Source of the DNA: Chitinophagales bacterium
GTDB taxonomy: Bacteria > Bacteroidota > Bacteroidia > Chitinophagales > CAIODY01
Assembly (NCBI GenBank): GCA_947452995.1
Contig: CANGEV010000016.1
Coordinates: 1-53,968 of the forward strand
DNA length: 53,968 nt
Direction of reading: 5' to 3'
The first letter of the stretch is position 1; each line of letters opens with the position of its first letter. Of the stretch, positions 1 through 53,968 are shown piece after piece. The position numbers and the translations under genes are program-made. A model generated the notes under the pieces. The model was given only the letters and a program-made list of their open reading frames with translations, was not told where the DNA came from and did no database searches.

Positions 1-378
1 CGTGCTGGTAAACATTACGCTTATGCAACAGCATATGGTTGTCGTGGAAATGACACCGCGATTGTGATTGTGAAAGATGTGTACGGTTGTGACTCTGCGT
101 TGTATACAATAACGAACTATGTTCCTCGTGCTGGTAAACATTATGCGTATGTTTCTGCTTACGGATGTAAAGCTTCTGATACCACATCATCCATTGTAAA
201 AGACGCGTACGGTTGCGATTCGACTTTGTACACAGTAACGAATTATGTGCCGCGTGTAGGTAAACATTATGCGTATGTTTCTGCTTACGGATGTAAAGCA
301 GCTGATACCGCAATTGCGATTGTAAAAGATGCGTATGGTTGTGATTCTACCTTGTATAATATTACGAATTACTTAAGA
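1..378 (+). repeat. 126-bp in-frame tandem repeat, three copies, array cut by the window edge
   Basis: Copies begin at 1, 127 and 253, each opening with CGTGYWGGTAAACATTA-like sequence and encoding a 42-residue unit that starts R-A/V-G-K-H-Y-A-Y. The array probably continues upstream of the window. The first part of copies 2 and 3 is nearly identical at DNA level, while the part encoding KDAYGCDSTLY differs only at synonymous positions. Confidence 0.9.
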
Positions 379-3321
379 CAAATTGATACAGTAGAACTTT
401 ATAAGTATGTTGCAATATGTGGGCAAGGCACAACTTTGAAACAATTCTTCATCAATAAATACGGCTGTGATTCTCTTGTAATTACTCATATTATATCAGA
501 TCCGAAATTAATTGCAATTTGGAATTTCGATTCGATGGCATTGAATAAAATCGACACAGTGAATGTGTTAGCAAATGATTCATTATGTCCGAATGAACCA
601 TATTTGATTAGTCTTAATGGTAATTTCAAAAATGGTACAGGTAATATAATTAACCTCAATGGTGTTCAGCAGATACGCTATGTGCCAAACTTTAATTTTA
701 CTGGATTGGATTCAGTAATATATACGCTTCAATACGTAAATAATACTAAAATGGATACAGCGTGGTTGTACATTGCTGTTCATCCGATTAATGATAAACC
801 AATTGCTGTAAATGATTTTGATACCGTAGGTACTGGTACTTCTGTTTCAGTATTTATGCTCAATAACGACAGTGATCCTGATATTACGAATGCTTATCCC
901 GAAGGATTTATTTTAACCCCACATTTACCTAAAACGCTACATCAACCTATTAAAGGGCAAGTGGTATTAACGGGTCAAAATATAGTTTATACACCTAATG
1001 CTAATGCTTTTGGAATTGACAGCTTCCAATATTCAATTACGGATAATGGATCACCTGTGCTTGGCGACACAGCATGGGTTTACATATGGATAGATAGTAA
1101 CATGACTGCATTGATTGCCAATCCTGATTATGCATCTACTTTGGTTAATACAGCAGTGAATATTGATATTCATAAAAATGATGTTAATTTATTCAGTCCG
1201 GTGAATACCGTTATTCATATAGCACCAATGCATGGTGTGGTTAATATTACGACTAATGCGCAGTTGCATTATATGCCAGCTCAATTCTTTATAGGAAGAG
1301 ATACATTAATATATAGTTATTTAGGATCTTGGGGTGGTAATACTTATCAGGATACAGCTATTGTAATCATTGATGTGATGCCTATTAATAATCCGATAGT
1401 TGCATTGAATGACTCTGTTTATGGTCGTTATGGAATTTCGTTGACGACGCCTCCTGTTACCTTGAATGATTATGACCATGATGATTTCATCGCATCAGTA
1501 GGTAACATGTCAACAGCATCTGTATTTATTGATACAATGAAAAATTCTACACTTGCAAAGCCAACTCAAGGAAGTATTGTATTGAATTCAAACAATTCAT
1601 TCACATGGACGCCTACGCCAAATAATAAGGTGCGTGGTTATCATGTAGATAGTTTCCAATATGTTATTACCGATAATTACGATAATACTGAAGTGTTAAC
1701 AGAACATGCTGAGCTTGGTTTATCTCATCGTGATACTGCTTGGGTTTATATTAGTGTCGGTCAATGTGATTTGGTAGTGGATGCAGGACAATATCAAGTT
1801 GTGTGTCCTGGTAACGCAATTCAATTGGGTGGTTCAAGCACAGCGAGTGGTGGATTCGGTAATTACATGTATAATTGGATAGATTCTTCTAATACCTTAA
1901 GTTCTTTTGCAGCAAACCCTGTATTTACATTTGCGCATTCGACTGTCTTTACACTCCATGTTGTTGATGAAAGTGGTTGTCATAAAATAGATACGGTTAG
2001 TGTGCATGTAAAAGAAACTGTACCTGCTAAGTTTACGGTTGATAGTGTTTTCTGCTCTGGGTCGAACCCTATTGCCTTGCAAGGGTTGCCAAATGGCGGT
2101 AGTTTCTATGGAGTAGGAGTTTCAAGTATCGGAGGAACAAGTTATTTCAATCCATCTGCAATAAGTGTTGATACTCCGATTGCAATTACCTATGCAACGA
2201 TTCAAAATGGTTGTTATGTGAATGCTTCGCATGCAGTAGTAGTTCATTCATCTCCGCAACTTACTGTTGGTGCAAACCAAATAATTTGTCCTCAATTGCA
2301 GGTTAACTCCGCACAGTTGTATGTCGCTGGGGCAGATAGTTTTGTTTGGTCGCCATCTTCAAGTTTAAATAATGCGTATATCTATAATCCAATTGCAACT
2401 CCGAATGTGCGTACAGTTTATACAGTAGTTGCTTATAAGAATGGTTGTACAGCAATGGACAGCGTTGTGGTTGATATATGTAAGTTGCCTAGCGAAATTT
2501 CAATTGACGCCTTCGATGATAGCGCTAAAGTTCGAATGAATCAAAGCGTAGCGGTTTATGTTGCAATGAATGATACATCGAATGTAATGCCGTTGATTAA
2601 CTATCAATTAACTCCGATAGCTAATCCGAAACACGGTTCAGTTCATCAAAATGGGGCTAGTCTAAACTATACGCCATTTAAAAATTATGTTGGTGGAGAT
2701 ACGTTCCAATATCAAATATGCATTCGTAATGCAGGTAAAGATACTTGCGATATTGCTAATGTATTTATTACTGTACTTCCATACGCACCGGATTATTGGT
2801 TAGGAACAACAGAATATCCATTACCTTGTATCGATACCTTGTTACGTCCTGCCGCAGAATTGAGTACTGGTGTGATTGAAATTTTAACTATGCCAATGTT
2901 TGGAACTGCTTGGGTTGACTCTGCTGGATTTATTTATTATCAAGGCGGAAATACAGATGGTATTATCGACAGTCTGGTGTATCGTGTTATGGTAAATGGC
3001 CTAAGTGATAGTGGTGTGATTTATATAAATTCTAAGTGTACGCCGCCACTGTTACCATGTCTGATTCCTGAAGGTTTTAGTCCGAATAATGATAATGTGA
3101 ATGATTACTTCTTTATAGATTGTATTCCGCAGTATCTAAATAGTCGCTTGACTGTCTATAATAGATGGGGTAATGCGGTTCATAACACCTCGCCATATCA
3201 AAACAACTGGGATGGAAAATATAACGGACAGGATTTGCCGGATGGCACGTATTTCTATATCTTGCAGTTTAATGACGGAATAACACCTAATAAACTGGGT
3301 TATCTTGTTATTCATAGATAA
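1..3321 (+). CDS. T9SS type B secreted repeat protein, adhesin-like (5' end outside the window)
   Basis: The frame is open from base 1, so the gene begins before the window and about 1,106 codons are visible. The first in-window start codon (GTG at 64) lies inside a repeat and is not the true start. Residues 1-126 are three 42-residue tandem units, each with two YGC motifs. A degenerate unit with YGCDS follows to about residue 160. Several Ig/cadherin-like modules come next, marked by VLANDS and FGIDSFQYSITDNG-type segments. The last ~90 residues carry PEGFSPNNDNVNDYF, NRWGNAV and WDGKYNGQDLPDGTYFY, the hallmark of the gliding-motility-associated type B sorting domain that sends proteins through the T9SS to the surface. 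A PorP/SprF gene follows 2 bases after the stop, the usual partner context. An adhesive surface role is inferred. The ligand is unknown. Confidence 0.9.
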   Translation, partial: RAGKHYAYATAYGCRGNDTAIVIVKDVYGCDSALYTITNYVPRAGKHYAYVSAYGCKASDTTSSIVKDAYGCDSTLYTVTNYVPRVGKHYAYVSAYGCKAADTAIAIVKDAYGCDSTLYNITNYLRQIDTVELYKYVAICGQGTTLKQFFINKYGCDSLVITHIISDPKLIAIWNFDSMALNKIDTVNVLANDSLCPNEPYLISLNGNFKNGTGNIINLNGVQQIRYVPNFNFTGLDSVIYTLQYVNNTKMDTAWLYIAVHPINDKPIAVNDFDTVGTGTSVSVFMLNNDSDPDITNAYPEGFILTPHLPKTLHQPIKGQVVLTGQNIVYTPNANAFGIDSFQYSITDNGSPVLGDTAWVYIWIDSNMTALIANPDYASTLVNTAVNIDIHKNDVNLFSPVNTVIHIAPMHGVVNITTNAQLHYMPAQFFIGRDTLIYSYLGSWGGNTYQDTAIVIIDVMPINNPIVALNDSVYGRYGISLTTPPVTLNDYDHDDFIASVGNMSTASVFIDTMKNSTLAKPTQGSIVLNSNNSFTWTPTPNNKVRGYHVDSFQYVITDNYDNTEVLTEHAELGLSHRDTAWVYISVGQCDLVVDAGQYQVVCPGNAIQLGGSSTASGGFGNYMYNWIDSSNTLSSFAANPVFTFAHSTVFTLHVVDESGCHKIDTVSVHVKETVPAKFTVDSVFCSGSNPIALQGLPNGGSFYGVGVSSIGGTSYFNPSAISVDTPIAITYATIQNGCYVNASHAVVVHSSPQLTVGANQIICPQLQVNSAQLYVAGADSFVWSPSSSLNNAYIYNPIATPNVRTVYTVVAYKNGCTAMDSVVVDICKLPSEISIDAFDDSAKVRMNQSVAVYVAMNDTSNVMPLINYQLTPIANPKHGSVHQNGASLNYTPFKNYVGGDTFQYQICIRNAGKDTCDIANVFITVLPYAPDYWLGTTEYPLPCIDTLLRPAAELSTGVIEILTMPMFGTAWVDSAGFIYYQGGNTDGIIDSLVYRVMVNGLSDSGVIYINSKCTPPLLPCLIPEGFSPNNDNVNDYFFIDCIPQYLNSRLTVYNRWGNAVHNTSPYQNNWDGKYNGQDLPDGTYFYILQFNDGITPNKLGYLVIHR

Positions 3322-3323
3322 GT

Positions 3324-4271
3324 ATGACAAAAATTGTACGCTATATTGTAATGATTGTTTTGGGTTATGTCCTTACGACTTCAGTCGTAAAGGCACAACA
3401 AGATCCGCAGTATACGCTATTTAATTTTAACCCCTTAACGAATAATCCTGCTACAGCAGGTGCGCACGGCTGTCTTTCAGGCACTGCTCAAATGCGTCGT
3501 CAGTGGGTAGGTCTTGCTGGTTCTCCGATCACTATTAATGCTAATTTAAGCGCTCCAATCTTATTAACACATTCAGCTTGGGGTTTTCATCTAACCAATG
3601 ATCAAATTGGGGTAAGCCGTTTTACTGGCGTTGAAGGTGATTATGTTTATAAGACGGAACTAGATAACGGCAGTCGCTTTTCTTATGGTTTAAGGGTTAG
3701 TGTTTTTAATTATCGGAATGATCTTACGCAGATTACTACTGTAACTCCTGGTGATAACGCATTCATGTATAATGACAATCTACTACTTGGGAATTTGGGT
3801 TTTGGTTTTTTGTGGGAAAAGGAAAAGTTCATCTTAGGCGTAGGCATTCCCCACGTTTTTAATAATAAGCTTTCTGAAGTATCGTTGAATGCCAAGCAAA
3901 CACAACACTTTTATCTTCAAACAGGCTATTCCTTTGCTATTAATGATCATATAGATTTTGAGCCCAATCTTCAATTAAAATATGCAATTGATGCTCCGAT
4001 GCAGTTAAATACAAATGCTCTTTTCTCCTTCTATAAAACATTATGGGTTGGTGCCAATTATCGTAGTGATTTTAGTAGAGCCCGACTTGCGGCAATAGAG
4101 GGATTCTCTGCAATTTCTTATTTATATCTTAATAAACACTTACGTGTTGGCTTAGCCTATGATCAAACAGTAAGTAAACTTCAATCTAGTCAACGAGGTA
4201 CGTACGAATTACTACTTGGTTATGATTGGATTCACAAGCCTTTGAGAATGTTAACACCACGCTTCTTCTAA
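3324..4271 (+). CDS. PorP/SprF family type IX secretion-associated membrane protein
   Basis: The 315-residue product starts with a signal peptide ending near VVKAQQ. It then shows the family's opening QDPQYTLFNFNPLTNNPA and, shortly after, RRQWVGLAGSP, which typify PorP/SprF (TIGR03519). Family members are predicted outer-membrane beta-barrels paired with type B sorting-domain substrates. SprF is needed for surface localisation of SprB in Flavobacterium. Here the gene starts 2 bases after the stop of the adhesin-like gene and ends 6 bases before an OmpA-family gene, so the three are almost certainly co-transcribed. I infer that it attaches or exports the upstream protein. Bacteroidota genomes usually hold many paralogues, so this need not be the core PorP of the secretion machine. 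Confidence 0.9.
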   Translation: MTKIVRYIVMIVLGYVLTTSVVKAQQDPQYTLFNFNPLTNNPATAGAHGCLSGTAQMRRQWVGLAGSPITINANLSAPILLTHSAWGFHLTNDQIGVSRFTGVEGDYVYKTELDNGSRFSYGLRVSVFNYRNDLTQITTVTPGDNAFMYNDNLLLGNLGFGFLWEKEKFILGVGIPHVFNNKLSEVSLNAKQTQHFYLQTGYSFAINDHIDFEPNLQLKYAIDAPMQLNTNALFSFYKTLWVGANYRSDFSRARLAAIEGFSAISYLYLNKHLRVGLAYDQTVSKLQSSQRGTYELLLGYDWIHKPLRMLTPRFF

Positions 4272-4277
4272 ACCACC

Positions 4278-6431
4278 ATGCTTCGCCTCTTAAAAGTTAT
4301 AATGTTCAGTTTTCTGTCTATCACTTTAACTACTCATGTAGTTGAGGCGCAGACATTGACTACCTTATTGAAAAGAGGGGATGCCTATGCTGAATTGTTT
4401 GCCTATTCTAAAGCTGTTCAATACTATGAGCAAGCAGCCACTTATACGCCTAATGATAAGGCGCTGCAATTAAAACTGGCCGAATGTTATCGTAAATTAA
4501 ATAATGTTAAAAAAGCTAGCTATTGGTGTGAACAAGCCTTACAACCTGGCGAGGGTAGTGCAGAACAAATTTTAGCATTTTCGCAACTGTTGCAACAAAT
4601 GCAGCAATATGAAAAAGCACATGTCGGCTTCGAAAAGTATTATAAGCTTCAACCAAAAGAAAAGAGAGCCTATATGCTTCTTTCGTCAATTGATTCCATT
4701 AGCAATTGGAACAGTACAAGTACTAATTATATCATCAATCGACTGTCACTGAATGATTCTGTGTATAGTGATATAGGTCCAATGTATACTGAAAATGGTT
4801 TACTTTTCTCTTCTGATCGTATAACAAAAAATACCAATAATCGATATTCTTGGACTAACGCTGCATTTTATTCTATTTATACATCTTTCAGTCAAGGTCC
4901 TCAATTCACGAAGCCTAGGGCCTTGTGGGGTGCTGCTAATCGTTTTCATGAGGCGGTTACTACCAGCAATCCTGCCGGCAATATAATTTATTATACCAAA
5001 GGAAGTAGCTTTAAGCGTCGTCCATTACCCGATGAAGATCATATAGTTCGCCTGCAAATAATGTCGCGCGCAAAGGATGCTAAAGGAAAATGGTCTAAGC
5101 CAATAGCCTTTCCTTATAACAATGAAGAATATAGTTTTGGTCATCCTAGCTTGACGCAAGATGGCAGCGCTCTGTACTTTTCTAGTGATTGTCCTGGAGG
5201 TTTTGGTGGTGTAGATCTGTATGTTTCTTATTGGGAGAATGATCATTGGGGAAAGCCTAAGAATCTCGGCTCCGAAGTAAATACAGAAGGCGATGAAATG
5301 TTCCCATTTATCGCTGCAGATGGTATATTGTATTTTGCAAGTAATGGCCATGCTGGCTTGGGTGGACTCGATATTTTTTCTTCCCGTAAAATTTGGGATC
5401 AGTGGACTTTCGTTCAAAATCTCGGTGGCGGTATTAACTCTTCTTTTGATGATTTTAGTCTAATTACACAAGATGGAATGAGCGGCTATTTTTGTTCAAA
5501 CCGCGCTGGTAGTGATGATATCTTCTCCTTTAGTAAAGTGGCTATCAATTTGACAGTGATTGTTTACGATAAAAAAAGTGCTTATCCGCTTGCTAATTCT
5601 TCTGTCGTGGTCTACGAGAATGAGAAGCCTATAGCTACGCTTAAAACAGATGCTCGTGGCGAGGTAAAAACTAATTTAGCTATTGATAAACGCTATACGT
5701 TCAAAGCAGAAAAACCAGGCTTCGAGCCCAATCAAATGGATTTTTCTACCCTTGGTCTATTCAATGTAAACACACCAATCCGTATCCCTCTTGAAAAACT
5801 TAGTAAGTTTGATATGAAGGGTATTGTGTTCAATGCAGGAAGTAAACAACCGATGAATAATGTGAAGGTATCTTTACTAGATCAAACTTCTGGTAGAAAA
5901 GAAGAGCTCACAACTGATCCAGGTGGTAATTATCATTTCGATCTTGAACCAAATCACGACTATGTCGTCAATGCTGAAAGTGTGAAATGCGGACTTAGTA
6001 CAAAAGATACCACGACACGCGGTCTAGAGGGTTCTGCCACTTTAGTAATGAATCTTCCACTGTATTGCAAGGGGGATACCATTAAAATTGAAAATATTTA
6101 CTATGATCTTGATCGTTGGAACATACGTCCAGATGCTGCCATCGAATTGGATAAATTATATGCTATTCTAATTGAATACCCAACGATGAAAATCGAGTTG
6201 CGTAGTCATACCGATTCTCGTGCTCCGGATGATTATAATTTAATATTATCACAACGCCGTGCTACAAGTGCAGTAAATTACTTAATCAGTAAAGGGATTG
6301 ATCCTACGCGTATGAAAGGCAAAGGATATGGAGAAATGTTGCTCGTGAATCGTTGTGCTGACGCTGTACCATGTACTGAGGCGGAGCATCAAGCGAATCG
6401 CCGAACGGAATTCATTATCCTTAGCTTATAA
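4278..6431 (+). CDS. TPR-PD40-carboxypeptidase-regulatory-OmpA protein (PorE-like architecture)
   Basis: The 717-residue protein has a signal peptide (to about residue 24) and then TPR-like helices (about 25-125; ALQLKLAECYRKLNNVKKA). PD40/WD40-type propeller strands follow at about 145-420, with repeated YFSSD/YFASN motifs and GGxDxY segments. Two regulatory beta-sandwich stretches cover about 425-590. The C-terminal OmpA peptidoglycan-binding domain (about 605-717) contains RSHTDSRAPDDYN and GKGYGE. This order matches PorE of Porphyromonas gingivalis, which links the T9SS to peptidoglycan, but the same order recurs in many Bacteroidota paralogues next to porP/sprF genes. No lipobox cysteine is evident at the signal-peptide cleavage region. 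It probably anchors the upstream adhesin/PorP pair to the cell wall. That role is inferred from context. Confidence 0.88.
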   Translation: MLRLLKVIMFSFLSITLTTHVVEAQTLTTLLKRGDAYAELFAYSKAVQYYEQAATYTPNDKALQLKLAECYRKLNNVKKASYWCEQALQPGEGSAEQILAFSQLLQQMQQYEKAHVGFEKYYKLQPKEKRAYMLLSSIDSISNWNSTSTNYIINRLSLNDSVYSDIGPMYTENGLLFSSDRITKNTNNRYSWTNAAFYSIYTSFSQGPQFTKPRALWGAANRFHEAVTTSNPAGNIIYYTKGSSFKRRPLPDEDHIVRLQIMSRAKDAKGKWSKPIAFPYNNEEYSFGHPSLTQDGSALYFSSDCPGGFGGVDLYVSYWENDHWGKPKNLGSEVNTEGDEMFPFIAADGILYFASNGHAGLGGLDIFSSRKIWDQWTFVQNLGGGINSSFDDFSLITQDGMSGYFCSNRAGSDDIFSFSKVAINLTVIVYDKKSAYPLANSSVVVYENEKPIATLKTDARGEVKTNLAIDKRYTFKAEKPGFEPNQMDFSTLGLFNVNTPIRIPLEKLSKFDMKGIVFNAGSKQPMNNVKVSLLDQTSGRKEELTTDPGGNYHFDLEPNHDYVVNAESVKCGLSTKDTTTRGLEGSATLVMNLPLYCKGDTIKIENIYYDLDRWNIRPDAAIELDKLYAILIEYPTMKIELRSHTDSRAPDDYNLILSQRRATSAVNYLISKGIDPTRMKGKGYGEMLLVNRCADAVPCTEAEHQANRRTEFIILSL

Positions 6432-6469
6432 AAAAGCTGTTTTAACTTCGAAGAGTTATCGCAAAGTAT

Positions 6470-6499
6470 AAAAAAAACGGACTATTTAAATAGTCCGTT
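6470..6499 (-). terminator. Intrinsic terminator of the deoxynucleoside kinase gene, overlapping its stop codon
   Basis: A perfect 24-base palindrome (6476-6499) is followed on the minus strand by eight T residues. The stem contains the last codons and the TAG stop (6484-6482) of the kinase gene, so coding and termination signals share the same bases. On the plus strand there is no T tract, so it acts for the minus strand. Confidence 0.85.
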
Positions 6500-7126
6500 A
6501 AGTTCTGCGTTTACCTTAGAGATTACTTTTGCGAGATCTTCTTTTCGCTCTGCGAAATTTAAATCATCTACATTGATGATTAATACAGGACCGTCTTTAT
6601 AACTACGAATCCAATTTTCATAATGTTCATTCAAGCGCTTTAGATAATCAAGGCGTATATTATCTTCATATTCACGTCCACGTTTCTCAATTTGATTCAC
6701 TAGGGTTCCAATGGAGGCTCTTAGGTAGATAATCAAATCGGGAGGTTGAACCATTGAATTCAATGTTTTGAATATACGTTGGTAGTTGTTGAAATCGCGT
6801 GTGCTCATCAATCCCATTTCATGAAGGTTTGGTGCGAAAATATTCGCATCTTCATAAATAGAACGATCTTGAACAACCACTTCTTTCCCTTTTAGGATAT
6901 CAATAATTTGTTCAAAGCGACTGTTTAAAAAGTATATTTGAAGATTAAAGCTCCAACGCACCATATCTTCGTAGAAGTCGTTTAGATATGGGTTGTTTTC
7001 TACATCTTCGTAATGAGCTGTCCAACCAAAATTCTTTGATAGTAATCCTGTAAGCGTAGTTTTTCCAGCGCCGATATTTCCTGCTACAACAATATGTTTA
7101 TAAGAAGGAGTTGTTTTTTTTGCCAC
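6482..7126 (-). CDS. Deoxynucleoside kinase (dNK/dGK-dCK family)
   Basis: The 214-residue protein carries the P-loop GNIGAGKTTL near residue 16, an aromatic patch (WSFNLQIYFLNSRF) around residue 60 and the DRSIYED motif near residue 87. It ends with the basic LID region (EKRGREYEDNIRLDYLKRL) of the deoxyadenosine/deoxyguanosine/deoxycytidine kinase family. It would phosphorylate salvaged deoxynucleosides to dNMPs in the cytosol. Substrate preference cannot be read from sequence. Translation starts at GTG (7126), with no upstream ATG in frame. It follows dxr on the same strand with a 67-base gap holding a weak TAATTTTA-type -7 box. Its terminator overlaps its own stop codon. Confidence 0.9.
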   Translation of the reverse strand: MAKKTTPSYKHIVVAGNIGAGKTTLTGLLSKNFGWTAHYEDVENNPYLNDFYEDMVRWSFNLQIYFLNSRFEQIIDILKGKEVVVQDRSIYEDANIFAPNLHEMGLMSTRDFNNYQRIFKTLNSMVQPPDLIIYLRASIGTLVNQIEKRGREYEDNIRLDYLKRLNEHYENWIRSYKDGPVLIINVDDLNFAERKEDLAKVISKVNAELNGLFK

Positions 7127-7193
7127 GTGTGTGTTCTGTTTAATAGGTTTGTAAAATTACGAAGAATCTTTTGCTAAATAAATGCTTTGTAAA

Positions 7194-8363
7194 TTAATGT
7201 TGTAATTTAATCAATTGCGTTTGTGCGATTTCACGCGCAAGCCGATCACTTTCTATATAGTTCTCAATTTCAGTGCTATTGTTATATGGAGCGATTTCCA
7301 TACAACTTTCAATGAGTTCAGCTATCTGAAGAAAACTGATTCGCTCCTCCAAAAAAGCCGCCACGGCCACTTCATTAGCCGCATTCATCGTACAAGCTAA
7401 ATTTCCTCCTTTCGCAAGTGCCAAAAAGGCCAAATCTAGGCATCTAAACGTATTTCGATCCGGTGCGTTGAAGGTCAGACTTGGATAGTCCAAAAAGTTG
7501 AATCGAGGAAAATCCGTCTTCATACGGTAAGGATAGGTGAAGGCGTATTGAATCGGTAGCTTCATGTCCGGCAAACCCATCTGCGCTTTCATACTTCCAT
7601 CTTCGAATTGAACTAAGCTATGAATAATGCTTTGAGGATGTACAATAACATCGATTTGTTCATTTTGCAAACCGAATAACCATTTCGCTTCAATCACCTC
7701 CAGTCCTTTATTCATTAAACTGGCGGAGTCAATCGTTATTTTAGCTCCCATAGTCCAGTTTGGATGTTTTAAAGCTTGTGCTTTGCTTACATGAAGCAAT
7801 TCTTCACGTGTTTTACCACGGAAAGGACCGCCACTCGCCGTCAGATAAATTTTCTCGATTTTATTATCCCATTCACCCGCCAAACATTGAAAAATAGCCG
7901 AATGCTCTGAATCGACAGGATAAATATTTACACCATTTTCTCGAGCCAACTGTGTAATCAATGCACCAGCCACCACCAAAGTTTCTTTATTAGCTAAGGC
8001 AATATTCTTTTTTGCTTTTATGGCACTGATAGTTGGTAATAAGCCTGAATAGCCTACCATTGCAGTAAGTACTATGTCGATAATATCCATCTGAACTACT
8101 TGTTCAATAGCTTCAGCACCACCATATACTTTAATAGGTAAGTCTTCTAAGGCCTCTTTAACCTTTAGGAAGGCCGCTGAATCAACTGCAACGACTACGT
8201 TAGGTTTAAATTCTCTCGCTTGTTGAATTAACAAATCAGCGTTGGAATGGACTGTTAAGACCTCCACGGCAAATTCTTCTGGATTGGCAGCAATGACTTC
8301 TAAGGCTTGTGTCCCAATACTTCCACTACTTCCTAAAATAGCAATACGCTTTAATGGCTTCAT
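7194..8363 (-). CDS. dxr: 1-deoxy-D-xylulose 5-phosphate reductoisomerase
   Basis: This cytosolic enzyme converts DXP to MEP with NADPH, the committed step of the non-mevalonate isoprenoid pathway. The N-terminus has the Rossmann motif ILGSSGSIGTQAL. The protein then shows ANKETLVVAG, PVDSEHSAIFQCL, TASGGPFRG and the substrate-site stretch SASLMNKGLEVIEA, all diagnostic. I place the start at ATG 8363 (389 residues, the normal family length). An earlier in-frame TTG at 8372 overlaps the likely -7 promoter box (8377-8370), which ends only six bases before this ATG. The gene probably stands at the head of a short unit with the downstream kinase gene. Confidence 0.96.
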   Translation of the reverse strand: MKPLKRIAILGSSGSIGTQALEVIAANPEEFAVEVLTVHSNADLLIQQAREFKPNVVVAVDSAAFLKVKEALEDLPIKVYGGAEAIEQVVQMDIIDIVLTAMVGYSGLLPTISAIKAKKNIALANKETLVVAGALITQLARENGVNIYPVDSEHSAIFQCLAGEWDNKIEKIYLTASGGPFRGKTREELLHVSKAQALKHPNWTMGAKITIDSASLMNKGLEVIEAKWLFGLQNEQIDVIVHPQSIIHSLVQFEDGSMKAQMGLPDMKLPIQYAFTYPYRMKTDFPRFNFLDYPSLTFNAPDRNTFRCLDLAFLALAKGGNLACTMNAANEVAVAAFLEERISFLQIAELIESCMEIAPYNNSTEIENYIESDRLAREIAQTQLIKLQH

Positions 8364-8369
8364 CGACTG

Positions 8370-8377
8370 CAAAATAA
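8370..8377 (-). promoter_or_regulatory. Probable -7 box of dxr
   Basis: TTATTTTG on the minus strand matches 7 of 8 positions of the Bacteroidota -7 consensus TAnnTTTG. It ends six bases before the dxr ATG, predicting a 5' leader of only a few bases. No clear -33 TTTG was found. Confidence 0.4.
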
Positions 8378-8478
8378 TAAAGGATTAGCTTATTCTAGGC
8401 TATTTTTTAGTAAAAGGGAGCGAAAATTCGAATTTATAGGTAAAATGACGCGTTTCTGTACTATCCGAATTTTTTTTG

Positions 8479-8486
8479 TATTTTAG
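8479..8486 (+). promoter_or_regulatory. Possible -7 box of the T9SS type A protein gene
   Basis: TATTTTAG sits 31 bases before the ATG at 8518 and follows a run of T residues. It matches the TAnnTT(T/A)G variant seen upstream of several other genes here. The -33 element is not clear. Confidence 0.35.
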
Positions 8487-8517
8487 CTAAGTATAATCCT
8501 TTTAAAAACCACTTTCA

Positions 8518-10878
8518 ATGAAGAAAATTTCCTTCTCTTTTTTGATGCTTGTTTCCTTTGTTTGCTTCGCAATTTCTGGAGCAAATGCACAAGCAGTCAT
8601 CTCGGCAGAAAGCTTTGACGGTACTACATTCGTACCTAATGGCTGGGCGCTTTTTCCAGCCACGTCTACATCCCAAGCAGTATGGTCGCGCCGTACTACG
8701 GGTACGCAAACCGTTACGGTTGCTCCGCACACAGGCGCAGCAATGGCATCTTTCCGTTCATCAGCAGGCGTTGCTGGTAATACACAGTCGCTTATTTCTC
8801 CAGCTTTTGATCTTTCGAATCGTGGGTCGAATAACGCAGGTATCCGTTTTTGGATGTTCCGTGATAGCGGATTAACTGCTAACGTAGATCGTATGGAAAT
8901 TCTTGTTAACACTACTCCAGATACAACAGGCGCTGTGGTAATTGGTCAAATTGCACGTAATCGTTACGTAAATTTACCAGATACCCAATTGGCAAACGGT
9001 TGGTATCAATACTCGTTTACTTTCCCATCTAACTTCCAAGGCACAACAAACTATGTAATGTTACGTGGTGTCTCTGCTGTAGGTAATCGTATGTATGTGG
9101 ATGATGTAGAATTTGATGCGTTCCCTCCTCCTTGTTCTGGAATGCCTTACGTAGGAGATATAGCTAATTCCTTAAACATCCTTTGCAATGGCGGTGGAAC
9201 AGCTACATTATCTTTCACCAACCCATTAACTGGTATCGCTGGTTTGACTTATCATTGGCAATATTCAGTGAATCCGTTAAGCGCGTTCACAGATTTCGGT
9301 GATACCCTTTCAAATACAGTAACTACACCTGTTTTAAGCCAAACAACTTATTTCATGTGTACCGTTCATTGTGCTTTCTCTGGTCAAGATTATATCACTA
9401 ATATTGATTCTATCATCGTATCTCCAAACCCAAATCCAACCATTACTGTCAATAATTTGACAGGACCTGTTTGTCCTTATACTGGCGGTGTAACACTAAC
9501 GGCAACTGGTGCTGTTTCTTATGTTTGGACTCCGGCTGCTAGCATTAGTAACTTAGGTAATAATTTTGATTCTGTTCTAGCTAATCCTGCAGGAACAACC
9601 AATTATACAGTGGTAGGTACTGACGCATTTGGTTGTGTTGGCACAGCAAATACTACTGTTCAATTAAATCAAGCACCTGCTAAACAAGCAATTCAAGTAT
9701 TGGTAGGTAATGATACAGTATGTGCTGGAGCAACGGTTATTTTACGTGGAAATCCTGGCGGTTTCGGTCCTAACCAAAATACCTATACTTGGTCAGATGG
9801 TAAAACAACACGTAACGATACAATCTTAGCTTCAAATTCAACTTTATATGTTGTTACTGTAACAAACGGTGGTGGATGTAGTACTCTAGATTCACTACAG
9901 TTAGTAGTTACACCAGGTACAGCTCCGTCAATTAGCGTTGTTGGCGGACCGTTCAGTTCTTGTAACGGAACCCCTGTAACCATGAACGTAACTGGTACAG
10001 GTACATCTTATTCTTGGAGTCCTGCAGCAACATTAGATACTGCAGCCGGAACAACCGTTATTGCAACACCACTTAACACAACAAACTACACTGTAACAGC
10101 TACATTAGGTTCTTGTACTAACTCAACATTAATTACTGTTCTCGCTGGTGCTTCTCCTACTTTGAATCCGACCGTTTATAACATGAATAACCAAGCTATT
10201 GGTGATACTGTTTGTGCGGGATCAACCATTGTATTAAATGCAATGCCTTTCGGTCAGAATGGCGTATCCTATGTTTGGTCTGATGGTAAGCCTACACGTC
10301 GTGATACCATCACTCCAACAGCTTCTGCAATGTATGTAGTGAATGCAACTTCAGCAATTGGTTGTACCAATACTGATTCTATCTATTTAACGGTAGTTCC
10401 TGCTCCAGTTCCTGCATTTACTTACGCTGCTACTGGTTGGACTGTTAACTTCACAGATGCTTCAACAGGTGCTTTGTCATATACTTGGAGCTTCGGTGAT
10501 GGTACTTTCGATAATAATGCAAGTCCTTCACATACCTATGCTGCTGATGGTACTTATAATGTAACATTGACTATCATGGGTGCGTGTGGCCCGGATAGCA
10601 CAACTCAATCTGTAACAGTCGCTGCTGGTATTGGTATCAATACTATTGCAACAACTAACTTCAATGTTTACCCTAACCCAGCTGCAGATGTAATCGCAGT
10701 TCGTTTGCCTTCTGCAACTACAGTAGTAATAACGAATGTTATGGGCCAAGAAGTAATGCATATGGATATTGCAGCACAAGCTTCTTTGAATGTGAATCAA
10801 TTGCCTGCTGGTGTTTATAGCATCAAGGCTTCTGATAAACAAGGAAAGGTTTATACAGCAAAATTTGTAAAACAATAA
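8518..10878 (+). CDS. T9SS type A sorting-domain secreted protein with jelly-roll, Ig-like and PKD domains
   Basis: The 786-residue product has a clear signal peptide (KKISFSFLMLVSFVCFAISG, cut near ANAQA). Residues about 28-200 form a MAM/choice-of-anchor-like sandwich (AESFDGTTFVPNGW at the start, MYVDDVEFDAF at the end). Several Ig-like repeats with the pattern YVWSDGK-TRRDT / TLYVVT follow. A PKD domain lies at about 628-705 (YTWSFGDGTFDNNASPSHTY). The final ~75 residues start NFNVYPNPAADVI and end GVYSIKASDKQGKVYTAKFV, the type A T9SS C-terminal signal, usually removed on export. No catalytic domain is visible. A structural, adhesive or carbohydrate-binding surface role is an inference. 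It is a single-gene unit with its own terminator. Confidence 0.92.
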   Translation: MKKISFSFLMLVSFVCFAISGANAQAVISAESFDGTTFVPNGWALFPATSTSQAVWSRRTTGTQTVTVAPHTGAAMASFRSSAGVAGNTQSLISPAFDLSNRGSNNAGIRFWMFRDSGLTANVDRMEILVNTTPDTTGAVVIGQIARNRYVNLPDTQLANGWYQYSFTFPSNFQGTTNYVMLRGVSAVGNRMYVDDVEFDAFPPPCSGMPYVGDIANSLNILCNGGGTATLSFTNPLTGIAGLTYHWQYSVNPLSAFTDFGDTLSNTVTTPVLSQTTYFMCTVHCAFSGQDYITNIDSIIVSPNPNPTITVNNLTGPVCPYTGGVTLTATGAVSYVWTPAASISNLGNNFDSVLANPAGTTNYTVVGTDAFGCVGTANTTVQLNQAPAKQAIQVLVGNDTVCAGATVILRGNPGGFGPNQNTYTWSDGKTTRNDTILASNSTLYVVTVTNGGGCSTLDSLQLVVTPGTAPSISVVGGPFSSCNGTPVTMNVTGTGTSYSWSPAATLDTAAGTTVIATPLNTTNYTVTATLGSCTNSTLITVLAGASPTLNPTVYNMNNQAIGDTVCAGSTIVLNAMPFGQNGVSYVWSDGKPTRRDTITPTASAMYVVNATSAIGCTNTDSIYLTVVPAPVPAFTYAATGWTVNFTDASTGALSYTWSFGDGTFDNNASPSHTYAADGTYNVTLTIMGACGPDSTTQSVTVAAGIGINTIATTNFNVYPNPAADVIAVRLPSATTVVITNVMGQEVMHMDIAAQASLNVNQLPAGVYSIKASDKQGKVYTAKFVKQ

Positions 10879-10899
10879 GTTTTGCCAATTGTTAAGTTT

Positions 10900-10938
10900 A
10901 AGTCCCGATTAACATTGTTAGTCGGGACTTTTTCTTTT
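10900..10938 (+). terminator. Intrinsic terminator after the T9SS type A protein gene
   Basis: A 9-bp stem (AAGTCCCGA paired with TCGGGACTT), extended by four more pairs after a T-G wobble, is followed by TTTTTCTTTTT. It lies 21 bases after the stop codon. Confidence 0.92.
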
Positions 10939-10980
10939 TATCGCTTTGAAGTGCGTAACTTCGTACTTTAATTATTTGAT

Positions 10981-12144
10981 ATGCGAATAGGTATAGTTTG
11001 TTATCCAACGTTTGGTGGAAGTGGTGTCTTAGCTACGGAATTAGGTAAAGCCCTTGCTGATCAAGGCCATGAAGTACATTTTATCACTTACAAACAGCCT
11101 GCTCGATTATTGGATTCTTTTCATGAACGTATTTTCTATCATGAGGTGAATGTAAGCAACTACCCATTGTTTGACTATCCGCCTTATGAATCCGCATTGG
11201 CTGGGCGTTTGGTCGATGTTGTGCAAAATGAAAAATTGGATTTATTGCATTTACATTATGCGATTCCTCATGCTGCTGCAGCATTTATGGCAAAGCAAAT
11301 TTTGAAAGAAAAAGGAATTTCTATTCCTTATATCACCACCTTGCACGGTACTGACATTACCTTGGTGGGGAAGGATGAAACCTTTAAGCCATTAGTCGCT
11401 TTTTCAATCGAACAATCAGATGCAATCACCACTGTTTCTGAAGATTTAAAGCGCGAAACGATACAGTTTTTTGGTATTCAAAAAGCGATTGATGTTATTC
11501 ATAATTTTGTTGATCTTAAGCGCTTTCGAAAGCATAATAAAGAACATTTTAGAAAAGCAATTGCAACAGAGAATGAAAAGATTGTAATACATACTTCCAA
11601 CTTCCGAAAGGTAAAACGTGTTGAGGACGTTATTCATATTTTTAATAAAATACATTCTCAAATTCCTGCGAAACTCTTGTTGATTGGAGACGGACCTGAG
11701 CGTCATAATGTAGAGCTGTTATGCCGTAATTTAGGGATTCTAGAACATGTGCGATTTCTTGGAAAGCAAGATGCACTCGAAGAAATTCTTACCATAGGCG
11801 ATCTATTCTTATTGCCTTCTGAAACGGAGAGTTTTGGATTGTCTGCCTTAGAGGCGATGGCGTGTATGGTGCCCGTTATCTCTACCAATGCAGGTGGCTT
11901 ACCGGAGGTAAATATTCATGGAAAAACAGGCTATATGGCCGATGTCGGTGATGTGGAGTCGATGGGCCAATATGGAATTGATTTATTGTCAAATCCAGTA
12001 TTACATCAGCAAATGCGCGAAAATGCGCTCATGCAAGCGAAAACATTCGACATCAAATATATCTTGCCTAAATATACAGCACTTTATGAGCGTGTCTTAT
12101 TAGAAAATGGCAAATCAGATTGCTTTAAAAATTGTGCGCGTTAA
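10981..12144 (+). CDS. bshA: N-acetyl-alpha-D-glucosaminyl L-malate synthase (bacillithiol biosynthesis)
   Basis: The 387-residue GT4-fold glycosyltransferase opens with MRIGIVCYPTFGGSGVLATE and continues LGKALADQGHEVHFITY, a near-signature for BshA. The C-terminal half has SNFRKVKRVEDVI and the donor-binding ETESFGLSALEAMA motif. BshA joins UDP-GlcNAc to L-malate, the first step to bacillithiol, the low-molecular-weight thiol of many Bacteroidota and Firmicutes. The later-step genes bshB and bshC are not in this window. The ATG at 10981 is preceded by no Shine-Dalgarno. The gene ends 14 bases from the convergent lepB. Confidence 0.93.
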   Translation: MRIGIVCYPTFGGSGVLATELGKALADQGHEVHFITYKQPARLLDSFHERIFYHEVNVSNYPLFDYPPYESALAGRLVDVVQNEKLDLLHLHYAIPHAAAAFMAKQILKEKGISIPYITTLHGTDITLVGKDETFKPLVAFSIEQSDAITTVSEDLKRETIQFFGIQKAIDVIHNFVDLKRFRKHNKEHFRKAIATENEKIVIHTSNFRKVKRVEDVIHIFNKIHSQIPAKLLLIGDGPERHNVELLCRNLGILEHVRFLGKQDALEEILTIGDLFLLPSETESFGLSALEAMACMVPVISTNAGGLPEVNIHGKTGYMADVGDVESMGQYGIDLLSNPVLHQQMRENALMQAKTFDIKYILPKYTALYERVLLENGKSDCFKNCAR

Positions 12145-12158
12145 ATAAGGCGAAACGC

Positions 12159-13286
12159 TTAGTGTATACCCATAAATAGGCGATTCCAACGTACTTTTTG
12201 CCACATACTACGTGGATGTTCATCCAAACTAAAGAAGATGAATAGTGCTTTTCCAACTACGTGATCCTCCGGAACAAAACCCCAGTAACGGCTGTCTTCG
12301 CTATTATGCCTGTTGTCGCCCATCATCCAATAGTAGTTCATATTGAAGGTATAGGTATGCGCTTCTTTACCATTGATGAAATATTTGCCATTCTTTTCTT
12401 CTAAAGTATTGTGCTCATAAACACTGATTATCTCACGATAGAAGCAAATATTTGCAGGTGTTAATGTAACCGTTGCGCCCTTTTTAGGAATCCATATCTT
12501 ACCATAATGATCGGCATTCCAACGATAATGTAAAGTGTCATGCGGGAATACACGCGCCTCCATTGCAGTATCAGGACGTACATTCGGACGTACTTCCACG
12601 ATGTTACTCATTTGTTTGATCGCAGCAGCATTTTCAGGTGTTAAAAACAAATTGAACGAACCATCATTCATTTGCCAGCCATCTGTCACTCCCATATCCA
12701 TGATAGCCTCCGCATCGAGCATAGAACCGTTCGTGCGAACAATGTATTCCATTTGTCCTTTCGGAGGAGCATAGCCTATTTTACCATTTACATAAAGCAC
12801 ACTTTGTCTTACCTCGATGGTATCACCAGGAACACCCACACAACGTTTGATATAATGCTCGCGTTTATCTACTGGACGATTCAGCGGCGCCTTATATTCC
12901 ATTGGATAGTTGAAGACTACCACATCATTCCGCTGTACATCTCCAAATCCTGGTAAACGGTGATACCCCCATTGTACCCAATCTAAATAGGATTGAACAC
13001 CGATGATCGGAAAACTATGATGTGTTAAAGGAAATGCAATTGGCGTCATTGGAGTACGCGGACCATAACTCAACTTGCTCACGATAAGGAAATCGCCAAT
13101 GAGTAAAGATTTTTCCATGGAGCCTGTCGGGATATTAAACATCTCTCCCGTGAACATACGTATTATTGTAGCTGCAATCACCGCAAATAAAATGGCGTCC
13201 GTCCACTCACGTGTTTTAGATTTCTTTTTCTTCGGAGTTTTATCGGTATTATCTGTTGCTGTCTTTTGCCAAAATTTCCAGTTCAT
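12159..13286 (-). CDS. lepB: Signal peptidase I
   Basis: The 375-residue protein has a charged lysine-rich N-terminus, a membrane segment at about 28-47 and the catalytic serine motif IPTGSMEKSL. The lysine motif YIKRCVGVPGDTIEV lies near residue 150, and the box GDNRHNSEDSRYWGFV is near the C-terminus. It removes signal peptides from Sec-exported proteins at the inner membrane. A long insert of roughly 130 residues separates the lysine box from the C-terminal box, as is usual for Bacteroidota LepB. It is not next to dapB/DUF5683, its frequent neighbours in this phylum, although those genes sit about 6 kb away. Confidence 0.95.
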   Translation of the reverse strand: MNWKFWQKTATDNTDKTPKKKKSKTREWTDAILFAVIAATIIRMFTGEMFNIPTGSMEKSLLIGDFLIVSKLSYGPRTPMTPIAFPLTHHSFPIIGVQSYLDWVQWGYHRLPGFGDVQRNDVVVFNYPMEYKAPLNRPVDKREHYIKRCVGVPGDTIEVRQSVLYVNGKIGYAPPKGQMEYIVRTNGSMLDAEAIMDMGVTDGWQMNDGSFNLFLTPENAAAIKQMSNIVEVRPNVRPDTAMEARVFPHDTLHYRWNADHYGKIWIPKKGATVTLTPANICFYREIISVYEHNTLEEKNGKYFINGKEAHTYTFNMNYYWMMGDNRHNSEDSRYWGFVPEDHVVGKALFIFFSLDEHPRSMWQKVRWNRLFMGIH

Positions 13287-13313
13287 TGCTTAAAAATTGA
13301 GATGCTAATTTAC

Positions 13314-13321
13314 CAAATATA
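13314..13321 (-). promoter_or_regulatory. -7 box of lepB
   Basis: TATATTTG on the minus strand is a full match to TAnnTTTG, 27 bases before the lepB ATG. A partial -33 (TTTC) lies about 18 bases upstream. Confidence 0.55.
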
Positions 13322-13327
13322 TTCTTG

Positions 13328-13344
13328 CTTTCCCGAAGGGAAAG
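13328..13344. other. Small hairpin between murI and lepB
   Basis: A 7-bp perfect stem (CTTTCCC / GGGAAAG) with a GAA/TTC loop lies 10 bases beyond the murI stop and just upstream of the lepB promoter box. It lacks a T tract, so it is at best a weak terminator or an RNA 3'-end stabiliser. Confidence 0.3.
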
Positions 13345-13354
13345 TTAATAGGAC

Positions 13355-14179
13355 TTAAATATTTTCTTTTTCCCAAATATTGTTCTTTTCCAAGGCAACG
13401 GCTTCACCCCAAAACAACTTTGTGATCTGTTCGAAAGCAGCCGTATAATCTGAGACAATAAAATGATGTGTTCCCAATTCCTGCTGCGTATTGAGTAAAG
13501 AAAGGTTCTTTAGTTGTGATTTAACTGCTTCGGCAGTAATGAGCGTCGAGTCGAGCACCTCAACTTTCTTTTGATAAAAGTCTTCGATATAGCCTTTAAT
13601 TATAGGGTAGTGCGTACAAGCTAATATTAGTACATCAATATCTTTTAACGTTGCTTGATTCAAGTACTCTTCCACTAATAATTTGGAGCCCGCATGCTTG
13701 CTAAATCCTTCTTCAATCAAGTGGACGAGCAACGGTGTTGCCAAGGCATGCACATCTGTAATATCCTTTAATGCAAGCTTTCTAGGGTATACACGCGCAT
13801 TGACAGTTCCTTTGGTAGCAATGATACCAACTTTCGCTGTAGGATAGTGCTGCTGAACGTAATCTACCATGGGGTCTATCACATTTACCAATAATATTCG
13901 TTCTCCAAATTCACTTTGCAATGCTTCGAAAGCGGCTGCAGATGCCGTATTACAGGCTACTACTACCATCTTACAGTTTTGTTCTTCTAGGAATTTAGTG
14001 ATACCTAGTGAAAACTGACGCACCGCTTCGGCAGATTTATCGCCATAAGGTAAGTGGGCGGTATCTCCGTAATAAACGAGGTTTTCATGCGGAAGCAACC
14101 GACTAATAGCATGTGCTACAGTGAGTCCTCCGATACCTGAATCGAAAATGCCAATAGGTTGTTGTGCTTGCAAATTCAC
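13355..14179 (-). CDS. murI: Glutamate racemase
   Basis: MurI makes D-glutamate for peptidoglycan. The 274-residue protein shows the aspartate motif IGIFDSGIGGLTV and the two catalytic cysteine motifs, VACNTASA (about residue 75) and LACTHYP (about residue 187). YYGDTAHLPYG, the usual substrate-site stretch, is also present. The start is GTG at 14179, as no ATG fits. The box TACTTTAG (14191-14184) ends four bases before this GTG, so an internal promoter giving an almost leaderless message is likely. The gene follows the RlmI-like methyltransferase gene by 25 bases. Confidence 0.95.
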   Translation of the reverse strand: MNLQAQQPIGIFDSGIGGLTVAHAISRLLPHENLVYYGDTAHLPYGDKSAEAVRQFSLGITKFLEEQNCKMVVVACNTASAAAFEALQSEFGERILLVNVIDPMVDYVQQHYPTAKVGIIATKGTVNARVYPRKLALKDITDVHALATPLLVHLIEEGFSKHAGSKLLVEEYLNQATLKDIDVLILACTHYPIIKGYIEDFYQKKVEVLDSTLITAEAVKSQLKNLSLLNTQQELGTHHFIVSDYTAAFEQITKLFWGEAVALEKNNIWEKENI

Positions 14180-14183
14180 TACT

Positions 14184-14191
14184 CTAAAGTA
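14184..14191 (-). promoter_or_regulatory. Probable -7 box of murI
   Basis: TACTTTAG on the minus strand is one mismatch from TAnnTTTG. It is separated from the GTG start by four bases, the same spacing as in rlmN, tsaB and rnpA. Confidence 0.42.
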
Positions 14192-14204
14192 CGAAAATTA
14201 ATCC

Positions 14205-15374
14205 TTATACGACTTGTAAGATGGCAAACTTTAGATAAAGCGTCTCTGGGATATTCCAAATAGCAGGATGATCCGGGGATTGTGGTTGGAAGACCACTTG
14301 GCGTAATTGTCTACCTACGTCGTTTGCGGCTTCTGTAATGACTTGTTTGAATTCTTCTGGATAAATAAAATGGCTACAGGAGCTGCTAATTAAATAGCCG
14401 CCTGGTTTTACCAATTGTAAGCCTCTTCGATTGATTTCTTTATATCCTCTTAGTGCGGCTTCTAAGTTTTTACGCGATTTGGTAAAGGCTGGTGGATCGA
14501 GCATCACCACATCGAATTGTTCACCTTTTTCGACCATTATTTTAAGCTCGTCGAACACGTTTACCGTACGAAATTCGCATTGTGAAAAGCCGTTTAATTT
14601 AGCGTTTTCACGACATACATCGATTGCCTCTTGAGAAATATCTAGGCCTATTACTTCTTTAGCGCCGAACTTTGCGGCATACATGGAGAAGGAGCCGGTA
14701 TAGCTGCAAGCGTCGAGTACACGGGCGTTTTTCACGAAAGGTTGTATCGCGAGGCGGTTTTTACGCTGATCATGAAAGAAACCGGTTTTCTGTCCGTGCG
14801 CAATATCCACCTTGAATTGAATACCATCTTGTTTGAATACAAAATTGGTAGGCCCTTCTCCGTAAATCCATCCTGTGCGTTCTTCTAGGCCTTCCAGTGT
14901 ACGAACGCTTACGTCGCTACGTTCATAGATCGCTTTTGGGGCTACAACTTTCACCAAGGCATCAATGATTTCTTGGCGGCGGATATCCATTCCTAAGGTA
15001 AGAATTTGCACGACCAAAATATCTTCGAACTTGTCGACTACTAAACCACTTAAGCCATCTGCTTCACCAAAGACGATACGGCAATTCTTGTCGTATCCGA
15101 TACTTTTGCGGTAGTTCCAGGCTTTCTCTATCTGGTTGATGAAGAATGCCGCATCAATTAATTCCTGTTTTTTACGTGACAGAATGCGCACTCTAATGAG
15201 CGATGCGGGGTTGATATATCCTTTACCAAGGAAGTTTCCTCGTTGGTTACAAACATCTACAATGTCGCCGGCTTGATATTCACCTTCTTCTTTAACGATT
15301 TCGTTGGCAAAGACCCATGGATGGCCGTGTGCAACGCGTTTATCTTTTCCTTTTCCGAGTATAATGGTAGACAT
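14205..15374 (-). CDS. Class I SAM-dependent rRNA methyltransferase, RlmI-like (PUA + Rossmann)
   Basis: The 389-residue protein starts with a PUA domain (HPWVFANEI, GNFLGKGYINPASLIRVRIL) and continues with an EEHD-like linker (GLEERTGWIYGEGP). The methyltransferase domain has VLDACSYTGSFSMYAAKFGA, the motif DPPAFTKS and the late SSSCSHF cysteine. This matches the RlmI/YccW family that makes m5C in 23S rRNA. The E. coli enzyme is 396 residues. I start it at ATG 15374 (MSTIILGKGKDKR). The longer frame from 15419 would run back through the rplS terminator hairpin. Transcription must come from read-through or from a TATTTTTA box buried in the terminator's T tract. Confidence 0.9.
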   Translation of the reverse strand: MSTIILGKGKDKRVAHGHPWVFANEIVKEEGEYQAGDIVDVCNQRGNFLGKGYINPASLIRVRILSRKKQELIDAAFFINQIEKAWNYRKSIGYDKNCRIVFGEADGLSGLVVDKFEDILVVQILTLGMDIRRQEIIDALVKVVAPKAIYERSDVSVRTLEGLEERTGWIYGEGPTNFVFKQDGIQFKVDIAHGQKTGFFHDQRKNRLAIQPFVKNARVLDACSYTGSFSMYAAKFGAKEVIGLDISQEAIDVCRENAKLNGFSQCEFRTVNVFDELKIMVEKGEQFDVVMLDPPAFTKSRKNLEAALRGYKEINRRGLQLVKPGGYLISSSCSHFIYPEEFKQVITEAANDVGRQLRQVVFQPQSPDHPAIWNIPETLYLKFAILQVV

Positions 15375-15385
15375 AGGGTTGTTAT

Positions 15386-15426
15386 AAAAATAAAAAACGC
15401 TTGATTTTAGACAAATCAAGCGTTTT
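15386..15426 (-). terminator. Strong intrinsic terminator of rplS
   Basis: A perfect 14-bp stem (AAAACGCTTGATTT with AAATCAAGCGTTTT, 5-base loop) is followed on the minus strand by T6-A-T5. It begins 23 bases after the rplS stop and ends only 11 bases before the next gene on the same strand. A TATTTTTA (-7-like) box overlaps the T tract at 15392-15385. Confidence 0.9.
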
Positions 15427-15449
15427 GAATATTGTTGCGATGCGCAAAA

Positions 15450-15791
15450 TTATTTTTCAGCGATACGAGCTGCTTTACCGCGTAGGTTACGCAAGTAGAA
15501 GATACGTGCACGACGTACTTTACCACGCTTGTTTACAACGATTGTCTCGATTGTTGGAGAGTGAACAGGGAAGATACGCTCTACACCGATACCGTCAGAA
15601 ATCTTACGGATAGTGAAAGTTTCAGTAGCGCCTGATCCACGACGTTGGATAACGTCGCCTTTGAAAGACTGCGGACGAGTTTTGTCGCCTTCTACGATTT
15701 TATAAGTAACGGTGATGTTGTCACCAGCTTTGAATTCAGGAAAACTCTTGCGAGTAACTAATTCATTTTCTACGAATTGAATTGCGTTCAT
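15450..15791 (-). CDS. rplS: 50S ribosomal protein L19
   Basis: The 113-residue product is standard for L19 (about 115). It shows [38 protein letters not shown] and [14 protein letters not shown], ending in basic [18 protein letters not shown]. The start is the ATG at 15791 ([11 protein letters not shown]). A longer frame begins at 15830, but that lies inside the promoter box. It is a single-gene unit with a good -33/-7 promoter and a strong terminator, fitting high expression. Confidence 0.97.
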
Positions 15792-15817
15792 AACACGAAT
15801 GTTTTTATGAGGGAGTG

Positions 15818-15847
15818 CAAAGGTAAGCAATATTTCAGATTTACCAA
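15818..15847 (-). promoter_or_regulatory. rplS promoter (-33 TTG, -7 TACCTTTG)
   Basis: On the minus strand TTG (15847-15845) is followed by 19 bases and TACCTTTG (15825-15818), a full match to the Bacteroidota sigma-ABfr consensus. The expected leader is about 20 bases. It is one of the three best promoters in the window. Confidence 0.75.
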
Positions 15848-15864
15848 GCTTTTTTAAAGATTTT

Positions 15865-16200
15865 TTACGGAACTAAAATTCCACTAACGTAAGCGTTTAC
15901 CAAACGATCTTCTGCGAAGTTTAATTGGGCTTTTCCTTTCATGGCAGCATATTCATGATTCCAACGGCTTTGGCTCATTCTTTCTGCGTGTGGTAATTCG
16001 TGACACGATGAGCAACGGCTCTCGTATAATTTCTTCCCTTCCGCTAGTTCTGCGCTATTTACGCCAGGGAAACGTGTTTCAGCTTGCTTGAGTTGCTCTG
16101 AAGTGAATCCAGTGCTAACACTTGCGTTTGTGCTTTTTTTTACGCCGCAAGCAATGCCTAGGATTGCCGCAATTATACCTAATACGATCGTTCTTTTCAT
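15865..16200 (-). CDS. Small cytochrome c-type lipoprotein
   Basis: The 111-residue product has a lipoprotein signal ([11 protein letters not shown], lipobox ending in Cys 18). A single haem-c site, CSSCH, is at about residue 62 in [20 protein letters not shown] likely axial methionine lies in the AAMKGKAQ region. It would be a membrane-tethered periplasmic electron carrier. The partner is unknown. It starts 1 base after the thioredoxin-like gene on the same strand, which implies joint transcription and perhaps a shared redox or cytochrome-maturation context. Confidence 0.85.
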
Positions 16201-16201
16201 C

Positions 16202-17014
16202 TTATTTGTTTATTTCAGGATTTAGTAGGGCTTCCGCCTGTTTTTTTAATTTTTTGTCGCCTTGTTGTTCCGAAAGTTTTAAACTAGCGTTGGCCACTCG
16301 CGTAATCAAATTTGCAACCTTTTCTTTACCGTATTTACCTTCAAAAAGCGCTTTGTTCTTGGTTAAATAGGCGAAATTAGGGCTAAGTACATTGGTTTCG
16401 AATAAATTCATCACCATGAAAGGTATTTCTTCTGCGAATTGTTCTTCTTTCAATCCTCCAAAATAACTGCGTAGCACCTTTTCTTTCATCGGATGATTGG
16501 CAGGTAGCTTTAGTAAAAGGTTCACTAAAAAGCGTGCATCTTTTTGTCCTTTTTGATAGCTTAAAAGCATCATATCCAGCGCTGGCAAGTTGAGAGCTTC
16601 CTGTGATTTTTTATTAAATTCTGGAACGGGTAAGCCTCCTACTTGTTTGTTCAAAATATGCGCATTCTCATCAAAGTAAATCATAGTAGGATATGCATAG
16701 ATGCCGAACTGCTGACTCAAGCCTGGTCCTTCTCCTTTCTCCATGTCCTGCTTGAAATTAATATAGTTGTTATTATGCCACAATCCTACGGTATCATCGG
16801 TGAAAACATTTGCAGCCATCCATTTACACGGACCACACCACGATGTATAACAATCGATGAAAATACCTTTCTGTTCTGCTTTTGCCTTTTGCATAATTTC
16901 AGCCCAACTGCCATGCTCGAAATGAATTCCTTTCGCAGCTGGCGCATAAGGTACTGCCTGCGCCAATACCTGCGCAGAAAAGATACTTAACAGAATACTT
17001 AATAAATAACGCAT
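16202..17014 (-). CDS. Exported thioredoxin-fold protein with long helical C-terminus
   Basis: The 270-residue product has a signal peptide (LLSILLSIFSAQVLAQA). A thioredoxin-like domain (about 25-140) carries the active site SWCGPCKWM, the KQDMEKGEGPGLSQQF stretch and the cis-proline segment AYPTMIYFDE. A helical domain of about 120 residues without recognised motifs follows. The CGPC site suggests disulfide reductase activity in the periplasm. The gene leads a unit with the cytochrome c lipoprotein gene. A TAATTTAG box lies 18 bases before its ATG. Confidence 0.85.
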   Translation of the reverse strand: MRYLLSILLSIFSAQVLAQAVPYAPAAKGIHFEHGSWAEIMQKAKAEQKGIFIDCYTSWCGPCKWMAANVFTDDTVGLWHNNNYINFKQDMEKGEGPGLSQQFGIYAYPTMIYFDENAHILNKQVGGLPVPEFNKKSQEALNLPALDMMLLSYQKGQKDARFLVNLLLKLPANHPMKEKVLRSYFGGLKEEQFAEEIPFMVMNLFETNVLSPNFAYLTKNKALFEGKYGKEKVANLITRVANASLKLSEQQGDKKLKKQAEALLNPEINK

Positions 17015-17032
17015 AATAAGGTTTGCTGGATT

Positions 17033-17040
17033 CTAAATTA
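17033..17040 (-). promoter_or_regulatory. Probable -7 box of the thioredoxin/cytochrome c unit
   Basis: TAATTTAG on the minus strand, 18 bases before the ATG at 17014, fits the TAnnTT(T/A)G form. It lies in the 83-base divergent gap with the DUF6089 gene. On the plus strand the only candidate there is GACCTTTG at 17080-17087. Confidence 0.45.
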
Positions 17041-17097
17041 ATCCTTTTTTTTACTTCGTAAAGATAACAGAAATAATCCGACCTTTGCCATTCATAC

Positions 17098-17931
17098 ATG
17101 CAGCGATTTAAGAGAATATTGTTAATTGCCTTTTTATCCATTCTAGTCGTGGGAGAATCGCGCGCGCAATATAGGGAGTGGGGTGCAAGTGTAGGGCTCT
17201 CTCATTATTTTGGCGACCTGAATGCAGATTTCAACCCTACACATCCCGGAGCGATGGCCATGCTGAACTATCGCCGCATTTTAAATCCATTTTTTGCTTT
17301 TCGAGTCGATGTGGCAGGAGGGATGTCTTATTATGATTCGAAATGGTCGTGCAACTCATATTGGGCCTATCAGAATTTTAATTTTAAGGCGCAATACGGG
17401 ATGGTGAATTCAATGATTGAATTTAATTTGTTCAAGTTTGAAGTAGATAAAGATAAATATGAAACAGGATTTACGCCCTATGTTGCCACCGGTATCGGTG
17501 CTGGCTTTTTTATAAATCAAGCTACCTATAAGGGCCAAACCTATAAGTTGTATGATTTACATACCGAAGGCATTAAGTATAATCAAGTGTTTTTTAATTT
17601 TCCAATGGAGTTTGGTTTGAAATGGCGTTTGGCGAAGGCATGGACGCTGGCTGTACATACTACCTATATTCCCACTACCACAGATTATCTGGACGATGTG
17701 TCTGGTGTATACCATGGGATGGATTTTATGTTTGGTGGGAATAATCTAACAGATCCTTCTAATCCAAATAATCCGCTTGGTGATGTCGTGAACAAGCAAA
17801 GAGGAATGAAAGGAAAAGATGCTTTATTATTAACAGGAATATCCTTGCATTATTCAATTCTGTACAAACGTTGTCCGATGGTTGGCACAGATCCAGATGC
17901 AGATTATATTCGTTGGTGGAAGAGTAGATAA
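17098..17931 (+). CDS. DUF6089-type outer-membrane beta-barrel protein
   Basis: The 277-residue protein has a signal peptide ending at GESRAQ. It then carries the typical DUF6089 opening YREWGASVGLSHYFGDLNAD, followed by FNPTHPGAMAMLNYRRI. The rest alternates beta-barrel-like strands (FTPYVATGIGAGFF, FPMEFGLKWRLAKAWTLAV). Function is unknown. The family is common and conserved in Bacteroidota and often sits near cell-envelope genes. Here it heads a plus-strand run with a nucleotidyltransferase gene (3-base gap), a DUF5683 gene and dapB. Confidence 0.85.
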   Translation: MQRFKRILLIAFLSILVVGESRAQYREWGASVGLSHYFGDLNADFNPTHPGAMAMLNYRRILNPFFAFRVDVAGGMSYYDSKWSCNSYWAYQNFNFKAQYGMVNSMIEFNLFKFEVDKDKYETGFTPYVATGIGAGFFINQATYKGQTYKLYDLHTEGIKYNQVFFNFPMEFGLKWRLAKAWTLAVHTTYIPTTTDYLDDVSGVYHGMDFMFGGNNLTDPSNPNNPLGDVVNKQRGMKGKDALLLTGISLHYSILYKRCPMVGTDPDADYIRWWKSR

Positions 17932-17934
17932 TTT

Positions 17935-18639
17935 ATGATTACAACTTGTATTATTTTAGCGGGCGGTTTAGGAACGCGTTTACAGTCGGTAGTGGCTGAT
18001 AAGCCGAAGGTAATGGCTACAATTGGAGAACACCCTTTTCTATATTATGTCTTTAGTTATTTGCAGCAACAAGGTGTTCGTAAAATCGTGCTCGCGGTAT
18101 CGTATCAGCGCGAACAAGTAATTGCCTACGCCGATACCTGGAAGGATCTATTTGAAATTCAGTATAGTATCGAAGAAGAGCCTTTAGGCACCGGCGGCGC
18201 TATACGAAAAGCAGTGCTTGGTATGGATGATGAACACGTGCTTATCATAAATGGCGATACGTTCTTTCCTGTAGATTTAAATGATTTATCGCATAAACAC
18301 TTGCATCACGCAAGCACTGATTTAACCATTGCTTTAAAGCCATTGACGGATTTTAATCGATATGGAGTAGTGCATGTGGATGAAGAAAATAATATCACTG
18401 CGTTTAGTGAGAAAGAACACCGTGCAGCAGGAACTATCAATGGAGGGATCTACGCGCTTCGCACGGCCTGTTTAAAGGAATTTATCTTTCCTCCGAAATT
18501 TAGCTTTGAGAAAGATTTTATGGAAACACATGTGAATGTGCTTTTCTTCAAGGGATACGCTTATCAAGATTATTTTATTGATATTGGAATTCCAGAAGAC
18601 TATGCAATTGCAAATGAAATTTTACCTGCGAACTTTTAA
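17935..18639 (+). CDS. Sugar-phosphate nucleotidyltransferase, HddC-like
   Basis: The 234-residue protein begins ILAGGLGTRLQSVVADKPKV, the nucleotide-binding signature of sugar-1-phosphate nucleotidyltransferases. Further along it has EEEPLGTGGAI, the metal-binding INGDTFFPVDL and DFNRYGVVHVDEENNITAF, as in D-glycero-alpha-D-manno-heptose-1-phosphate guanylyltransferases. It probably makes GDP- or another NDP-sugar for surface glycans in the cytosol. The exact sugar cannot be fixed, and no heptose kinase or isomerase gene is adjacent. It is packed between the DUF6089 and DUF5683 genes. Confidence 0.78.
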   Translation: MITTCIILAGGLGTRLQSVVADKPKVMATIGEHPFLYYVFSYLQQQGVRKIVLAVSYQREQVIAYADTWKDLFEIQYSIEEEPLGTGGAIRKAVLGMDDEHVLIINGDTFFPVDLNDLSHKHLHHASTDLTIALKPLTDFNRYGVVHVDEENNITAFSEKEHRAAGTINGGIYALRTACLKEFIFPPKFSFEKDFMETHVNVLFFKGYAYQDYFIDIGIPEDYAIANEILPANF

Positions 18640-18647
18640 TTTTAGGC

Positions 18648-19232
18648 ATGCGTTTTTTATTCTCTCTTTTACTTCTAATGAATCTGCAAGGCGAAATTTT
18701 TGCCCAACAAGATTCATTGAAAAAAGTCGCTCCTGATTCTATTCAACAGGCAAGATCTAAAATGCTGTTTAGTCCTAGTCCTAAAGGTGCTGTCATCCGT
18801 GGTGCACTCATACCTGGTTGGGGACAAGTGTATACGCATAAGTATTGGAAATTACCGATTGTTTATACGGCATTGGGAACTGCTGCTTATTTCATCGGCG
18901 TAAATTATTGGTCGTATCAACAAACCAGACTTGGGATTGATAGGAGAATAGATGCCGACCCGAATAATGATTACAATCCTTTATTAGTACGTGATTTTAA
19001 TTATAAGCAGTACGATGTCAGCACTCGAACGACTGAAGATCTATTCAAGGTAAAATCCTATTTTAGGCATAATTTAGATTTGAGCGTGATTGCCTTTGCG
19101 GCTGTATATATGCTGACCTTAGTAGATGCTAATGTCAGCTCACATTTGTATAATTTTAATATGAGTGAAGACTTTAGTTTGTCGCCACGTATTGGACCAA
19201 CAAGTATTGGCTTTACTTTAAATTTTAAGTAG
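18648..19232 (+). CDS. DUF5683 membrane protein
   Basis: The 194-residue product has a signal-like N-terminus (FLFSLLLLMNLQGEIFAQ). It then carries the DUF5683 core: RGALIPGWGQVYTHKYWKLP, followed by hydrophobic IVYTALGTAAYFIGVNY, and later LDLSVIAFAAVYMLTLVDANV. Two or three membrane segments are likely. The family's function is unknown, but it typically neighbours dapB, parB and lepB in Bacteroidota. Here dapB starts 1 base after the stop, preserving part of that arrangement. Confidence 0.85.
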   Translation: MRFLFSLLLLMNLQGEIFAQQDSLKKVAPDSIQQARSKMLFSPSPKGAVIRGALIPGWGQVYTHKYWKLPIVYTALGTAAYFIGVNYWSYQQTRLGIDRRIDADPNNDYNPLLVRDFNYKQYDVSTRTTEDLFKVKSYFRHNLDLSVIAFAAVYMLTLVDANVSSHLYNFNMSEDFSLSPRIGPTSIGFTLNFK

Positions 19233-19233
19233 C

Positions 19234-19911
19234 ATGAAAATAGTATTATTGGGTTATGGTAAAATGGGAAAAACCATCGAACGTTTAGCGCATCAAGCGG
19301 GAGATGAAATAGTTGCCGCTATTGGTTCGTCCCAGGTTAATATGCTTACTGACGAAATTTTAAAGTCGGCTGACGTAGTGATTGAATTTACGCAACCAGA
19401 AGCTGCAGTCGAGAATATATTACGTTGCTTTGCTGCTGGTGTTCCTGTGGTATCTGGTACTACTGGTTGGTTTGATCAATTGGGTTTAATTGAAGCAGAG
19501 GCAAATAAGCAGAATGGAGCATTAGTGTGGGCTAGTAACTTCAGTGTTGGGGTGAATTTGTTTTTTGAGTTGAATCGAACAATGGCTGCCATGATGGCGA
19601 AGTATCCTGAATATGCTGTTAGTATTGAAGAAACGCATCATACACAAAAGAAAGATTCTCCTAGTGGTACGGCAAAGACCTTGTTGGCGCACTTACAAGA
19701 ATTCTATCCTGATCAAGCAATTCCAGTGCTTGATCATCGCATTGATCCTGTCGTTGGTATTCACACGACACATTATCATTCTACGATAGACAGTTTACAT
19801 TTTACACATGAGGCGCATAGTCGTGATGGTTTTGCTGCTGGGGCTTTAATGTCCGCAAAGTGGTTGTTGGGCAAGCATGGAGTTTATACCATGAAAGATG
19901 TTTTAGGATAG
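19234..19911 (+). CDS. dapB: 4-hydroxy-tetrahydrodipicolinate reductase
   Basis: This is the cytosolic lysine/meso-diaminopimelate pathway enzyme, feeding peptidoglycan. The 225-residue protein is of the short form usual in Bacteroidota, against about 270 in E. coli. Visible motifs are the nucleotide-binding LLGYGKMGKTIE, VVSGTTGW, the catalytic EETHHTQKKDSPSGTA and a late FTHEAHSRDGFAAGAL. It ends the plus-strand unit. A perfect bidirectional terminator follows. Confidence 0.95.
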   Translation: MKIVLLGYGKMGKTIERLAHQAGDEIVAAIGSSQVNMLTDEILKSADVVIEFTQPEAAVENILRCFAAGVPVVSGTTGWFDQLGLIEAEANKQNGALVWASNFSVGVNLFFELNRTMAAMMAKYPEYAVSIEETHHTQKKDSPSGTAKTLLAHLQEFYPDQAIPVLDHRIDPVVGIHTTHYHSTIDSLHFTHEAHSRDGFAAGALMSAKWLLGKHGVYTMKDVLG

Positions 19912-19932
19912 TTTAGTTTATAAGCGCGCATA

Positions 19933-19964
19933 AAAAAAGGGAACAGCATGCTGTTCCCTTTTTT
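19933..19964. terminator. Bidirectional terminator between dapB and the TlpA-like gene
   Basis: A perfect 32-base palindrome is formed by A6, a GGGAACAGCA arm, its complement and T6. It lies between convergent genes and gives a hairpin plus T tract on both strands. Confidence 0.95.
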
Positions 19965-19979
19965 GTGATAAGCGATTGA

Positions 19980-20486
19980 TTATTTTGCGCCAACAATTTC
20001 TTTAATGTGGTCACGAAGTACGAATTCATCACCTTCTACATAGCCAGAATGCGTATAAGCAATTTTACCTTCTTTATCGAAGATGATTGCGAATGGGATA
20101 CTTTGAAAATTTAATGCACGTTTCAAGTCTTGGTTAGGATCGATATAAGCAGGAAACTCCCATTTCTGACCATTTACATACGATTTTACCTTCGCCATAT
20201 TACGGGTATCATCAATAGAAACAGCTACCATGTCGAAGTCCATTGTTTTTTGCCACTCTGGAATCAAGTCTGACATCGCGTTAATTTCTTTTTTGCACGG
20301 AACACACCAAGTTGCCCAAAAAGAAACAACCGTTACACGTCCTTTTTTTACAACTGAGGAGAAGTCTACGTTTTCGCCATTTAATCCTTTGATGTTCACG
20401 TTTGGAACTTCAGAAGTACTTTGTGGGATGAAGCTTACAAGGGAGAAGCTTAAAAAGGCAACAAGGCCGAGTAGATATTTTTTCAT
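19980..20486 (-). CDS. TlpA/ResA-like periplasmic thioredoxin
   Basis: The 168-residue product has an N-terminal signal or anchor (YLLGLVAFLSFSLVSFI). The thioredoxin-like domain has VVSFWATWCVPCKKEI (CVPC active site), AVSIDDTRN and a cis-proline segment FQSIPFAIIFDKEGK. Such proteins reduce periplasmic disulfides, often for cytochrome c maturation. The substrate here is unknown. It has its own promoter box 38 bases upstream and shares a bidirectional terminator with dapB. Confidence 0.9.
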   Translation of the reverse strand: MKKYLLGLVAFLSFSLVSFIPQSTSEVPNVNIKGLNGENVDFSSVVKKGRVTVVSFWATWCVPCKKEINAMSDLIPEWQKTMDFDMVAVSIDDTRNMAKVKSYVNGQKWEFPAYIDPNQDLKRALNFQSIPFAIIFDKEGKIAYTHSGYVEGDEFVLRDHIKEIVGAK

Positions 20487-20524
20487 TTTAATTCCTTTTA
20501 CGGATGCAGATGCAATTTACATAC

Positions 20525-20532
20525 CAAAATTA
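20525..20532 (-). promoter_or_regulatory. -7 box of the TlpA-like gene
   Basis: TAATTTTG on the minus strand fully matches TAnnTTTG and lies 38 bases before the ATG at 20486. A clear -33 is not seen. Confidence 0.5.
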
Positions 20533-20555
20533 TGAATTGCAAGATTATTTAGACT

Positions 20556-21581
20556 TTATAGAATATTAACTTCTCGTTCGAGTAGAATTCCAAACTTTTG
20601 ATGAACTGCATCAATCACTTTTTGTGAAAGTGCAAATACTTCAGCGCCTGTCGCATTACCATAATTAACCAATACAAGTGCTTGCATATGGTGTACGCCA
20701 CAATTTTCTTCACGATGTCCTTTTAGTCCACATTGTTCGATAAGCCAACCTGCTGCTACTTTTTTTGCGTTGTTTTCTGTGGAAGGGTATTGCGGCATAG
20801 TTGGAAATTGCCTAAGCAAATCATCCGCTTGCGCACTTGGAATACTTGGGTTTTTAAAGAAGCTACCTGCATTACCTAGCTCTTTTGGATTGGGCAACTT
20901 TGATTGTCGAATGTTAATGACTGCATCTGCAACAGCGCGAATACTTAATTCGCTAATACCCATTTTATCGAGCTCTTGTTGAATAGCGCCATAGCTTGTA
21001 TGAAAGGAAGCTTTTTTAGCAAGACGATAGGTAACTGAAATAATGATATATTCACCTTTGAGACGGCGTTTGAACACACTTTCTCTATAACCGAATTCGC
21101 AATCTTTTACTGTAAAACGATGTACCTCATTCGTGTGGATATGAAGTGCTTCTAATTCATGAAATACATCTTTTATTTCCACGCCATAGGCGCCGATATT
21201 TTGCATCGGGGATGCACCGACACAACCAGGGATTAGCGATAAATTTTCAATGCCTGCCCAACCTTGTGTAATACAATAATGAACAAAATCATTCCATCCT
21301 TCACCCGAGGCGGCTTTGATATAATAATGATCAACGTCTTCACCTACTTTTTCTATACCTTTTAAGCAGTTGCGAAGGGTAAGACCTTGTTGGTTGGGTT
21401 TGGTAAATAATATATTGCTTCCGCCACCAAGAATTAATGAAATGCGCTTGCGAAGTGCATTATCAGCGCATACATTTTGAATACAATCGAGTTGATTAAA
21501 GGAGAGAAGCTCCTCGGCAACACATTCGATATTGAATGTGTTGTAAGGCTTTAATGACTGGTTGGTAAGCAATTGATTCAT
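20556..21581 (-). CDS. murB: UDP-N-acetylenolpyruvoylglucosamine reductase
   Basis: MurB reduces the enolpyruvyl group to form UDP-MurNAc in the cytosol, using FAD and NADPH. The 341-residue protein has the E. coli-type (type I) length. Motifs are SLKPYNTFNIE at the start, the FAD-binding LGGGSNILF, the stretch GIENLSLIPGCVGASPMQNIGAYG and GSFFKNPSI (catalytic Ser). The C-terminal part has AGWLIEQCGLKG. The gene follows the DUF255 gene by 28 bases and precedes the separately promoted TlpA-like gene. Confidence 0.96.
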   Translation of the reverse strand: MNQLLTNQSLKPYNTFNIECVAEELLSFNQLDCIQNVCADNALRKRISLILGGGSNILFTKPNQQGLTLRNCLKGIEKVGEDVDHYYIKAASGEGWNDFVHYCITQGWAGIENLSLIPGCVGASPMQNIGAYGVEIKDVFHELEALHIHTNEVHRFTVKDCEFGYRESVFKRRLKGEYIIISVTYRLAKKASFHTSYGAIQQELDKMGISELSIRAVADAVINIRQSKLPNPKELGNAGSFFKNPSIPSAQADDLLRQFPTMPQYPSTENNAKKVAAGWLIEQCGLKGHREENCGVHHMQALVLVNYGNATGAEVFALSQKVIDAVHQKFGILLEREVNIL

Positions 21582-21609
21582 TACATGTCTAAGTTACTAT
21601 AAATGCACT

Positions 21610-23634
21610 TTATTGCTTATAATGTTCTGCACATAGTTCTTCCCACGTCTGATAAAGCGGATAGCAGCTTTGTTTGTAGCAGAACTGAATTTGAGTTGGC
21701 CTCAGGTTTTCAATGCTTTTTGCTATTGGGAGCTGGCTGTTTTTTTCTGCAAAAACAATCAATTTGAATGGGTCGTATTTCTGAAGAATCTGTGTTTTGT
21801 ATGGAGAATCCGGATGAATGCTTATTTCTCGAAGTCCGATCATCTGCATTGTGAATAGCATGGCCCAGTTGGAGAAGGAGCTTGGATATTGTTTCAAGCC
21901 AGCTAGAATGGCAGGATTCATTTTCTCTGCTAAGGCAATCCAATTACTATCGTTAAAAATGCTGCCTAACTGTATGAAAAGACCGTTGATAACGGAGTTC
22001 GCAGAAGCTGTCGCTCCGTCATAATATTCTGCTTTTGCCAGAAGTTTATCCTTTTGCTGATTGCTAGTGAAACTGTAGAAAACAGAATTTTTTAATGCAA
22101 ATTCGTCCCTAATGATTTCGGCAATCTTCAAGGCGTCTTGTGCGTAGTTACTATTTCCACTTGCTTGATAGAGTAACAATAAAGCGTCCCCTAAAAAAGC
22201 AAGATCTTCTAAGAAATAATTCTCTTGTGCCTCGTTATTCAGAATATGTTTAAGCTTGTTCCATCCTTCACAATGTGCCTTCATCGCCTCCATATTTTTA
22301 ATGGCAGCAAGTAAGTATTTTTCCTCTAAAGTGGCTAGGTAAGCTGCACTCAGGGCGCTATTCATCAGTGCATTCCAGCTTAATTGAATTTTATTGTCTA
22401 ATCCCGGACGAATTCTTTTTTCTCTTGCTTGCAATAAAATGGAATTGCACTCATCCACTTTTTTAGAGAATGCATCGCTATCCAATTGCATACTCGCAGC
22501 GAAAGCATCCTTGTTTTCTGTACGATGTAAAATATTCTGATCTTCCCAGTTTCCTTCTTCGCTCACGTTATAATAGCGCTTATACCAAGAAGCATTTTCA
22601 CCTAGTAAGGCATCTATTTCGGAGGCCGACCAGATATAATATTTCCCTTCTACACCTTCGGAGTCGGCATCTAGAGCTGAATAGAACAATCCTTCTGGAT
22701 TAGTCATCTCTCTTTGCAGAAAAAGGAAGATAGAGTCCATATCCTTCTGGTAGCCTAAATCTTTTTGTGCAGCGTGCATGTCTGCCAATAATCGTAGCAG
22801 TAATGCATTATCGTAAAGCATTTTCTCAAAGTGTGGAACGAGCCAATGTTCGTCGGTACTATAACGACATATGCCTCCGCCGATTTGATCATAAATACCT
22901 CCCATTAGCATTTGGTCGACACTCAATACAACTTGTTCTTGGCTTTCTTGATGTGCATAGGTTTGTGCATACCACCACATCCAACGCAGACTGAAAGTAC
23001 CTAAGAACTTCGGCGCTCTACCAAATCCACCACGCATTCTATCTGAATTTTGTAAAAGCTTTTGTGCGATCGAATGCAGGTCGTCTTCGTTCAGATGCAT
23101 GTTCTGCGCAGCATCCGCTTCCTTAGTGATGTGTTGTCCTTTTTCAATATGTGATAACAAACGTGTCGCTTGGTCTTCGACCTCCTCTCTTTTTTCTGAA
23201 AAGGCTTGCGCTAAATGTAGAAGTACATTTTTCCAAGAAGGACGATTATGCGCGGGTATTGGAGGGAAATAAGTTCCTCCATAAAATGGCTTAAGGTCGG
23301 GTGTAAGGAATACATTCAAGGGCCAACCACCGCTTCCAGTAAGGATTTGAACTGCTTCCATGTAAATATGATCGAGGTCGGGACGTTCTTCGCGATCGAC
23401 TTTAATATTGACATAGCGGTCGTTCATTATAGCCGCTGTACTCTCATCTTCGAAGCTTTCGCGTTCCATTACATGGCACCAATGACAAGCCGAGTACCCG
23501 ATGCTTAGCAGTATAGGTTTATCCTCTAGTTTTGCTTTTTGCAAAGCTTCTTCACCCCATGGAAACCAATTTACAGGATTATGCGCATGCTGTAGAAGGT
23601 ATGGGCTCTTTTCGTTTAATAGGGCGTTTGACAT
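21610..23634 (-). CDS. DUF255 (YyaL/spermatogenesis-associated 20-like) thioredoxin-domain protein
   Basis: The 674-residue protein starts with [20 protein letters not shown] and [18 protein letters not shown], the signature of the thioredoxin-like DUF255 domain with a CHWC site. It continues with [20 protein letters not shown] and a six-hairpin/(alpha/alpha)6-barrel-like C-terminal region including [14 protein letters not shown] and [11 protein letters not shown]. The family is found from bacteria to mammals and its reaction is not established. It is packed 9 bases after the ABC-2 permease gene and 28 bases before murB. Confidence 0.92.
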
Positions 23635-23643
23635 AATTATTTT

Positions 23644-24753
23644 TTATTCCCAACGGAATACACGGACGGCGATAATATACACCACTATTCCCCAAAGGAG
23701 CATAATGCCGATTTCGTTGCGAACATCCCAGAGTGTAGCTCCGTCGAATGCGATTTGGCGAAGAGCTTCGTTAAGGTGTGTTAAAGGCATTGCTTTGCTA
23801 ATTACCTGCAACCAAGAAGGAAAATTGCTAATGCTGAAGAAGGTGCCACCTAGCAGGAACTGCGGCATGGTGATAAGGTTGGCAAAAGGAGGTATGCTTG
23901 TTTCATTTTTAGCAATACCGCTTACAATAAAACCAAAACCCATGAAAATGATTAAGCCTAGTCCACATAGTAAGATCATTTCAAGACCTGTGATGAATCC
24001 GTTTACCAGTGTGAATTTGAAGAAGAAATGACCGATGATGATAATTAAGGTTGCGGCCATCAATTGAAACAAAATTCTAGAAATTCCTTCTCCGATGATA
24101 ATATTTCCGCGGCGGATTGGCGTGGCGAAGAAGCGCTTCAAAACAAGTGTCTGACGGAGTCCGAAGAAAACGAACGCTGCGCCAAAAACACCCGCACTTA
24201 ACATGGAGAATCCTAGTTGCCCAGGAAGAATGAAGTCGATACTTTGATATACGCGTGCCTGAACAGGAGGGGGAAATGATAACGTAGCGAATTTCGGAAA
24301 ATAGTTAAGTGTTTTTTCACTGATTGCATTGACGTATTCCTTTACGATACTTTGAAAAATACGGCCACTCTGTATGGAGGCAGTGGAGGTTTGAATGCTG
24401 ATTTTGAGGGGCGTATTTCCGAAACTGTCAACGGTCCCATTACGCATATCGACCATTGCATCAAGTTTGCCTTTGAGCAGTTGTTCATTAAGTTCTTTCG
24501 CAGTTCCAACGTGAATATGGAAGTTAGAATCTGCTTGCATCCATTGGTAAACAGGGTTTTGCTTATTAGTACCTTCGGTAAATGCGATATTGAAAGTCAT
24601 CCCACCGCGATCGCCAATAAAGCCGAAGACAAGAATGAAAATGATCGGAAAGGCAAGTGAAAAGATGACTGCAGAAGGACTTCTGAACATCGACTTTAGA
24701 CTGGCTTTCGTAATGGCAAGTGTTGCTTTGGTTTGGCTATAACGCTGAGACAT
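23644..24753 (-). CDS. ABC-2 family transporter permease, without adjacent ATPase
   Basis: The 369-residue protein has an N-terminal membrane segment (SLAFPIIFILVFGFI), a large extracytoplasmic loop (about 55-180) and five more hydrophobic segments. Motifs such as ISKAMPLTHLNEALRQIAFDG are typical of ABC-2/DrrB-YhhJ permeases. It would form the channel of an exporter, but no ATP-binding subunit gene lies nearby. I start it at ATG 24753 (MSQRYSQTK). The longer frame from 24789 would place the TACTTTTG promoter box inside the coding region. It heads a minus-strand unit with the DUF255 gene and murB. Confidence 0.87.
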   Translation of the reverse strand: MSQRYSQTKATLAITKASLKSMFRSPSAVIFSLAFPIIFILVFGFIGDRGGMTFNIAFTEGTNKQNPVYQWMQADSNFHIHVGTAKELNEQLLKGKLDAMVDMRNGTVDSFGNTPLKISIQTSTASIQSGRIFQSIVKEYVNAISEKTLNYFPKFATLSFPPPVQARVYQSIDFILPGQLGFSMLSAGVFGAAFVFFGLRQTLVLKRFFATPIRRGNIIIGEGISRILFQLMAATLIIIIGHFFFKFTLVNGFITGLEMILLCGLGLIIFMGFGFIVSGIAKNETSIPPFANLITMPQFLLGGTFFSISNFPSWLQVISKAMPLTHLNEALRQIAFDGATLWDVRNEIGIMLLWGIVVYIIAVRVFRWE

Positions 24754-24773
24754 AGTTTTCCACAAAATTTGAA

Positions 24774-24781
24774 CAAAAGTA
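24774..24781 (-). promoter_or_regulatory. -7 box of the ABC-2 permease/DUF255/murB unit
   Basis: TACTTTTG on the minus strand fully matches TAnnTTTG, 20 bases before the chosen ATG at 24753. It helps to reject the longer start at 24789. Confidence 0.55.
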
Positions 24782-24823
24782 CAAAGCAAAAGCCTTTTTT
24801 ACGTAAAAACGTTTAGTTTTTGA

Positions 24824-24831
24824 TAGTTTTG
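24824..24831 (+). promoter_or_regulatory. -7 box of the scpB operon
   Basis: TAGTTTTG fully matches TAnnTTTG, 20 bases before the scpB ATG at 24852. It lies in a 98-base divergent promoter region shared with the ABC-2 permease unit. Confidence 0.55.
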
Positions 24832-24851
24832 TAAGGTAAACTAATTTGACG

Positions 24852-25430
24852 ATGGAGAACCTATTGCAACATATTGAAGCCTTGATATTTACTTCTGAGA
24901 GTTCTTTAACCTTAAAGGATATTCAAGAGTGTTTGAACAAACGTTTTGGATTATTTGTTGCGGACGCTGATTTGCAAGCAGCATTGGAGCAATTGACTGA
25001 AAAGTACAATGCTCCCGAATTTGCCTTTGAATTGAAACGTATTTCTAAAGGATATTTGTTTATGACAAAGGCGGATTATCATGAAACGGTGAGTGTGTTG
25101 TTGAAAGAAAAAACAGTAAAACGTCTTACTACAGCTGCAATGGAGACCTTGGCTATTATTGCCTATAAACAACCAATTAGTAAAACGGAGATTGAAATGA
25201 TACGTGGTGTTAGTGCCGATTATTCTATTCAGAAATTATTGGAGAAGGAGTTGATTGTGATTGCAGGTCGAAGTGAACAAGTAGGAAAGCCTGTCTTGTA
25301 TGCAACTAGTGCTACGTTCATGGATTATTTCGGGTTGAATTCAGTAGATGATTTACCAAAACTTCGTGATATTACTGCACCTGAAGAGGGTAGTTCTGCA
25401 GGTGTTCCTAACGAAACGCTAAACAATTAA
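24852..25430 (+). CDS. scpB: Segregation and condensation protein B
   Basis: ScpB is the winged-helix partner of ScpA and Smc in chromosome compaction. The 192-residue product shows HIEALIFTSESSLTLKDIQECL, split here as EALIFTSESSLT and LKDIQECL. It also has the signature TTAAMETLAIIAYKQPISK, followed by TEIEMIRGVSADY and LLEKELIVIAGRSEQVGKP. The start is ATG 24852 (MENLLQHIE). A TTG six bases earlier is in frame but less likely. It opens a six-gene plus-strand run. scpA is not present in this window. Confidence 0.94.
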   Translation: MENLLQHIEALIFTSESSLTLKDIQECLNKRFGLFVADADLQAALEQLTEKYNAPEFAFELKRISKGYLFMTKADYHETVSVLLKEKTVKRLTTAAMETLAIIAYKQPISKTEIEMIRGVSADYSIQKLLEKELIVIAGRSEQVGKPVLYATSATFMDYFGLNSVDDLPKLRDITAPEEGSSAGVPNETLNN

Positions 25431-25432
25431 GT

Positions 25433-25744
25433 ATGAAAAAAATTATCGCTATCCTTATCGTCGTGATGATGAGTATTTTTGGTGCAACGCATGCGATGTG
25501 TCAAAAGCATAAGAAAAAGCAAGTGATGCAAAGTGGTGTAGTGATGAATATTCCGGAAGGTAGCAGTACTTATGTTATTATCCCAGATAGTAATCCTAAT
25601 CAGCGCTATTTAGTTGATTTACCAGCAAATTTTCAGCATGCCGGGATGAAGGTAGAATTTAGTGGGGCGGAAGGCACGATTGATCCTAACGTTCGTATGG
25701 TAGGTACTCCTTTTAGATTGAGTAGAATACGTGAGAAAAAATAA
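25433..25744 (+). CDS. Small secreted protein of unknown function
   Basis: The 103-residue product has a signal peptide (IIAILIVVMMSIFGATHA, cut near AMCQ). The mature part is about 80 residues and mostly short beta-strand-like segments (VVMNIPEGSSTYVIIPD, RYLVDLPANFQHAGMKVEF), with basic ends. I recognise no family. It starts 2 bases after scpB and ends 6 bases before rsmA, so it is part of a housekeeping operon and is likely expressed steadily. A small periplasmic beta-barrel fold (OB-like) is possible but unproven. Confidence 0.8.
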   Translation: MKKIIAILIVVMMSIFGATHAMCQKHKKKQVMQSGVVMNIPEGSSTYVIIPDSNPNQRYLVDLPANFQHAGMKVEFSGAEGTIDPNVRMVGTPFRLSRIREKK

Positions 25745-25750
25745 ATTAGC

Positions 25751-26551
25751 TTGAAACATTATATTCGCGAAGATCATTTTCGCCATAAAAAGGCCTTAGG
25801 TCAACACTTTCTTCGTGATCAAGATATCGCATTTCAAATTGTTGATGCGCTTAAAGAAACGGGTTATTCTGTTTTGGAAGTTGGTCCTGGTTTGGGTGTC
25901 CTCACACAGTTTTTGTATCCGAAGTTCGCCGGTAATTTTTATACCGTAGACATTGATGATCGTTTAGCGAAAATCATACCTGAAAAATTTCCTCGTGTCC
26001 ATTTTTTACATCAAGACGTTTTGACGCTTGATTTTGAAAAGCAGTTTCCAAACGGTGTTTGCGTCGTAGGGAACTTTCCTTATAATATTTCAACAGAAAT
26101 TATTTTTACAGTAATTGATAATGTGAAGTTTGTTCCGGAGGTAGTAGGTATGTTTCAAAAAGAAGTGGCACAACGTTTTGCAGCAAAGCATGGCAACAAA
26201 GTTTATGGTGTTACATCCGTTTTGACACAAGCATTATATGATGTAAAGTATTTATTTGATGTTCCTGCCCATTTGTTTGATCCGCCTCCGAAGGTGGTGA
26301 GTGGAGTGATCCATTTAAAGCGTAAGGAAGTTCCAATGGAAATCTTGGATAATAAATTGTTCCGACAAGTTGTAAAAGCAGGGTTTTCACAGCGGCGCAA
26401 GACCTTGAAGAATGCATTGTCTGGTTTAGAAAAAGAATTGCTGCCTGCCATTCCTGAAGAGATTTTAGGGTTGCGTGCCGAACAATTATCTGTCGAAGCG
26501 TGGATTAATTTGTCGAACGACTTTGCACGGATCAAGCAAAAAAACAAGTAA
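25751..26551 (+). CDS. rsmA: 16S rRNA (adenine(1518)-N6/adenine(1519)-N6)-dimethyltransferase
   Basis: RsmA (KsgA) dimethylates two adenines near the 3' end of 16S rRNA late in 30S assembly. The 266-residue protein shows RHKKALGQHFLRD, the SAM site VLEVGPGLGVLTQFL, the catalytic GNFPYNIST and FDPPPKVVSGVI. GFSQRRKTLKNAL lies toward the C-terminus. The start must be TTG at 25751. An in-frame stop lies nine bases upstream and the next methionine is far downstream. It is followed 11 bases later by dusB. Confidence 0.96.
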   Translation: MKHYIREDHFRHKKALGQHFLRDQDIAFQIVDALKETGYSVLEVGPGLGVLTQFLYPKFAGNFYTVDIDDRLAKIIPEKFPRVHFLHQDVLTLDFEKQFPNGVCVVGNFPYNISTEIIFTVIDNVKFVPEVVGMFQKEVAQRFAAKHGNKVYGVTSVLTQALYDVKYLFDVPAHLFDPPPKVVSGVIHLKRKEVPMEILDNKLFRQVVKAGFSQRRKTLKNALSGLEKELLPAIPEEILGLRAEQLSVEAWINLSNDFARIKQKNK

Positions 26552-26562
26552 TTTCGAATTGT

Positions 26563-27633
26563 ATGGTGAAGATTGGTCCTTTAGAATTGCCTGACTTTCC
26601 TTTGTTACTCGCGCCTATGGAGGATGTGAGTGATCCGCCATTTCGTGCTGTGTGTAAGGATGCTGGTGCTGATTTAATGTATACAGAATTTATTAGCAGT
26701 GAAGGACTGATAAGACATGCTTTAAAGAGCAAAAAGAAGTTGGATATTTTTGAATATGAGCGTCCGATAGGGATCCAGATTTTCGGCTCCGATATCGAAA
26801 GTATGGTGGACGCGGCGCGTATTGCTGCCGAAGCTAATCCTGATTTAATTGATATTAATTATGGTTGCCCAGTTAAAGCGGTAGCGTGTAAAGGCGCTGG
26901 GGCCGGTATTTTGACCAATATCGACAAGATGGTAGCTATGACTAAAGCTATCGTGGATGCAGTAAAATTGCCGGTTACGGTTAAAACGCGTTTAGGTTGG
27001 GATGAGCGCACTAAGAATATTGTGGAAGTAGCTGAAAGGTTACAAGACATCGGCATTAAAGCATTGACTATACATGGTAGAACACGACAACAGATGTATA
27101 AGGGGAGTGCTGATTGGACATTGATTGGCGAAGTGAAGAACAACCCTCGTATGCATATTCCGATTTTTGGTAATGGTGATATAGATTCACCTCAAAAGGC
27201 GAAGGAGTACAAAGATCGTTATGGTGTCGATGGGATTATGATTGGAAGAGCTGCAATTGGCTATCCATGGATCTTTCGTGAGATAAAACAATATTTACAG
27301 GATGGAACATTGTTGCCCCCTCCTACCATTGAAGAGCGTTTCTTGTCTTGTAAGAAACATCTTGAAATGAGTTTGCAGTGGAAAGGGCCTAAACTCGGAA
27401 TTCTCGAGATGCGTCGACATTACTCCAATTATTTAAAACATTTGCCTGAAAGTAAGTTGTATAGAAGTCAGCTAGTGACATTGAATGAGGTGGAAGAAAT
27501 TTATGCGGTATTGAAGGAAGCGGAGACACATTATTTGTCGATACCTGGGTTGATGGAAAAAGTAACAGAGTCAATGCGACAACCGAAATCGATTCAAGAA
27601 GAATATAATCCTACTGATTTTCAGGACGGATAA
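26563..27633 (+). CDS. dusB: tRNA-dihydrouridine synthase DusB
   Basis: This FMN/NADPH enzyme reduces uridine in the tRNA D-loop. The 356-residue protein has LLAPMEDVSDPPFRAVCKDA, the catalytic cysteine motif DINYGCPVKAV, TVKTRLGWD, ALTIHGRTRQQMYKGSADW and the flavin-site IFGNGDI and GIMIGRAAIGYPWIF. The last ~100 residues form the helical RNA-binding domain, with MRRHYSNYLK. It sits between rsmA and the lpxH-like gene in the same transcription unit. Confidence 0.94.
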   Translation: MVKIGPLELPDFPLLLAPMEDVSDPPFRAVCKDAGADLMYTEFISSEGLIRHALKSKKKLDIFEYERPIGIQIFGSDIESMVDAARIAAEANPDLIDINYGCPVKAVACKGAGAGILTNIDKMVAMTKAIVDAVKLPVTVKTRLGWDERTKNIVEVAERLQDIGIKALTIHGRTRQQMYKGSADWTLIGEVKNNPRMHIPIFGNGDIDSPQKAKEYKDRYGVDGIMIGRAAIGYPWIFREIKQYLQDGTLLPPPTIEERFLSCKKHLEMSLQWKGPKLGILEMRRHYSNYLKHLPESKLYRSQLVTLNEVEEIYAVLKEAETHYLSIPGLMEKVTESMRQPKSIQEEYNPTDFQDG

Positions 27634-27638
27634 ATTTG
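27631..27638 (+). promoter_or_regulatory. Possible internal -7 box before the lpxH-like gene
   Basis: TAAATTTG begins in the dusB stop codon and lies 13 bases before the TTG start at 27652. It fits TAnnTTTG fully, but no -33 element is seen and the gene is already inside an operon. Confidence 0.28.
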
Positions 27639-27651
27639 TATATTTATAAAA

Positions 27652-28392
27652 TTGAAGAAGACCTATTTCATATCTGATTTTCATTTAGGAACGCCAAATC
27701 ATGCTGCAAGTTTGTTGCGTGAGAAACGTATTTGCGCTTTTTTAGATGAAATGAAAGGAGATATGGAAGCACTTTATCTGGTTGGTGATATTTTTGATTT
27801 TTGGTTTGAGTATAAAACGGTTGTTCCGAAGGGCTTTGTGCGCTTACTAGGGAAGTTAGCTGAGCTTCGTGATGCAGGTATTCCGGTTTATATGTTCACA
27901 GGGAATCACGATCTATGGATGAAGGATTACTTTGAAACAGAGCTGTCGATTCCAGTTTATTTTAAGCCAATTAGTCGAACGATAGGAAATAAACTTTTTT
28001 ATATCGGACATGGTGACGGCCTAGGGCCTGGTGATAAGGGATTCAAGCGAATGAAAAAAGTATTTCAAAATTCATTCGCGCAGTGGTTGTTTCGATGGGT
28101 ACATCCGGATATTGGTGTTGGGATTGCTAATTATTGGTCGCGCAAAAGTAGAATTGCTAACGGACCAAAAGATGAAATGAACCATGGTGAGGACGAGTGG
28201 TTATTGCAATATGTTCGTAGAAAAATAAAAGAGGTTCCGGCTGATTATTTTATTTTTGGTCATCGTCATTTACCAATGGATGTAATAGTAGAGGGATGGA
28301 GCAGATATATTAATTTAGGGGATTGGATAAACTATAATACATATGCGGTATTTGACGGAGAAACATGTACACTTAAAACCTTTAACACATGA
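27652..28392 (+). CDS. lpxH: UDP-2,3-diacylglucosamine diphosphatase, LpxH-like
   Basis: The 246-residue calcineurin-type phosphoesterase has the metal motifs ISDFHLG, VGDIFDFWFEY, TGNHDLWM, GHGDGLGPGD and IFGHRHLPMD in the usual LpxH order. It would cleave UDP-2,3-diacylglucosamine to lipid X at the inner membrane during lipid A synthesis. The start is TTG (27652), since no ATG lies near the ISDFHLG segment. Its stop overlaps the next start as ATGA. Bacteroidota carry several LpxH-like proteins, so the assignment is strong for family and moderate for exact substrate. Confidence 0.87.
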   Translation: MKKTYFISDFHLGTPNHAASLLREKRICAFLDEMKGDMEALYLVGDIFDFWFEYKTVVPKGFVRLLGKLAELRDAGIPVYMFTGNHDLWMKDYFETELSIPVYFKPISRTIGNKLFYIGHGDGLGPGDKGFKRMKKVFQNSFAQWLFRWVHPDIGVGIANYWSRKSRIANGPKDEMNHGEDEWLLQYVRRKIKEVPADYFIFGHRHLPMDVIVEGWSRYINLGDWINYNTYAVFDGETCTLKTFNT

Positions 28393-28919
28393 AGTATTTT
28401 ACATTAATTATTTTATTGGGAGGAGTGTTGGCTTGTAGTTTTATTGCCATGAATAAGGATCGAATTATCACGTATGATCAGAAAAATAATAAGGTGATAA
28501 AAGGTTTAATTTCTTTTGAAGAATTGCAGCGTGATTCTGCCTTTGCATGGTTTCCTAAGGAATATAGTTTGTATCATCCGAAAGGACTTTCTATATCACA
28601 GCTGAAAGCTTCCGCACGCGAAGATCAAATTGTGATTTTTGCAGGTACATGGTGTGGTGATACGAAGGAACAACTGCCTCGATTTTATCATGTTTTGCAA
28701 GATGCTAACTTTCCAATGCATCATGTAATAATTCATGGTGTTGATCATAAAAAGCATGCGATTGGGAGGGAAGACAAGAAGTATAAGATTGAACGAATCC
28801 CGACCTTTATCATTTTACGTAATGGTAAAGAAATAGGTCGAATCGTTGAAAGTCCGGTAAAAAGTCTAGAGGAGGATTGGGTTGATTTTGATGAGAAGTT
28901 TGAACGCAATCAATATTAA
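28389..28919 (+). CDS. Thioredoxin-fold lipoprotein with a single-cysteine CGDT site
   Basis: The 176-residue product starts with a lipoprotein signal (LIILLGGVLACS, Cys 16). The thioredoxin-like region has VIFAGTWCGDTKEQLPRF, where the usual CxxC is CGDT, and a cis-proline RIPTFIILRNGKEIGRI. With one cysteine it cannot make an intramolecular CxxC disulfide, so a role by mixed disulfide, with another protein's cysteine, or as a non-redox binder is possible. It overlaps the lpxH-like gene by four bases. Its stop shares bases with the convergent M1P guanylyltransferase stop. Confidence 0.82.
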   Translation: MKYFTLIILLGGVLACSFIAMNKDRIITYDQKNNKVIKGLISFEELQRDSAFAWFPKEYSLYHPKGLSISQLKASAREDQIVIFAGTWCGDTKEQLPRFYHVLQDANFPMHHVIIHGVDHKKHAIGREDKKYKIERIPTFIILRNGKEIGRIVESPVKSLEEDWVDFDEKFERNQY

Positions 28920-30004
28920 AGGAATTTTTCGCCTTTATTCCTTTTGATGTCGATTGTAAAATCTTTGATTTTTTGCTCCTGATCTTTTGCACAAATTAAA
29001 AGGACGTCTGGTGTATCGATAATTATATATTCTTCTAGTCCTTGAATAACTACAAGTTTGTTATCAGGTACATGAATCATATTATTTGCCGCGTCATACA
29101 ACATGACTTGTTTGCCATTTACAGCATTACCATGATAATCGTGCTCGCGTAAGGAATAAAGTGAAGTCCATGTGCCAACGTCTGACCAACCGAAATTAGA
29201 AGGTATGACACGTACATTACTAGCCTTTTCCATCACACCAAAATCGATTGAGGTATTCGGACAAATAGAATATGCTTTGTCAAGGAATTTGGATTCATCC
29301 TTTGTTCCAATTACTTTCTCGTAGCCCTTGAAAGCTTCGTAAATATCAGGCATGTGTTGATGAATTGCGTTGAGAATTGTGTTTACATTCCATACAAACA
29401 TGCCACTATTCCATAGGAATTCACCGCTATTGATAAATTGGACTGCTAATTCGAAGTTTGGTTTTTCAGTAAATGTCTTAACCTTATGTATGCCTGTTTC
29501 ATTCGACTCTTCAACGAATTGAATGTAGCCATATCCTGTATCAGGTCGAGTAGGACGAATCCCTAAGGTCAGTAAGTGATTATGTGTTGCGACGTGTAAT
29601 AATGCTTTCTCTACAACTTCTACAAATACTTTTTCCTTTACGATATAATGATCCGAAGCTGCAATAACAATATTGGCTTTTGGGTTTAGATGTGCAATAT
29701 AATGACAGGCATAAGCAACACAAGGTGCCGTATTTTTTCTGCTCGGTTCAAAGAGGAATTGCGACTTTGAAATATTTGGTAATTGCGCTTCTGCGATCGT
29801 CCTGTAGTTTTCATTGGTGACGATATAGATGTTTTCGGTGGGAATAAATTTAGCAAACCGATCAAAGGTAAGTTGCAACAATGATTTCCCACTTTGCAGT
29901 ACATCCAGAAACTGCTTTGGCTGGTTGTTTCTGCTCATTGGCCAAAATCTACTGCCAATGCCGCCCGCCATTATCACCACGTAGTTGTTACTTGTGCTTT
30001 GCAT
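28916..30004 (-). CDS. Mannose-1-phosphate guanylyltransferase
   Basis: The 362-residue protein starts VIMAGGIGSRFWPMSRNNQP with KQF following, the GTP/sugar-phosphate site of ManC-type enzymes. It also contains FEPSRKNTAPC, ASDHYI, GYGYIQF, FTEKPN, FLWNSGMFVWN and DFGVMEKAS. It makes GDP-mannose in the cytosol for surface polysaccharides or GDP-fucose. The length indicates a stand-alone transferase without the phosphomannose isomerase domain. It follows the HAD gene by nine bases. Confidence 0.93.
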   Translation of the reverse strand: MQSTSNNYVVIMAGGIGSRFWPMSRNNQPKQFLDVLQSGKSLLQLTFDRFAKFIPTENIYIVTNENYRTIAEAQLPNISKSQFLFEPSRKNTAPCVAYACHYIAHLNPKANIVIAASDHYIVKEKVFVEVVEKALLHVATHNHLLTLGIRPTRPDTGYGYIQFVEESNETGIHKVKTFTEKPNFELAVQFINSGEFLWNSGMFVWNVNTILNAIHQHMPDIYEAFKGYEKVIGTKDESKFLDKAYSICPNTSIDFGVMEKASNVRVIPSNFGWSDVGTWTSLYSLREHDYHGNAVNGKQVMLYDAANNMIHVPDNKLVVIQGLEEYIIIDTPDVLLICAKDQEQKIKDFTIDIKRNKGEKFL

Positions 30005-30013
30005 AAAGTAAAG

Positions 30014-30649
30014 TTACAAAAGGAATTGGCTAAATACTACTTCGGTATTAAATTCCTTGGTTATTAAAGCGGCATTCAAGCCGATTGATTTTGCTCCTTC
30101 CACATGCTGAATCGAATCGTCCAAAAAGAGGGTTTTCGCTAGGTTTAGTTGATGGTCATTAATGATTTTGAAGAAACTATCTGGATTTGGTTTGCGAAGT
30201 CCGATTAGATGTGAAAAATATAGTTCATCAAAATGAGCTTGGAGGGTTTGACCTGGATTTTTTTCTTCAATCATTCGTTCTACCTGCGGCAGATGTAATT
30301 CGTTGGCATTACTGAGCAGAAATAGTTTGAAATGTGGTCTGATTTTTTTTATGGTCTTAAATTTAATGGGATCCATACCTAAAAGCATGGCATTCCAACA
30401 CCTGATAAAGTCGGCATCTTGATGTTTGCCAGGAATTTCTTGATGTAAATAACTTAAAAGTTGTTGTTGATTTATTTTGCCTATTTCAAAGTTATCAAAC
30501 CAATCATTCTGATGCGCTTGGGAATACAGTTGTTTGAAATCAGGGATTCCTAATTCTTCGAAGGCCTTGGCTGATAGGTGATAGTCGATATCAAATAATA
30601 CGCCACCGAGGTCGAAAATGACGGTGTCAATATTTTGTAAATTTATCAT
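30014..30649 (-). CDS. HAD-superfamily hydrolase (IA subfamily phosphatase-like)
   Basis: The 211-residue protein has HAD motif I VIFDLGGVLFDIDYH, motif II LFLLSNANELH, lysine motif GLRKPNPDSFF and motif III TLFLDDSIQHVEGA. This fits small-molecule phosphatases of the YihX/epoxide-hydrolase-N-like group. YihX acts on alpha-glucose-1-phosphate, but the substrate here is not known. It is co-transcribed with the M1P guanylyltransferase gene, which suggests sugar phosphate metabolism. Its promoter box overlaps the tRNA promoter on the other strand. Confidence 0.88.
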   Translation of the reverse strand: MINLQNIDTVIFDLGGVLFDIDYHLSAKAFEELGIPDFKQLYSQAHQNDWFDNFEIGKINQQQLLSYLHQEIPGKHQDADFIRCWNAMLLGMDPIKFKTIKKIRPHFKLFLLSNANELHLPQVERMIEEKNPGQTLQAHFDELYFSHLIGLRKPNPDSFFKIINDHQLNLAKTLFLDDSIQHVEGAKSIGLNAALITKEFNTEVVFSQFLL

Positions 30650-30661
30650 AGCAGAATATAT

Positions 30662-30691
30662 TTTGCGGAGGCAAAATTATTGTTATTTTTG
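30662..30691 (+). promoter_or_regulatory. tRNA promoter (TTTG-N18-TATTTTTG)
   Basis: TTTG at 30662-30665 and TATTTTTG at 30684-30691 are full -33 and -7 matches with 18-base spacing. The predicted start is about 20 bases before the mature tRNA. Confidence 0.75.
30672..30679 (-). promoter_or_regulatory. -7 box of the HAD/M1P guanylyltransferase unit
   Basis: TAATTTTG on the minus strand lies 22 bases before the HAD gene ATG. It falls inside the -33/-7 spacer of the tRNA promoter, so the two polymerases cannot bind at once. Confidence 0.5.
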
Positions 30692-30716
30692 CAACGCTTT
30701 TCAAAAAGATCAGCAG

Positions 30717-30790
30717 GCGCCTATAGCTCAGTTGGTTAGAGCATCTGACTCATAATCAGGGGGTCCTTGGTTCAAGTCCATGTGGGCGCA
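30717..30790 (+). tRNA. tRNA with CAT anticodon (elongator Met or Ile2)
   Basis: The 74-base cloverleaf has a 7-bp acceptor stem (GCGCCTA with TGGGCGC, one G-U), D-arm GCTC/GAGC, anticodon stem TCTGA/TCAGG and loop CTCATAA. The T-loop is TTCAAGT with one T-T mismatch in the stem. The discriminator is A and CCA is not encoded. The 1-72 pair is a normal G-C and the anticodon stem lacks the GGG/CCC pairs, so it is not the initiator. Elongator tRNA-Met and lysidine-modified tRNA-Ile2 cannot be separated with certainty by eye. Confidence 0.93.
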
Positions 30791-30794
30791 CGAA

Positions 30795-30830
30795 AATCCC
30801 TTCTCTAGTAATAGTGAGGGGATTTTTTTT
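30795..30830 (+). terminator. Intrinsic terminator after the tRNA
   Basis: A 9-bp stem (AATCCCTTC with GAGGGGATT, one G-U) is followed by eight T residues, directly downstream of the tRNA 3' end. Confidence 0.88.
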
Positions 30831-30857
30831 GTATTTTCGTTCTATAATTATCAAAGC

Positions 30858-31943
30858 GTGCGTATTTGTTTATTTGGCGATGCCGGAAGTATTCACCTCG
30901 AAAGATGGTGTCAGTTTTTTATAGGCGAGGGGCATGAGGTACATCTCATTTCTTTCACAAAGGCTGAAGTGCCAGGAACTAAATGCTATCATATCGATGC
31001 AGGTCCGATAGCGGTTCAAGGCGGCAATTGGCGTGTTTTATTCCAATACCGCAAAGTACGAAAGCTTGTTAAACAGATTCAACCGGATGTTTTTCACGCA
31101 TTATATGCTACGAGTTATGGAATTACAGGCGCGCTGGTAAATTATCACCCGTACATTATTTCAAGTCTTGGGTCGGATATTCTAATAAGTCCGAAACGTT
31201 CTAAAATACTTCGTGCATTACTTCGTTTTGCGTACGGCCGTGTAGATGCTTCTACAACGATGTCTCAGCAGATGAAGGATGTGTCTATTTCCTATGGTTT
31301 GCCAGGGGATAAAATTCAATTACTTCCATTTGGAATTGATCCGTCGGTCTTTAATGCAGATGGCAGAAACCTTGCAGCTTCTCCTTTCATTATTTGCAGC
31401 ACGCGTAATTTTGAAGAAGTTTATAATATACCTGATTTAATCAATGCGGTTGCGGCCATCAAAAATCAGCTCGGGAATTTTGAATTATGGATGGCAGGTA
31501 TAGGGACGCTTGAATCGCAAATAAAAAGTTTGGTTGCGGAGCATGGTTTATCTGATAAGGTTCGATTTCTAGGGCGGTTAAAGCAACCGGAACTAGCGCA
31601 TAAATTAAGAAACAGTCATGTGTTTATCAGCATGTCGAGCTCTGATGGCAACAGTGTTTCATTGAGTGAAGGAATGGCTTGTGGCTGTGTTTGTATCGTG
31701 AGTGAAATTGAAGCGAATAAATTTTGGATTGAACATGGTAAGACAGGATTTTTTGTCCCAGTTCATGGCGTAAGTGAGCTGTCAGAACGTATTTTAGCGG
31801 TTAAAGCAGATTATGAAGCAATACAAAAACGTATGTTCGAAATCAATCAGCCTATTTTAGAAGAAAAGGGTAATTGGTTTAAAAACATGCGTACTGTAAC
31901 CGATCTTTATGCACGCGTTTTAGGCAAAAATCAACCTAAATAG
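30858..31943 (+). CDS. GT4-family glycosyltransferase
   Basis: The 361-residue protein starts VRICLFGDAGSIHLERW, with the acceptor-side Rossmann motif. It continues with SSLGSDILISP, LLPFGIDPSVF and the donor-site block SSSDGNSVSLSEGMACGCV, typical of GT4 retaining transferases. I place the start at GTG 30858. The first ATG in frame (30780) lies inside the tRNA and its reading crosses the terminator, so it is not credible. A TATTTTCG box at 30832-30839 could serve as promoter. The sugar and acceptor are unknown. The end overlaps the convergent DinB-like gene by 13 bases. Confidence 0.87.
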   Translation: MRICLFGDAGSIHLERWCQFFIGEGHEVHLISFTKAEVPGTKCYHIDAGPIAVQGGNWRVLFQYRKVRKLVKQIQPDVFHALYATSYGITGALVNYHPYIISSLGSDILISPKRSKILRALLRFAYGRVDASTTMSQQMKDVSISYGLPGDKIQLLPFGIDPSVFNADGRNLAASPFIICSTRNFEEVYNIPDLINAVAAIKNQLGNFELWMAGIGTLESQIKSLVAEHGLSDKVRFLGRLKQPELAHKLRNSHVFISMSSSDGNSVSLSEGMACGCVCIVSEIEANKFWIEHGKTGFFVPVHGVSELSERILAVKADYEAIQKRMFEINQPILEEKGNWFKNMRTVTDLYARVLGKNQPK

Positions 31944-32422
31944 CGCGTGTGAATCACATTCCAGTGATGTAGTGCATGTCCTGCAAGAAAAAGTGCAATG
32001 GATTTAGGGTTGGTTGCGTTGTTATTCGCTGTTCCAATTTTATTTATTTGTTCGTCAGACATCGCATGAAACAAAGCGACAGTCGACCATCTTACCGCTT
32101 GGTACTCTTCTTTCAACGATACCAAATCCCCTTTACAGTCTTTAGTTGCTTGCGCGTATGCGTTTTCATCAAATCCTGGAAGTGAAGCTGTTTCCCCTCT
32201 TGAAATACAAAGTGCTCTAAAGGTTAAAATTCGCTCACAATCAATTAAGTGTTGAATCACTTGTTGAACAGTCCATTTCCCCTCTGCGTATGCTTTTGAA
32301 AGGTCTTCTTGCGTTAGTTTTTCAAGCCAATCACGTTCTTTTGTCCATGTTTCACGGAGTGCTTGCATTGGGTTGTCAGTATTTGTCAATTTAATGTAGT
32401 AATCGTAATACGGAGGGTGCAT
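31931..32422 (-). CDS. DinB-like (DinB_2) four-helix protein
   Basis: The 163-residue protein has the family pattern PPYYDYYIKL at the start, then WTVQQVIQHLIDCERILTF (first metal His) and LFLAGHALHHWNVI near the end (last His residues). DinB-fold proteins bind a divalent metal through three histidines and include thiol-dependent transferases. In bacillithiol producers some are thiol-S-transferases. As bshA lies in this window, that link is plausible but only inferred. Start at ATG 32422. The 3' end overlaps the convergent glycosyltransferase gene. Confidence 0.84.
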   Translation of the reverse strand: MHPPYYDYYIKLTNTDNPMQALRETWTKERDWLEKLTQEDLSKAYAEGKWTVQQVIQHLIDCERILTFRALCISRGETASLPGFDENAYAQATKDCKGDLVSLKEEYQAVRWSTVALFHAMSDEQINKIGTANNNATNPKSIALFLAGHALHHWNVIHTRYLG

Positions 32423-32430
32423 ATATCTAT

Positions 32431-32495
32431 AATTAAGAATTAAGAATTAGGAATTGAGAATTAAGAATTAAGAATTGAGAATTAAGAATTAAAAA
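32431..32495. repeat. Heptanucleotide array AATTAAG/AATTGAG
   Basis: Eight consecutive 7-base units (AATTAAG with AATTAGG and AATTGAG variants), plus a partial ninth, lie between the DinB-like gene start and the GH20 gene end. The array starts nine bases upstream of the DinB-like ATG. Confidence 0.92.
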
Positions 32496-32514
32496 TATGG
32501 TTTCACCACCCATT

Positions 32515-32549
32515 ATTCACCATTCACCATTCACTATTCATTATTCATT
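32515..32549. repeat. Heptanucleotide array ATTCACC/ATTCATT, running into the GH20 stop codon
   Basis: Five 7-base units (ATTCACC twice, ATTCACT, ATTCATT twice) follow the first array after about 20 bases. The TGA stop of the GH20 gene (32547-32545) is formed within the last unit on the minus strand. Confidence 0.9.
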
Positions 32550-34875
32550 GGTCTTGTTCAGTCATAATCATGATTTCATCGACAAAGAGCCAAGCCTTTT
32601 CACCAGCGCCGTTTTTGCCTTCAGGAATGGTTCCTTGATTTTTTAGGTCGATACGCACATAACGGCCTGACCAACCTGTCATAAAGAAAGGAAATTGTTC
32701 ATTGAACATTTTAATTTCATCTTTTCCGTATTTCATCACTTGCGTAAAAATGAGGCTATCATCACTCACATAAACCGTAATTTCTTTCGGAGAATAAATC
32801 CAACTTGCTTCATCTTTCAAGGTGGATACATAGGTATGTAAAATAGGCTTTTTACTACCAAGATCAATGACAGCAGAAACATCTTCGCCACTCCAACCGA
32901 GCCAATCACGCCCGTACCAAGGTCGGTCGCCAACAATACCGTCGTTAATCGTTAAACTGCCACCATAGCTATAGGAGGGGGAGGGTAGATGATCAAAGTT
33001 TACTTTTCTGCCGGTAGAACCGCTTGGCCAGAATGATTGCTTCCATATATTTCCTTTACGTACACCATTTTCATAATAAGCGGCTGTAAGCGTTTTGTGA
33101 CGATAAATATCAATTGGACCATTCAAAATCGGGTCGCTGATTTTCGGAGTACTATCATTTAATGTGTAATGAATTTGCCCTTTAGTAAAAGGACTTTTGA
33201 GCATTACGCGAATTCCATTTGTATCCGGGATTGTTTGAACCTCCATTTGTAAATCATAAATAGATTGCGCGACGGTGTATCCACTTTTTTGTAGTTGGTT
33301 CATTTGCGGAATTAATCGCGGTAAAAACGTGTTAAAATCCCGTCCTGTTGCGTTTTGTGGCAAAGGAGTCCAGAGCGCTTCACTCAATGCTAACATCCTA
33401 GGTAGCATCATATACTCTACTTGGTGCCAAGTTGGAATATACTCCGTCCAGATATTTGCCTGTCCACCTAAGATATATTCTTCTTCTTCCGTGCTTAAAC
33501 CGCTGGGGATAGGGTTGAACTGATAAGCTTTTTGTACAGTTGTATAACCTCCAATAGCAAGTGGTTCTGTTTTTTGATAGCCTTGATAGTGATCAAAGTA
33601 GCAATGCGTTCCCGGGCACATAATTACCTCGTGATGTTGTTTGGCGGCTTCAATACCTCCTTGTATTCCTCTCCAACTCATGACTGCGGCTCCGGGAGCT
33701 AATCCGCCTTCGAGTATTTCATCCCAACCTAGCGTGTGTCGACCGCTTGCTGTAATGAAGGAGTCGATTCTACGAATAAAATAACTTTGTAATTCGTTTT
33801 CGTCCTTCAAACCTTTCGCCTTAATTAAGGCTTGGCAATGCGGACAAGTTTTCCAACGTGTTTTCGGCACCTCATCGCCACCGATATGAATATAGCTAGA
33901 CGGAAATAAAGCCATTACTTCCGCGAGAACATTTTTCATAAAGACAAAGGTCTCCTCTTTCGGACAAAATACATCTTCACTAATGCCCCATTTGGTAAGC
34001 GTTTCAAAAGGCCCTCCTGTGCAACTATATTCAGGATAGGCTGCTAAAGCAGCGAGCGCATGACCAGGCATCTCTATTTCTGGAACAATGGTGATATGTT
34101 TTGCAGCTGCGTATTTAATCAGTTCTTTTATTTGTTCTTGCGTATAAAATCCTCCATATGGTGTGTCATCTCCTATAAATGGGAAGAAGTTTTTACCAAT
34201 CATGGTTTCTTTACGTTTAGAACCGATTTGTGTAAGCTTGGGATATTTTTTAATCTCAATTCGCCAACCTTGATCATCCGTTAGATGCCAATGTAAAGTG
34301 TTCATTTTGTACATAGCCATCACGTCGATATAACGTTTGATAGAGTCGATAGGGAAGAAGTGACGAGAAACATCGAGATGCATTCCACGCCAGGCAACAC
34401 GAGGTGCATCCTCTATAATTTGACAAGCTATTTTCCCCTTATTAAATGCTTGTGCGTTGTCTGCCAGTTGGAAAAGGCTTTGTAATCCATAAAATCCACC
34501 TGCCTCATCTGAATAGCTTAGTTCGATGTGTTTGGAATTAATCGATAATAAGTAGGCTTCTTTTTTATCACTTATTTTTTTCTTGGTTAGCAAAAACTGT
34601 TTGTTTTTTGCAACTATATCGCTTCCGTTTGTAACAGTAAACGTAATTTTACATTCAGTTGATAATTTGCCTTTTAAATTGTTTAGAATGCTTTCAGCAA
34701 GCGGCATTTGACCCGACTCCGTGATAACAATTTCGTTGATGGAGGATAAGTTACATTGCCCTTTAGTATTTACGATACTTGCAGGTAATGGAATAATCGG
34801 GCATACTTGCGAAAAACTACTTTGGGAGATAAGCAAGGAGAGAAAAAGAAATATACCTAAAGTGCAGGATTTCAT
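32545..34875 (-). CDS. Secreted GH20 beta-N-acetylhexosaminidase
   Basis: The 776-residue protein has a signal peptide (LGIFLFLSLLISQSSFSQ), a GH20b-type N-terminal domain (about 24-150) and the catalytic TIM barrel (about 155-500). The barrel carries RGMHLDVSRHFFP, WHLTDDQGWRIEIKKYP and the catalytic Asp-Glu in YIHIGGDEVPKTRW. A chitobiase-like C-terminal segment and an F5/8-type C module (about 630-770, WIYSPKEITVYVSDD) follow. It releases terminal GlcNAc or GalNAc from chitin oligomers, peptidoglycan fragments or host-type glycans, probably in the periplasm. No sorting domain is present. Upstream of the ATG I see no convincing -7 box. Confidence 0.94.
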   Translation of the reverse strand: MKSCTLGIFLFLSLLISQSSFSQVCPIIPLPASIVNTKGQCNLSSINEIVITESGQMPLAESILNNLKGKLSTECKITFTVTNGSDIVAKNKQFLLTKKKISDKKEAYLLSINSKHIELSYSDEAGGFYGLQSLFQLADNAQAFNKGKIACQIIEDAPRVAWRGMHLDVSRHFFPIDSIKRYIDVMAMYKMNTLHWHLTDDQGWRIEIKKYPKLTQIGSKRKETMIGKNFFPFIGDDTPYGGFYTQEQIKELIKYAAAKHITIVPEIEMPGHALAALAAYPEYSCTGGPFETLTKWGISEDVFCPKEETFVFMKNVLAEVMALFPSSYIHIGGDEVPKTRWKTCPHCQALIKAKGLKDENELQSYFIRRIDSFITASGRHTLGWDEILEGGLAPGAAVMSWRGIQGGIEAAKQHHEVIMCPGTHCYFDHYQGYQKTEPLAIGGYTTVQKAYQFNPIPSGLSTEEEEYILGGQANIWTEYIPTWHQVEYMMLPRMLALSEALWTPLPQNATGRDFNTFLPRLIPQMNQLQKSGYTVAQSIYDLQMEVQTIPDTNGIRVMLKSPFTKGQIHYTLNDSTPKISDPILNGPIDIYRHKTLTAAYYENGVRKGNIWKQSFWPSGSTGRKVNFDHLPSPSYSYGGSLTINDGIVGDRPWYGRDWLGWSGEDVSAVIDLGSKKPILHTYVSTLKDEASWIYSPKEITVYVSDDSLIFTQVMKYGKDEIKMFNEQFPFFMTGWSGRYVRIDLKNQGTIPEGKNGAGEKAWLFVDEIMIMTEQDQ

Positions 34876-34937
34876 AGTAGGAGTTTAGTATGGCGAATTT
34901 CCTGAAAAAAATCAGTCTTTCAAACTTTAGTTTCTCC

Positions 34938-34967
34938 TTTGAAAATCCCACTTATTAATTAGTTTTG
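34938..34967 (+). promoter_or_regulatory. adk promoter (TTTG-N18-TAGTTTTG)
   Basis: TTTG at 34938-34941 and TAGTTTTG at 34960-34967 match both consensus boxes with 18-base spacing, identical to the tRNA promoter. The expected leader is about 14 bases. Confidence 0.75.
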
Positions 34968-34984
34968 CCAAATAATTCAGCATT

Positions 34985-35554
34985 ATGTTAAACCTTATAT
35001 TATTTGGACCTCCCGGCAGTGGCAAAGGCACACAGGCAGAGAAGTTAATTGAGAAGTATGGCTTGCAGCATTTAAGCACGGGAGATATCCTACGCAACGA
35101 AATCAAGGAGCAAACCGCATTGGGTATGGAGGCTAAGAAGTTTATGGATCAAGGTTTACTAGTTCCTGATGAAGTAGTTATTGGAATGATTAGCTCTAAA
35201 ATCGATGCTACGGTAAATAGTGTAAAAGGATATATTTTTGACGGGTTTCCGCGTACGATACCGCAAGCAGAGGCTTTGGACAAACTTATGGAGTTGAAAC
35301 AAATTCCAGTTGGAAATGTACTTTCACTTTTGGTTGGAGAAGAAGAATTGGTAAAACGTTTATTGGGTCGTGGAGCTACAAGCGGACGTACGGATGATCA
35401 AGACGAAAATATTATTCGTAATCGTGTTGTTGAATATCGTAACAAAACAGCTCCGGTAGCTGATTATTACCGTGCACAAGGCAAATTGTCTGAAATTGTT
35501 GGAGAAGGATCAATTGATGATATCTTCAACAAACTCTGTGCTGCAGTCGGTTAA
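34985..35554 (+). CDS. adk: Adenylate kinase
   Basis: This enzyme interconverts ATP + AMP and 2 ADP in the cytosol. The 189-residue product has the P-loop FGPPGSGKGTQAEKL, the AMP-site LSTGDILR and GYIFDGFPRTIPQAEAL. The LID is short (LGRGATSGRTDDQDENIIRN) and has no zinc cysteines, as usual in Bacteroidota. Its stop codon overlaps that of the convergent glycosyltransferase gene in a TTAA. Confidence 0.97.
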   Translation: MLNLILFGPPGSGKGTQAEKLIEKYGLQHLSTGDILRNEIKEQTALGMEAKKFMDQGLLVPDEVVIGMISSKIDATVNSVKGYIFDGFPRTIPQAEALDKLMELKQIPVGNVLSLLVGEEELVKRLLGRGATSGRTDDQDENIIRNRVVEYRNKTAPVADYYRAQGKLSEIVGEGSIDDIFNKLCAAVG

Positions 35555-36795
35555 TTTTTATTTGTTAAAAGCTTTTGATATAGGCTACGAACGTCTTTCA
35601 CGAGTCGTTGGTAGCCATATTTATTTACAACGGAATCGTAGCCTGCTGCGCCCATTTTTTCTCTTAACATCCGATTCGCCACTAGATTTTTAACGTGTTG
35701 TGTAAATGCTTTGCCTTCACTTGTCTTGGTGAGAAAGCCTGTAACACCATCCTGAACTACGTTTGCAACGCCACCTACATTCGTACTTACCACAGGCTTT
35801 CCTGCTGCTAATGCTTCAATTAAGCTTACAGGAGTACCTTCGTTCAAGGAGGTCATCGTGACAATATCCAATCCTGCAAGTGCCACTGGAATATCTTGCA
35901 TCCACGAACAAAACACCACATCTACCTCCATTGCTTCGTTCTTTTGAGTTTGAGCTTGCTGCTCACTAGGTATTTCTGACCAATGACGGATGCCCAATCG
36001 GAGGCCCATTTCAGCACATTGCAATTCCAATGCCTGTCTGTCTTCCCCATCTCCTATAATAAAAAACTTAACTTTGTTTTGAACGCCTTCCTTCACATAT
36101 TTAGCGACTTTTAAAAACATTGGATGGTTTTTGATTGGAACCAATCTGCCGATAATACCAATGGCTACCTCGTTATCTTCCAGGCCGTAGTATTTTCTAA
36201 AAAGTTCTCTTTTGGCAGTTGTATTTTCTCTAAAGCGCTCTAAGTCGAACCCTAAAGGAACCACATGTACTTTCTCTGCTGCACAAATATTAAAATCTTT
36301 GGTTAGCTCTTTCTTTTGCAAATCACTAATGGCAATGATAGCAGTTGATTTTTTAGCTAGATATTGCTCAATCTTGATAAAAATTTTATTCTTGAAAGAG
36401 TTGAAGTAGGAGTGAAATACGTGTCCGTGGAAGGTATGTACAATTACCGGTACCTTTTCATGAATTGCCGCCAAACGTCCTAGAGCACCCGCTTTTGCCG
36501 CATGTGTATGAACTATATCTGGTTTAAATTCACGTATTACCTTACGAATCTCCCAATATGCTTGCCAGTCTTTTTTCAAATTAATGCTCCGATACATACC
36601 ATCGATATAGCGCGCCTTTAAGCCTTGACTTTCTACAATAAACTCGCTACTAGCCTCTGTTTCATCTTTATTTCCTGCAAGGAAAAGGGTTTCAAATTCA
36701 GGTGCTAAATGCTTCGTTAAATAGGTTGCGTTATAGGTTGGTCCACCTAAATTCAATCTGTTGATGATTCTTAATACACGAGGAGGTTTAGCCAT
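35551..36795 (-). CDS. GT4-family glycosyltransferase
   Basis: The 414-residue protein shows VLRIINRLNLGGPTYNATYL at the start, the stretch HTHAAKAGALGRLAAI, HGHVFHSYF and the donor-site VTMTSLNEGTPVSLIEALAA. GKPVVSTNVGG follows. This matches GT4 enzymes of capsule or exopolysaccharide loci. A short insert around residues 265-290 (EQQAQTQKNEAMEVD) interrupts the usual path to the SWMQDIP segment. The gene follows asnB by 38 bases, so the two may be co-transcribed. The substrate is unknown. Confidence 0.88.
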   Translation of the reverse strand: MAKPPRVLRIINRLNLGGPTYNATYLTKHLAPEFETLFLAGNKDETEASSEFIVESQGLKARYIDGMYRSINLKKDWQAYWEIRKVIREFKPDIVHTHAAKAGALGRLAAIHEKVPVIVHTFHGHVFHSYFNSFKNKIFIKIEQYLAKKSTAIIAISDLQKKELTKDFNICAAEKVHVVPLGFDLERFRENTTAKRELFRKYYGLEDNEVAIGIIGRLVPIKNHPMFLKVAKYVKEGVQNKVKFFIIGDGEDRQALELQCAEMGLRLGIRHWSEIPSEQQAQTQKNEAMEVDVVFCSWMQDIPVALAGLDIVTMTSLNEGTPVSLIEALAAGKPVVSTNVGGVANVVQDGVTGFLTKTSEGKAFTQHVKNLVANRMLREKMGAAGYDSVVNKYGYQRLVKDVRSLYQKLLTNKN

Positions 36796-36833
36796 GGGTG
36801 TTTACAGATTTTTCCTTGTAATGATTGTTGAAA

Positions 36834-38729
36834 TTAGTTGTTGCTTAAATGTAATTGGTTTTTCTTCCACCAAATTTGAAAGACTAATAATGCCCAAATT
36901 TGTTCTACTGCGTCGTTAGGACTGTTAGAATACAATTTGTTTTTTACCATTTCTATGATTGAATAATTAAAGATGCCTTGTCGTTCAACGAATTCGCGAC
37001 TTAATAAATCATCTTCAATCAAAGATTTTAATTCGCCTTGAAACCATCTTAGCAAGGGTACTTCAAATCCTTTCTTTCCTCTATTAAATAGTTCTTGCGG
37101 TAGATAATCTGCAAACGCTTCTTTTAATATATGCTTTCGATGGGCTGCATTAATTTTATAATTGGTTGGCAGCGTAAATGCAAAGTCAACAATGGCATGA
37201 TCCAAGAACGGTACACGCATCTCTAATGAATTTGCCATACTCATCCGATCTGTTTTAACTAACATGTCATTCTCTAGAACTACGCGTAGATCGGTGCGGA
37301 GAACACTTTCAAAATCGTCGTTGCAGTTTAGCAGGCAGTCTTTTTTTGTAGTTTGATATCCTTGTTCATCCGTATAGGATTCTTTTAATAGTCCTTGTTC
37401 AGACAGCCCAGCCCAACGTGCCCATTGCCAATAACGTTCCGGAGCACTCCATTTTAAGCCGTTTACATATTTTTCCAACTGACGGAAGCGATTGCCTAAT
37501 TTGCTATTGCGTGATTTTGGTAAAAGTGGTAATAGGAATTGCGTTTGTTTGAGCAAGGTGTTACTAAGGCTTCGTTCACGTATTTTAAGTTCCGCCGCAT
37601 GTTTGTTGTATCCTGCAAAAATCTCATCCGCTCCATCTCCCGAAAGTGCTACCGTGACGTGTTTTCGTGTTTCTCTACTCAATATATATACAGCCAGTGC
37701 TGAAGAGTCAGCAAATGGCTCGTCTAGATAATCTAGCATATCAAATAGATGTTCATACAAATCAGCATTTCTTAATGAAAAGACGGTATGCTCCGTTTTT
37801 AAGCGATTCGCCATTAAGCGTGCATAAGCTGTTTCATCGAACAGCGGTTCGTCTGCAAATCCGATGGAAAAGGATTGCAAATGTTTAGTTTGATGTGAAG
37901 CAATTGCTGTAATGATGGATGAGTCGATACCGCCACTTAGGAAAGTTCCTAAGGGAACATCGGCAACCATTCGTCTTTGTACGGATTCTTCGAGTAAAGT
38001 GCGCAAATGCGATTTTGCTTCCGTGAAACTCAAGGAAGTTTTCTCGCCTGCTTTTACCTCGTAATATTTGTTTATGCTTGCGTTTCCATTACCCTCAATT
38101 TTCATCCAATGACCGGGCATTAATTTTTTAACGCCTTGGTAAATACTTAACGGAGACGGAATATAGTTTAAGTGAAAATACGCTTGTAAAGCCGCTTTAT
38201 CTATGGCTTTATTGAATGGAAAGTGGATGAGTGCTTTCAATTCAGACGCAAAACAAAGAGTAGACTCGTCTGCGTAATAATAAAGCGGTTTGATCCCGAA
38301 ACGATCACGTACAATATTTAAGCATTGTAATTCTTTGTTATATAACGCAAACGCAAATTCACCATCCACCGCTTCTATACCTTTTTCAATACCATGCTCA
38401 ATCAGGTGATACAATAAAACTTCTGTATCCGAGCTCGAAACAAAGGAATAGCCCTTCTTAAGCAAGAGTTCTTTCAGTGATTGATAATTGTATATTTCAC
38501 CGTTGAACACTAGCGTATAATTGCCTGTGCTGTCAGTAAAAGGCTGTTGGGCAGCGCTACTCGTGTCGATAATAGAAAGACGCTTGTGTCCAAGCGCAAG
38601 CCTGTCATAGGTATAAATACCTGCCTGGTCAGGCCCTCGTTTATCCATAGCCGCTGTAGCAGCATGAATGGCTTGGAGATAATGGTCTGTTCCGTCTTTA
38701 AAGGCAATTATGCCAGCAATTCCGCACAT
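36834..38729 (-). CDS. asnB: Asparagine synthase (glutamine-hydrolysing)
   Basis: The 631-residue protein begins MCGIAGIIAF, so Cys 2 is the glutaminase nucleophile. The N-terminal class II amidotransferase domain has DKRGPDQAGIY and FNGEIYNYQSL. The synthetase domain (about 240-600) has the PP-loop LSGGIDSSIITAIAS, GDGADEIFAGY and SLEMRVPFLDH. It makes asparagine from aspartate, glutamine and ATP, or acts as an amidotransferase in surface glycan loci, where similar genes sit beside glycosyltransferases such as the next gene. Its length (about 630) is closer to AsnO/capsule-type enzymes than to the 554-residue E. coli AsnB. Confidence 0.9.
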   Translation of the reverse strand: MCGIAGIIAFKDGTDHYLQAIHAATAAMDKRGPDQAGIYTYDRLALGHKRLSIIDTSSAAQQPFTDSTGNYTLVFNGEIYNYQSLKELLLKKGYSFVSSSDTEVLLYHLIEHGIEKGIEAVDGEFAFALYNKELQCLNIVRDRFGIKPLYYYADESTLCFASELKALIHFPFNKAIDKAALQAYFHLNYIPSPLSIYQGVKKLMPGHWMKIEGNGNASINKYYEVKAGEKTSLSFTEAKSHLRTLLEESVQRRMVADVPLGTFLSGGIDSSIITAIASHQTKHLQSFSIGFADEPLFDETAYARLMANRLKTEHTVFSLRNADLYEHLFDMLDYLDEPFADSSALAVYILSRETRKHVTVALSGDGADEIFAGYNKHAAELKIRERSLSNTLLKQTQFLLPLLPKSRNSKLGNRFRQLEKYVNGLKWSAPERYWQWARWAGLSEQGLLKESYTDEQGYQTTKKDCLLNCNDDFESVLRTDLRVVLENDMLVKTDRMSMANSLEMRVPFLDHAIVDFAFTLPTNYKINAAHRKHILKEAFADYLPQELFNRGKKGFEVPLLRWFQGELKSLIEDDLLSREFVERQGIFNYSIIEMVKNKLYSNSPNDAVEQIWALLVFQIWWKKNQLHLSNN

Positions 38730-38747
38730 AGTTATTTACTTCGACTT

Positions 38748-38755
38748 CTAAGATA
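38748..38755 (-). promoter_or_regulatory. Probable -7 box of asnB
   Basis: TATCTTAG on the minus strand, 18 bases before the asnB ATG, fits the TAnnTT(T/A)G form in the 69-base divergent gap with rnpA. Confidence 0.45.
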
Positions 38756-38786
38756 CATAATTCTCATAAGTTCTAAATAAAGGACG

Positions 38787-38794
38787 TATTTTAG
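38787..38794 (+). promoter_or_regulatory. Probable -7 box of rnpA
   Basis: TATTTTAG ends four bases before the rnpA ATG, so the transcript would have almost no leader. Confidence 0.45.
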
Positions 38795-38798
38795 TAGC

Positions 38799-39209
38799 AT
38801 GATTTTAAAGCGAAATGGCTTATCAAAATTGGAACGACTGCATTCTCGTAAGCAAATGGATGAACTCTTTTCTCACGGTAGATCAGTACGCCAAGGGCCA
38901 TTGAAATTTATTTTTGTAGAAACAGCTTTAAAAACGGACCTACCATCGGAGTTTATGTTTACCGTTTCTAAACGACAGTTTAAACGTGCGCATGATCGAA
39001 ACTATATCAAACGCCTACTCCGAGAAGTGTTTCGTGTCAACAAACATCAGATTAACGATTATCTAATATCACAACAGAAGGGTATGCAAGGATGTTTCTT
39101 ATTTCTTGGAACGCAAAAGCCTACCTATGCCAACTTAGAAAAAAATATACTCCGAATTTTTGCTCAATTAATGCCACAAGAAAATGAAATGGATCAATCA
39201 GCTAATTAG
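38799..39209 (+). CDS. rnpA: Ribonuclease P protein component
   Basis: This 136-residue basic protein is the protein subunit of RNase P, which matures tRNA 5' ends. It shows [20 protein letters not shown] at the start and the RNR signature region [17 protein letters not shown]. It begins the run rnpA-yidD-selU-selD, with its 3' end overlapping yidD by 26 bases. The usual upstream neighbour rpmH (L34) is absent. asnB diverges from it instead. Confidence 0.93.
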
Positions 39210-39414
39210 TGGGCTTTTTTTAGCAATTATAAAATTCTATCAGTGGGGTATCTCTCCACTAATTGGCCCGGCTTGCCGTTATCAGCCTACCTGTTCTAGA
39301 TATACTGCAGAAGCAATTAGGAAATATGGTCCTTGGAAGGGTAGTATACTTGGCATCAAAAGAATCAGCCGTTGTCACCCTTGGGGTGGACATGGCTACG
39401 ACCCCGTACCCTAA
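39184..39414 (+). CDS. yidD: Membrane protein insertion efficiency factor YidD
   Basis: The 76-residue product has the invariant YidD stretch [20 protein letters not shown], then [14 protein letters not shown] and [17 protein letters not shown]. YidD helps YidC insert inner-membrane proteins. An amphipathic N-terminal helix ([16 protein letters not shown]) lies on the membrane. It overlaps rnpA at its 5' end, and its TAA shares an A with the selU ATG (TAATG), so translational coupling is likely on both sides. Confidence 0.95.
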
Positions 39415-40451
39415 TGGCGATAACACGATTAAATATTACAGAATTTTTAAGAAAAAGTCCGGATGGACTTATTATCGACGTTCGTTCTCCGAGTGAATAC
39501 AAGCATGCGCATATGCCCAATGCACTTTCTTTGCCGCTTTTTAGTGATGAAGAACGAAAAGTGGTTGGTACAAATTATAAGCAACAATCTCGTGAAGATG
39601 CTATAAAAATTGGCCTCGATTTCTTCGGACCCAAAATGCGTTCAATGGTTGAACAGGTGGAAATGTGGATGCAGGAGCGAAACCTCGATATTAAGCAAAC
39701 ACCCCTGTTCGTTCATTGTTGGAGAGGTGGGATGCGTAGCGCAGGAGTTGCCTGGTTATTGGATTTGTACGGCTTTAAAGTATTTACCTTACATGGCGGT
39801 TATAAGGCTTTTAGGACATATATTAATGAATTGTTGAATGCAAATTATAAGTTAAAAGTATTGGGAGGACGGACAGGTGCAGGCAAAACCATGTTTTTGA
39901 AATCAGCAAAAGAAAATAAGTTGCAAGCCATCGATTTAGAAGGACTTGCTAATCATAAAGGCTCGTCTTTTGGAAAGACAAATGGTGTGCAGCCAACGCA
40001 AGAGGCATTCGAAAATGCCCTAGGAATAGCGCTTTCGGAAATTGACACTAGTAAAGAAATTTGGGTGGAGGATGAAAGTGCTAGAATTGGGGATGTTCAA
40101 ATACCAAATAAATTTTGGGCCAACATGCGCGCAGCTATGGTAGCGTATGTAGACATCCCTTTTGAAGAACGCTTGAATTATCTCATAAAGGATTATAAGA
40201 TCGTTTTAAACGAAGATTTAACTGCTTCAACGCTTCGTATCGCCAAGCGTCTGGGTGGTTTGGAAACGAAAAACGTCTTACAATATTTAGCAGAGGATAA
40301 TCGAAAAGAGGCCTTTAGGATTTTGTTACGTTATTATGATAAATGGTATGATATCGGCATTTCAAAGCGGGAGCAGTCTCCGATACAAAAATTTACGTTT
40401 GAATCACATGATAAATTTGATTGGAAAATAGTTGCGAATGGAAAAAATTAA
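39414..40451 (+). CDS. selU: tRNA 2-selenouridine synthase
   Basis: SelU (MnmH/YbbB) replaces sulfur of 2-thiouridine at wobble position 34 of tRNA-Lys, -Glu and -Gln by selenium, through a geranylated intermediate. The 345-residue protein has an N-terminal rhodanese domain (LIIDVRSPSEYKHAHMPNA; catalytic Cys in FVHCWRGGMRSAGVAWL). The C-terminal P-loop domain carries VLGGRTGAGKTMFL. The start is ATG 39414, overlapping the yidD stop. A longer frame from 39372 is just yidD sequence in another frame. The selenium donor gene selD follows with a 14-base overlap. Confidence 0.95.
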   Translation: MAITRLNITEFLRKSPDGLIIDVRSPSEYKHAHMPNALSLPLFSDEERKVVGTNYKQQSREDAIKIGLDFFGPKMRSMVEQVEMWMQERNLDIKQTPLFVHCWRGGMRSAGVAWLLDLYGFKVFTLHGGYKAFRTYINELLNANYKLKVLGGRTGAGKTMFLKSAKENKLQAIDLEGLANHKGSSFGKTNGVQPTQEAFENALGIALSEIDTSKEIWVEDESARIGDVQIPNKFWANMRAAMVAYVDIPFEERLNYLIKDYKIVLNEDLTASTLRIAKRLGGLETKNVLQYLAEDNRKEAFRILLRYYDKWYDIGISKREQSPIQKFTFESHDKFDWKIVANGKN

Positions 40452-41487
40452 ACTCACGGAATATGCGCATGGAGCGGGTTGTGGATGTAAAATAGCACCA
40501 CAAGTATTGCAAAATATATTGCAAACAGATGCAGTTGTGTTTCGTTCCGATAAATTAATCGTTGGTAACGAAAGTAAGGATGATGCGGCCGTATATGATA
40601 TGGGTAACGGAAGGCTTTTAATTTCAACAACAGATTTCTTTACACCTATCGTAAACGACCCCTATGATTTTGGTCGAATAGCCGCTACAAATGCTTTATC
40701 CGATGTTTATGCAATGGGTGGACACCCGTTTATGGCACTAGCCGTTTTAGGATTTCCGGTCGATAAGTTGCCTATAGAAGTTGCACAGCAGATATTGAAT
40801 GGAGCTCGTGCTGTATGTAATGAGGCGAAAGTTGTTTTGGCAGGTGGGCATAGTATCGATAGTCCGGAACCAATTTTTGGCTTATCTGTGAATGGTGAAG
40901 TATCGAAGGAACATTTAAAGACAAATAATGCAGTGCAAGAAGGAGATTTACTCTACTTAACAAAGCCAATTGGAGTCGGTATTTTAGCGACTGCTGAAAA
41001 ACGCGGCGTATTGAAAGAGGAGCATGTTGGTTTGGCTGTTAAGTATATGACGGAGCTTAATCAAATAGGTGCGAAGTTTGGTCAACTAAAAGAAGTACAC
41101 GCGATGACCGATGTGACAGGGTTTGGTATTGCTGGTCATCTTATAGAGATGTTAGACAATAAATTCAGCGCAGAAATATATTGGTCGAAGTTGCCATTTA
41201 TTAATGGACTGCAACATTATTTGGATACCAATATTATTCCGGATGCGACCTATCGCAATTGGAATGGTTATGGTGCTGAAGTGGAGTGGGGAGCAGGAGT
41301 TCCTATAATGGATGCTTTCAAACTTTTGCCAGATCCTCAAACGAGTGGAGGTCTTTTGGTTTCGGTGGATCCTGCAGCACAAGCCACTTTCGAGGCTATG
41401 TTAATAAATATAGGGTATGCATCCTTTGCACAGCCAATTGGCCATATCAAGGCTCGAGGTACTAAATCTGTTAGTGTGATTTTGTAA
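40438..41487 (+). CDS. selD: Selenide, water dikinase (selenophosphate synthetase)
   Basis: SelD makes selenophosphate from selenide and ATP. The 349-residue protein opens with EYAHGAGCGCKIAP, holding the catalytic cysteine (not selenocysteine) and lysine. It continues with STTDFFTPIVNDPYDFGRIA, NALSDVYAMGG, AGGHSIDSPEPIFGL and PDPQTSGGLLVS. I start at ATG 40438, not the TTG six bases earlier. Overlap with selU means the product is mainly for tRNA selenouridine. No selA, selB or selC is in this window. Confidence 0.96.
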   Translation: MEKIKLTEYAHGAGCGCKIAPQVLQNILQTDAVVFRSDKLIVGNESKDDAAVYDMGNGRLLISTTDFFTPIVNDPYDFGRIAATNALSDVYAMGGHPFMALAVLGFPVDKLPIEVAQQILNGARAVCNEAKVVLAGGHSIDSPEPIFGLSVNGEVSKEHLKTNNAVQEGDLLYLTKPIGVGILATAEKRGVLKEEHVGLAVKYMTELNQIGAKFGQLKEVHAMTDVTGFGIAGHLIEMLDNKFSAEIYWSKLPFINGLQHYLDTNIIPDATYRNWNGYGAEVEWGAGVPIMDAFKLLPDPQTSGGLLVSVDPAAQATFEAMLINIGYASFAQPIGHIKARGTKSVSVIL

Positions 41488-41504
41488 TTTGGCAAGTTTG
41501 GTGA

Positions 41505-41834
41505 TTAACCTGGAATCCAAATTAATTTTTTGAAATCTATAATTTGATCATTCACTACTTTGATGCCTTCTTTATCGAGAAGTTGTTGCATCATGTCTGG
41601 AGTAGGGAAGTGGTGTTTTCCGGTGAGTTGCCCATTGCGATTGACTACTCGATGCGCAGGCACCGGAGGTAGCATGCCATGGGATGCATTCATGGCCCAT
41701 CCTACCATACGCGCTGAAATACGTCCTCCGCAAGCCTCTGCGATGACACCATAGGAACATACTCTTCCAGCAGGAATTTGCCGAACGACTTCAAAAACAC
41801 GTTCAAAAAAACTTTCTTTAGTGGACGTAGCCAT
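41505..41834 (-). CDS. Alkyltransferase-like (ATL) DNA-damage recognition protein, Cys replaced by Ala
   Basis: The 109-residue protein matches the C-terminal DNA-binding domain of O6-methylguanine-DNA methyltransferases: VFEVVRQIPAGRVCSYGVIA (helix-turn-helix with arginine finger) and AMNASHGMLPPVPAHRVVNR. In the active-site motif PCHRV, the reactive cysteine is Ala (PAHRV). This is the hallmark of ATL proteins, which bind alkylated guanine and pass it to nucleotide excision repair. Thermus ATL also has Ala here and E. coli YbaZ has Trp. It overlaps the trmB 3' end by 17 bases and lies downstream of it on the same strand. Confidence 0.92.
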   Translation of the reverse strand: MATSTKESFFERVFEVVRQIPAGRVCSYGVIAEACGGRISARMVGWAMNASHGMLPPVPAHRVVNRNGQLTGKHHFPTPDMMQQLLDKEGIKVVNDQIIDFKKLIWIPG

Positions 41835-42537
41835 CGCGTTTGAATTGTGAACGGATATATTTTATGATCCTTTGATTGCCTAGATGCATGCGCTCATAGT
41901 GTGTTCGAATATTGAGCAAAGGATTTTCATTCCAACCATTCGCGTATACATTGTCTTGCTGTTCTACCACTTTGAAATACTTGATTGTATCGAATGGATA
42001 TTTCTCTTCTGCCTCGCGACCCGCCCAAGTATCTTGTGTAAATTGATAGAGCGTTGGATCGTCCGTTTTTAAATTAACGAAGCCGCCATCTTGTAAAATC
42101 TGACTGTACAGATTCATAAATTTTGTACTGGTCAGACGCTTATGTGTTTTACTTGAACTTAAGTACGGATCCGGGAATGTGATCCATATTTCACTTACTT
42201 CGCCTGGAGCAAAAAAGTCGTCCAACCATTCAATCATAATGCGCAAGAATGCAACGTTCGTCTTGCCCTCTTCCAAAGCTGTTTTCGCGCCACGCCAAAT
42301 ACGAGCCCCTTTCACATCAATCCCAATAAAGTTCTTTTCCGGGTATAAGCCCGACATGCCAATGGTGTATTCACCTTTACCACAAGCTAATTCCAGCACT
42401 ATCGGCTTATCATTTTTGAAGTAGTCGCTCGCCCATTTGCCTTTAAACGGAAAAGTAGCTTTATCATTCGGCCCAACTTGCAATACATTTGAAAAAGTTG
42501 CAACCTCGTTATAGTGATGTAGTTTGTTTTTGCCCAC
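41818..42537 (-). CDS. trmB: tRNA (guanine(46)-N7)-methyltransferase
   Basis: TrmB makes m7G46 in the tRNA variable loop. The 239-residue protein has the SAM site VLELACGKGEYTIGM and NFIGIDVKGARIWRGA. WITFPDPYLSSSKTHKRL is its RNA/catalytic motif, and late GGFVNLKTDD is also seen. I choose GTG 42537 (VGKNKLHHYNEVATF), the normal family start. A longer frame from ATG 42576 would place the TACTTTTG promoter box inside the gene. It is followed by the overlapping ATL gene. Confidence 0.93.
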   Translation of the reverse strand: MGKNKLHHYNEVATFSNVLQVGPNDKATFPFKGKWASDYFKNDKPIVLELACGKGEYTIGMSGLYPEKNFIGIDVKGARIWRGAKTALEEGKTNVAFLRIMIEWLDDFFAPGEVSEIWITFPDPYLSSSKTHKRLTSTKFMNLYSQILQDGGFVNLKTDDPTLYQFTQDTWAGREAEEKYPFDTIKYFKVVEQQDNVYANGWNENPLLNIRTHYERMHLGNQRIIKYIRSQFKRDGYVH

Positions 42538-42557
42538 GATTCTATATTTTACACCAT

Positions 42558-42565
42558 CAAAAGTA
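42558..42565 (-). promoter_or_regulatory. -7 box of trmB
   Basis: TACTTTTG on the minus strand fully matches TAnnTTTG, 20 bases before the GTG start at 42537. Confidence 0.55.
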
Positions 42566-42619
42566 CAAACATTCAAGCGGAAATTGGAACGAAGGCCTTA
42601 AAGCTTTGTGCTTTATTCG

Positions 42620-42627
42620 TACTTTAG
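42620..42627 (+). promoter_or_regulatory. Probable -7 box of the flippase gene
   Basis: TACTTTAG ends five bases before the ATG at 42633. It diverges from the trmB box about 55 bases away. Confidence 0.42.
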
Positions 42628-42632
42628 CATCA

Positions 42633-44123
42633 ATGGGTATTGTCATTCGTCAAAGTATTCGTAGTACCGTATGGGCTTATTTCGGCGTTCTGTTGGGAGC
42701 GGTTACTACTTTATGGCTTTATCCGCATTTTCTAACGGCAGCGCAAATCGGTCTTACGACAGGTGTTCTGCTCTCACTTGCAAGCATACTTTCTCAACTC
42801 GGATTGGCCGGAACGCAAAACACCGCCTACTTTTATTCTGCCAAAGTAAATGATTCGCCAACAGCGAAAGCCTCTCTGCTAGGCTTGTTGGTAAAATTAG
42901 CCTTTTATTCAACCTTGATATTGTTGCTGCTTTATATCGCTATGCAATCAATTTTTGTGCATTGGTATCAGGCGAAATCAGCACTTTTTTTACATTATTT
43001 CTATGCTACGATTCCCTTTACCATAACGGTTGTAGCGTATAATCTTTTGGAAGCATTCGTGCGTTCACAAAAGCAAATCGTATTCACCAATTTTACCCGA
43101 GAAGTATTATTGCGACTTATCAATATTGTTGCACTTGTTGCTTTAGCATTCAATTGGATAAGCTTCGATTTTTTTGTCTGGACCTTCGTTTTTGCTTATG
43201 GCGCCTTATTCCTTGCGCTGTGGTGGAATCATCGTAAGGATGATTTTATGAAAATTAGCTTCGACAATAGCTATCAATCACTCATTGAACGTAAAGAGAT
43301 CATTCAATACAGCCTCTACAATGTACTTGCCGGAGGCGCTTGGTCGATTGCCAATAGTATAGATAGCTTGATGTTGGCGGGCCATAGCCTGAGCGATGCA
43401 GGAATTTATCGCCTGGCCTATTTTATTTGCTCGGTCGTACAAATGCCGCAGAAAACCATTTCTCAGATCTTATTACCCTTAGTGGCAGATGCTTGGCACG
43501 ATAATGATACTAAGAAATTAGATGAACTTTATAAGAAATCAGCCATGCAGTTGATGATCGCAGGTAGTTTTTTGATTTTACTGCTCGTCCTTTTGGTAGA
43601 TGCTTTTTTAGAACAGTTGCCTGCCGAATATCACGGTGCTAAATGGGTGGTATTACTGCTTGCGTCTTCGAAGTTGATTGATATGGCGACTAGTATCAAC
43701 GGAGAGATTATTCAAACTTCTAAGTATTATAAGTTTAATCTCTATCTCATACTTGCCTTGATGGTCTTCACCATTTTTGCAAACGCCTATTTCATTCCAC
43801 GTTATGGAATTATCGGCGCAGCGCTAGCCACAACCTTAGTCAATGTGCTCTTCAATATTGCGAAGTACCTCTACGTTTGGTTTAAGGTGCGAATCCAACC
43901 TTTTACTATTGGAATCTTTTGGGTCTTACTCGTTACCTCCAGTATTGCACTTGCTCTACTTTGGCTCACGCAAGGAATGAATATTTGGTGGAGCGCCTTT
44001 TTGAGATTTAGTTTGGCAAGCGTCGCATTTATTGTATTTTTGTTAATGAGTCGGGTATCACCTGAAATACATAGTATCTGGGTAAATCAAGTATTACCAC
44101 GACTCGGTTTTAAAAACAAATGA
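42633..44123 (+). CDS. Polysaccharide flippase-like membrane protein (MATE/Wzx superfamily)
   Basis: The 496-residue protein has about 12-14 hydrophobic segments and starts MGIVIRQSIRSTVWAYFGVL, typical of oligosaccharide flippases. A segment AGGAWSIANSIDSLMLAGHS and later YGIIGAALATTLVNVLFN match the family. It would move lipid-linked glycans across the inner membrane. The start is ATG 42633, just downstream of a TACTTTAG box. The longer frame from 42489 overlaps trmB and its promoter. It overlaps the next gene by four bases (ATGA), so it is coupled to an unknown protein and secG. Confidence 0.88.
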   Translation: MGIVIRQSIRSTVWAYFGVLLGAVTTLWLYPHFLTAAQIGLTTGVLLSLASILSQLGLAGTQNTAYFYSAKVNDSPTAKASLLGLLVKLAFYSTLILLLLYIAMQSIFVHWYQAKSALFLHYFYATIPFTITVVAYNLLEAFVRSQKQIVFTNFTREVLLRLINIVALVALAFNWISFDFFVWTFVFAYGALFLALWWNHRKDDFMKISFDNSYQSLIERKEIIQYSLYNVLAGGAWSIANSIDSLMLAGHSLSDAGIYRLAYFICSVVQMPQKTISQILLPLVADAWHDNDTKKLDELYKKSAMQLMIAGSFLILLLVLLVDAFLEQLPAEYHGAKWVVLLLASSKLIDMATSINGEIIQTSKYYKFNLYLILALMVFTIFANAYFIPRYGIIGAALATTLVNVLFNIAKYLYVWFKVRIQPFTIGIFWVLLVTSSIALALLWLTQGMNIWWSAFLRFSLASVAFIVFLLMSRVSPEIHSIWVNQVLPRLGFKNK

Positions 44124-45415
44124 CGCGTATTCCTTCCATATCGGCCTGTATGTATCAGCCAACGCTATTTTTTAGCTTGCAGACTGATGAGTTGGAGCGT
44201 TTGCAACTGCGGTATCCCTATTTTGCGGATATCCCTGCCTTATTAGCCAAGAAGTACCAACAAAGTGGCGATATGCGTGCCAATTCTCAGTTAGTACGCG
44301 CAGCGCTTTACAGCTCTGATCGTGCTTTATTGATGAAATGGATGACGCTGGCATTGGTAGCATCGGAGCTCGACCTTATTCAGGTTGCTGCACCAGCACC
44401 AATTGAATCTGTTCCTAGCACTACTCCGACCATAGAAAACGAGATTTCAATTACTACATCGACTATTGAAACGGAAGTTGAATTGCCTGCTGTTGTAGAT
44501 ATTGTTGAACCAGTCGTGGAGCCTGTATCGGAGTCGGTTGTTGTAGGAAGTATTGCTGTTGAAGAAAACGTAACGGAAAGCGTAACGCCCATTGCACCTG
44601 AAGAAATTAGCAAGCCTGACTTAATTGAAAAGCCTAAGAAAAAACGCGGTCCTAAGAAACCGGGTCATGATATCGACTGGGAGGCGCTTTACGAAGACGC
44701 TAAAAAACCGCATAGTCAAGATGCCCGTCTAAAGGCATTAGACGATGAATTAGATGCCTTGATTCGCTCTGCAGCTTCCTTAGCAGCGAGTGATCGAGAA
44801 GCGTATTTTTCAGATGAGTATGTAGATATGGAGATGGATATTGAAGAGGGTGAAATGATCGACCTTAGCTTTTTTAAGAAAGGTTCAGATAGTCAAAAAA
44901 ATAAAGAAACGTCCGATGCTCCGGTAAAGCAGGAAATGACGTCAGCAAAGGATAATTCGCCTTTAGCGGCAGTTAAAATCGAGAAAGAAGAAAAAAATAG
45001 TACGGTAGAAATGGCAAATGAGCTTAAATCTGAACAAAATTCTGAAAATCAAGAGAATAAAACGGCTTTTTTAAGCTTTTTAAAGCAACATAGTAAAGGT
45101 TCGGCTATCGGACAAAATCGCGCCCGGACCCACGCTTCGCAACTTCGCAAGGTAATGGATGAATTCGTACAATCCTTTGAGGATGCGGCTTCTGGGGTAG
45201 AGAATCCGCAAGTGGATGTCTTAGAAATGAGTGTCTACGGCTTGCAAGAGCATGATGATTTTATCACTGAAACCATGGCTGAGATGCTGCTCAAACAGGA
45301 GAAATATGAAAAGGCTCTTGCAGCTTTTGAAAAACTTCGTTTGCTAAAACCCGAAAAAAGTGTTTTCTTTGCTACCCGTATTTCTGAAATAAAAAATAAA
45401 TTGAATCAAATATGA
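44120..45415 (+). CDS. Unknown protein with TPR-like ends and acidic, Pro/Val/Glu-rich middle
   Basis: The 431-residue product has no signal peptide. The N-terminus (about 15-95) is helical (YFADIPALLAKKYQQSGDMR). Residues about 95-170 are a low-complexity acidic stretch rich in E, V, P, S and T. A basic patch KPKKKRGPKKPGHDIDW follows and then charged linkers. The C-terminus (about 330-430) includes one clear TPR-like hairpin (LLKQEKYEKALAAFEKLRLL). The family is seen upstream of secG in other Bacteroidota to my knowledge, but its role is unknown. ATGA overlaps join it to the flippase gene and to secG. Confidence 0.8.
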   Translation: MTRIPSISACMYQPTLFFSLQTDELERLQLRYPYFADIPALLAKKYQQSGDMRANSQLVRAALYSSDRALLMKWMTLALVASELDLIQVAAPAPIESVPSTTPTIENEISITTSTIETEVELPAVVDIVEPVVEPVSESVVVGSIAVEENVTESVTPIAPEEISKPDLIEKPKKKRGPKKPGHDIDWEALYEDAKKPHSQDARLKALDDELDALIRSAASLAASDREAYFSDEYVDMEMDIEEGEMIDLSFFKKGSDSQKNKETSDAPVKQEMTSAKDNSPLAAVKIEKEEKNSTVEMANELKSEQNSENQENKTAFLSFLKQHSKGSAIGQNRARTHASQLRKVMDEFVQSFEDAASGVENPQVDVLEMSVYGLQEHDDFITETMAEMLLKQEKYEKALAAFEKLRLLKPEKSVFFATRISEIKNKLNQI

Positions 45416-45717
45416 TTACTGTTTTAACAATATTGATGTTGATCGCCTGTGTTTTGTTGGTACTTTTCGTATTGGTACAAAACCCTAAAGGTGGTGGGTT
45501 GAACGCTACTTTCGGTGGCGTGAACAACCAAATTTTAGGTGTTCAAAAGACAACTGATTTCTTGGAAAAAGGAACTTGGTGGTTGGCTGGTATCTTCTTG
45601 GTATTGTGCTTGTCTTCTAACTTCTTCGTTCGTTCTTCGAAAGGAGACGCTAAAGGTGCTGCAAAATCTGAAGTAATTGATGCGTTACCGAAGAGCGCTC
45701 AACCAGGAACAAAATAA
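45412..45717 (+). CDS. secG: Preprotein translocase subunit SecG
   Basis: The 101-residue protein has two membrane segments (about 3-22 and 54-72) and the family motif VLVQNPKGGGLNATFGG, followed by a short lysine- and alanine-rich tail. SecG is the accessory subunit of the SecYEG channel. It overlaps the upstream gene by four bases and ends the unit, with a strong terminator right behind. Confidence 0.94.
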   Translation: MITVLTILMLIACVLLVLFVLVQNPKGGGLNATFGGVNNQILGVQKTTDFLEKGTWWLAGIFLVLCLSSNFFVRSSKGDAKGAAKSEVIDALPKSAQPGTK

Positions 45718-45738
45718 TTATTTGTAACAAAATATTTG

Positions 45739-45786
45739 CGTCCTTTCCTTTTCTTCTCCTTGAAGTGATGGAAAGGACGTTTTTTT
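45739..45786 (+). terminator. secG terminator abutting the next start codon
   Basis: A perfect 10-bp stem (CGTCCTTTCC with GGAAAGGACG, 21-base loop) is followed by seven T residues. The ATG of the DUF3109 gene comes immediately after the last T. Confidence 0.88.
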
Positions 45787-46386
45787 ATGCCCTATATGAT
45801 TCAAATAGACAATAAGCTCATTAGTGATGATGTAGTCAAAGAACATTTTGCCTGCGATCTAAACGCATGCAAGGGAGCCTGTTGTATTGCAGGTGATGGC
45901 GGCGCTCCGCTGCTGAAGGACGAGCTACCCCTTTTAGAAAAGGCTTATCCAGCGGTTAAGCATTTGCTAGGGGAGGAAGCCCAAAAAATCATTGAAACGG
46001 ACGGCTTATATGTGGAAGATGCGGATGGCAGTCTTTCTACGCCCTTATTGCCGAATATGGGGCCATGCGTGTACACTATTTTTGATGAAAAAGGCTTCGC
46101 CTGGTGTGCCATTGAAAAAATGTGGAAGGAAGGAAAAGTAGAATGGCAAAAGCCTATCTCTTGTCATTTATATCCAATTCGTGTAACTGAATTACGTAGC
46201 GGCGACCTCGCATTAAATTACGATCGCTGGTCGATTTGCAGCGACGCCTGTAAACGCGGAGATAAAGAAAAAATACGTGTCTATCAGTTCTTAAAAGAGC
46301 CGATTATTCGCCAGTTTGGAGAAGAGTTTTACGAACAACTCGATGGTGTCTCGAAGTATTTGGACGAAAACCCGACATTGGATTGA
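45787..46386 (+). CDS. DUF3109 cysteine-rich protein
   Basis: The 199-residue protein is rich in conserved cysteines: CDLNACKGACCIAGDGGAP near the N-terminus, MGPCVYT, WCAIE, PISCHLYPIRV and ICSDACKRG. The pattern suggests a bound metal or Fe-S cluster, like the YkgJ group. The reaction is unknown. A second ATG nine bases later (45796) is an equally good start. No promoter box is obvious after the upstream terminator, so expression may depend on read-through or on the terminator hairpin. Confidence 0.85.
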   Translation: MPYMIQIDNKLISDDVVKEHFACDLNACKGACCIAGDGGAPLLKDELPLLEKAYPAVKHLLGEEAQKIIETDGLYVEDADGSLSTPLLPNMGPCVYTIFDEKGFAWCAIEKMWKEGKVEWQKPISCHLYPIRVTELRSGDLALNYDRWSICSDACKRGDKEKIRVYQFLKEPIIRQFGEEFYEQLDGVSKYLDENPTLD

Positions 46387-46389
46387 AAC

Positions 46390-46424
46390 GTGAAAAGTGA
46401 AAAGGGGAAAGTGAAAAGGGGAAA
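46390..46424. repeat. Heptanucleotide array GTGAAAA/GGGGAAA
   Basis: Five 7-base units (GTGAAAA twice, GGGGAAA, GTGAAAA, GGGGAAA) follow the DUF3109 stop codon in the convergent gap with rlmN. Confidence 0.85.
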
Positions 46425-46427
46425 CTA

Positions 46428-46474
46428 ATTCACTATTCACCCCGATTGCAACGCTATCGGGATCACTATTCACC
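46428..46474. repeat. ATTCACC heptamer array interrupted by a 21-base hairpin; contains the rlmN stop
   Basis: Units ATTCACT and ATTCACC (46428-46441) are followed by the imperfect palindrome CCCGAT-N9-ATCGGG (46441-46461). The array then resumes with TCACT and ATTCACC up to 46474. The rlmN TAG stop (46468-46466) lies in the resumed units. The same heptamer family occurs at 32515-32549. Confidence 0.8.
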
Positions 46475-47524
46475 ATTTGTGGTGTTTTTATTCGCCAATT
46501 GACCACACGCTGCATCAATATCTTTACCACGACTACGACGAACACGAACGTTCACACGATTCTTTTGCAAGTAGGTAATAAATTTATCTAAGCTTTCATG
46601 TCCTGCCTTTTGATAAGGGACATCATCTACGGTATTATATTCAATCAGGTTTACTTTTGAAGGAATACGACGACAGAGTTTTACCAAATTGGCGGCATCT
46701 GTTTCGGAGTCGTTCACATCTTGGAATAGGATATATTCATAGGTAATGGCAGTGCCTGTTTTCTTGTAGAAATAGTCTAAAGCCTCTACTAAATCTTCCA
46801 AGGTATTGGTATCGTTGATTGGCATCATTTTACTACGTTTTGCATTGTCTGCAGCGTGCAATGAGATGGCTAAGTTGAATTTCACTTTTTCATCTGCCAT
46901 TTCTCTGATCTGTTTAGTAATACCTGAAGTAGAAACAGTGATTCGGCTTGGGCTCATGGCCATACCTTTCGGAGACGTGATTTTATCGATGGAGCGGATT
47001 ACGTTATTGTAATTCAATAAAGGTTCGCCCATTCCCATATAAACGATATTTGAAAGACGTTTATTGTAGTTCTTTTCTGCAATTTCTTGTAGAATGGCTA
47101 CTTGGTCGAAGATTTCATAATGGAATAGATTACGCACGCGTTTCATTTTGCCAGTCGCACAGAAACGGCAGGTAAGACTACAGCCTATTTGAGAACTAAT
47201 ACAAGCGGTTAGACGGTCGGTGGTAGGGATTAGCACCCCTTCGATGAAGTGGTTGTCAAAAGTCTTAAAACGGACTTTAATCGTGCCGTCACTACTCTGT
47301 TGCGTTTGATCAACTGTAATGGCTCTGAATTCATAACGAAGCGCGAGTTCCTCGCGAAGGTTTTTTGAGAGATTGGTCATGGCGTCGAAAGAGCGTGCCC
47401 ATTTCATCCATAACCATTCGTGAATCTGTTGCAGTCTGAACGGTTTTTCATTCAAATCATTCAACAAAATGCTCAGCTCTTCATTGGTAGCTTCTCTTAA
47501 TTCTTTTTTAGCTTTTGAATTCAT
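46466..47524 (-). CDS. rlmN: 23S rRNA (adenine(2503)-C2)-methyltransferase / tRNA A37 methyltransferase
   Basis: RlmN is a radical-SAM enzyme that methylates A2503 of 23S rRNA and A37 of some tRNAs. The 352-residue protein has ACISSQIGCSLTCRFCATGK, holding the CxxxCxxC cluster motif, NIVYMGMGEPLLNYNNVI, the catalytic cysteine region RRSRGKDIDAACGQLA and LAISLHAAD. I place the start at ATG 47524 (MNSKAKKELREA). A longer frame from 47587 runs through the promoter and into tsaB. The -7 box ends four bases before this ATG. The last codons and stop lie in an ATTCACC repeat. Confidence 0.95.
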   Translation of the reverse strand: MNSKAKKELREATNEELSILLNDLNEKPFRLQQIHEWLWMKWARSFDAMTNLSKNLREELALRYEFRAITVDQTQQSSDGTIKVRFKTFDNHFIEGVLIPTTDRLTACISSQIGCSLTCRFCATGKMKRVRNLFHYEIFDQVAILQEIAEKNYNKRLSNIVYMGMGEPLLNYNNVIRSIDKITSPKGMAMSPSRITVSTSGITKQIREMADEKVKFNLAISLHAADNAKRSKMMPINDTNTLEDLVEALDYFYKKTGTAITYEYILFQDVNDSETDAANLVKLCRRIPSKVNLIEYNTVDDVPYQKAGHESLDKFITYLQKNRVNVRVRRSRGKDIDAACGQLANKNTTNGE

Positions 47525-47528
47525 AACA

Positions 47529-47536
47529 CAAAGATA
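47529..47536 (-). promoter_or_regulatory. -7 box of rlmN
   Basis: TATCTTTG on the minus strand is a full consensus match, with four bases between it and the rlmN ATG. Confidence 0.55.
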
Positions 47537-47557
47537 CTCCAAAAGACGATGAATATG

Positions 47558-47565
47558 TACATTTG
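47558..47565 (+). promoter_or_regulatory. -7 box of tsaB
   Basis: TACATTTG is a full consensus match, with four bases (CAGA) between it and the tsaB ATG at 47570. It sits 21 bases from the divergent rlmN box. Confidence 0.55.
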
Positions 47566-47569
47566 CAGA

Positions 47570-48238
47570 ATGGCTTATTTGTTGCATATCGAAACGTCTT
47601 CAAACTGTTGTAGTGTCGCATTAAGTGAAGATGCCGTATTAAAGGGTGTTCTGGAGGAAATTCAGCCCAATACACATGCTTCTTCTTTGCCTCTATTTAT
47701 TCAAGAATTGCTGAGACAAAACGGACTATCGACACGTGATTTAGCTGCCGTAGCAGTTGGTATTGGACCAGGCTCCTATACGGGTTTGAGGGTTGGATTG
47801 AGTTTGGCAAAAGGAATATGTATGGTTAATGATATTCCTTTAATAGCACTTTCTTCTTTGAAAATAATGGCTAAAGGTATGCAAGAACGATATCCAACGC
47901 ATAGCGGTTATTTTGTACCACTTGTAGATGCAAGAAGAATGGAGGTGTATACTGCTCAATATGAGCAAAATTTAGAGGTAATAAAAAGCGAATATGCGCT
48001 GATTGTTAAAGAGCAGGATTGGTCTGAATCGTCCATTCCATGCTTGTTTGGAGGTAGCGGAGTACTGAAAGTAAAACAGCTCTTGGGCGAAAGTGAAAAT
48101 CGCATTTTTGATGGCGAAAATCAGTTTAATAGCGCCCGTTTTATGCCTGATTTGGCTTTTGAAAAGTTCCTCAAAAAGGAGTTCGCCGACCTAGCCTATA
48201 CTGAGCCAGCCTATTTGAAGGAATGGGGGCAATTTTGA
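47570..48238 (+). CDS. tsaB: tRNA threonylcarbamoyladenosine biosynthesis protein TsaB
   Basis: TsaB forms the TsaBDE complex that places t6A at position 37 of ANN-decoding tRNAs. The 222-residue protein shows YLLHIETSSNCCSVALSE, HASSLPLFIQELL and the signature VAVGIGPGSYTGLRVGLSLA with KGI after it, and PLVDARRMEVYTAQY. The start is ATG 47570. An ATG at 47549 and one at 47555 are in frame but lie upstream of or next to the promoter box, so they are unlikely. Confidence 0.94.
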   Translation: MAYLLHIETSSNCCSVALSEDAVLKGVLEEIQPNTHASSLPLFIQELLRQNGLSTRDLAAVAVGIGPGSYTGLRVGLSLAKGICMVNDIPLIALSSLKIMAKGMQERYPTHSGYFVPLVDARRMEVYTAQYEQNLEVIKSEYALIVKEQDWSESSIPCLFGGSGVLKVKQLLGESENRIFDGENQFNSARFMPDLAFEKFLKKEFADLAYTEPAYLKEWGQF

Positions 48239-48294
48239 GTTATTAGCTTATAAAAATATTAACAAGAATCCTAACGTTTAAACAAAGAATGATA

Positions 48295-48302
48295 TATCTT
48301 TG
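48295..48302 (+). promoter_or_regulatory. -7 box of the ArsR-fold regulator gene
   Basis: TATCTTTG fully matches TAnnTTTG, 32 bases before the ATG at 48335. No clear -33 TTTG is visible. Confidence 0.5.
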
Positions 48303-48334
48303 TAAGTATCATTTAATTAAAAAATTACTTAACA

Positions 48335-48688
48335 ATGGAGTCAAAAGTAAAAAATGATTTAATCATTTCCCGTAATGGCACATCTAGCCGCGATCCTATC
48401 GTTGTTGGTGCAGTCAATTTAAAAACATCAGCGCACATTATCCGTGCTTTGAACCACAAATTGCGTCAGCAAATTTTGAAAGTTATTGAAGACAACAAGA
48501 AAATCACTGTGACTGAAATCTATGTGAAACTTCGTTTGGAACAATCAGTAGCTTCACAACATTTGGCAATCTTGCGTGCAGCTGAAATCGTGAACACAAC
48601 ACGCGATGGTAAGTTCATCTATTATACAATCAACCGTCCGCGTTTGGCTGAGGTTGCTAAGATAATCGATACTTTAGCTGAAGGATAA
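48335..48688 (+). CDS. ArsR/SmtB-fold winged-helix transcriptional regulator
   Basis: The 117-residue protein has a winged helix with HIIRALNHKLRQQILKVIED, VTEIYVKLRLEQSVASQHLA as recognition region and the wing TTRDGKFIYYTI. It lacks the metal-binding cysteine pair (CxC) of ArsR/SmtB sensors and has no cysteine at all, so it probably does not sense a thiophilic metal that way. No target gene lies beside it apart from the divergent or convergent housekeeping genes. It is a single-gene unit with its own promoter and terminator. Bacteroidota often carry this regulator as a global or growth-linked factor, but its role here is unknown. Confidence 0.88.
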   Translation: MESKVKNDLIISRNGTSSRDPIVVGAVNLKTSAHIIRALNHKLRQQILKVIEDNKKITVTEIYVKLRLEQSVASQHLAILRAAEIVNTTRDGKFIYYTINRPRLAEVAKIIDTLAEG

Positions 48689-48708
48689 TAGTCTAACACT
48701 AAACTACA

Positions 48709-48742
48709 AAAAAAGCCCTTACTATTTAGTGAGGGCTTTTTT
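48709..48742. terminator. Bidirectional terminator between the ArsR-fold gene and the lipoprotein gene
   Basis: A 15-bp stem (A6-GCCCTTACT with AGTGAGGGC-T6, one G-U pair, loop ATTT) lies between convergent genes and has T tracts on both strands. Confidence 0.93.
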
Positions 48743-48763
48743 ATTGGTATGACTTTATATCTT

Positions 48764-49222
48764 TTATTTTTTGTCTGATTGAATAGGTAAACGGTATAAC
48801 TCGTATTTCAATCTTGGCATATCACCCATTCCTCTTGAATCCATTATCACCATCGTATCTCCTATTAATTTCTCCAACAGAAAATCACTGCTAGGAGTAG
48901 GAGAGGCACTATTCATTCCCTGCAAAAGAATCATATGCTTGGTTGTATCCAACATATATTTGAAAACTGCACGTTCTGCTTTATTAGATAAAATATGTAA
49001 AGTGCTATCTGCATTAAAACTTAATACCAAACTCTTCTCTGTTTCTTTGTTGGATTCTTGAACAGCATGAATAAATAAGCTGTCTTTCGACTGTAGCATG
49101 TCGGCCTCATTTTCGAAGTGTACCGATTTAACATGCCATTCCCCAACTAGTGGATTTTGATGGTCTGGAGAACTACAAGCTACAATACTAGCTATCGATA
49201 GAAATACTAAAAGTTTACGCAT
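48764..49222 (-). CDS. Lipocalin-like lipoprotein of unknown function
   Basis: The 152-residue product has a lipoprotein signal (LLVFLSIASIVACSS, Cys 16). The mature part starts NPLVGEWHVKSVHFE and includes SLVLSFNADSTLHIL and KYMLDTTKHMILL, the strand pattern of lipocalin-like DUF4923/DUF5004-type proteins in Bacteroidota. It would be anchored in a membrane facing the periplasm. The ligand is unknown. It is a single gene divergent from pdxH. Confidence 0.75.
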   Translation of the reverse strand: MRKLLVFLSIASIVACSSPDHQNPLVGEWHVKSVHFENEADMLQSKDSLFIHAVQESNKETEKSLVLSFNADSTLHILSNKAERAVFKYMLDTTKHMILLQGMNSASPTPSSDFLLEKLIGDTMVIMDSRGMGDMPRLKYELYRLPIQSDKK

Positions 49223-49290
49223 GGCTTTATTTTGTTAGCACAAAGCAATTAAGTATCTTGCTATTATTCAAATTTAAATGAATCTTTTTT

Positions 49291-49950
49291 ATGTCGAGTG
49301 GTGAGCATATGGATTTAAGGCCTTTACGGCAAGATTATGAAGGAACGCCTCTTCGGAAGGAAGATTGTTCTGAATCTCCTTTTGTGCAATTTCAACTATG
49401 GTGGACCGAGGCGCAACAGGCAGGCGAGGCCGAACCGAATGCCATGACTCTCGCTACGGCAGATAATTCCGGTCAGCCTCATGCGCGCGTCGTCTTATTG
49501 AAGGCGCTCGAAAATCAACGTTTCGTTTTCTTTACTAACTATTCATCTGATAAAGGACGAGAAATTGAGCAAAACCCACATGCCTCCCTATCGTTTTATT
49601 TTCAAAAACAATTCCGACAAATACGTATCGAAGGACGTTTGGAAAAGATCGCTGCTACCGACTCCGATACTTATTTCTACTCTCGTCCACAAGAATCACA
49701 AATAGGTGCCATGCTTTCGCCGCAATCGCATGTGATTCCTAACCGCGAATTTATTGAAGCAGGATTAGCAGAACTTAAAGCCAAAATTGAAGCAGGAACT
49801 ATGATGATTCAACGTCCTGCTCATTGGGGTGGTTATGCACTAATAGCCCACAGAATCGAGTTTTGGCAAGGACAACCTTCGCGTTTACATGATAGAATTT
49901 CCTACCATCTCGAGAATAATAATTGGATCAAACAACGACTAGCTCCTTAA
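49291..49950 (+). CDS. pdxH: Pyridoxamine 5'-phosphate oxidase
   Basis: PdxH oxidises PNP/PMP to pyridoxal phosphate with FMN. The 219-residue protein has PNAMTLATADNSGQPHARVV, then LLKALENQRFVFFTNYSSDK, ASLSFYFQKQFRQIRIEG, SQIGAMLSPQS, HWGGYALIAHRIEFWQG and RLHDRISYH. An ATG at 49309 (MDLRPLRQDYE) is nearer to the usual start and may be the true one. It precedes the sugar transporter gene by 15 bases. Confidence 0.95.
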   Translation: MSSGEHMDLRPLRQDYEGTPLRKEDCSESPFVQFQLWWTEAQQAGEAEPNAMTLATADNSGQPHARVVLLKALENQRFVFFTNYSSDKGREIEQNPHASLSFYFQKQFRQIRIEGRLEKIAATDSDTYFYSRPQESQIGAMLSPQSHVIPNREFIEAGLAELKAKIEAGTMMIQRPAHWGGYALIAHRIEFWQGQPSRLHDRISYHLENNNWIKQRLAP

Positions 49951-49965
49951 TTTAAAACAACACAC

Positions 49966-51732
49966 ATGGAAAATATCTCTCGCGTTAGAGCGACTCTCTA
50001 CACACTGATTACCGTTTTTTTCTTCTGGGGTTTTATCGCCGCAGGTAATAGTGTTTTCATCCCATTTTGTAAACACTATTTTCATTTGGATCAATTTCAA
50101 TCACAATTGATTGATTTTGCATTCTACCTTGCTTATTATATCGGAGCTTTAGGATTGTTTGCTGTAGGTGCTTTTACGGGCAAGGATGCTGTTGCTCGTT
50201 GGGGATATCGTAAGTCGATAGTCTATGGTTTATTATTCTCTGCCTTAGGTGCACTCACGATGATTGTGGCTGTAAATGCAAATTCATTCAACGGGATGCT
50301 TGGCGGATTGTTTATCGTTGCTTTAGGATTTTCTTTGCAACAAACGGCTGCAAATCCGTTTGCACTAGCATTGGGCGATCCTAAAACAGGTGCACATCGC
50401 ATTAGCCTGGGAGGAAGCGTCAATTCATTCGGAACAACGATCGGACCTATTGTAATTGGTCTTGCCCTTTTTGGAAGTACAAAGTCAATCTCTGATGCGC
50501 AGATTCAAAACCTGAAATTAGAATATGTAAATATTTTATATGCTTGTGTAGGAGCCTTATTTATAGGCGCGGCAGCCTTATTTTACTTTTCGAAGAATGC
50601 TGTAGAAGGTATTCAAGAGGAGCTAGATCAAACCGCAACAAAAGAAACTAAACCTATGAAAGCCTTTCTCTTATTGGCTTTCTTGACACTCGTGCTTGCC
50701 GCAGCTTATACACCTATTTTCAATTCATATCGTGGTGTGGAGGCGCAGGAAATTGCGACTTTGCAAAAACAACTTGATTCGAAAGTATTAACAGGAGAAG
50801 CATTAATGCAAGCGAATACACATTTAAATGAATTAAAAGTAAGCCTAGAAAGCTTTCGCACGCGCTGTTTGATGATTGCCCTCGCAAGTATCTTCGCTTT
50901 ATTATTATTCTCTTTGCTTCCTTCTCGAAAGAATAAAAATGGTTGGGGTGCTATGCAGTTCCCGCAACTTATCTTGGGTATGTTAGCCATTTTTGTTTAC
51001 GTAGGCGTAGAAGTGAGCATTGGTTCTAATCTCGGTGAATTGCTTAAGCAGAAAGCCTTTGGTGGCTTTGAAGCTTCGCAAATTGCAGTATTCGCCTCTG
51101 TATATTGGGGTAGCTTGATGGTGGGACGCTGGACGAGCGCGATTAATGTTTTTGAATGGACAGGTCTTAAAAAGCAGTTGGCGACGGTGATTGTACCGAT
51201 CTTAGCATTCGGACTAGTTCTTGGAGTAAATGCATTGGCGCAAAAAGATGTTTCTACCTTATATGGATATGTGGTATGTGTCCTTTTACAAGTTGCTGTC
51301 TTCTTTATCAGTCGAGGAAAACCTGCTTTAACGCTTTTATTATTTAGTATCGGCGGCGCATTGGCTATGTTGATCGGAATATTGAGCAGTGGGCAATTGG
51401 CGATCTATGCCATTCTAAGTGGTGGCTTATTTTGTTCGATTATGTGGCCGAGTATTTTCTCCTTATCATTAGCAGGATTAGGATCATATACTACGCAAGG
51501 TGCAGCATTTCTGGTGATGATGATTTTGGGAGGTTCTGTGCTTCCTCCCATTCAAGGTAAACTAGCGGATTGGTATCAAACCATGCATCCTGAGCAAGCA
51601 GGAATAGGCATTCATCAATCGTATTGGTTAGCATTCGCCTGCTTTGTCTTTTTAGGATTATTCGCATTAATCGTAAAGCAGCTTTTACAAAAACAAGGGA
51701 TCAATTATGACGAAAATAACGCTGGGCATTGA
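49966..51732 (+). CDS. Sugar:H+ MFS transporter (FucP/GluP family)
   Basis: The 588-residue protein shows the family start YTLITVFFFWGFIAAGNSVF, then YYIGALGLFAVGAF, WGYRKSIVYGLL and ALGFSLQQTAANPFALALG, and about 12-14 membrane segments. It is longer than usual FucP (about 440). Extra length comes from an insert of about 100 residues between segments 6 and 7, made of a membrane-like stretch (FLLLAFLTLVLAAAY) and a helical EAQEIATLQKQLDSK region. The ROK kinase gene overlaps its end by 26 bases, so it probably imports glucose or a related sugar for that kinase. Confidence 0.88.
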   Translation: MENISRVRATLYTLITVFFFWGFIAAGNSVFIPFCKHYFHLDQFQSQLIDFAFYLAYYIGALGLFAVGAFTGKDAVARWGYRKSIVYGLLFSALGALTMIVAVNANSFNGMLGGLFIVALGFSLQQTAANPFALALGDPKTGAHRISLGGSVNSFGTTIGPIVIGLALFGSTKSISDAQIQNLKLEYVNILYACVGALFIGAAALFYFSKNAVEGIQEELDQTATKETKPMKAFLLLAFLTLVLAAAYTPIFNSYRGVEAQEIATLQKQLDSKVLTGEALMQANTHLNELKVSLESFRTRCLMIALASIFALLLFSLLPSRKNKNGWGAMQFPQLILGMLAIFVYVGVEVSIGSNLGELLKQKAFGGFEASQIAVFASVYWGSLMVGRWTSAINVFEWTGLKKQLATVIVPILAFGLVLGVNALAQKDVSTLYGYVVCVLLQVAVFFISRGKPALTLLLFSIGGALAMLIGILSSGQLAIYAILSGGLFCSIMWPSIFSLSLAGLGSYTTQGAAFLVMMILGGSVLPPIQGKLADWYQTMHPEQAGIGIHQSYWLAFACFVFLGLFALIVKQLLQKQGINYDENNAGH

Positions 51733-52642
51733 TATTGGCGGTACAAATACCGCCGTTGGTTTAGTGGATTCGAAGGGTAAATTACTACAGCGATTTTCAA
51801 TTCCGACTAGTCAAACGCCAGCGGCATTAGTAGACGCTGTGAAAGCCGCCTATATTGCCTGTACGTTAAAGGAGTACGACTTGAAAGGCGTTGGCATCGG
51901 TGCTCCGAATGGAAATTATTATAAGGGCACAGTAGAGTTTGCTCCGAATTTAAGTTGGAAAGGGGTGGTCCCTTTGGCTGAAATGTTTGCAAGTGTCTTC
52001 TCGGTTCCTGCTTGGTTGACGAACGATGCGAATGCAGCAGCCATTGGCGAAATGCAATTTGGCGCGGCAAAAGGGATAAAGGATTTTATTATGATTACCC
52101 TTGGAACCGGCTTGGGCAGCGGTGTGGTGGTAAATGGGGAAGTGGTATACGGACACGACGGCTTTGCAGGGGAATTGGGTCATATCGTCTATGATTATGA
52201 TGGTCGGAGCTGTGGTTGTGGTCGGAGAGGGTGTTTGGAGACTTACGCTTCTGCGACAGGAATTGTGCGTACGGCCGAAGAATGGTTGACTAACGCGAGC
52301 GTGAGTTCTTCGCTACGTAACAATACGATTATTACAGCGAAGGGTATCGCAGTTGCTGCTGAAAATGGAGATGAATTGGCACTTGAAATTTTTGACTTTA
52401 CGGCTAAGATATTGGGTCGTCAATTAGCGGATGCGGTCGCCTTTACTTCTCCAGAAACAATCTTTCTGTTTGGGGGTTTGGCAAATGCAGGCGATTTATT
52501 GATGCAGCCCCTAAAAAGGCACTTTGAGGAAAGTTTGTTGCAAATTTTTAAAGGTAAAATTAAACTTGCTTTTTCAGCGTTGCCAGAGGGCGATGCAGCT
52601 GTTTTAGGCGCTGCTTCTCTTGCTTGGCATGAATTAGCTTGA
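51707..52642 (+). CDS. ROK-family sugar kinase (glucokinase-like)
   Basis: The 311-residue protein begins TLGIDIGGTNTAVGLVD (phosphate-binding), with NDANAAAIGEMQFGAAKG, LGTGLGSGVVVNGEV and GELGHIVYDYDGRSCGCGRR. The last runs into the ROK zinc motif with cysteines in CGCGRRGC. It phosphorylates an imported hexose with ATP, most likely glucose. The overlap with the transporter gene supports a shared uptake and trapping step. No repressor HTH domain is present, so it is an enzyme and not a ROK regulator. Confidence 0.92.
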   Translation: MTKITLGIDIGGTNTAVGLVDSKGKLLQRFSIPTSQTPAALVDAVKAAYIACTLKEYDLKGVGIGAPNGNYYKGTVEFAPNLSWKGVVPLAEMFASVFSVPAWLTNDANAAAIGEMQFGAAKGIKDFIMITLGTGLGSGVVVNGEVVYGHDGFAGELGHIVYDYDGRSCGCGRRGCLETYASATGIVRTAEEWLTNASVSSSLRNNTIITAKGIAVAAENGDELALEIFDFTAKILGRQLADAVAFTSPETIFLFGGLANAGDLLMQPLKRHFEESLLQIFKGKIKLAFSALPEGDAAVLGAASLAWHELA

Positions 52643-52691
52643 TTTTTAGTCCTTTTAACAGAATTTTGACTCATTTCGGGCACCTTTTCCG

Positions 52692-52699
52692 TATCTTTG
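52692..52699 (+). promoter_or_regulatory. -7 box of the M23 peptidase gene
   Basis: TATCTTTG fully matches TAnnTTTG, 13 bases before the ATG. A TTTG at 52665-52668 is a possible -33, but its 23-base spacing is longer than usual. Confidence 0.55.
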
Positions 52700-52712
52700 C
52701 ACTTCGATTATT

Positions 52713-53690
52713 ATGGCAGAAAAGAAAGTAAAATATGTGTTTAATACCCATACCCTCAGCTACGAGACGGTAAAGCTCTCGTGGTGGGAATGGACATTGC
52801 GCGTATTCGGCTTTTTGAGTGCCACTTTAGTCTTTGCCATTGTATCCGTTTATTTTGCCTATCAATACTTAGATTCCCCAAAGGAGAAAATTCTAAAACG
52901 TGAGTTGAACAAAGTTCGTTCGCAATACGAGCTGTTGAATCGTCGAATGGCGCGGGTAGATGCTAGTTTGAAAAGTATCGCCGATCGCGATGACAATACC
53001 TATCGGGTGATTTTCGAGGCCAATCCAATCAGTCCTACCCAACGCTCTGGTGCTTTTGGAGGTACGGATTTATATGCTGATTTGGACGGTTATGATAATA
53101 CCGATTTGATGGTGAATACGACGAAAGCGCTCGATAAAATCAGTCGAAAGCTTTACATACAATCGAAGTCTTTTGATGAGATTGAAAAATTAGTGCAGAG
53201 CAAGGCGCAGATGATGCAGAGTATTCCTGCTATTCAACCGATTTCTAATCGTCGCTTGAATAGTATTGCCTCAGGCTTTGGTTATCGGACGCATCCAATT
53301 TATAAGATTGTAAAGTTTCATAGTGGGATAGACTTTGCTGCTAGCCCTGGCACACCAATATATGCTACCGGAGATGGGGTAGTGGAGGGTGCGATTGCCG
53401 ATCACAGTGGTTATGGAATGCATATCATTATTAACCATGGCTACGGCTATCGTACCTTATATGCACATATGAGTCGTTTCAAGGCAACACGTGGGCAGAA
53501 GGTTAAGCGTGGGGATGTGATAGGTTATGTGGGTAGTACAGGCTCTTCAACAGGACCGCATTGCCACTACGAGGTAATAAAAGGTGGAACACAAATTGAT
53601 CCTATCAATTTCTTCTTTAGCGATTTGAAGCCATCCGACTACGAGCAGATTTTACAACGTGCTAGTCAGACTAATCAGTCGTTCGACTAA
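52713..53690 (+). CDS. M23-family cell-wall metallopeptidase, membrane-anchored
   Basis: The 325-residue protein has a cytosolic N-tail, one membrane segment (VFGFLSATLVFAIVSVYFAY, about 30-50), a coiled-coil-like region (about 58-90, LKRELNKVRSQYELLNRRMA) and a C-terminal M23/LytM domain (about 190-305). That domain has FGYRTHPIYKIVKFHSGIDF, YAHMSRF and GPHCHYEV, with all zinc ligands (HxxxD and HxH). It should cleave peptidoglycan cross-links in the periplasm, perhaps in division or elongation. An HTH remnant follows. Confidence 0.93.
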   Translation: MAEKKVKYVFNTHTLSYETVKLSWWEWTLRVFGFLSATLVFAIVSVYFAYQYLDSPKEKILKRELNKVRSQYELLNRRMARVDASLKSIADRDDNTYRVIFEANPISPTQRSGAFGGTDLYADLDGYDNTDLMVNTTKALDKISRKLYIQSKSFDEIEKLVQSKAQMMQSIPAIQPISNRRLNSIASGFGYRTHPIYKIVKFHSGIDFAASPGTPIYATGDGVVEGAIADHSGYGMHIIINHGYGYRTLYAHMSRFKATRGQKVKRGDVIGYVGSTGSSTGPHCHYEVIKGGTQIDPINFFFSDLKPSDYEQILQRASQTNQSFD

Positions 53691-53747
53691 TTTTAATTTT
53701 CTTTCAGATATACTGGGTAATGCACTGGCTAAAAGTTTTACAGGAAT

Positions 53748-53939
53748 GTGGGACCTTTTCTTTTTGTCCGATTTATGGTTTGTGGGTACAAGAACCAAGA
53801 GGATTTAGCCTTGAAGGTTGGCACGAAGAAGAGTTACATTTCTCGATTAGAAAATGGCAAGAGTGATATTCAATTATCTACGCTACGAAGAATAGTGGAG
53901 GAAGGTCTTGGACGAAAAATTCAAATCACGATTTTGTAA
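53748..53939 (+). pseudogene. Truncated XRE/HigA-like HTH antitoxin remnant
   Basis: The readable part (from about 53793) encodes QEDLALKVGTKKSYISRLEN, followed by GKSDIQLSTLRRIVEEGL and ending GRKIQITIL. This is the second half of a helix-turn-helix domain as in HigA/RelB-type antitoxins. Such proteins normally carry 30-50 more residues, including helix 1, and a toxin gene nearby. Here the frame is closed by a stop at 53730 and the preceding residues (GTG at 53748 onward) look random. It is best read as a decayed 3' fragment. A new short start, for example ATG 53775, cannot be excluded. Confidence 0.6.
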
Positions 53940-53968
53940 AAAAGGCGCGCTTATTTCAGTTCTTTTAA

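Follow-up and report, generated by a model that had tools for sequence, protein, structure and literature searches.

A probable compact divergent promoter pair between rlmN and tsaB in a Chitinophagales bacterium and the recurrent start-proximal −7 box of rlmN

The 45-bp gap between the rlmN and tsaB genes of a Chitinophagales bacterium is probably a compact back-to-back pair of sigma-A(Bfr) promoters from which both mRNAs would be leaderless. Judged from sequence comparison, the arrangement on the tsaB side appears to be a genus-level feature, and that on the rlmN side a recurrent and apparently selected state. All coordinates refer to the window, i.e. the whole stretch of 53,968 nucleotides that was analysed. 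Within it, rlmN (46466–47524, minus strand, start at 47524) and tsaB (47570–48238, plus strand, start at 47570) lie back-to-back on either side of the gap (47525–47569). TAnnTTTG, the −7 box of Bacteroidota promoters, is present on both strands of the gap, and in each direction 4 nt separate the end of the box from the ATG. On the minus strand, TATCTTTG (47536–47529) is followed by the spacer TGTT (47528–47525) and the rlmN ATG at 47524. On the plus strand, TACATTTG (47558–47565) is followed by the spacer CAGA (47566–47569) and the tsaB ATG at 47570. Each is the sole box on its strand within 0.8 kb (rlmN) or 0.9 kb (tsaB) upstream, and the 21 bp between them (47537–47557) form the upstream part of both promoters. 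The boxes, the 45-base gap and the exact 4-base spacing reported in the initial annotation are borne out to the base on both strands.

Of the two elements of sigma-A(Bfr) promoters, the −7 element TAnnTTTG is present at both promoters, and the −33 TTTG was found at neither. The latter was not taken as obligatory, because in Flavobacterium johnsoniae the −33 element is also reported to be much less evident (PMC6847099). Around the gap, E. coli-type sigma-70 promoters were not found beyond the chance level. Within the rlmN coding region, a CGCGAG/CTCGCG stem with a 3-nt loop precedes a T-rich run on the plus strand (47342–47356), antisense to the gene; it is terminator-like by consensus only.

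The position of the boxes relative to the start codons is informative when it is compared with published promoter maps. In F. psychrophilum, the −7 box is placed at −12 to −5 relative to +1 (PMC9723704), and in probable promoters of F. johnsoniae the distance from the box to +1 is given as 4 or 5 nt (PMC6847099). Because both boxes in the gap end 4 nt upstream of the ATG, this offset places the predicted +1 on the A of both start codons (47524 and 47570), which is the position of the promoter core that characterizes leaderless genes. The start codons themselves are supported by homology. RlmN (352 aa, a 23S rRNA A2503/tRNA A37 methyltransferase, identified from its translation) scores 378 bits against TIGR00048 (the cut-off is 290 bits), with residues 5–348 aligned to model positions 5–347. 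TsaB (222 aa, the dimerization subunit of t6A synthesis) scores 147 bits against TIGR03725 (the cut-off is 69 bits), with model position 1 aligned to residue 4 (numbered from the 47570 start), and its tblastn matches in two related genomes, G002 and G001, begin at residue 1. Both start codons are plausible, since the family-model alignments begin near each predicted N-terminus.

In the window, TAnnTTTG alone is not enriched (60 observed, 64.6 expected). Against an expectation of 1.24, the combination TAnnTTTG-N4-ATG occurs exactly twice in the 54 kb, each time at a real gene start (rlmN and tsaB), in one gap. Simple ORF rules were used for gene calling. In samples of this genome totalling 454 kb, box-to-start distances have their peak at 4 nt (10/327 ORFs), with 5/327 ORFs at 5 nt. 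The 4-nt peak persists when the rlmN–tsaB pair is left out (8 ORFs versus ~2 per neighboring bin, Poisson P ~0.001). The 4- and 5-nt fractions agree with leaderless shares reported for Bacteroidota, namely 3.7% of leaders shorter than 10 nt in Bacteroides thetaiotaomicron (PMC7366714) and 5.5% leaderless in F. psychrophilum (PMC9723704); in F. johnsoniae, 13% of leaders are reported to be ≤10 nt (PMC6847099). Leaderless genes as a kind are already known, in Bacteroidota at ~4–6%.

In G002, the nearest species examined (RlmN 96% and TsaB 70% identical), the gap also measures 45 bp and contains an identical 38-bp run, which includes the inter-box segment and the tsaB box. The only differences lie in the two 4-nt spacers (CCCT for rlmN, CACT for tsaB) and in the final position of the rlmN box, which reads TATCTTTA. 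The identity of the run points to strong constraint because four-fold sites of rlmN are only 41% identical between the window genome (G000) and G002. In the more distant G001, rlmN keeps TATCTTTG at 4 nt from the ATG with yet another spacer (CAAC), so that the letters of the spacer differ and its length is the same; the tsaB box of G001 is imperfect and lies 13 nt from the start. In a sister genus (G003–G005), rlmN boxes are located 20 nt from the start, and leaders are therefore tolerated. Alignment of the gap across related genomes, proposed in the initial annotation as a check on the 4-base spacing, bears the spacing out in both directions in G002 and for rlmN in G001, but not for tsaB in G001. 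Its suggestion that both messages are leaderless is strengthened by comparison (the published 4–5 nt offset, the spacing in G002, and rlmN in G001 and in many families) and weakened on the tsaB side, where the spacing is lost in G001.

The rlmN promoter was compared across the order. A box lies at exactly 4 nt from rlmN in 40/109 order genomes and at 4–9 nt in 70/109, whereas control ORFs around rlmN, examined with the same permissive kind of test, have it in 10/961 and 28/961 cases, respectively (Fisher P = 6e-34 and 5e-58; these values ignore relatedness and are indicative only). When starts were assigned by a rule blind to the box, 37/104 rlmN genes had it at 4 nt (shuffled upstream sequences, 0.04), and eight further genomes had a one-mismatch box at exactly this distance. 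About a third of the order genomes have no near box at rlmN. In other orders of the class, the box is found at 4–9 nt in 7/20 cases, and among named contigs, many of them from Flavobacteriales, in 16/21, mostly at 7–9 nt. The recurrence of this layout, far above that in other genes, suggests that a leaderless rlmN is favored by selection. The upstream sequences of rlmN are otherwise dissimilar among genomes (mean identity 0.27), and on the RlmN tree the state changes at least 25 times, versus a mean of 34.6 for shuffled labels. Together, the number of changes and the dissimilarity of the remaining upstream sequence point to repeated gain and loss. A single ancestral promoter is unsupported as the whole explanation, yet clustering of the genomes exceeds that of shuffled labels, so relatedness contributes. 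Genome compaction as the origin of short leaders is likewise unsupported; the median upstream gap is 119 bp in the 4-nt class and 77 bp in the rest.

Two variants of the box were noted exactly 4 nt upstream of rlmN. Boxes in which the final G is replaced by A (TATCTTTA, TAACTTTA) recur in G002 (L003), G007 (L010), G036 (L017) and G057 (L163), suggesting a tolerated variant of the −7 element. Endings in TTTCG instead of TTTTG/nTTTG (TAATTTCG, TATTTTCG) recur in G027 (L104), G039 (L105) and G052 (L115).

Other genes were examined for the same property. In this genome, thiL, tsaB, iscS and purB all have the box at 4 nt, and across genomes it is found at this distance in 10/29 (genomes of the order), 3/34, 2/30 and 4/30 cases, respectively. 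As thiL, iscS and purB were chosen for comparison on the basis of their 4-nt spacing in this genome, a choice that favors them, the contrast with rlmN is conservative. thiL (L083:12000–13061, minus strand, with orthologs L236–L265) behaves like rlmN and would be another gene that is recurrently leaderless, in contrast to iscS and purB. The rarity of the layout elsewhere for iscS, purB and tsaB shows that a leaderless gene in this genome does not predict a leaderless ortholog. It also bears on the pairing of the two genes, for which the initial annotation had hinted at a shared role in ribosomal or tRNA maturation. Among the genomes examined, the divergent rlmN–tsaB pair is confined to this genus (3/3 species), and rlmN elsewhere has other divergent partners. 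The hint is not sustained, and a functional rlmN–tsaB pair was rejected.

In the mechanism that we propose, RNA polymerase would recognize each TAnnTTTG and initiate transcription 4–5 nt past the box, at the purine of the start codon. The rlmN and tsaB mRNAs would then be leaderless (leader of 0 to 1 nt) and would be translated from a 5′-terminal AUG without upstream ribosome signals. Across Bacteroidota, rlmN mRNA would very often carry a leader of 0 to ~5 nt. The reason for selection is probably that a box directly at the start codon provides simple, low and constitutive expression without leader-based control. With boxes 21 bp apart and predicted start sites 46 bp apart, one polymerase would span both promoters, and simultaneous occupancy of the two would therefore be precluded. 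In E. coli bidirectional promoters, however, basal transcription is too low for polymerase competition (PMC12825309), so exclusion may matter little at rlmN–tsaB.

Several other explanations were weighed against this mechanism. The promoters could be real but +1 could vary by a few nucleotides, with some mRNAs bearing a leader or beginning within the AUG. Leaderless translation would then account for only a share of the output, and tight packing, not a leaderless design, would underlie the 4-nt spacing. The distances of rlmN orthologs, which span 4 to 9 nt and reach 8–9 nt in Flavobacteriales, agree with such variation, as a leader of up to ~5 nt appears to be tolerated. We nevertheless consider this explanation unlikely, because the ortholog distances peak sharply at 4 nt (40 of the 70 within 4–9 nt), the genome-wide distances peak at 4–5 nt, and upstream gaps in the 4-nt class are no shorter. 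It is very unlikely that tsaB is instead translated from an in-frame ATG at 47549 or 47555 (47549–47557) on a longer transcript, with TACATTTG being coding sequence and not a promoter. Both codons are in frame and both are kept in G002, but they would lengthen the protein by only 7 residues, the family model begins 3 residues past the 47570 Met, and in G001 an in-frame TGA, read directly from the sequence, occupies this region. Moreover, there is no further plus-strand box within 0.9 kb to drive a longer transcript, and coding cannot account for 38 identical bases without a third-position change. In the proposed mechanism, these ATGs would lie upstream of +1 and hence be absent from tsaB mRNA. 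That the 4-nt spacing arose by chance, with rlmN and tsaB leaders coming from undetected promoters, is likewise very unlikely: about one occurrence of box-N4-ATG per window is indeed expected, but both copies sit at real starts in one gap, and neither the identity in G002 nor the excess across rlmN genes would be expected by chance.

Bacteroidota lack Shine–Dalgarno signals, and how start codons are chosen in them is a standing question. A promoter at the start codon of rlmN in many families provides a clean natural setting in which to test leaderless translation. It also offers an aid to start-codon annotation, as TAnnTTTG located 4 nt upstream of an ATG, where that ATG heads an ORF, hints at the true start. 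A broader idea, which we consider quite unlikely, is that rlmN and thiL are among a few Bacteroidota genes whose leaderless state is actively maintained, the reason being that initiation without a leader ties their expression to the state of the ribosome. In that case, feedback could arise for rlmN, in that the enzyme methylating 23S A2503 would be synthesized through an initiation route that is sensitive to ribosome maturation.

Leaderless genes mapped in Bacteroidota by dRNA-seq or RNA-seq (PMC7366714, PMC9723704, PMC6847099) have the same −7 box and form the same small minority. As far as we could find, they have so far been counted and not tracked gene by gene; the portions of these reports considered here do not cover gene-wise conservation or rlmN, whereas the present sequence-based predictions single out rlmN and thiL across families. 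Our literature search found no paper linking rlmN with leaderless mRNA in Bacteroidota or describing a conserved leaderless rlmN. Of the 37 Bacteroidetes/Chlorobi genomes examined by Zheng et al. (2011), only 1 was found to have leaderless genes; the authors noted that their Pribnow-based search may underestimate them in Bacteroidetes (PMC3160421), a bias that may explain why they were missed earlier. In Deinococcus-Thermus, where a −10 motif adjoins the ORF (PMC12340547), and in the TA-like class of Zheng et al., the promoter core likewise lies a few bases 5′ of the start codon and yields leaderless mRNA, but the sigma consensus (TANNNT/Pribnow) is unlike TAnnTTTG.

The gap also resembles bacterial bidirectional promoters, in which two divergent promoters are near enough for one polymerase to exclude the other (PMC12825309); for rlmN–tsaB, such a footprint overlap is predicted from the spacing. 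In E. coli, these promoters share pseudo-symmetrical elements (PMC12825309), whereas a distance of 21 bp separates the −7 boxes of rlmN and tsaB, with no overlapping or symmetric core. A closer counterpart of the E. coli kind is found where the divergent neighbor of rlmN is an amidohydrolase (PF01979; 21/145 loci), which among NCBIfam models comes closest to the aminofutalosine deaminase family, with a score below the cut-off. In Flavobacteriales-type contigs (L175–L182), the gap between these genes is 31–43 bp (31–32 bp in 7/8). In several of them (e.g. L177, ~9959–10000), the sequence reads CAAAAGTA-ATA-TATCTTTG, with divergent −7 boxes separated by ~3 bp. This arrangement would constitute a nearly symmetric bidirectional promoter, with predicted leaders of ~0 nt for the partner and ~4 nt for rlmN.
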